This document shows positions 1 to 25,400 of a DNA stretch of 25,400 nt, piece by piece. Source of the stretch: a virus. The notes under the pieces are model-generated. The model was not told where the DNA came from, ran no database searches, and saw only the letters and a program-made list of their open reading frames with translations. The stretch is from positions 1-25,400 of the IMG/VR virus record IMGVR_UViG_3300009132_000031. One strand, written 5' to 3'. Numbering within the stretch: the stretch's first letter is position 1; each line of letters opens with the position of its first letter. A program made the translations under genes and the position numbers.

Positions 1-26
1 CCACAGGTTATACACAAGGCTCCATG

Positions 27-44
27 TTGGCACGGGTATTGCAT
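27..44 (+). promoter_or_regulatory. Sigma-54-type -24/-12 promoter element 1
   Basis: Reads TTGGCACGGGTATTGCAT. It has the -24 GG (29-30) and -12 GC (41-42) separated by exactly 10 bases, and matches the classical sigma-54 consensus YTGGCACR-N4-TTGCW at every defined position. It is the first of three such elements upstream of the first gene. That it is used is inference: no enhancer-binding activator gene is visible in the window. Confidence 0.6.
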
Positions 45-86
45 GGGTAAAGAGTGAGTATGCCATAGGATACCTATAGCCACATA

Positions 87-104
87 TTGGCACAGATATT
101 GCAT
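87..104 (+). promoter_or_regulatory. Sigma-54-type -24/-12 promoter element 2
   Basis: Reads TTGGCACAGATATTGCAT, with GG at 89-90 and GC at 101-102, again 10 bases apart. It lies exactly 60 bp downstream of element 1. A short palindrome ATAGG-ATA-CCTAT (65-77) lies between the two elements. Confidence 0.58.
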
Positions 105-122
105 GACACAAGCGTACACAAG

Positions 123-140
123 TTGGCACGATTATTGCTA
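123..140 (+). promoter_or_regulatory. Sigma-54-type -24/-12 promoter element 3
   Basis: Reads TTGGCACGATTATTGCTA, with GG at 125-126 and GC at 137-138. It is the element closest to the first gene. A transcript from here would start near position 150 and carry a leader of about 140 nt before the start codon at 289. That leader contains two copies of TCATGCAT (177-184 and 208-215). Confidence 0.58.
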
Positions 141-271
141 CGCGTACACGCGCGTATATATAAAGGTATATTGTAGTCATGCATTAGGCGCATATAGTTT
201 TAATAGGTCATGCATAAAAAGCATTGTACTCTGGCTATCAATTTGATAATATGTGCATACATTCATTGATA

Positions 272-286
272 TAGGTAGGTAGGTAG
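272..286 (+). repeat. (TAGG)n microsatellite forming the Shine-Dalgarno of the first gene
   Basis: TAGGTAGGTAGGTAG is a tetranucleotide tandem repeat ending two bases before the ATG at 289. Each unit provides an AGG Shine-Dalgarno core, so ribosome binding for the first gene rests on a slippage-prone repeat whose copy number would alter spacing. Confidence 0.7.
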
Positions 287-288
287 TT

Positions 289-870
289 ATGACAAAGCTA
301 ACAACAATCAAGCAAGCTAAGGCACTCGCGGCTGATCTAGTGGAAGGTACAGCAGTTAAAACCAAAGTTACCGACATAGTAAGCGAGCTATACAACGTAC
401 ACGTTTCTACTGGGAAGGGTGCGGAAAAGGTACTAGTAGCACTCTGGGAAGGTTGCGCGGTTGATAAGGCATCACTAGCAGTTATTCGGTCAATCTTTAA
501 TAGAGTCACTAAGCGGATACATAAAGAGTTAGACATTGATAAACGCGCTATGGTGGTCAAAGATGGAAAGCTAGTTGAGGCACAGTTGCGCGGTTCTAGT
601 AAAGGCAAAGGCACTGGAGGCGGTGAAGGTGAAGGTGATGGCAGTGAAGCACCTGTAGGTGCAAGTGTAATAGCACCTAATGGTGAAGCGGTGACACCCA
701 TTGAAGCACTCGCGGAGGCCATCTTTCAAGTATCGGCATATGCTGAGGAATTAGCCAAGGTAGAAAAAGATGCAGAGTTGGCTAGTGCAATTGCAACCGC
801 TGATCTGGCCTTGATTGAAATTAAGAATAGATTAGAGGAAACATTGATTCCACTAGATAAAGTAGCATGA
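289..870 (+). CDS. Hypothetical early phage protein with Gly/Lys-rich linker
   Basis: A 193-aa protein I do not recognise. It is the first gene after the sigma-54-like array, so probably among the first expressed. The N-terminal part (about residues 1-100) is mixed-charge and looks helical. Residues about 102-120 form a Gly/Lys/Glu-rich low-complexity linker, and the C-terminal part (about 133-193) is Ala/Glu-rich and probably a helical hairpin or coiled coil. No signal peptide or membrane segment is seen. The start is supported by the AGG-repeat ribosome site just upstream. A host-takeover or DNA-associated role is possible from position alone, but nothing in the sequence shows it. Confidence 0.8.
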   Translation: MTKLTTIKQAKALAADLVEGTAVKTKVTDIVSELYNVHVSTGKGAEKVLVALWEGCAVDKASLAVIRSIFNRVTKRIHKELDIDKRAMVVKDGKLVEAQLRGSSKGKGTGGGEGEGDGSEAPVGASVIAPNGEAVTPIEALAEAIFQVSAYAEELAKVEKDAELASAIATADLALIEIKNRLEETLIPLDKVA

Positions 871-884
871 TAGCTATATACTAG

Positions 885-907
885 ATGCCGTTAAATACTA
901 GCGGCAT
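885..907 (+). terminator. Weak hairpin after the first gene
   Basis: ATGCCG (885-890) pairs with CGGCAT (902-907) around an 11-base loop, followed only by TTTATG. With a 6-bp stem and no real T-run it is a weak terminator or attenuator at best. Confidence 0.3.
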
Positions 908-919
908 TTATGAATAGAG

Positions 920-935
920 TTATAACAAGTTACAA
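920..935. promoter_or_regulatory. 16-bp palindromic site, copy 1 (TTATAAC-WW-GTTAYAA)
   Basis: TTATAACAAGTTACAA has half-sites TTATAAC and GTTACAA around AA, one mismatch from perfect symmetry. It lies 18 bp before the ATG at 954. It is one of four copies found only at non-coding junctions of the left arm. A candidate operator or promoter-associated site; the binding protein is unknown. Confidence 0.55.
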
Positions 936-953
936 TTACTGGAGTAATACAGC

Positions 954-1787
954 ATGATTAAATTGTCAGAGATAAAAAGCAGTACGTTGATAAATTCAGC
1001 GGCTAAACAATGGGCTATTGATAATCTAGACTATTTGAATAAGCCTATAAGGTTTTTCGGTAGCAGTCTAAAGGTTGAAAAAGGTTCAGATAAATACGAT
1101 ACGTACATTATGTATCTACAACCTGCCGATAAGGTAGCCACTGAATCGCTATGCAAATTTGCAGACTTGGCCGGATGCAAAAAACCGTGCTTAATATCTA
1201 GCGGCCAATTGGGTATGAGTACAGGACAGAATGCCGCTACTAAACGCACCATATTAATGCTATTACGTCCTAATCTGTTTGAGAGTGCTTTGTTGTCAGA
1301 GATAGACAAAGCGGAACGCAAAGCGTTAAAAACTGGCATCCCTGCATTATTCAGATTAAACGGCACTAGCGATCTAGATTTTAGTGCTATCATGGCTCAA
1401 CGTCCAAACTCTATGTTTTATGATTATACAAAAATATTGAGTAGAGTACGTAAGAATGCCCTTGATAATTATGATTTAACATTTTCGGGTAGTATGTACA
1501 GCGTACAAAGTAAAACCGCATTACGGAAAGCAGTAGCGTCAAAGTATCGCATAGCTATGGCGTACAATACCAAGGGTTTAGCGGATGATGGATTACAGAT
1601 TAATCACAGTCTAAAATCATTTGATACTACAGACCTGCGCCATTTAGATGATAACGTAGTTGGCACGTTGACGCGTAAAGGTAGCAACAAAAAGGAACGC
1701 GCAAGAGATAATTTGCGGCCTGATTCGTTCTTTGTGACTAGTGCTAACGTACTAGAATTTAATGAAATAATAGCTGTTGGAGGCTAA
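954..1787 (+). CDS. Hypothetical phage protein, possibly GP88-like
   Basis: A 277-aa soluble protein. The layout of a Cys segment (CKFADLAGCKKPC, about residues 67-79), a region rich in Arg/Lys/Leu, then a segment ending in Phe-Tyr-x-Tyr-Thr-Lys (about 155-160) resembles the phage family called GP88 (gene product 88), in which a Cys-rich N-terminal half is followed by a similar aromatic-Tyr-Thr-Lys strand. This is pattern recognition, not an alignment, and the family's function is not established. It ends 3 bp before the next gene, so the two are probably co-transcribed. The start is preceded by CTGGAG and by palindrome copy 1. Confidence 0.8.
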   Translation: MIKLSEIKSSTLINSAAKQWAIDNLDYLNKPIRFFGSSLKVEKGSDKYDTYIMYLQPADKVATESLCKFADLAGCKKPCLISSGQLGMSTGQNAATKRTILMLLRPNLFESALLSEIDKAERKALKTGIPALFRLNGTSDLDFSAIMAQRPNSMFYDYTKILSRVRKNALDNYDLTFSGSMYSVQSKTALRKAVASKYRIAMAYNTKGLADDGLQINHSLKSFDTTDLRHLDDNVVGTLTRKGSNKKERARDNLRPDSFFVTSANVLEFNEIIAVGG

Positions 1788-1790
1788 ACA

Positions 1791-2057
1791 ATGACAACAT
1801 TAAAAGTAGTGCCAAAAGATGCAGATAAGCCCTCATTAGAGGCAATGCAAAAATTTGTTAAGGGTAGGATAGAAATAGTATATCTATCTAATGGTGATCA
1901 TTTAATCATTAATGAGGAAGGATTACTGGAAGGCTTAGAGCCTAATACTGAGGCAACTCAATTATGGTGGGACGATGTTGGCATTAATAACGTGTTGGAG
2001 CATGGTTTGCCGCCATTAGTTGGAGACATTTTGCTTGTTGAGGGAGGTTTAGAGTAA
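1791..2057 (+). CDS. DUF3846-like phage protein
   Basis: An 88-aa acidic protein. The segment from about residue 21 (QKFVKGRIEIVYLSNGDHLI) followed by INEEGLLEGLEPN and a C-terminal LVGDILLVEG matches the pattern of DUF3846 proteins: a strand-rich domain with 'GxIEVVxLxDG', 'NEEGKLxGLPxN' and 'xGxxLV' segments. These are common in phages and mobile elements, and their biochemical role is unknown. The gene follows the 954 gene closely, with GGAGG spanning the end of that gene as ribosome site. The family assignment is from memory of the motif pattern. Confidence 0.8.
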   Translation: MTTLKVVPKDADKPSLEAMQKFVKGRIEIVYLSNGDHLIINEEGLLEGLEPNTEATQLWWDDVGINNVLEHGLPPLVGDILLVEGGLE

Positions 2058-2064
2058 GCACCAC

Positions 2065-2093
2065 AAAGCCTTTAATTTACATTCTAAGGCTTT
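2065..2093 (+). terminator. Possible weak terminator hairpin
   Basis: AAAGCCTT (2065-2072) pairs with AAGGCTTT (2086-2093) across a 13-base loop, placed right after the stop at 2057 and followed by a moderately T-rich stretch. There is no continuous U-tract, so termination is uncertain. Confidence 0.4.
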
Positions 2094-2168
2094 CTAGTGT
2101 TTATTAGTAGGGTAGTATAGCCTGACCCATTAAATAGGCTTAGAATGGATTATATGAGGTTTTAAGGC

Positions 2169-2276
2169 ATGAATAAGTTAAAGCGTATGATTTTTGAGAC
2201 TAATCTAGCGGCCTATGTTGTGTTGCTTTGGGTGGGTGTAACTATTGGCTATATGTTAGCCACAAACTTAACATAA
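2169..2276 (+). CDS. Tiny single-pass membrane protein (35 aa)
   Basis: Starts MNKLKRMIFETN and has one hydrophobic segment (about residues 13-32, AAYVVLLWVGVTIGYMLATN) preceded by Lys/Arg residues, so it would probably insert with the N-terminus inside. GAGG at 2156-2159 lies 9 bp before the ATG. The next gene starts 11 bp after its stop. The function is unknown; phages often place such small inner-membrane proteins among host-takeover genes. Confidence 0.6.
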   Translation: MNKLKRMIFETNLAAYVVLLWVGVTIGYMLATNLT

Positions 2277-2287
2277 GGAAGAATGAT

Positions 2288-2581
2288 ATGAAAGATTTAA
2301 ATCCACAATTATTGTTAAAAAATGGTACAACCTTGAGCGTTCAGGCTAGTGAGTTCCACTACTGTATTCCTAGAACTGACGACCTAAAACACTGGGAGGA
2401 TTATTGCACAGTGGAAGTAGGTTTCATCACAGACAGTACAGGACAGCAGGTCAATCCCCCAGAATCTTGGAGGGATTATGCGGATGATGGTTTCCCATCT
2501 GATGTTTATGGTTTTGTACCAGTAAGGTTAGTAAAAGATTTTATTAGTTTGAAAGGTGGCGAGGTTAACGATGAACAATAA
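2288..2581 (+). CDS. Hypothetical protein (97 aa)
   Basis: Starting at the ATG at 2288, which has AAGGAAG upstream, gives a 97-aa acidic protein beginning MKDLNPQLLLKNG. The frame is open further upstream to about 2228, but that part overlaps the small membrane gene at 2169-2276 and lacks a good ribosome site, so 2288 is preferred. It is rich in aromatic residues and Asp and contains the strand-like segment EVGFITDSTG. No family recognised. Confidence 0.7.
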   Translation: MKDLNPQLLLKNGTTLSVQASEFHYCIPRTDDLKHWEDYCTVEVGFITDSTGQQVNPPESWRDYADDGFPSDVYGFVPVRLVKDFISLKGGEVNDEQ

Positions 2582-2684
2582 CAGAGAACCCGAAAGTGAT
2601 TTTTGGTCATGGTTAGGCGTGGCAGTTTTAATGGGAGTCTATATAATGGCTAGTACGTTGGAATTTTTTAGCTTAATTCCTTGA
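2571..2684 (+). CDS. Tiny membrane protein (37 aa)
   Basis: Begins at the ATG at 2571 inside the end of the preceding gene (11-base overlap) and ends at the TGA at 2682-2684, right before palindrome copy 2. The polar acidic N-terminus NNNREPESDFW is followed by a hydrophobic stretch, WLGVAVLMGVYIMAS. The overlap suggests translational coupling. GAGG about 8 bp before the start supports translation. Function unknown. Confidence 0.55.
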   Translation: MNNNREPESDFWSWLGVAVLMGVYIMASTLEFFSLIP

Positions 2685-2685
2685 T

Positions 2686-2701
2686 TTATAACTTGTTACA
2701 A
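2686..2701. promoter_or_regulatory. 16-bp palindromic site, copy 2
   Basis: TTATAACTTGTTACAA has the same half-sites as the other copies, with centre TT instead of AA. It sits 15 bp before the ATG at 2717 and one base after the preceding stop, so it fills the junction between two operon segments. Confidence 0.55.
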
Positions 2702-2716
2702 CTACTGAGGTGATTT

Positions 2717-2968
2717 ATGCAGATTGAAGGATTGACACAAAAAGAGATAGTAGCGGCACAGTATGGCGCGCTGTCTCGCTTAGGGGATGAGAGAACCTAT
2801 GCCCAGAATTTGGTCTATGATAAGGTTAGGCGCGAACACTTAGCTAATGTTCATATGGAGGGCTTAGAGAGTGTTTATGCTTGCAGACCTTTCACGGAGC
2901 ATTCAAAGCAGGTTATGCGAGATAAAGCAGTTTCATTTATGGCAACTGTTTATGGGGTGGAGTTATGA
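2717..2968 (+). CDS. Hypothetical protein (83 aa)
   Basis: A small, apparently all-helical soluble protein with the charged central segment DKVRREHLANVHMEG. The start follows a GAGG site (about 2707-2710). Its stop overlaps the start of the next gene by 4 bases (ATGA), which is typical of coupled phage genes. I do not recognise a family. Confidence 0.75.
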   Translation: MQIEGLTQKEIVAAQYGALSRLGDERTYAQNLVYDKVRREHLANVHMEGLESVYACRPFTEHSKQVMRDKAVSFMATVYGVEL

Positions 2969-3177
2969 ACTGGAATTTGGGTAAGTATATTTTAGCAGTT
3001 GAGTGGCGTAATGGTACAGGATTGGACATAGAGTTTGTCAGTAGTCGTCCTGTATGGTGTTGGGAAGCAGACGGAGAATTAGGGGTTGCACCCTTTAGTG
3101 GGACAGTGATTCTCTTGCCTCTCTTGGTCATTACGTTTGGTTACGTTTACAGGATAGAGGAACTACATAATGAGTAG
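2965..3177 (+). CDS. Hypothetical protein with one hydrophobic segment (70 aa)
   Basis: Begins MNWNLGKYILAVEWRNG and has a strongly hydrophobic stretch near residues 46-59 (TVILLPLLVITFGY), followed by a charged tail, so probably membrane-associated. It overlaps the gene before it by 4 bases and the one after it by 8, so it belongs to a tightly packed block from 2717 to 3865. No family recognised. Confidence 0.65.
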   Translation: MNWNLGKYILAVEWRNGTGLDIEFVSSRPVWCWEADGELGVAPFSGTVILLPLLVITFGYVYRIEELHNE

Positions 3178-3391
3178 GATTAAGGAACGCTTGATCGGGT
3201 ATGAGGGAGGTAATGATAACGACATTAGACCTATTACCCGATTGATTGACGAAATGGTTGAGTATGAGATGTTAGCCATGACATTACAGGAGGCGCGACA
3301 ACGCGCAGAGGATAGCGTTAGGGCTTACTACAACACCCTGACAGCCAAAGAGTTTTTAGACCAACATAAGAGGGCTTTTAGCCATGAGTAG
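3170..3391 (+). CDS. Hypothetical helical protein (73 aa)
   Basis: A charged, probably helical protein (MSRIKERLIGYEGG at the start; LQEARQRAEDSVRAYYNT in the middle). It overlaps both neighbours by 8 bases, with a GAGGAA ribosome site inside the upstream gene. No known domain seen. Confidence 0.7.
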   Translation: MSRIKERLIGYEGGNDNDIRPITRLIDEMVEYEMLAMTLQEARQRAEDSVRAYYNTLTAKEFLDQHKRAFSHE

Positions 3392-3590
3392 ATGTAAAGC
3401 GTGTGACGTTATAATGAATGAGTTTGAGATGAGAAGGATTGACAGAGCGACAGGGGACTACTCAGAGTTATGCTCTGACTGCCTGTCAGCATCCAATGAG
3501 GCAACAAGGGAGATAGACAGCCCTATGCAGATCATTCTTGATGATCTTGTCAATCCCTTTGAATTCCTAGCGGATATGGAGGAACAATAA
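3384..3590 (+). CDS. Small zinc-ribbon-like protein with two CxxC motifs (68 aa)
   Basis: Two CxxC pairs are visible, C4-x2-C7 and C30-x2-C33, spaced as in small zinc ribbons. Zinc binding is therefore likely but not proven. The C-terminal half is acidic (ILDDLVNPFEFLADMEEQ). Small proteins with this N-terminal pattern recur in marine podophages. A role in transcription or binding a host enzyme is possible, but nothing specific is shown. The stop overlaps the next start by one base. Confidence 0.75.
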   Translation: MSRCKACDVIMNEFEMRRIDRATGDYSELCSDCLSASNEATREIDSPMQIILDDLVNPFEFLADMEEQ

Positions 3591-3865
3591 TGGAAATTAA
3601 ATTAGGACAATATGAAGTGTTAGAGGCGATAGAGGAATACGTCAAAAAGAACTATGGTTTTGACCTAGACTGTTATAATCAGCTAGAGGAGTATCCAACA
3701 ATATCATATCTTAAACGTATCCATGCTCCAAAGAAGCACAAAAACGGCAAGGTAATGAAACATCCAGACTACGGTTATGTGCTGAGTGAGGTTGTAAAGA
3801 CTGAACAAAAGTATATTTCCTTTGGTGAAGATTGTGATGTTAGTTTTTACATAACAGGGGAGTAG
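3590..3865 (+). CDS. Hypothetical protein (91 aa)
   Basis: Starts MEIKLGQYEVLEAIEEYVKK. The sequence looks like alternating helices and strands, with a Lys-rich central loop (HAPKKHKNGKVMKHPD). It is the last gene before the 230-bp non-coding region, with GGAGG just before its start in the preceding gene. No family recognised. Confidence 0.75.
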   Translation: MEIKLGQYEVLEAIEEYVKKNYGFDLDCYNQLEEYPTISYLKRIHAPKKHKNGKVMKHPDYGYVLSEVVKTEQKYISFGEDCDVSFYITGE

Positions 3866-4095
3866 AAACGTCCCCCATTACCCATAAGGAGTATAGTATT
3901 CATTTGATGAATAATGGGTATAACTTTGAATGATTGAGGTTATGCCCTAATTCATGTTATACTATACTTATGTATTAAAGGAAAAATATTTAATATATAA
4001 TTATAGTATTAACCAAACGATTCTTAAGTTATAACAAGTTACAAAAGTTATACATAAGGGTCATTCACTAAGCTAGAGAAAAAGAGGTAGTAACT
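3866..4095. other. Non-coding AT-rich region with inverted repeats: candidate origin/regulatory region
   Basis: No gene is seen here. Nested inverted repeats are present: TACCCAT (3879-3885) with ATGGGTA (3914-3920); inside it ATTCAT (3898-3903) with ATGAAT (3907-3912); and AGTATAGTAT (3890-3899) with ATACTATACT (3959-3968). These could form alternative structures. They are followed by a very AT-rich stretch (about 3970-4010), palindrome copy 3 (4029-4044) and a DnaA-box-like TTATACATA (4048-4056). The location directly before the SSB, primase-helicase and polymerase genes fits an origin or a switch point, but this is inference. Confidence 0.45.
4029..4044. promoter_or_regulatory. 16-bp palindromic site, copy 3
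   Basis: TTATAACAAGTTACAA is identical to copy 1. It lies about 50 bp before the SSB start codon, at the head of the replication operon. Confidence 0.55.
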
Positions 4096-4461
4096 ATGGC
4101 AGTATTAGAAGGTCTATTAGCGTTTGAAAACTTGGAAGAGCATGAGATGTATCAAGGGCAGTCAACTGGTAAGTATTCAGTTGTCCTAACCTTGGATGAG
4201 TCAACTGCTGACGAGTTGGAAGGCAAAGGTGTTAAGTTGCGTGAGTATGAGGGCGCAAAGCAACGGAAGTTCTCAACTAAGTACAGTGTGCCTGTGCTTG
4301 ATGCTGATGGTGGTGCTTTCAAAGGTCGCATAGGCAGAGGGTCTAAGGTTCGTGTACTATGGGCAGAAGGTCAGCCCCATCCTGTACATGGGATGGCTAC
4401 CTACCTTAATAAGATCAAGGTCTTAGAGGTAGCGGAAGATACTGGTGGAGAGGACTTCTAG
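4096..4461 (+). CDS. Single-stranded DNA-binding protein (T7 gp2.5-like)
   Basis: A 121-aa protein that would coat single-stranded DNA at the fork and recruit helicase and polymerase. The strand-rich sequence (YSVVLTLD, KFSTKYSVPVLD, GSKVRVLWA, YLNKIKVLEV) fits one OB-fold. The C-terminus is acidic and ends in Phe (EDTGGEDF), the tail type through which T7 gp2.5 and bacterial SSBs contact partners. It is shorter than T7 gp2.5 (232 aa), resembling the compact SSBs of marine podophages. It is followed immediately, with no gap, by the primase-helicase gene, and AGAGGT precedes its ATG. Identification rests on tail, fold pattern and position. Confidence 0.82.
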   Translation: MAVLEGLLAFENLEEHEMYQGQSTGKYSVVLTLDESTADELEGKGVKLREYEGAKQRKFSTKYSVPVLDADGGAFKGRIGRGSKVRVLWAEGQPHPVHGMATYLNKIKVLEVAEDTGGEDF

Positions 4462-6081
4462 ATGACATCCTCGTTTGTCAGGCATGAGCCATGCCCTAAG
4501 TGTGGCTCAAGGAATAACTTGGCGAGGTATTCCGATGGTCACGCCACCTGTTTTTCAGGTGGTTGTGACTACTACGAGAAAGGTAACGGTCAGGTTATAG
4601 AACAAGCAACACAACGAAAAGCGAGGCATTTGGAAATGACAGGAACAGTAGCGGCAATCCCTGACAGGAGAATAAGTCAAGAGGTGGCTAAGAAGTACGG
4701 AGTCACCGTTGAGTTTGCCCCTGATGGGAAGGTCAGTAAACATCATTACCCATACCATGATAAGGACTCAGGTGCAGTGTTAGGCACTAAGGTACGCATC
4801 GTGGACAACAAGAACTTTTATGCTACAGGAGAATTTAATAATGTTGGGTTGTTCGGTCAACAAGCTTTCAAGAGTGGCGGTAAGTACATTACGGTCACAG
4901 AGGGCGAGGCAGACGCACTTGCCGTTCACGAAATGTTTGACGGAAAATGGCCTGTTGTCTCCATTAGAAGTGGCGCAAGCGGAGCATCAAAAGACATTAA
5001 AGAAAACCTTGAGTGGTTAGAGTCCTTTGAGAATGTGGTCATATGTTTTGATGCGGATAAAGCAGGGCAGTTAGCGGCTAAGTCAGTCCTTGATTTGTTC
5101 ACCCCTAACAAGGCAAAGAATGTTGTATTATCCATGAAGGATGCGGGGGATATGCTCAAGGCTAACAAGGTCACTACCTTTGTTCGTGAGTGGTGGAACG
5201 CTAAGTCATATCAGCCCGATGGAATCATTGCAGGTAGTGAGACTTGGGATTTAATCATCAAGCAATCCGATGTTAAGTCCATCCCCTATCCTTGGGCTTG
5301 TCTGAATGAGTACACCTACGGATTCCGTCCGCGTGAGTTAGTCACAATCACTAGTGGCAGTGGCATGGGTAAGTCTCAAATGGTACGTGAGTTAGAGCAT
5401 TACCTGTTAGGTGCTACGGAGGACAACATAGGCATCCTAGCGTTGGAAGAGGACATACCTAAGACAGCATTAGGCATCATGTCCATTGAAGCTGAGAAGC
5501 AACTACATCTTAACCAATCTATCTCTGAGGAAGAGAAGAGAAGGTATTGGGATAAGACGTTAGGCTCTGGGCGCATCTATATGTTTGATCACTGGGGTTC
5601 TACTAATGAGGACAACCTACTTGGGCGCATACGTTATATGGCTAAAGGGTTGGACTGTAAGTGGATCATCCTAGATCACCTGAGCATTGTGGTTAGTGAT
5701 CAGGACAACGGTGACGAGCGTAAAGCCATCGACAGCATTATGACTAACCTTAGAAAGCTAGTTCAGGAGACAGGTGTAGGGCTATTCCTAGTATCACACT
5801 TGCGTAGACCTAGCGGATCAAAGGCGCATGAAGATGGCGGTAAGATTAGTTTAGGAGAACTCAGAGGTTCAGCGGCTATTGCACAGCTAAGTGATATGGT
5901 CATTGGACTTGAACGAGATCAGCAACACGCTGACCCTGAGACACGGAACACCACAACAGTTCGTGTACTCAAGAACAGATTTGTTGGACTCACTGGTGCG
6001 GCTTGTTACCTTTACTACGATAAAGAGACAGGTCGGATGATTGAAACTAGTTGCCCTATGGGTGAAGAATCGGAGTTTTAA
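4462..6081 (+). CDS. Bifunctional primase-helicase (T7 gp4-like)
   Basis: A 539-aa replicative enzyme that makes RNA primers and unwinds DNA ahead of the polymerase. An N-terminal zinc-binding domain has C11, C14, C30 and C35. The TOPRIM primase fold follows, with the Glu motif in VTEGEADALA and the Asp motif in VVICFDADKAG. The C-terminal RecA-like hexameric helicase has Walker A GSGMGKS (299-305) and a Walker B-like segment WIILDHLSIVVSD, close to the T7 version. Length is close to T7 gp4 (566 aa). The ATG directly follows the SSB stop codon, with GGAGG in the end of the SSB gene, so the two are coupled. All key motifs are intact. Confidence 0.95.
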   Translation: MTSSFVRHEPCPKCGSRNNLARYSDGHATCFSGGCDYYEKGNGQVIEQATQRKARHLEMTGTVAAIPDRRISQEVAKKYGVTVEFAPDGKVSKHHYPYHDKDSGAVLGTKVRIVDNKNFYATGEFNNVGLFGQQAFKSGGKYITVTEGEADALAVHEMFDGKWPVVSIRSGASGASKDIKENLEWLESFENVVICFDADKAGQLAAKSVLDLFTPNKAKNVVLSMKDAGDMLKANKVTTFVREWWNAKSYQPDGIIAGSETWDLIIKQSDVKSIPYPWACLNEYTYGFRPRELVTITSGSGMGKSQMVRELEHYLLGATEDNIGILALEEDIPKTALGIMSIEAEKQLHLNQSISEEEKRRYWDKTLGSGRIYMFDHWGSTNEDNLLGRIRYMAKGLDCKWIILDHLSIVVSDQDNGDERKAIDSIMTNLRKLVQETGVGLFLVSHLRRPSGSKAHEDGGKISLGELRGSAAIAQLSDMVIGLERDQQHADPETRNTTTVRVLKNRFVGLTGAACYLYYDKETGRMIETSCPMGEESEF

Positions 6082-6083
6082 GC

Positions 6084-7814
6084 ATGAAACAGTTTGTACT
6101 TGACATTGAAGCCAATGGCCTTGACCCTGATACCGTGTGGTGTATTGTTGTGCAACAAATAGGACACGATGATTCCCTTACTTGGTCAGGAGATAGACTA
6201 CCTGAATTTATAACTTGGTTACAACTTCAGGACGAGTGCGAACTAATTGGTCACAATCTTATAGGATATGACATACCTGTACTGGAGAAACTATTAGCGG
6301 TAGACTTTAGCAAGTGTAAAATAACTGACACACTGGTAATGTCCCGATTAGCTAATCCATCAAGAGAGGGTGGTCATTCCTTAGATAACTGGGGTACTGT
6401 GCTTAAATGCCCCAAAGGAGATCATAATGTTTGGGATGTTTTTTCGTATGATATGTTGGAGTATTGTATACAGGATGTTAGAGTTAATACGTTGGTGTAC
6501 AAGAGATTGCTTTCTGAACTTAGAGGTTTTGAGCCTGAGAGCATTGATCTTGAGCATCAAGTACAGAGCATTGTTACTCAGCAGATTAAAAATGGTTGGC
6601 TCTTAGACCAAGGAAAGGCATATAATTTATTGGCTACATTAAAGGAGAAAAAGAATGACCTTGAAGACGAAGTATTATCAACTTTCAAACCGTTACCTAC
6701 ATTCATTAAGGAGATCACGCCTAAGATTAAGAAGGACGGTACGCTCTCTGTTGTAGGTCTAAAGTTTCTGGGTGATCAATGGGAGACAGTAGTAGCACCC
6801 TTTAGTCGTATAGATTTTCCCATCTTTAATCTAGGGTCAAGACAGCAGATAGGTAGACATCTACAATACTATGGATGGAAACCTAAGCAATTCACTGAGA
6901 CAGGACAGGCCATCGTTGACGAGGCGGTGCTAGGTACAGTGAAGGGCATACCACAGGCCGCTTTGATAGCTGAGTATCTTATGATACAAAAGCGTGTGGC
7001 TCAGGTTCAGAGTTGGTTGGAGGCTGTTAAGGAGGACGGAAGAGTACATGGATATGTCAACGCCAATGGAGCAGTGACAGGACGTATGACTCATTCAAGT
7101 CCTAACATGGGTCAAGTACCTGCGGTAGACAAGCCGTATGGTAAGCAGTGCAGGGACGTATGGACAGTACCAGAAGGTTACAAACTTGTAGGTATGGACG
7201 CAAGCGGTCTTGAGTTACGGATGCTTGCACATTACATGAACGATGAGGGCTATACAAATGAAATTCTCACAGGAGACATTCACACGGCAAATAAGTTGGC
7301 TAGCGGCCTTGAAACTAGAAACCAAGCAAAGACTTTTATATACGCTTTCCTTTATGGAGCAGGAGATTCCAAAATCGGAAGTATCGTTGGAGGAAGTGCA
7401 AAGGATGGTAAACGACTTAAGGAAAAATTCCTTGCAAATACGCCATCTCTTGGAAGACTACGAGAACGAGTTGGAGTGGCATCTGGAAGAGGCTATGTTC
7501 TTGGCTTGGATGGGCGAAGGGTCTATGTACGGTCACAACACGCGGCACTGAATACTTTGTTGCAATCCGCAGGGGCTGTTGTTATGAAGAAAGCCTTGTG
7601 TTTGTTGGATGAGTACGCAACTAAGTGGAACATTAACTATAACTTTATAGGAAACATACACGATGAAATCCAGACAGAGGTTAGAGAAGAGAAAGCAGAG
7701 GTTTTCGGAAGGCTTGCAACCAGTTGTGTCGAAGCCGCAGGACTCCACTACAAACTCAACTGCCCCCTCGCAGGGGAATTTAAAGTTGGAGATAGTTGGG
7801 CAGACACCCACTGA
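6084..7814 (+). CDS. Family A DNA polymerase with 3'-5' exonuclease (T7 gp5-like)
   Basis: A 576-aa replicative polymerase. The N-terminal proofreading domain is intact: DIE (D7, E9), HNLIGYD (D63) and YCIQD (Y127, D131). The polymerase domain has motif A MDASGLELR (D372), O-helix motif B with R412, K416, Y420 and Y424, and motif C IHDE (526-528). The residue equivalent to E. coli Pol I Phe762 is Tyr420, as in T7. It is about 130 residues shorter than T7 gp5 (704 aa) and I see no region corresponding to the thioredoxin-binding loop, so processivity probably depends on something else. It starts 2 bp after the primase-helicase stop, with GGAG upstream. Confidence 0.95.
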   Translation: MKQFVLDIEANGLDPDTVWCIVVQQIGHDDSLTWSGDRLPEFITWLQLQDECELIGHNLIGYDIPVLEKLLAVDFSKCKITDTLVMSRLANPSREGGHSLDNWGTVLKCPKGDHNVWDVFSYDMLEYCIQDVRVNTLVYKRLLSELRGFEPESIDLEHQVQSIVTQQIKNGWLLDQGKAYNLLATLKEKKNDLEDEVLSTFKPLPTFIKEITPKIKKDGTLSVVGLKFLGDQWETVVAPFSRIDFPIFNLGSRQQIGRHLQYYGWKPKQFTETGQAIVDEAVLGTVKGIPQAALIAEYLMIQKRVAQVQSWLEAVKEDGRVHGYVNANGAVTGRMTHSSPNMGQVPAVDKPYGKQCRDVWTVPEGYKLVGMDASGLELRMLAHYMNDEGYTNEILTGDIHTANKLASGLETRNQAKTFIYAFLYGAGDSKIGSIVGGSAKDGKRLKEKFLANTPSLGRLRERVGVASGRGYVLGLDGRRVYVRSQHAALNTLLQSAGAVVMKKALCLLDEYATKWNINYNFIGNIHDEIQTEVREEKAEVFGRLATSCVEAAGLHYKLNCPLAGEFKVGDSWADTH

Positions 7815-7833
7815 TCTATTACCTGCTAATCCT

Positions 7834-8397
7834 ATGGGCAATAAGATAAGAAAACCTGAAAGATATAGATTTGAAGAGGGAGAGTGGTGGTATTATTATC
7901 CAGAAAGTGGTACTAGCATTGAATCAGGAAACCATATTAAAGAAAGAGCAACTACTTTAAGACGTAAGTTAGATAAGATTAATACAGAAAAGAAAAAGCA
8001 TATGTATGTTAACGGTCAAAGGATTCCTAATACACACCCCTTGTACAAAGCAGGGAGATACAAAGGTTTTGAGGAAGCGGCCTTTAGTTCCTTGGAAAAC
8101 TACAAGGAGAGTGCGGAAGGTGAGGTATACATTATCACCAACAAAGCTTGGGACGGTTGGGTCAAGGTAGGTATGGCTGTGGACGCTGAAGATAGGTTAA
8201 AAAACTATCAAACCTCTTCCCCTTTCAGAGATTATGTGTTATACTATAGTTATAAGACTGATGATAGACGTAAGGCTGAATCCAACGCCCACTCAAGATT
8301 AGAGCAGTTGTTTGAAAGGAATAACGAGTGGTTCAAATGTACACCACATGAAGCCAAGGGGGTTTTAAGTGAACAACAACAACAAGACAACGGATAA
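7834..8397 (+). CDS. T5orf172/GIY-YIG-type nuclease domain protein
   Basis: From the ATG at 7834 this is a 187-aa protein. The C-terminal domain has the T5orf172 (GIY-YIG superfamily) signature: EVYIITN (97-103), WVKVGMA (109-115), conserved Arg121 in EDRLKNYQTSSPFRD, Glu139 in RKAES, and a final EWFKC. The first ~90 residues are charged and aromatic, possibly a DNA-binding region. The start is uncertain. No Shine-Dalgarno precedes 7834. The frame stays open upstream inside the polymerase gene, with alternatives at 7786 (TTG, AGGGGA upstream) and 7663 (ATG). It could be a homing-type endonuclease lodged beside the polymerase, or a DNA-processing nuclease of the replication module. Confidence 0.83.
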   Translation: MGNKIRKPERYRFEEGEWWYYYPESGTSIESGNHIKERATTLRRKLDKINTEKKKHMYVNGQRIPNTHPLYKAGRYKGFEEAAFSSLENYKESAEGEVYIITNKAWDGWVKVGMAVDAEDRLKNYQTSSPFRDYVLYYSYKTDDRRKAESNAHSRLEQLFERNNEWFKCTPHEAKGVLSEQQQQDNG

Positions 8398-9262
8398 CCT
8401 TGTTGCTGACATCTACGATCTAATGGTTAGTAAGGATGCTGATTCATCCGTAGACGTTGAAGCAGAGATTGATAAGTTTGGTGAAGGTGTTAAGGCTCTT
8501 ATGCGTACAGAGTTTGGACAGGAGAAGCGTAAGGATAACCGTAAGCTACGCTTGTCTAACATCGGACGCACTGATCGCTACCTTTGGAATCATGTCAATG
8601 GTACTGAGGGCGAGGACATCTTACCACACACGTATGTGAAGTTTATGTACGGTCACTTGATTGAGGAGATGTTGTTATTCCTTACTCGTATGGCAGGACA
8701 TAGTGTAACTGACGAACAGAAGGTATGTAAAGTTGAAGGTATTGTGGGTCACATGGACTGCAAGATTGATGGTGTTGTTACTGATGTCAAGTCAGCAAGC
8801 AGTTATGGGTTTAAGAAGTTCAAGGATGGATCGCTTGCCTTTGACGATCCCTTTGGTTATATTGATCAGATCAAGGCATACGCTCACTCAGAAGGAGACA
8901 GGAAGTTTGGATGGTTAGCTATGGATAAAGCTAATGGTCACTTAACCTATCTCAAGTATGACTTGGATGATGAGCAAGCACCCGTATATAAAGTTCTTTC
9001 TCAACAGGACATAACAGAGAGAGTACGCCACGTAAAAAAGCTAGTAAAGCACCCAGAGCCAGAGTTACTTTGTTACGAGCCTTTGCCCGATGGCAAGTCA
9101 GGCAACTTAAAACTCTCCGTTGGTTGCTCCTACTGTCAATTCAAAAAACATTGCTACCCAGACTTAAGAGTATTCAACTATTCCTACGCTCCTAAGTTTC
9201 TCTGTAAGGTAGTTAAGGAACCAAACGTACAGGAGATCATACTAGATGAAGAAGGTTTTTAG
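8369..9262 (+). CDS. PD-(D/E)XK exonuclease, RecB/Cas4-like
   Basis: A 297-aa nuclease, probably a DNA exonuclease for host DNA breakdown or recombination. RecB-family motifs are visible: GHLIE (95-99), GHMD with D130, D139-V-K141, and QIKAY (167-171). Four cysteines (C235, C253, C256, C262) resemble the cysteines that hold an Fe-S cluster in Cas4/AddB-type nucleases, though cluster binding is inference. The start is a GTG at 8369 with a strong AAGGGGG site; it overlaps the end of the preceding gene by 29 bases. In T7 the comparable position is filled by the unrelated gp6 exonuclease. Confidence 0.85.
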   Translation: MNNNNKTTDNLVADIYDLMVSKDADSSVDVEAEIDKFGEGVKALMRTEFGQEKRKDNRKLRLSNIGRTDRYLWNHVNGTEGEDILPHTYVKFMYGHLIEEMLLFLTRMAGHSVTDEQKVCKVEGIVGHMDCKIDGVVTDVKSASSYGFKKFKDGSLAFDDPFGYIDQIKAYAHSEGDRKFGWLAMDKANGHLTYLKYDLDDEQAPVYKVLSQQDITERVRHVKKLVKHPEPELLCYEPLPDGKSGNLKLSVGCSYCQFKKHCYPDLRVFNYSYAPKFLCKVVKEPNVQEIILDEEGF

Positions 9263-9626
9263 ATCAGGACTTGAGTCTGCTCTTTATGATCAACTTAATA
9301 AAGAGTTTAAGTATGAGCCGTACAAACTACCTTATGTTATACGTAAGAATTATCTTCCAGACTTTGTACATGAAAGCAAGAAGATATTGATTGAGGCTAA
9401 GGGTTACTTTAGAGTTGGGGACACACAGAAATACACAGCCATAAGAGATTCTATCGGAGATTGGGAGTTAGTATTTGTGTTGTCAGACCCTAACAAAAAA
9501 GTAAGGAAGGGTAGCAAGATAACTATGGGGCAGTGGTGTGATAAGGAAGGCTTTGCTCACTTCACTGTGAAGACAACTAAAGAGTTACTGAAGTATGTGA
9601 GGAATAAAAATGTCACTAACACTTGA
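9246..9626 (+). CDS. T7 endonuclease I-like Holliday junction resolvase
   Basis: A 126-aa enzyme that cleaves branched DNA during recombination and packaging. The N-terminus FRSGLE matches T7 gp3 exactly, and the metal-binding residues are present: E10, D39 (in YLPDF), E50 and K52 (in IEAKG). The following TQKYTAIRDSIGDWELVFVLSD and MGQWCDKEGF also parallel T7 gp3 segments. It is slightly shorter than T7 gp3 (149 aa). It overlaps the exonuclease gene by 17 bases, with GGAG about 9 bases before the start. Confidence 0.92.
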   Translation: MKKVFRSGLESALYDQLNKEFKYEPYKLPYVIRKNYLPDFVHESKKILIEAKGYFRVGDTQKYTAIRDSIGDWELVFVLSDPNKKVRKGSKITMGQWCDKEGFAHFTVKTTKELLKYVRNKNVTNT

Positions 9627-9780
9627 GGAATTAAAGGAAGAAGTAATCAGGGAGTATGATGTTGTTCTATTGTGTGAAGTGTTGGACATAACCCCTGAAG
9701 ATATTTTAGATGCTTTTGAAGATCGTTTAATTATTAATAGAGATAAATTTACAGAGGATGATGATTATGAGACTGAATGA
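9610..9780 (+). CDS. Small acidic protein (56 aa)
   Basis: A short gene from the ATG at 9610 to the TGA at 9778-9780, filling the gap between the resolvase and DUF3310 genes and overlapping both (by 17 and 23 bases). The product is very acidic and helical: SLTLEELKEEVIREYDVV, then a CEVLDITPEDILDAFEDRL segment. It shows a helix-turn-helix-like look around TPEDILDAF, but its charge argues against DNA binding. Similar short acidic proteins sit in replication modules of other marine podophages, as I recall. Function unknown. Confidence 0.72.
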   Translation: MSLTLEELKEEVIREYDVVLLCEVLDITPEDILDAFEDRLIINRDKFTEDDDYETE

Positions 9781-10111
9781 TGCAACACCTGCTGATTGGG
9801 ATAGAGTAGCTAGGGAACATCCTGCGATAGACCCTAATGATAGTGTAACATTAAAGCCTTATACTGATATGGCAATGGAGGAGGCTCACGATATAATCAA
9901 CAAGCCAAAGCATTACAACACTGGTAACATTGAATGTATTGAAGCCATTGAAGAGTCCATGTCCTCAGTAGCATTCAAGGGCTACCTCAAGGGCAACTGT
10001 ATGAAGTACCTGTGGCGTTATGATTACAAAGGAAGACAGGTAGAGGACTTAAATAAAGCTAAGTGGTACTTAAACAAACTAACCATTATGGTTTCCAAGG
10101 AGAATAGTTAA
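9767..10111 (+). CDS. DUF3310 family protein
   Basis: The DUF3310 pattern is clear: NKPKHYNTGNIECIEAIEES, then YLKGNCMKYLWRYDYKG and DLNKAKWYLNKL near the C-terminus. T7 gp1.7, a nucleotide kinase, is often grouped with this family, so a role in nucleotide metabolism fits, and the next gene is a ribonucleotide reductase. The start at 9767 (114 aa) places GAGG at a good distance. The in-frame ATG at 9758 would overlap that GAGG and give 117 aa. The stop overlaps the reductase start (TAATG). Confidence 0.85.
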   Translation: MRLNDATPADWDRVAREHPAIDPNDSVTLKPYTDMAMEEAHDIINKPKHYNTGNIECIEAIEESMSSVAFKGYLKGNCMKYLWRYDYKGRQVEDLNKAKWYLNKLTIMVSKENS

Positions 10112-11988
10112 TGGAACAGTATCAGTCTTTTATACATAAGTCTCGCTATGCTCGTTGGCTGTCCGATGAAAACCGTAGAGAGACTTGGGAGGAAACAGTA
10201 CAGCGATACGTAGACTTCTGGGTAGGACGTAAGCAGATAGACAAGAGGACAGCCACTAGGCTTTATGACGCTATTCATGCTATGGAAGTTATGCCCAGTA
10301 TGCGATGCTTAATGACCGCAGGTAAAGCCTTAGAGAAGGACAATGTAGCAGGGTTTAACTGTAGTTATCTGCACATAGATTCACCTCGTAGCTTTGATGA
10401 GTTGATGTATGTCCTGATGTGTGGCACTGGTGTAGGCTTTAGTGTTGAACGTAACTTCATCAACAAACTACCTGTGGTTGCTGAGTCCTTTCATCCTACC
10501 GACACAACCATAGTTGTAGCTGATAGTAAGATAGGTTGGGCATCTGCATTCCGTGAGTTGATAGCGATGTTGTACGCAGGGAAGATACCTAAGTGGGACA
10601 CAACTAAGGTACGTCCATCAGGGGCACGTTTGAAAACCTTTGGTGGACGAGCGTCAGGTGCTGAACCCCTTGAGGATTTATTCCACTTCTGCGTAGGTGT
10701 ATTCTCTAAGGCTCAAGGACGTAAGCTGACATCCATTGAGTGTCACGACATCTGCTGTAAGATAGCTGACATTGTAGTAGTCGGAGGTGTGCGTAGGTCT
10801 GCTTTGATTAGCCTATCTAACCTGTCCGACCCACGCATGGCTAAGGCTAAGTCAGGGGATTGGTGGAGACATGAAGGGCATCGTAGGTTAGCTAACAATA
10901 GCGTAGCGTACACAGAGAAGCCTGACTTTGAGTCCTACTTATCTGAGATGCAGACCATGTATGAATCCAAGGCAGGTGAGCGAGGTATCTTTAGTAGAGT
11001 TGCGGCACAGAAGATAGCCGCGAGGAATGGCCGTAGAGAGTCTGAGCAGGACTTTGGTACTAACCCTTGCAGTGAGATCATATTACGTAGCAATCAGTTC
11101 TGTAATCTATCTGAGGTGGTTGTACGTGCTGATGATACAGTGGAAAGCCTTAAGAAGAAAGTTGAAGTAGCTACGATCATCGGTACACTACAGTCTACCT
11201 TGACGGACTTCAGATACCTGAGAAACATTTGGAAAAAGAATACTGAGGAAGAGGCTTTGTTAGGTGTCAGCTTAACAGGCATCATGGACAACAAACTGTT
11301 GAACCAACAAACGGAGACCATTGCAGATGATTTGGGAATACTTAGAAGAGTTGCTGTTGACACGAATAAAAAGTGGGCTGAAAAGCTTGGCGTTAATCAC
11401 TCTACAGCTATTACTTGTGTTAAACCAAGCGGTACTGTATCTCAGCTTGTTGATTCTGCCTCTGGTATTCACCCTCGTTTCTCTCCTAACTATATCAGAA
11501 GAGTACGTTCGGACAAGAAAGACCCACTTGCAATCTTTATGGAGGCCGCAGGTTTCCCAGTAGAACAAGATATAATGTCTAAGGAATCGGTGGTATTTAG
11601 TTTCCCTGTGAAATCCCCTGAAGGTTCTGTAACTGTAAACCAAGTAGGTGCAATGGAACAGTTAAAACTTTGGAAGGTTTATCAAGATCACTGGTGTGAG
11701 CATAAGCCAAGTATCACTGTTTATTATACAGATGATGAGTTCCTTGAAGTTGCTCAGTGGATTTGGGAAAACTTTGATACCGTTAGTGGTATTAGTTTGT
11801 TGCCAGTAACTGATCATGTGTATCAGCAAGCCCCTTACGAGGACATTAGTACTGAGAAGTATGATGAGTTAGTAGCACTAATGCCAGTTGGTATTGATTG
11901 GTCAAACTTAGAATACTTTGAGAAGGAAGACAACACTACAGGTTCTCAAGAGTTAGCGTGTACTGGAGGAGCGTGTGAGATAGTGTAG
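10111..11988 (+). CDS. nrdJ: Class II (adenosylcobalamin-dependent) ribonucleotide reductase
   Basis: A 625-aa enzyme making deoxyribonucleotides for phage DNA synthesis. It resembles the monomeric Lactobacillus leichmannii type. The N-terminal RRETWEETVQRYVDFW is typical of that group. C84 (GFNCSYLH), C320 and E322 (NPCSE) and C331 (FCNLSE) match the first active-site cysteine, the radical cysteine and glutamate, and the second cysteine. The 11-residue spacing between C320 and C331 is as in the family. A C-terminal CTGGAC (C617, C622) supplies the re-reduction pair. No small-subunit or activase gene is adjacent, consistent with class II. AAGGAG precedes the ATG. It is the last gene of the + strand block. 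Confidence 0.92.
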   Translation: MEQYQSFIHKSRYARWLSDENRRETWEETVQRYVDFWVGRKQIDKRTATRLYDAIHAMEVMPSMRCLMTAGKALEKDNVAGFNCSYLHIDSPRSFDELMYVLMCGTGVGFSVERNFINKLPVVAESFHPTDTTIVVADSKIGWASAFRELIAMLYAGKIPKWDTTKVRPSGARLKTFGGRASGAEPLEDLFHFCVGVFSKAQGRKLTSIECHDICCKIADIVVVGGVRRSALISLSNLSDPRMAKAKSGDWWRHEGHRRLANNSVAYTEKPDFESYLSEMQTMYESKAGERGIFSRVAAQKIAARNGRRESEQDFGTNPCSEIILRSNQFCNLSEVVVRADDTVESLKKKVEVATIIGTLQSTLTDFRYLRNIWKKNTEEEALLGVSLTGIMDNKLLNQQTETIADDLGILRRVAVDTNKKWAEKLGVNHSTAITCVKPSGTVSQLVDSASGIHPRFSPNYIRRVRSDKKDPLAIFMEAAGFPVEQDIMSKESVVFSFPVKSPEGSVTVNQVGAMEQLKLWKVYQDHWCEHKPSITVYYTDDEFLEVAQWIWENFDTVSGISLLPVTDHVYQQAPYEDISTEKYDELVALMPVGIDWSNLEYFEKEDNTTGSQELACTGGACEIV

Positions 11989-11990
11989 AG

Positions 11991-12006
11991 TTATAACAAG
12001 TTATAA
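11991..12006. promoter_or_regulatory. 16-bp perfect palindrome, copy 4
   Basis: TTATAACAAGTTATAA has perfectly complementary TTATAAC/GTTATAA arms around AA. It lies 2 bp after the reductase stop and 4 bp before the terminator stem, at the convergent junction. Unlike the other copies it has no gene to drive on the + strand. Confidence 0.55.
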
Positions 12007-12010
12007 AACT

Positions 12011-12035
12011 AGGGGCTTTAAGTAGCCCCTTTTTT
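12011..12035. terminator. Rho-independent terminator at the convergent junction
   Basis: AGGGGCT (12011-12017) pairs with AGCCCCT (12024-12030) around a 6-base loop and is followed by TTTTT, a good terminator for the + strand operon. Read from the other strand the same stem is followed by TAGTTTT, so it may also end the structural operon less efficiently. Confidence 0.88.
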
Positions 12036-13563
12036 ATTCTTCTCTTGTTCTTGCAGACATAAGCCCCAAACCTGTCGGGTTCTCAAAGCCATGAGAAATC
12101 TTTGTGGGCTTTACAGTAGACATTTCTTCAAGTATATCTCTCGCGCTTTTTTCACCCTTTCTTTTTTCTGCCTCTGGCTTAGGTCTTTCCTTATACTCTC
12201 TACCTTGTTTTTCAATAGCTTTCTTAGCCCATTTATTACTCATTAAGTCTATGTGTATTGGGCCAGAAACTGCTAGAACATCTGTAGGTAAAGCCTTTTC
12301 TATTTGCTTTCCAACGACAGGTAGTTTCTCTAAAAAATTATGAACGTCTGACATATAAGCAGTAACACGCCCATTGGGTAATACTTTATAAATAGCGTTC
12401 ACTCCTCCCTCTACTATAGCATCACCTACAAAACTACTCTGAACCCATAAGCCATTTTTCTTTACGTCTTCTGCTGATGTGCTTAATACTTTAAAACCGC
12501 TATCTTTTTTTCCTGACGCTTTAAGCAGGTCTTTATAAAGCTTATCAGTGGTAGGTCTTTTAGGTGAATCAGCAAGAACTTTTCTTATGTGTTTATTCAC
12601 TGGGTTTTTAAAGGCCATGTCTTGTAGATGATCGCCCGATGCGCCACCACTAGGTCTTTTAAAAACTACCTGTGTAGGTCTGTTAGCTGTAATTCCCCAA
12701 GCTTTTGTGATATGGTCGTAAGCTTTCTCAGCATCTTTAGGAGATACATATTGTGTCTTACCGTTAAGTTTAGTTTTCGTGGCCTTCACACCTGATTTAA
12801 AAGACTCAACAGTAAGTGGTCTATACCCTTGTACAGTGCTAAACTTTTCAACGTCTATCAAAGAGTCAGATACATTACCTTTTCTTCCAGACTGTACGCC
12901 TAAGTGTCTATTATAGATAGCTTGGGCCATTGCTTTATCTAAATCTCTTGACGATGTTTCTTTGTTCTTTAACAAGTCTTTTATTTTCTGTTGGCTTCCT
13001 CTACTTATCCCTGTCTCAGCGTATAGTGCGCGAGAGTATGGGTTTAAAACACTATCAACCGCAGACGAAACACCCCCTGTTGCCCATTTACCTGCGCCTT
13101 TCACTCTTTCTGAAACAGGAACATTTTTCCCATAGTAGTTATCTATGTAGTTGCTAGTACCTGAAGCCCAAGCCCCTTTGTTTTTCTTTGCCGCACTTGA
13201 AAGTAATGAACCGCCTGTACCTACTGTGAAAATATTAACTATGTTCTTTACTTCTTGCCATTCTTTTGGATTCTCCCTAGCCCACTTAGCTACTGCTTTC
13301 CCTGTATCGCTATTGACTACTCCTGTGGTTTTTTCGTTTACAAAGTCTTTAACAAAATTAGGAACAGCCCACCCAACAGTAGCACTCAGTACCTCACCAA
13401 CAGCATCACCTACAGCACCTGCGCCTTCACCAACAATGGTTGTCGCAATATGCATAGGGTCTCGTTGTTCAAGACCTATAAAATCTTTTTGTGGTTTGGC
13501 TGACTCTAAAATATTAGAGTATCTTTTCTCTAACGAACTTAGCATACCTTTTTGTTCAGCCAT
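12034..13563 (-). CDS. Putative internal virion/ejection protein (509 aa)
   Basis: The last gene of the structural operon. The N-terminal third contains Gly/Ala/Val-rich stretches (GEGAGAVGDAVGEVLSATVG), of the kind found in membrane-active ejection proteins. The rest is Lys-rich and helical. A C-terminal region with KVLPNGRVTAYMSDVHNFLE and GPIHIDLM looks like a separate folded domain that I cannot assign. The C-terminal tail is charged. It starts 2 bp after the stop of the 957-aa gene, with AAGGA upstream. The ejection assignment rests on composition and operon position, in the place where podophages carry inner core proteins. Confidence 0.8.
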   Translation of the reverse strand: MAEQKGMLSSLEKRYSNILESAKPQKDFIGLEQRDPMHIATTIVGEGAGAVGDAVGEVLSATVGWAVPNFVKDFVNEKTTGVVNSDTGKAVAKWARENPKEWQEVKNIVNIFTVGTGGSLLSSAAKKNKGAWASGTSNYIDNYYGKNVPVSERVKGAGKWATGGVSSAVDSVLNPYSRALYAETGISRGSQQKIKDLLKNKETSSRDLDKAMAQAIYNRHLGVQSGRKGNVSDSLIDVEKFSTVQGYRPLTVESFKSGVKATKTKLNGKTQYVSPKDAEKAYDHITKAWGITANRPTQVVFKRPSGGASGDHLQDMAFKNPVNKHIRKVLADSPKRPTTDKLYKDLLKASGKKDSGFKVLSTSAEDVKKNGLWVQSSFVGDAIVEGGVNAIYKVLPNGRVTAYMSDVHNFLEKLPVVGKQIEKALPTDVLAVSGPIHIDLMSNKWAKKAIEKQGREYKERPKPEAEKRKGEKSARDILEEMSTVKPTKISHGFENPTGLGLMSARTREE

Positions 13564-13565
13564 TT

Positions 13566-16439
13566 TTAATCCTTGTTCTCTTGTCGCTCGTTGTAAGCTT
13601 CAGCACCACCACCGAACCAACTGTATAACAACGGCCCGACTAAAGGTATTCCTCTTAGTACAGGTTTAAAGTCAGCCTCTTCTTCAGCAGTCAACTCCAT
13701 ACCTAACGTAACAACAGCATCTATAATAGGAGTGGCAGGAGTAATGTAACTAGCCGCACCTTCCACTAGTTTACCTTGTTGTAAATACTTGGTATAATTA
13801 TACTGGTTTAAACCGTATGCTCCTAGCAAAGCCCACAAAGATTTAGAAGGTAAATCCTCTGGTCTGACTTCCCTTCCTAAGAGAATGTCCTTAACAGACT
13901 GAGTGGATACGTTAGCCGCACTGATATACCCTGCAAGTAAAGCCGCGTTCTTAGAGGCTTGATACTTGTTTCCCTTAGCCCACTCTTGTATGACTTCTCT
14001 GCGTACAATGTCTAACTGCTTTAAGGTAAAAGATTTAAGCATATATAATATTCTACCGTTAGGCGCACTAAGGTAAGCTTGTGGCATCTCGCTTAGAGAA
14101 ATAGGTTGTACATCCGATAGCTGATTAAAAGACCACAGCTTAACATTATCAGAAAGTCTACCTGCTTTAAGGTCAGCGATAAAGGAGTCTGTTTCATCCC
14201 CTAACATATCTTTAACTTCTCTTCTTAAAGCTTGTTCTCCTTTAGGAGTCTTCACCATTCCTTTAGCTTTCCTTAGTGAGGCATTAATAAAAGTTTCTTT
14301 ACCTAACCTATCAACCCTTTTAAAACCTGCAACACCCATCAGTTTATTTAAAGCTTTAGCAGTAGCGCGTTGATCTCCTAGTGCAAGTTCTTTAGCAATT
14401 AAATCATCTATTCCTAAATCAACTATCTTTAAATCTTTAGTTTTAAACATAGCACCAATAGTATTTCTAAAGCCTTTAAGACCTGACGCTACACCTAAGT
14501 CACCAAACTGAGTGATGGCTGATATAGGGTTAGCAATAGTTCCCATGTAGCCCAAGTCTCTGACTGTGGACATTCCTTTAGAGGGGGTTTGTTCTCCTCC
14601 TATAAACCTAGCACTCAACATTTCCTGCAAAGGTAGTTCATCTTCAACCCTAATCTGCCCTTCGTCTTTAAGGTCAGTTATTATTTTTCCTATAGACCTA
14701 TCAGCGTCAAAGTCTCCTGATTCATTTATCACGTAGTTGTCTTTCTTACCTGCCCTACCCATAAACTTTCTTTTCTCTATATCATTGACAGCATTACGAA
14801 TATACATTGACAGAGATTCTTCAGGGGATGCATAGTTTTCCAATAGCTTATCGTCTAACTGAGTCATGGTTCTTTGCTTGACAAAACGCGGCTTACCACC
14901 ATCCGTTGTTTGACGATAACCACGCATGGCTAAGTTAGTGACTCTTGATTTTTCCTCGTTGGTGAGGTTTGAAACAGACTTGTTTTTCTTTTTAGCAAAC
15001 TCTTCAATCTGTTTGTCTATATATCCTTGCTCTTTCATTCCTAAAGATTTACGTAGGCTGTCATAGTCCTTAACTAAACGTGGAAAATAGTTCTCTACTT
15101 CATCAAAGGTATGACCTACTTCTTTTAATTGCTTGCCTAAGTCTTTAAGGACAGGACGTACAGCAATGTTAAAGTTATCAGCTAACTCAGGAGAAAAGGT
15201 TTTCATTACACCTGCGGCCTCGTCCAGTTCACCGTTAGCTAAGTGTCTGGATATGGTCTTGTGGGAAGTCTTAGGTAATTGTTTCATGCCTACAAAGAAA
15301 GGCTCTACTTTTCTAGAGTATGCCGCAGTGTTTACATGGGTGTTAAATTCAAACTCTCTTAGTCTATACTTTAATCCTTGATGTATGTTACCTATTCTTG
15401 TGGATAGAGAACCTAAGTATTTATCTAAGGACTTACTATACAAACGAGAGGTAGCTTGATCAGTCTGTATCATCTCATCTATTTTTCTTAGAGCAGATGT
15501 TTGGTTGGCAGGTATTCTTACTTTAGTACCTGTTCTTGTTTGGGCGGCTTTGACTGCCGCAGGGTTTATCTTGGCTTCCATTAAGACTTTCTCAACGTCC
15601 CTAATGCCACCGCCTTGAGAGATGTGTGTATCTATTTTGGCTTGGGCTTTCTTAATAAGCTTATTGGCTGACTTATCGCCTAAGACTTTACCGCCCTTAA
15701 CCATGCCCATAGGAATTACTGCACCCAAGGTTGAACCTATACCTACATTTACTGGGTCTACTTCCCCTGTCATAGCCCAATCTTTAGCGGCTACTGCTGT
15801 ACCACCTAAAGCCGCACCTGTAATACCTGCGGCTTTTACACCACCCCCTAGAGGAATAGCAGTTGTAGGATCAGCTAACATAGCGGCTACATTGCCGACT
15901 GTTCTGACTGTAGACTCTTCATTAGGCACAAAGTCTTGACCGTACTTTTCCTGTAACTGTCGGTGCTTAGTGTCTATAATCATTTCCCTGCGTTGTTCAG
16001 GGGTAGCCTGTGAGAACCCCTCACCGTACAGTTCATCAGGAGAACTATAACTAACAGCACTAAAATCATTAACACCTAAGTCAACGTGTATTTTACCTAT
16101 AGGTAAATGAGACTCAAGCCACACACCTACGTCAGCAAGAAAACCTTGTTCCTCATCCCACCCATACTTAAACTGAGTCCAAGTATCATCTACTTGAGAA
16201 CTACGATATTTCCCATCTACAATTCTTTCACCTGCTTTTGCTCCTTTACTCTGTAAGTTAGGGGAACTAGCAATGTCTTCATTAGTTAAGATATAACCAG
16301 ATGTTACAGCGTCCTCTTCTTTAGAGTATACGCGTGATAGTTTACCGTTGATAATTTCGTCCCCTACAATCGCACCTTTGTTTCTTAGGTTAGGTGAGGA
16401 CTGGATATCTTGTAAAGTTAAAGTATAAACTTCAGACAC
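13566..16439 (-). CDS. Large internal virion protein (957 aa)
   Basis: A probable core/ejection protein. The N-terminus holds two copies of a ~30-residue repeat (residues 5-34 and 49-78), each with SSPNL-x2-KGA-x3-E/D-x-I and a final GK, joined by a charged linker. Residues about 185-235 are Gly/Ala-rich and hydrophobic, possibly membrane-interacting. The centre is long, charged and helical, and the C-terminal ~120 residues again contain Ala-rich hydrophobic helices. The start is GTG at 16437-16439 with AAGGAGA upstream. No transglycosylase motif as in T7 gp16 was recognised. Confidence 0.82.
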   Translation of the reverse strand: MSEVYTLTLQDIQSSPNLRNKGAIVGDEIINGKLSRVYSKEEDAVTSGYILTNEDIASSPNLQSKGAKAGERIVDGKYRSSQVDDTWTQFKYGWDEEQGFLADVGVWLESHLPIGKIHVDLGVNDFSAVSYSSPDELYGEGFSQATPEQRREMIIDTKHRQLQEKYGQDFVPNEESTVRTVGNVAAMLADPTTAIPLGGGVKAAGITGAALGGTAVAAKDWAMTGEVDPVNVGIGSTLGAVIPMGMVKGGKVLGDKSANKLIKKAQAKIDTHISQGGGIRDVEKVLMEAKINPAAVKAAQTRTGTKVRIPANQTSALRKIDEMIQTDQATSRLYSKSLDKYLGSLSTRIGNIHQGLKYRLREFEFNTHVNTAAYSRKVEPFFVGMKQLPKTSHKTISRHLANGELDEAAGVMKTFSPELADNFNIAVRPVLKDLGKQLKEVGHTFDEVENYFPRLVKDYDSLRKSLGMKEQGYIDKQIEEFAKKKNKSVSNLTNEEKSRVTNLAMRGYRQTTDGGKPRFVKQRTMTQLDDKLLENYASPEESLSMYIRNAVNDIEKRKFMGRAGKKDNYVINESGDFDADRSIGKIITDLKDEGQIRVEDELPLQEMLSARFIGGEQTPSKGMSTVRDLGYMGTIANPISAITQFGDLGVASGLKGFRNTIGAMFKTKDLKIVDLGIDDLIAKELALGDQRATAKALNKLMGVAGFKRVDRLGKETFINASLRKAKGMVKTPKGEQALRREVKDMLGDETDSFIADLKAGRLSDNVKLWSFNQLSDVQPISLSEMPQAYLSAPNGRILYMLKSFTLKQLDIVRREVIQEWAKGNKYQASKNAALLAGYISAANVSTQSVKDILLGREVRPEDLPSKSLWALLGAYGLNQYNYTKYLQQGKLVEGAASYITPATPIIDAVVTLGMELTAEEEADFKPVLRGIPLVGPLLYSWFGGGAEAYNERQENKD

Positions 16440-16450
16440 AAGCAGTCTCC

Positions 16451-17209
16451 TTAAGCATCTCCGAAGGGATCGTTGTTGTTGTTCTCTTCTTTTTCTTTAA
16501 GATCAGAACCAGAACCGCCTGTTCCGTACTTAAGAAAATTAAGGGCTATGTCTGCGGCCTTCTTTCTACCTATTTTAGGATTGGCCGCATAAAGCTCTTC
16601 CGCTTTGTTCATAAGAATTAGAACTCTGTTTTTATCATCTCCCCACCAAGCGTCACCTTTTCCAAAATAATCGCCAAATTTTTCATCTTGTTCAAACAAC
16701 GCTTTATATATTTTTTGTTCCGTTTTAGTTAAAGAAGCTTGTGTGCCTGTCTCTTCAGGCTTACGTAGTTCTGCTCCTCTAGCTTTTATTATTGACCCTG
16801 CTTGGTCTTGAGAAATCCCTCCTCGTTGATAAGCATCAGCCATCTTTGGCAAACCTAATTCGGTGAGGATGTTATAGGTATTTTCCCTAACCTTAGCTTC
16901 CTGTTCAGACTCCGCTTGTTTCTCAGACGCGCTTACTTCAGCTTTTCTAATGTCTTCAATTCTTTTGAGTACCTTAACTGCCCCTGCTGTATCCCCAGTT
17001 GCCTGTAGGATTTTAGCAAGTTTAGCTAAGTCTTCAACATTGTTTTGATCAAGCTGAGACATGGCTAGTTGTAGTTTATCTGCGTGTGAAGGTGCACCAC
17101 TTAACATTCCTCTCTGTCCTCGTTGCATAGGTACAGGATTGTTAGGGTTTATCCCTTGTCCACGTTGAGGGCCACCAGTAAAAAATTGTGCTAAATTTAA
17201 ATCAACCAT
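16451..17209 (-). CDS. Putative internal virion protein (252 aa)
   Basis: A mainly helical, charged protein. A Gly/Gln/Pro-rich N-terminal arm (FFTGGPQRGQGINPNNP) precedes a helical region with a TPR-like segment (about residues 55-85, EDLAKLAKILQATGDTAGAV), and it ends in a disordered acidic tail. It sits between the 899-aa Gln-rich gene and the 957-aa gene. GGGGGAG in the end of the upstream gene serves as ribosome site. Structural role inferred only from context. Confidence 0.78.
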   Translation of the reverse strand: MVDLNLAQFFTGGPQRGQGINPNNPVPMQRGQRGMLSGAPSHADKLQLAMSQLDQNNVEDLAKLAKILQATGDTAGAVKVLKRIEDIRKAEVSASEKQAESEQEAKVRENTYNILTELGLPKMADAYQRGGISQDQAGSIIKARGAELRKPEETGTQASLTKTEQKIYKALFEQDEKFGDYFGKGDAWWGDDKNRVLILMNKAEELYAANPKIGRKKAADIALNFLKYGTGGSGSDLKEKEENNNNDPFGDA

Positions 17210-17211
17210 TA

Positions 17212-19911
17212 TTAACCTACTCCCCCTTGAATGCTTGTGTCTTCCTCTTCGTCTTCATCATCACCACCAAACAGTCCTCCTAGTCCACCCAAGATGCTCC
17301 CTAATACACCGTTATCTTCTCCAAGATCAACGCCTAAAAGCTGTGCAATCATTTGTTCCTGACTTGTGGGCTGTGTGCCTAGTGCTTGTTGCATTAAGCC
17401 TTGACGTTGTGCTATCTGTAAACGATTAGCTAAATCAGCACCGCCCATGTAGGACTCAATACCTGCCGCACCTAGCTGACCATAAAGGTTAGCACCTTGT
17501 AACTGACCTGCGCTTGCAAGCTGTGCAGGGACTTGGCTTTGTCTTAGCATCTCAAGGGCTTGCTGTTGTGGCATATATCCTGCCTGTAGCATACCTGTGC
17601 CTAAACCTAAGTTTCCTTGCTGTAGTGCTTGTTGTATCTGTGCACTGGACATATCGGAACGCTGTAAGTTCATCAGGTCTTCTAGTTGCTGTCTACCCAT
17701 TGTGTTACTTGCTTGTGTCCCTGCAAGACCTAAGTTAGCTAAGGCAGTACCTCGTCCAATACCTGCTGTCTCAAGGTCAGACGCTATACCTGCAAGCTGT
17801 CCTGCTGTTGTACCTGCGGTAGTAGCACGAGACAGTCCTTCACTACGTAACTGTGATTCAATCTGCTCTGCACTCAGTCCTAGCTGAGACAACTGTGTTG
17901 CCCTTGATTGTGAGGCAGAGTCAAGATCAGACCTAATTCCTGCCATCTGTCCTGCCGCTTGCGTTGTTTGCAAGCCTCTGGACAATCCTTCATTTTCTAG
18001 CTGAGACTGTATTTGATCAGCACTTAAACCTAACTGCGTCAACTGAGATGCTCGTGATTGTGCCGCAGATTGTAAGTCAGAGGAAGTACCTGCTAGTCCT
18101 GTAGTAAGTCCTGTTAAAGACTGAGCAGTCGCTAGTCCTTGCTGTTGTTCTGCCATAGCTTGCTGTCTAGCTGACAACCCTGCACGAGCCATTGCTTCCT
18201 GACGAGCAGTTTCCATAGCTAACAGTTCTGGGGAAGCACCACCGTATGCATCGGAGGAAACACCAGTACGTCCTTGAGCCAACATACGCTCCTCTAAAGC
18301 CAAACGCTGACGCTGTTCTTCAGGAGTCTGTGTTGCTCTAATAGACTCATATATGTCAGCCTGTCTTTGTTCGGGTGTAGAAAGAAGTCCTTGACCTGCT
18401 TGACCTGCTAGTCCTGCGTACTGTGAACGTAGAGCCTCTATGTCTGTAGGGGCTGACCTGTCCTGTAAACCTTGCATACCTAAGCCGTATACTTGACTAG
18501 CTACTTGAGAAGGTAAAGTGCTTGCGGAGTCTTGTAACCTGCTTCCTGCCTGTGAGGTAAGTAAGCCTTGTAAGCTACCAAAACCTTCCTGTCCTTGACC
18601 ATATTGTCCTAGCCCTTGACTGCCTAAGCTAAGTGCCTGTTGTCCTAATGCACCAATACCTGCATCAGGTTGCTGACCTAAGTAACCACCAACTTGTCCT
18701 GCAAATTGACCACGTAGTTGATTAATGTCAGAAGGCTGTCCTGCTCTACCTAATTGTCCCTGTGCGCCTGAGATACCTGCTTGAGTTAAACCTTCCAAAC
18801 CAGTAGGTTGACCGTACTGTCCCAGTGCTTGACCAAACAGACCACCCATTGCTCCGCGTTGTGCGGCTATGGAAGGATCATAAGAACCTGCTTGACCAAA
18901 GAATTGACCTGCTTGCCCTAGTGCTTGATTCTGTAATGCTTGTTGTTGTGGGCTAAGGTTTACGTTGTAACCACCTGTTGGATCAGTCTGTACTTGAGCA
19001 AGGTTACTTGTGACCGTGTAAGGTTTGAACTGAGAACCTTCAGAAACCTGTTGGCCTAGTTGTTGAGCCATCTCCATTCCTGCTAAACCTGAACGGTAAG
19101 CACCTTCTATATCCTTTTGGGAAGAATAGTAATCTCCTGCTCCCCTTAATGCACCTAACCAATCACCAGAAAAAAGACCACCTAATGCTGAACCCCAGTA
19201 TCCTGCGTTACTGTCGGAAGGAGAAGTTCCACTAGGTATATCCAAAGGAGCATAAGGACTAGTGCCACCAGTACCAGTGTTACCACCAGTTAGCACAGGA
19301 TCGTTAGCTATGCCTGTTGGTGGTACGTCTTGTCCTGTTTGTCCTAAATTAAGATCAGGATAACCAAGAGTATCTCCCATTGATGATCTAACCCAACTAC
19401 TTCCTTCTGGAGGTGAGTATGCCCCACTAGGAGCCATGTAAGTTTCACCAGTATCAGGGTTTTCCCAAGGAACCATAGCTTGAGTGCCTATACCGTCACC
19501 TCTAGTAAAACCAAAGTTATTACCACCACCGCTTGTTGATGGCATCTTACCTAATGTTCTACCAAATTCAGACTGAAAATCTTCAGGACTGTAGTAAGTA
19601 TTTGCCGCATCCCCTGTAAGACCAAACGCAGAGGAGTCTCGCATATACTGGTTTGTCTTTGGGTCATAACTAAATGTAGGGAAAATAGAACTACCATCAG
19701 AACCAACCTGTGCATTCTGTTGAGCCATTTGGTTCATCCAGTTGACATTGGCCTGATAGGGGTTTGGTTGTCCTAAATTAGGATCAGAGTAAAGACTAGG
19801 GTTGACATAACCACCCATATTCTGATCAATGTTCCCTGTCAGTCCTTGTTTGTAGGCAGAGGTTTCTCTAAGGTTAGGCAAGCCTCCTCCAATTTTTCTA
19901 AACATTGACAT
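17212..19911 (-). CDS. Gln/Gly-rich repeat-containing virion protein (899 aa)
   Basis: A low-complexity structural protein. Residues 38-48 carry PSLYSDPNLGQ, nearly identical to a motif in the 703-aa protein. Residues ~100-260 are Gly/Ser/Thr/Pro-rich. From ~280 onward the sequence is dominated by Gln, Gly and Leu (recurring LGQ, GLxGQ). About residues 605-735 hold three repeats of ~49-51 residues with core SQLGLSA-x-QI-x-SQL and GLSR. The C-terminus is Gly/Asp/Glu-rich. The start has a strong GGAGG and overlaps the preceding stop (TAATG). Probably an internal core or tail-lumen protein. No enzymatic domain recognised. Confidence 0.82.
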   Translation of the reverse strand: MSMFRKIGGGLPNLRETSAYKQGLTGNIDQNMGGYVNPSLYSDPNLGQPNPYQANVNWMNQMAQQNAQVGSDGSSIFPTFSYDPKTNQYMRDSSAFGLTGDAANTYYSPEDFQSEFGRTLGKMPSTSGGGNNFGFTRGDGIGTQAMVPWENPDTGETYMAPSGAYSPPEGSSWVRSSMGDTLGYPDLNLGQTGQDVPPTGIANDPVLTGGNTGTGGTSPYAPLDIPSGTSPSDSNAGYWGSALGGLFSGDWLGALRGAGDYYSSQKDIEGAYRSGLAGMEMAQQLGQQVSEGSQFKPYTVTSNLAQVQTDPTGGYNVNLSPQQQALQNQALGQAGQFFGQAGSYDPSIAAQRGAMGGLFGQALGQYGQPTGLEGLTQAGISGAQGQLGRAGQPSDINQLRGQFAGQVGGYLGQQPDAGIGALGQQALSLGSQGLGQYGQGQEGFGSLQGLLTSQAGSRLQDSASTLPSQVASQVYGLGMQGLQDRSAPTDIEALRSQYAGLAGQAGQGLLSTPEQRQADIYESIRATQTPEEQRQRLALEERMLAQGRTGVSSDAYGGASPELLAMETARQEAMARAGLSARQQAMAEQQQGLATAQSLTGLTTGLAGTSSDLQSAAQSRASQLTQLGLSADQIQSQLENEGLSRGLQTTQAAGQMAGIRSDLDSASQSRATQLSQLGLSAEQIESQLRSEGLSRATTAGTTAGQLAGIASDLETAGIGRGTALANLGLAGTQASNTMGRQQLEDLMNLQRSDMSSAQIQQALQQGNLGLGTGMLQAGYMPQQQALEMLRQSQVPAQLASAGQLQGANLYGQLGAAGIESYMGGADLANRLQIAQRQGLMQQALGTQPTSQEQMIAQLLGVDLGEDNGVLGSILGGLGGLFGGDDEDEEEDTSIQGGVG

Positions 19912-20144
19912 TAGTATGATCCTCCAGAAATAGTATCAGCAGTTATCGTGCCAGTGACATTTAAAGTAGTAGCTGTAACAGTTCCTGTAAACGTAGGACT
20001 AGCTGTGTCTGCTTTTGTTGCACTGGCTGTAGCAATATTATTAAATTCAGAATCTATTTCTGTACCTTTAACAATTTTATTTGGGTCTCCTGAACTTAGA
20101 GAGTCCTTAGTTGCAAAGTTAGTTGTCTTTGTATAATTAGACAT
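19911..20144 (-). CDS. Short tail-fibre-like protein (77 aa)
   Basis: Begins MSNYTKTTNFATKDSLSSGD, a beginning I recognise from N-terminal virion-attachment regions of podophage tail fibres. It continues with EIDSEFNNIATASATKAD and a Thr/Gly-rich TFTGTVTATTLNVTGT stretch typical of fibre shafts, then stops after GGSY. Fibres of this type are usually hundreds of residues long, so this is either a complete small baseplate/fibre-adaptor protein or a truncated fibre. The stop and the next start overlap, as do its own start and the nozzle gene's stop (TAATG at both ends), arguing for a functional coupled gene. Confidence 0.8.
   Translation of the reverse strand: MSNYTKTTNFATKDSLSSGDPNKIVKGTEIDSEFNNIATASATKADTASPTFTGTVTATTLNVTGTITADTISGGSY
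19938..19954 (-). promoter_or_regulatory. Sigma-54-like element inside the 77-aa gene
   Basis: On the minus strand it reads CTGGCACGATAACTGCT: a perfect -24 block, GG and GC 10 bases apart, and one mismatch in the -12 block. It would start transcription about 15 bp before the 899-aa gene's ATG. It lies within coding sequence, so it may be chance. Confidence 0.25.
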
Positions 20145-21676
20145 TAGATAAGTCTCCCTAGTAAAGCGTGTATGTCAATTTTTTGAATAGAAAAAGCAGA
20201 AGCATTTATCTCAGCTTCAATGCCAATAGTTACAACCTCTCCGTTACCACTTGTGTTTACCTTTGGAGTATTCACAACTATAGACGCTGAGTATTCATCA
20301 GTTGTATTGTATTCCGAAACTCCATATTCAGCTAAAGCGGATGAACCAAAAACAAAGGCTTGTTTAGTGTAGCTTGAAGTATAGTCATAACCCCAGTTAA
20401 GAGTCGTAGGGGTGTTTTGTCCACCTACAATAGTTAAGTTAAACTTCTTTAAAAACTTAAGGTTTGATGTGTTGCCAAAATCCATTGCATTACTAAAGTA
20501 TCTCATTTGATATTTAGTAGCACCATCTAAGTAAGAGGCATACTTTACAATTCCTGAGTCTATGCCCATATAAAGTTCACCTGTCTCCTGTACGGAAAAA
20601 GACAAAGGATATAAAGCAGACCAAGTAGTTGCTCTGTTAGAACCGTCCTGTAAAGTAGTTCGCATATCAAAACAATAAACTATGTTACTGTTTGGAAAAG
20701 TAAGTAAGTAAAAAGAATCTTCAGGGGAATATACAGATTTAATAGCATACGTTTGTAAAGGCAGTAAAGCCAGTAAGTCACTTCTTACATTCTTACTAAT
20801 GTCTCTCATAGGTAGAGACTTTTCTTGTATTGTCCTACCAAAGCTACGTACACCTGAATCAGATAGGAATATAATGTCCGTACCTGTTTGTTGTACAGAG
20901 TCACGAGCAATACAACCAATACCCTCTATGGTGTCTGTAAGGGTCATAGAGGCAGGAGAGGATGCCCCTGAGTACACAAGTATAGACTTCTTACCAAAGA
21001 TGATTAGGAAGCCATTGTGAGCCGCTAGTGCAGTTATCTCATCAAAACCAGTGGGCCATACAGTAGTAATATCTATTGACCCTGAAGAACCCCCTGTCCA
21101 CGCGTGTCCTGTTAATAAATCAGACCAGTAAACAGTGTGCTTATTGCCTGTAACATCCGCTACCCAAAGCCTACCAAATGCAGACAGGACTTCATTACCA
21201 TAAGGAGGTGTTCCTGTGGCGTGTGAGTGGCTTGAGAACTTCTCAAGAACTCCTGATCCACTTTCATCAGTATAGATTAAGGGTTCATGTCCTCTTTGGA
21301 ATAGATAAGCGTGATCAGCTAATGACACAATCTTCCAATTATTTCCTGAAGGGGAATAACTAGAAGGTGTTATGTCCGTTAAAGTTGTAGTCCCTGAGAA
21401 TATTTTATTGTTACCTGCTGATAGTACAACCTTATCACCTGAAGTATCAATATATTCATATATAGTCTCTATGCCACGACTTGAGCCTAGAACGGATGAA
21501 CCATTAGAACTAACAGCAGTCCAACCTTTCCTTGCACCTACTCTGCCTAACTTATCTATTACACAGTTGTCCGCAATGGAAGCATAGGAAGGATCAATGC
21601 CAACAGGAGAATCCTGAGTATTTATACCCAAGAAAGCAGGTGCGGCTATAGTAAGGTTTTGTAGTTGTTGAGCCAT
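20144..21676 (-). CDS. Tail nozzle / phage stabilisation-like protein (510 aa)
   Basis: A beta-rich protein of the type forming the tail tube tip in podophages (P22 gp10/T7 gp12-like position). The N-terminal LGINTQDSPVGIDPSYASIADNC followed by VIDKLGRVGARKGW is the hallmark opening of this group. The body consists of repeated strand motifs (LVYSGAS, LYMGIDSG, YCFDMRTT) compatible with a beta-propeller. It follows the adaptor gene directly: the adaptor's TAA is immediately followed by its ATG, with no good ribosome site, so translation is probably coupled. Confidence 0.85.
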   Translation of the reverse strand: MAQQLQNLTIAAPAFLGINTQDSPVGIDPSYASIADNCVIDKLGRVGARKGWTAVSSNGSSVLGSSRGIETIYEYIDTSGDKVVLSAGNNKIFSGTTTLTDITPSSYSPSGNNWKIVSLADHAYLFQRGHEPLIYTDESGSGVLEKFSSHSHATGTPPYGNEVLSAFGRLWVADVTGNKHTVYWSDLLTGHAWTGGSSGSIDITTVWPTGFDEITALAAHNGFLIIFGKKSILVYSGASSPASMTLTDTIEGIGCIARDSVQQTGTDIIFLSDSGVRSFGRTIQEKSLPMRDISKNVRSDLLALLPLQTYAIKSVYSPEDSFYLLTFPNSNIVYCFDMRTTLQDGSNRATTWSALYPLSFSVQETGELYMGIDSGIVKYASYLDGATKYQMRYFSNAMDFGNTSNLKFLKKFNLTIVGGQNTPTTLNWGYDYTSSYTKQAFVFGSSALAEYGVSEYNTTDEYSASIVVNTPKVNTSGNGEVVTIGIEAEINASAFSIQKIDIHALLGRLI

Positions 21677-22321
21677 TTAAGAATACCAGATGTTTTCTTC
21701 AGGATGTTGAGATGCATCTATAGCTATAGCATCCGCTAACGTATTGTCCGCTAAAGCAAACAACTCAGCCGCGCTTGTTCCTCCTGTTTCCCCTCGCTCT
21801 CTTGCTCCCAATGCTGTAGCTAGTTGTACTACAGGAGAGGAAGGAACACCAAGTCTTTCTGTGTCCGTTGTGAAATCCTCTGTACGCAACACTACGTTGA
21901 ACCTTAACTGATAAACACCATCAGGCTTAGGGTAGACATCTACACCATTATCGCCATTTGCATCTACACCGTTAAAGCTATAGAATTGAGGTGAGCCTAA
22001 AGGTGGAGTCTCTATTAAGAAAGCATTGTCCATCCAACGAGAACCACGGTACTGCATAAAGAAATCAGAGGTGTCATTAATGACATCCAACACTTTCATT
22101 CTGTTTTGTGAACCAGTTAGGATATAGTTAAAACTAGTAGTGTCTGTAGAGACTGTCAATGTGGTACGCAAAGCTGTCCAATCGTAGGAATCTTCCACTG
22201 TACGTTTTGCATCATTGACAAACTCTCCTATAAGTTTTGAATAGCTATTCTGTGAGACTGAAGATACTTCGTCCTCTCGTAGTCTCCGCAGTACACTATT
22301 TACAAGCTGTAAGTAAGTCAT
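21677..22321 (-). CDS. Tail tubular protein A-like adaptor (214 aa)
   Basis: Resembles T7 gp11-type adaptors that join portal and nozzle. The N-terminal helix MTYLQLVNSVLRRLRED is followed by FVNDAKRTVEDSYDWTALRTT and strands (TTSFNYILTG, YQLRFNVVLRT), then a C-terminal helix region with GARERGETGGTSAAEL. Length is close to T7 gp11 (196 aa). AGGAA precedes the start. It sits directly before the nozzle gene, the usual order. Confidence 0.88.
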   Translation of the reverse strand: MTYLQLVNSVLRRLREDEVSSVSQNSYSKLIGEFVNDAKRTVEDSYDWTALRTTLTVSTDTTSFNYILTGSQNRMKVLDVINDTSDFFMQYRGSRWMDNAFLIETPPLGSPQFYSFNGVDANGDNGVDVYPKPDGVYQLRFNVVLRTEDFTTDTERLGVPSSPVVQLATALGARERGETGGTSAAELFALADNTLADAIAIDASQHPEENIWYS

Positions 22322-22329
22322 TATTATTC

Positions 22330-24441
22330 CTATGCGATTGTTGACTGAAACGTGGATTCAAAAGGGTCGCGGTATTCCACTTCCTCAAACTCTGGTAAAT
22401 CTACACCCACTTGTGTTTTAAATTTAAAGAGATCATCAGAACCAGTACCTGCGGATTGTAACAAAGCACCTGCTCCTGCTCCTCCTCCTGCTCCTATACC
22501 ACCTAATGATATATTTTCAAGTATTCCTTCAAGTAAGTCTTTTAATGGCTGTAGGATATAATCATCAAAGGCTCGTCCACCTGCTCGTAGGGTGTCCTCA
22601 ATGGACGGCCCAATTTCCTCTAGGAACTCTTTGACAGGTTGCATGGCTTCCTCCATGCTTCCACCTACTGCACGTACTGCATCTTCAATAGGCTCACCAA
22701 AGGCTTCAATGGTTTCCTCAAGAGGGTGTAAGTATTCGTCATCAAACTCACTTCCTGCTTCACGTACTGTCTCCCACACAGGACGCACTGTATCCGCTAC
22801 ACCAGACCCTGCTTCCTTTAGAACATTAAAGAGTTCCTCCGAACCTTCCAGTACACCACCTGCCATTAATTCTACAGCATCTTTAATGGGCTGTAGGACA
22901 GCATCATCAAAGTCCCTACCTGCTTCACTGAGCCATTCAGGGACAATGTTGCCTTCAAATGTACCATCCTCTCTAATGTACTGTGCAAAGCCTGAAAGTA
23001 CAGCATCATCTAAATCTTCACCGTTAGCAACCTTACCTACTACGTTGGATAAAGCATCAGCAAAAGCATCCCTATCCATTTCTAAAGCATCTAAAGACTG
23101 ACCTAAAGAAGAGTCTGCGTTAGAAAGAATGTTATCAAGGTAACGACTTGTTACTGTCTCCGCAATGGCTTGTGTAGGGTCTCCTGTAATAGCACCCTTA
23201 AGTAATGCATTGGTCTGAGCATAAGTTAAATCAACACCGCCTATTGATAAACCATGTCCTGCGTCCTTAACACCATCCACAGTGCTAGGGGCTTTAGTGT
23301 ACCCTGCTTTCTCAAGACCTGCACTAGCTAAACTAGCCCAATCCCCTGCGTGTAAAGTTTCCCCTGATACTCCTTTAGCGGTTGTTAGGATAGCTGTACC
23401 ATAAGGGACAAACATGGCGGCAACTTGTAACACAGGATGATTTAATATATTTTCAGCAGGTTCAAAGATAGTAGAGTATGTCCCTACTTCTCCGTAGGCT
23501 ACATAGTTACCGTTCTTATCTCCTTCCGTCATTCCAAAAAGCCTATTAGTAGCGTCCCCTGATCCTGTAGTCAAGTAATACTTTTTACCTTCTATTTCTC
23601 TATATAGAGGTATATTGTTGTCCTGTATGTAGGAAACAAGTTTATCTGCTTGTCCTTGTAATGCAGGATCATTGACACCACTATATCCTGCTCTAGCAAA
23701 ATCAGCAGGGTCGTAGTTATTATAATTGTATGTCTGTGCTGTTTCTTCTCTTTGAGACTCAGTTTCCGCAAAGACATTAGCATAGTTAGCTAACGCTTCC
23801 TCTGCACTATCATATGTAGCCGCTGTTCCATAGTCAGGTGTGCTAATAGAAGGAAGACCTGAAATCCCTGTAGTATCTGTAGTATCTGTAGTACCTGAAG
23901 CCTTGGGTGTAGGGACATGGAAATACTGTATAACATTCCCATTGCTATCTGTTTGTGCTTTATTATAATAATCTGTTTTTACAGGACTATATAAAGGAGG
24001 CGTAGTCGGTTTAGGTGCAGTTTCTTTTGGCTGTTCACTGCTTTGACGAGGAGGGTCTGTATACAACGAAGGATCAACACCCGATGAAACAGGAGTTTGT
24101 GTTTGTTCTTTCTGTTGTCCTGCTCCTCCTAAGTAATCAGAGAAAAGACTATCAGTAGTTCTTGTGGGTTCTAAGACATTAGGAATGTTTGAGCCTACAC
24201 TTTTCTTAGGTTGTATTTGTCCTAAGTGTGGATCAGAAAACAAAGAAGGTCGTGTCTTCTTAGGTGCTGTAGTAGACTTAGGTATTACAGTAGTCTTAGG
24301 TGCTACAGTAGTCTTAGGTGCTACAGTAGTCTTAGGTGCTACAGTAGTCTTAGGTGCTACAGTAGTCCTAGATTTATTATCCCTTAAAGGAACATCAATA
24401 GAACTAGGAAAGATGTCTTCCTTTCTAAAACTAGAAATCAT
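22330..24441 (-). CDS. Repeat-rich structural protein of unknown function (703 aa)
   Basis: Modular protein. Residues 26-61 are a Thr/Pro/Lys tandem of six-residue TTVAPK-type units. Next come three S-L-[FY]-[ST]-D motifs (66-70, 98-102, 125-129) in a Pro/Thr-rich disordered zone, then a mixed domain (~200-330). A hydrophobic stretch, HPVLQVAAMFVPYGTAILTT, lies near 330-350. The C-terminal third has four imperfect ~40-residue helical repeats built on FDD-x3-LQP-[IL]-KD-x2-E, then a Gly/Ala-rich segment. It overlaps the holin stop by 4 bases, with AAGGAG upstream. It lies where many phages encode tail or ejection-associated proteins. The function is not recognised. Confidence 0.8.
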   Translation of the reverse strand: MISSFRKEDIFPSSIDVPLRDNKSRTTVAPKTTVAPKTTVAPKTTVAPKTTVIPKSTTAPKKTRPSLFSDPHLGQIQPKKSVGSNIPNVLEPTRTTDSLFSDYLGGAGQQKEQTQTPVSSGVDPSLYTDPPRQSSEQPKETAPKPTTPPLYSPVKTDYYNKAQTDSNGNVIQYFHVPTPKASGTTDTTDTTGISGLPSISTPDYGTAATYDSAEEALANYANVFAETESQREETAQTYNYNNYDPADFARAGYSGVNDPALQGQADKLVSYIQDNNIPLYREIEGKKYYLTTGSGDATNRLFGMTEGDKNGNYVAYGEVGTYSTIFEPAENILNHPVLQVAAMFVPYGTAILTTAKGVSGETLHAGDWASLASAGLEKAGYTKAPSTVDGVKDAGHGLSIGGVDLTYAQTNALLKGAITGDPTQAIAETVTSRYLDNILSNADSSLGQSLDALEMDRDAFADALSNVVGKVANGEDLDDAVLSGFAQYIREDGTFEGNIVPEWLSEAGRDFDDAVLQPIKDAVELMAGGVLEGSEELFNVLKEAGSGVADTVRPVWETVREAGSEFDDEYLHPLEETIEAFGEPIEDAVRAVGGSMEEAMQPVKEFLEEIGPSIEDTLRAGGRAFDDYILQPLKDLLEGILENISLGGIGAGGGAGAGALLQSAGTGSDDLFKFKTQVGVDLPEFEEVEYRDPFESTFQSTIA
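24259..24366 (-). repeat. 18-bp tandem repeat, six units (TTVAPK)
   Basis: Unit CTTAGGTGCTACAGTAGT on the + strand. Four units (24295-24366) are identical; the two at 24259-24294 are diverged. The 18-bp length keeps the frame, so copy changes alter only the number of TTVAPK hexapeptides in the 703-aa protein. Confidence 0.95.
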
Positions 24442-24815
24442 TTCCCAACTCCTTTAATTCTTTCTAAGGAACGCATTGTTCCAAGACCTAACATTCCCAT
24501 AAGAACTGGTAACATAACTGAAGTATCAGCCTGTGGTATAACAAAACCAAAACCTGCGGCTAGTGGAGAGACTAGAAAATTAACACCAAAACCTAAGACA
24601 CAAACCCATCCAGTAGCAGGTCTCCAACCAGACTGAAACCAATTACCTTTGGCTTCCTCTTGGTTAGTCTCTATTTGAGCAAGAGCAATTTCCTGCGCCT
24701 GTCTAGTTGCAAGAGTAGCTATTTCATGCGCTAAGATTGCTTTTTGATCTTTGTCTTCAATAAATTTATCCAACAAAGAAGTAACAGGGGCTATCAAACT
24801 AGCTAAGATACTCAT
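24438..24815 (-). CDS. 3TM-type holin (125 aa)
   Basis: Resembles the Holin_3TM family seen in gene transfer agents and marine phages, which open the inner membrane for lysis. An amphipathic N-terminal helix is followed by a long charged segment (DKDQKAILAHEIATLATRQA), then GWRPATGWVCVLGFGVNFLVSPL and a second hydrophobic segment MLPVLMGMLGLGTMRS. The SGWRPATGWV stretch is typical of the family. No good Shine-Dalgarno precedes the ATG. Instead a sigma-70 promoter's -10 box ends 3 bp before it. The stop overlaps the 703-aa gene start. Confidence 0.85.
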   Translation of the reverse strand: MSILASLIAPVTSLLDKFIEDKDQKAILAHEIATLATRQAQEIALAQIETNQEEAKGNWFQSGWRPATGWVCVLGFGVNFLVSPLAAGFGFVIPQADTSVMLPVLMGMLGLGTMRSLERIKGVGK

Positions 24816-24818
24816 ATT

Positions 24819-24847
24819 ATTATACCAGATTCTCAGTCAAAAGTCAA
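24819..24847 (-). promoter_or_regulatory. Near-consensus sigma-70 promoter abutting the holin start
   Basis: On the minus strand: TTGACT (24842-24847), a 17-bp spacer, then TATAAT (24819-24824) preceded by TGG (extended -10). The ATG of the holin begins 4 bases after the -10 box, so the expected start of transcription falls at or just inside the start codon. The promoter would serve the genes downstream of the holin better than the holin itself, unless the transcript is leaderless. Confidence 0.8.
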
Positions 24848-24848
24848 G

Positions 24849-25019
24849 CTATTTCTTTTTCTTAATTAGTTTTTGTACAGTCTCAGATTCATATATTCTA
24901 ATACCTAACCATACTATTGTAAACAACGATGCTGTAGGTGGCAACCAAGCGGCTAATGAAAAAATTCCTGTTGATGCCGCAAGTACATCCAATGTATCCT
25001 TTGATTGTTCGTCTAACAT
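24849..25019 (-). CDS. Small holin-like membrane protein (56 aa)
   Basis: From the ATG at 25017-25019 the product begins MLDEQSKDTLDVLAAST. Hydrophobic segments GIFSLAAWLPP and TASLFTIVWLGIRIY are followed by a Lys-rich tail ending LIKKKK. This layout, with a Pro-containing turn (WLPPTASLF) and a basic cytoplasmic tail, is typical of short class II-type holins of podophages. AAGGA lies 8 bp upstream. An in-frame ATG 9 bp earlier is possible but sits on top of that site. Confidence 0.72.
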   Translation of the reverse strand: MLDEQSKDTLDVLAASTGIFSLAAWLPPTASLFTIVWLGIRIYESETVQKLIKKKK

Positions 25020-25036
25020 CTTTAACATCCTTTTAT

Positions 25037-25228
25037 TTACTTTTTATTCAATGGAACAGTAGTAACTGCCCTCAGTACAACAATACACCCTGCAATCACA
25101 GAACCTATGACCGCTTGGCTTGCTTGGCTCACTGGTAGGAACCCTATGTATCCTTGCAAAAGCGAGAGTACAGCCAGTGCAATACTAAACTGTACGGTCT
25201 TTGATTTAAGTGCTTGTAAGATAGTCAT
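25037..25228 (-). CDS. Small two-pass membrane protein (63 aa)
   Basis: Two hydrophobic segments are visible: FSIALAVLSLLQGYIGFLPV (about residues 14-33) and VIGSVIAGCIVVLRAV (about 40-55), with a short basic tail. The opening MTILQALKSKTVQF is a form I recall from marine phages beside holin genes, so a lysis role is likely but unproven. The start directly follows the fibre stop (TAA-ATG), with GGAGG upstream. Confidence 0.75.
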   Translation of the reverse strand: MTILQALKSKTVQFSIALAVLSLLQGYIGFLPVSQASQAVIGSVIAGCIVVLRAVTTVPLNKK

Positions 25229-25400
25229 TTACGCCTCCAGTGCGCTTATACGTGCTTCAAGTTCTTGAATGGTTGCGACCAATAGCGGTACTAGCTTGCT
25301 CTGGTCGATGCCTTGGTAGTCAGGTACTTCACGCTCACCCATAACTTGTGCTGTAGTTTCTCTCCAGAGTTGTCCATCTTCTAACTCTGATGGTTGCTCT
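25229..25400 (-). CDS. Tail fibre/spike C-terminus, S74-chaperone-like (partial)
   Basis: Only the last 56 residues lie in the window; the gene continues past the right edge. The end contains YQGIDQSKLVPLLVATIQEL followed by EARISALEA, the characteristic tail of intramolecular chaperone (Peptidase_S74) domains that trimerise fibres and then cleave themselves off. The auto-cleavage Ser/Asp site would lie outside the window. This suggests the receptor-binding fibre gene is immediately upstream of the lysis genes. Confidence 0.78.
   Translation of the reverse strand, partial: EQPSELEDGQLWRETTAQVMGEREVPDYQGIDQSKLVPLLVATIQELEARISALEA

Follow-up and report, generated by a model that had tools for sequence, protein, structure and literature searches.

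Our analysis of the window, that is, of the whole stretch of 25,400 bases studied here, revealed three tandem sigma-54-type sites of exact consensus at the head of a block of phage replication genes. These sites are probably sigma-54-class promoters, at which host RNA polymerase carrying sigma-54 would, together with a host activator, start the replication operon. The evidence comprises the sites themselves, their spacing, orientation and conservation, their repeated gain or loss among relatives, a promoter-like element that replaces them and a sigma-70 promoter that faces the opposite way.

Gene content and sigma-54-type sites of the window

The window is an entire virus record, classed as linear and probably a fragment. 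According to PHROGs and Pfam matches, replication and nucleotide genes occupy the plus strand of its left part and structural genes the minus strand of its right part. The family to which it belongs is one of uncultured, water-borne phages. By polymerase, the Pelagibacter phages HTVC103P and HTVC104P come closest among named phages (52%); in the large terminase, the similarity of the best named relatives amounts to just 33-43% and covers parts of the protein. Longer contigs of relatives show what lies left of window base 1, namely a DnaA-box-like cluster and then the small terminase gene, which points away. The relevant features of the window are the following.

8 to 16, plus strand: DnaA-box-like sequence TTATACACA, at the border of a cluster that relatives have in full
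27 to 43, plus strand: element 1, sigma-54-type -24/-12 site TTGGCACGGGTATTGCA, exact consensus, 20.26 bits, predicted start at about 54
87 to 103, plus strand: element 2, sigma-54-type site TTGGCACAGATATTGCA, exact consensus, 19.67 bits, predicted start at about 114
123 to 139, plus strand: element 3, sigma-54-type site TTGGCACGATTATTGCT, nearest the genes, exact consensus, 21.64 bits, predicted start at about 150
139 to 168, plus strand: conserved block TACGCG...CGCG...ATAAAGGTA, just 3' of element 3, around the predicted transcription start
176 to 224, plus strand: direct repeat GTCATGCAT..., copies at 176-193 and 207-224, between the putative promoters and the first gene
289 to 870, plus strand: first gene of the block, 193 aa, no family match
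954 to 1787, plus strand: second gene, 277 aa, GP88 family (Pfam PF17338, phrog_1617), used to collect relatives
4096 to 11988, plus strand: replication and nucleotide genes (PHROGs and Pfam matches), encoding an ssDNA-binding protein (weak match), primase/helicase, DNA polymerase A, a T5orf172-domain protein, a Cas4-type exonuclease, an endonuclease, a nucleotide-kinase-like protein and ribonucleotide reductase

The consensus YTGGCACR-N4-TTGCW, which a preliminary description of this DNA had placed at three points of the plus strand, occurs there without a single mismatch (27-43, 87-103 and 123-139), and the interval from GG to GC is 10 bases in all three sites, as had been stated. The longer pattern given in the same description, TTGGCAC-R-N3-TATTGC, matches none of the three, even when 3 mismatches are allowed. 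Their true core is TTGGCAC-R-N2-TATTGC, of 16 bp, and since it holds N2 rather than N3, each site ends one base before the end first assigned to it.

The sites were scored with a matrix built from the 42 intergenic sense sigma-54 sites of E. coli mapped by ChIP-seq (PMC4591121, Table 1), the E. coli sites themselves being scored leave-one-out. On this matrix the three sites reach 20.3, 19.7 and 21.6 bits, compared with 15.6 (median) and 20.9 (maximum) for E. coli; a single one of the 42 E. coli sites outscores element 1 and none outscores element 3. In dinucleotide shuffles of the window, with the lowest of the three scores as the threshold, 0.0033 sites are expected per shuffled window as against 4 observed, so that chance cannot account for three on the same strand in a span of 113 bp, in agreement with the earlier estimate. 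No match to a sigma-70 promoter was found in window positions 1-288.

The fourth match bears on the earlier claim that no equally good copy exists elsewhere, which holds for the plus strand and fails on the minus strand. There, positions 19938-19954 (CTGGCACGATAACTGCT), just upstream of a large structural gene, score 20.1 on the E. coli matrix. This match is probably a coding coincidence, because it encodes G-T-I-T-A inside a structural gene of 77 aa, and it is absent from the only relative found to carry that gene. Likewise, in relatives a copy on the minus strand, some 3 kb away from the array, was considered as a second promoter and rejected, being coding DNA of the portal gene (FGTGIAE; L014).

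Conservation, spacing and orientation in relatives

Relatives were gathered by way of the second gene or the large terminase, the motif playing no part in their choice, and yielded 63 loci with the terminase-replication gap. The sites lie in this gap, which separates the small terminase gene from the divergently oriented replication genes, and 29 of the 63 loci have at least one site that faces the replication genes. On the early-facing strand of these relatives, 66 sites have a spacer of 4 nt and none has a spacer of 1-3 or 5-8 nt; conservation of the GG and GC positions, proposed earlier as a test in related phages, holds for these sites. Outside the gap, the same strand holds one site in 311 kb. 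Site orientation favours the replication genes by 66:7, and by 25:3 among loci with a single orientation, binomial values for these counts serving only as a guide because relatives and tandem copies are not independent.

Element 1 recurs in most close relatives, and element 2 stands at the same relative place in L007, L012, L014, L015 and L217. With an independent, hand-set weight matrix the loci fall mainly into two classes, those with near-perfect sites and those with none, and intermediate cases are few. Some half of the relatives sampled lack the element, which is thus dispensable in the family, and on a large-terminase tree of 70 loci, some of them chosen by motif, presence and absence change at least 11 times through gain or loss. 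Among named phages whose replication genes are related, none of HTVC103P, the Puniceispirillum phage HMO-2011, CRP-143 and Slicky01 showed an exact sigma-54 element in the 43-50 kb covered.

The sites adjoin a DnaA-box-like cluster, of which the window retains the edge. In L014 (9290-9393), seven DnaA-box-like tandem repeats with 11-bp spacing (TTATCCACAGG, TTATACATAAG) lie just left of the sigma-54 sites, and at least two perfect TTATCCACA boxes are present in the terminase-replication gap of 32 of the 63 relatives. These clusters suggest a host-DnaA-dependent origin; no initiator gene was identified. The direct repeat GTCATGCAT at 176-224 may be a repressor, activator or operator site, and palindromic ATGCA...TGCAT elements that resemble it are present in relatives. 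A pac site close to the small terminase gene was also considered, against which argue the orientation of the sites and the occurrence of such an array in a phage whose large terminase is unrelated.

A replacement element and an opposite sigma-70 promoter

Some relatives carry another promoter-like element at the place of element 3. In L010, L038, L043, L047, L051, L061 and L249 this is TTGAC[A/T]-N17/18-TA[C/T]TCG, in some cases a close variant with TACTCG, and in most of them it is followed by the downstream block CGCACGCG...ATARAAGGTA, the same as in sigma-54-bearing relatives. The block at 139-168 of the window is accordingly common to relatives with a sigma-54 element and relatives with a TTGAC-type element. 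The form TTGAC-N17/18-TAyTCG occurs in 13 of the 63 loci and never in the opposite orientation. L010, which keeps site 1, is very close on the large-terminase tree to L014, which bears sigma-54 sites. We call the element sigma-70-like by inference from its TTGAC and its spacing, its -10 half being weak. Its occurrence at the place of element 3 is good evidence for a promoter there.

On the terminase-facing side, 51 of the 63 loci have a canonical sigma-70 promoter with an extended -10 (e.g., TTGACTTTTGATTCAGGATATGCTATAAT), among them 24 of the 29 loci that bear sigma-54 sites. It is not visible in the window because the window begins downstream of that point. If both kinds of promoter are used, the terminase and structural genes would answer to sigma-70 and the replication genes to sigma-54.

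The preliminary view of three tandem sigma-54-type promoters heading an early gene block is thus supported in part, namely in promoter-like sequence, spacing, orientation, position, conservation and the existence of a replacement element, which together make the match to a sigma-54 promoter as good as sequence alone can show, and the block they head is one of replication genes; "early" is the usual name for such a block and is applied here by analogy with other phages.

Sigma-54-type arrays beyond the family

Viral contigs were scanned for pairs of exact sites separated by 15-45 bp, which yielded at least 120 stretches, compared with 3 for a five-base spacer and none for the reversed pattern. 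Positions outside the search pattern also follow the sigma-54 consensus, with Y before TGG in 83% and W after TTGC in 90% of 544 sites. When 123 loci were compared together with the window, 66 fell into one protein-linked group with it and the rest into many small groups. The motif is common to contigs ranging in GC content from 0.32 to 0.67, many of them without detectable mutual protein homology.

Some of these contigs carry far denser arrays. Ten tandem sites, mostly 26-28 bp apart, lie upstream of a gene in L186 (1964-2251), whose 55.9 kb are GC-rich and for which named phages offered no useful match; nucleotide searches with three unrelated array contigs against named phages likewise returned nothing useful. 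In L097 (8237-8447) about nine sites alternate between the strands every 22 and 25 bp, with about 7 bp between opposed -12 halves, and arrays of this type were also seen in L090, L102, L106, L114, L120, L164, L179 and L195. Such dense two-strand arrays are hard to explain as simple separate promoters. Sites of the TGGCAYRATATTTGC type, often paired and about one per gene, characterize the protein-linked contigs L118, L167, L181 and L202, one of which is 224 kb long, and may represent a genome-wide sigma-54 programme or a repeat element. In L148 (6480-6680), sigma-54-type sites are interleaved with TTGACA-N17-TAG elements that hold an inverted repeat (CACATGGG...CATGTG), an arrangement that looks like alternating promoter classes with an operator.

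Polymerase, activator and host

RNA polymerase with sigma-54 requires an AAA+ ATPase activator, and its promoters are silent without one. The activator domain PF00158 was not found in 48 records, most of them fragments, which gives no backing to the earlier suggestion of a phage-encoded activator, and no phage-encoded RpoN was found in the same records. Control genomes were positive for the RpoN and activator family models; the activator model was positive also in organisms without sigma-54 and is therefore not specific there. A single-subunit RNA polymerase (PF00940) was absent from the window and 16 other family records, with CRP-143 positive as a control. The phage should therefore depend on host polymerase, and promoters of a T7-type single-subunit polymerase were rejected, as the cognate polymerase was not found in these 17 records. 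With no activator, RpoN or RNA polymerase found in the records searched, a host activator is the default. The NtrC consensus was not found near the sigma-54 sites, and the usual enhancer distance is occupied by the DnaA-box-like repeats.

A scan of bacterial genomes for triple arrays returned 8 contigs, including a phage contig in an Oceanicoccus MAG. Six sites occupy the same divergent gap in this contig, each of them directed toward the rightward genes, together with the same TTGCTACGCG block. Its large terminase is unrelated to that of the window's family; terminase and portal resemble those of a few array contigs, though only very distantly, and those of the window's family not at all. The MAG encodes RpoN, and the binning of the contig may be wrong. 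A search for the large terminase in 391 genomes of the Oceanicoccus order found nothing. Another of the 8 contigs comes from a Sphingobacteriales MAG and has sequence in common with the window's family. Contigs of the Sphingobacteriales MAG SW22112_bin_1 (L206, L295) carry a large terminase about 80% identical to that of array-bearing family members and DNA related to the family's replication regions, which reflects either a host link or mis-binning.

Alternative explanations

Single matches to the motif do arise in coding DNA, as at 19938-19954 of the window and in the portal gene of L014, and the three sites could in principle be matches of that kind; with 0.0033 sites expected in the whole window at this score, and with the spacing and orientation seen in relatives, the shuffle, spacing and orientation counts already refute a chance origin, and we give it practically no weight. 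It is very improbable that the sites are remnants or decoys that serve fine tuning only, the real promoter being an element missed by the consensus. About half of the sampled relatives manage without the sites, and a TATAAT-like stretch lies nearer the first gene in L005, L010, L014 and L032; against this stand the near-perfect conservation of the sites wherever they occur and the lack of a sigma-70 match in window positions 1-288.

The preliminary description had itself raised iteron-like repeats as an alternative. Iterons, or operators for a phage or other host DNA-binding protein that happens to share the specificity of the sigma-54 consensus, would suit repeats that adjoin an 11-bp-period DnaA-box-like cluster and replication genes, and also the two-strand arrays of sister phages. 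The fit to an experimental sigma-54 matrix, the exact 4-nt spacer, the strong orientation and the promoter-like replacement speak against such a protein, as does the sharing of one motif by contigs so dissimilar in GC content and proteins, which implies a widely conserved ligand. The idea is weakened for the window's family by orientation and replacement, where we regard it as improbable, and is still alive for sister phages with two-strand arrays. We also consider it improbable that the sites serve to hold or titrate sigma-54 RNA polymerase of the host instead of starting transcription, either as a sponge that shuts down host sigma-54 genes (pili, flagella, nitrogen, phage-shock) or as a store of polymerase beside the phage origin. 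The form in which the sigma-54 holoenzyme binds DNA is inactive (PMC4591121), and such a role would accommodate the dense arrays of sister and unrelated contigs (ten tandem sites in L186, nine alternating in L097), the sister-phage sites 22-28 bp apart on both strands, which could hardly work simultaneously as separate promoters, and the excess of paired tandem sites among viral contigs (at least 120 stretches, compared with 3 and 0 in the controls). In the window's family, however, the sites are few and directed toward the replication genes, an orientation that a sponge does not need, and another promoter-like element takes the place of element 3.

Proposed mechanism and comparison with known systems

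If the three sites act as sigma-54 promoters, host RNA polymerase with sigma-54 would sit on them as inactive closed complexes, which a host AAA+ enhancer-binding protein would open with ATP. Transcription would then begin about 12 bases past each GC (near 54, 114 and 150) and proceed rightward into the replication block. The family retains a canonical sigma-70 promoter on the terminase-facing side, so that each half of the genome would be under a host sigma factor of its own, and some lineages have lost the sigma-54 elements and bear the TTGAC-N17/18-TAyTCG element at the same place. In this scheme we infer binding, activation, start points, the host signal that is read and the timing. A more tentative extension, which we hold possible and on balance unlikely, is that dense arrays, of up to ten sites and on both strands, capture inactive host sigma-54 polymerase by the replication module and release it upon a host- or infection-triggered activator, with sigma-70 serving the terminase side; switching with the TTGAC-type programme at that same site would then hand the replication decision to host nitrogen, surface or stress signalling, as a widespread phage strategy.

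With the promoters of bacterial sigma-54 (RpoN), among them glnAp2, pspA and hypA of E. coli, the sites share the form YTGGCAYR-N4-TTGCW with a 10-base interval from GG to GC, tolerance of the same substitutions (C or T, G or A) and the correct orientation upstream of genes; the E. coli ChIP-seq study mapped 135 sigma-54 sites (PMC4591121). Unlike those promoters, the phage sites head a replication block, stand three in tandem (up to ten in other contigs), have no recognised activator site and are replaced in relatives by another promoter-like element. Compared with HTVC103P and HMO-2011, the window has related polymerase, primase or GP88-family genes and the same placing of replication genes on one strand and terminase and structural genes on the other, whereas within 50 kb of each of those phages there is no exact sigma-54 element. 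The early promoters A1-A3 of phage T7 are likewise tandem host-polymerase promoters before the first genes of a block; these are of the sigma-70 class, whereas the window sites are of a type that needs an ATP-driven activator. The phage shock (psp) response is a sigma-54 and PspF system that phage infection can trigger, its promoters belonging to the host and those of the window to the phage. Sigma-54 promoters are well known, and no report of their use in phages, including at the head of a replication block, was found among open PubMed Central papers.

Phage gene expression is normally thought to begin from sigma-70 promoters that need no permission. Near-perfect sigma-54 signals before the replication genes suggest that these phages copy themselves only when regulatory signals of the host permit. 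If so, phage multiplication would be conditional on the signalling state of the host, and there would be a simple reason, at the level of DNA, for infections that stall in some host conditions. Since the structural proteins of relatives can be almost identical while this place holds a sigma-54 element in some and a TTGAC-type element in others, natural promoters can be compared directly. The tandem motif also flags many further contigs of uncultured phages with a possible dependence on rpoN.
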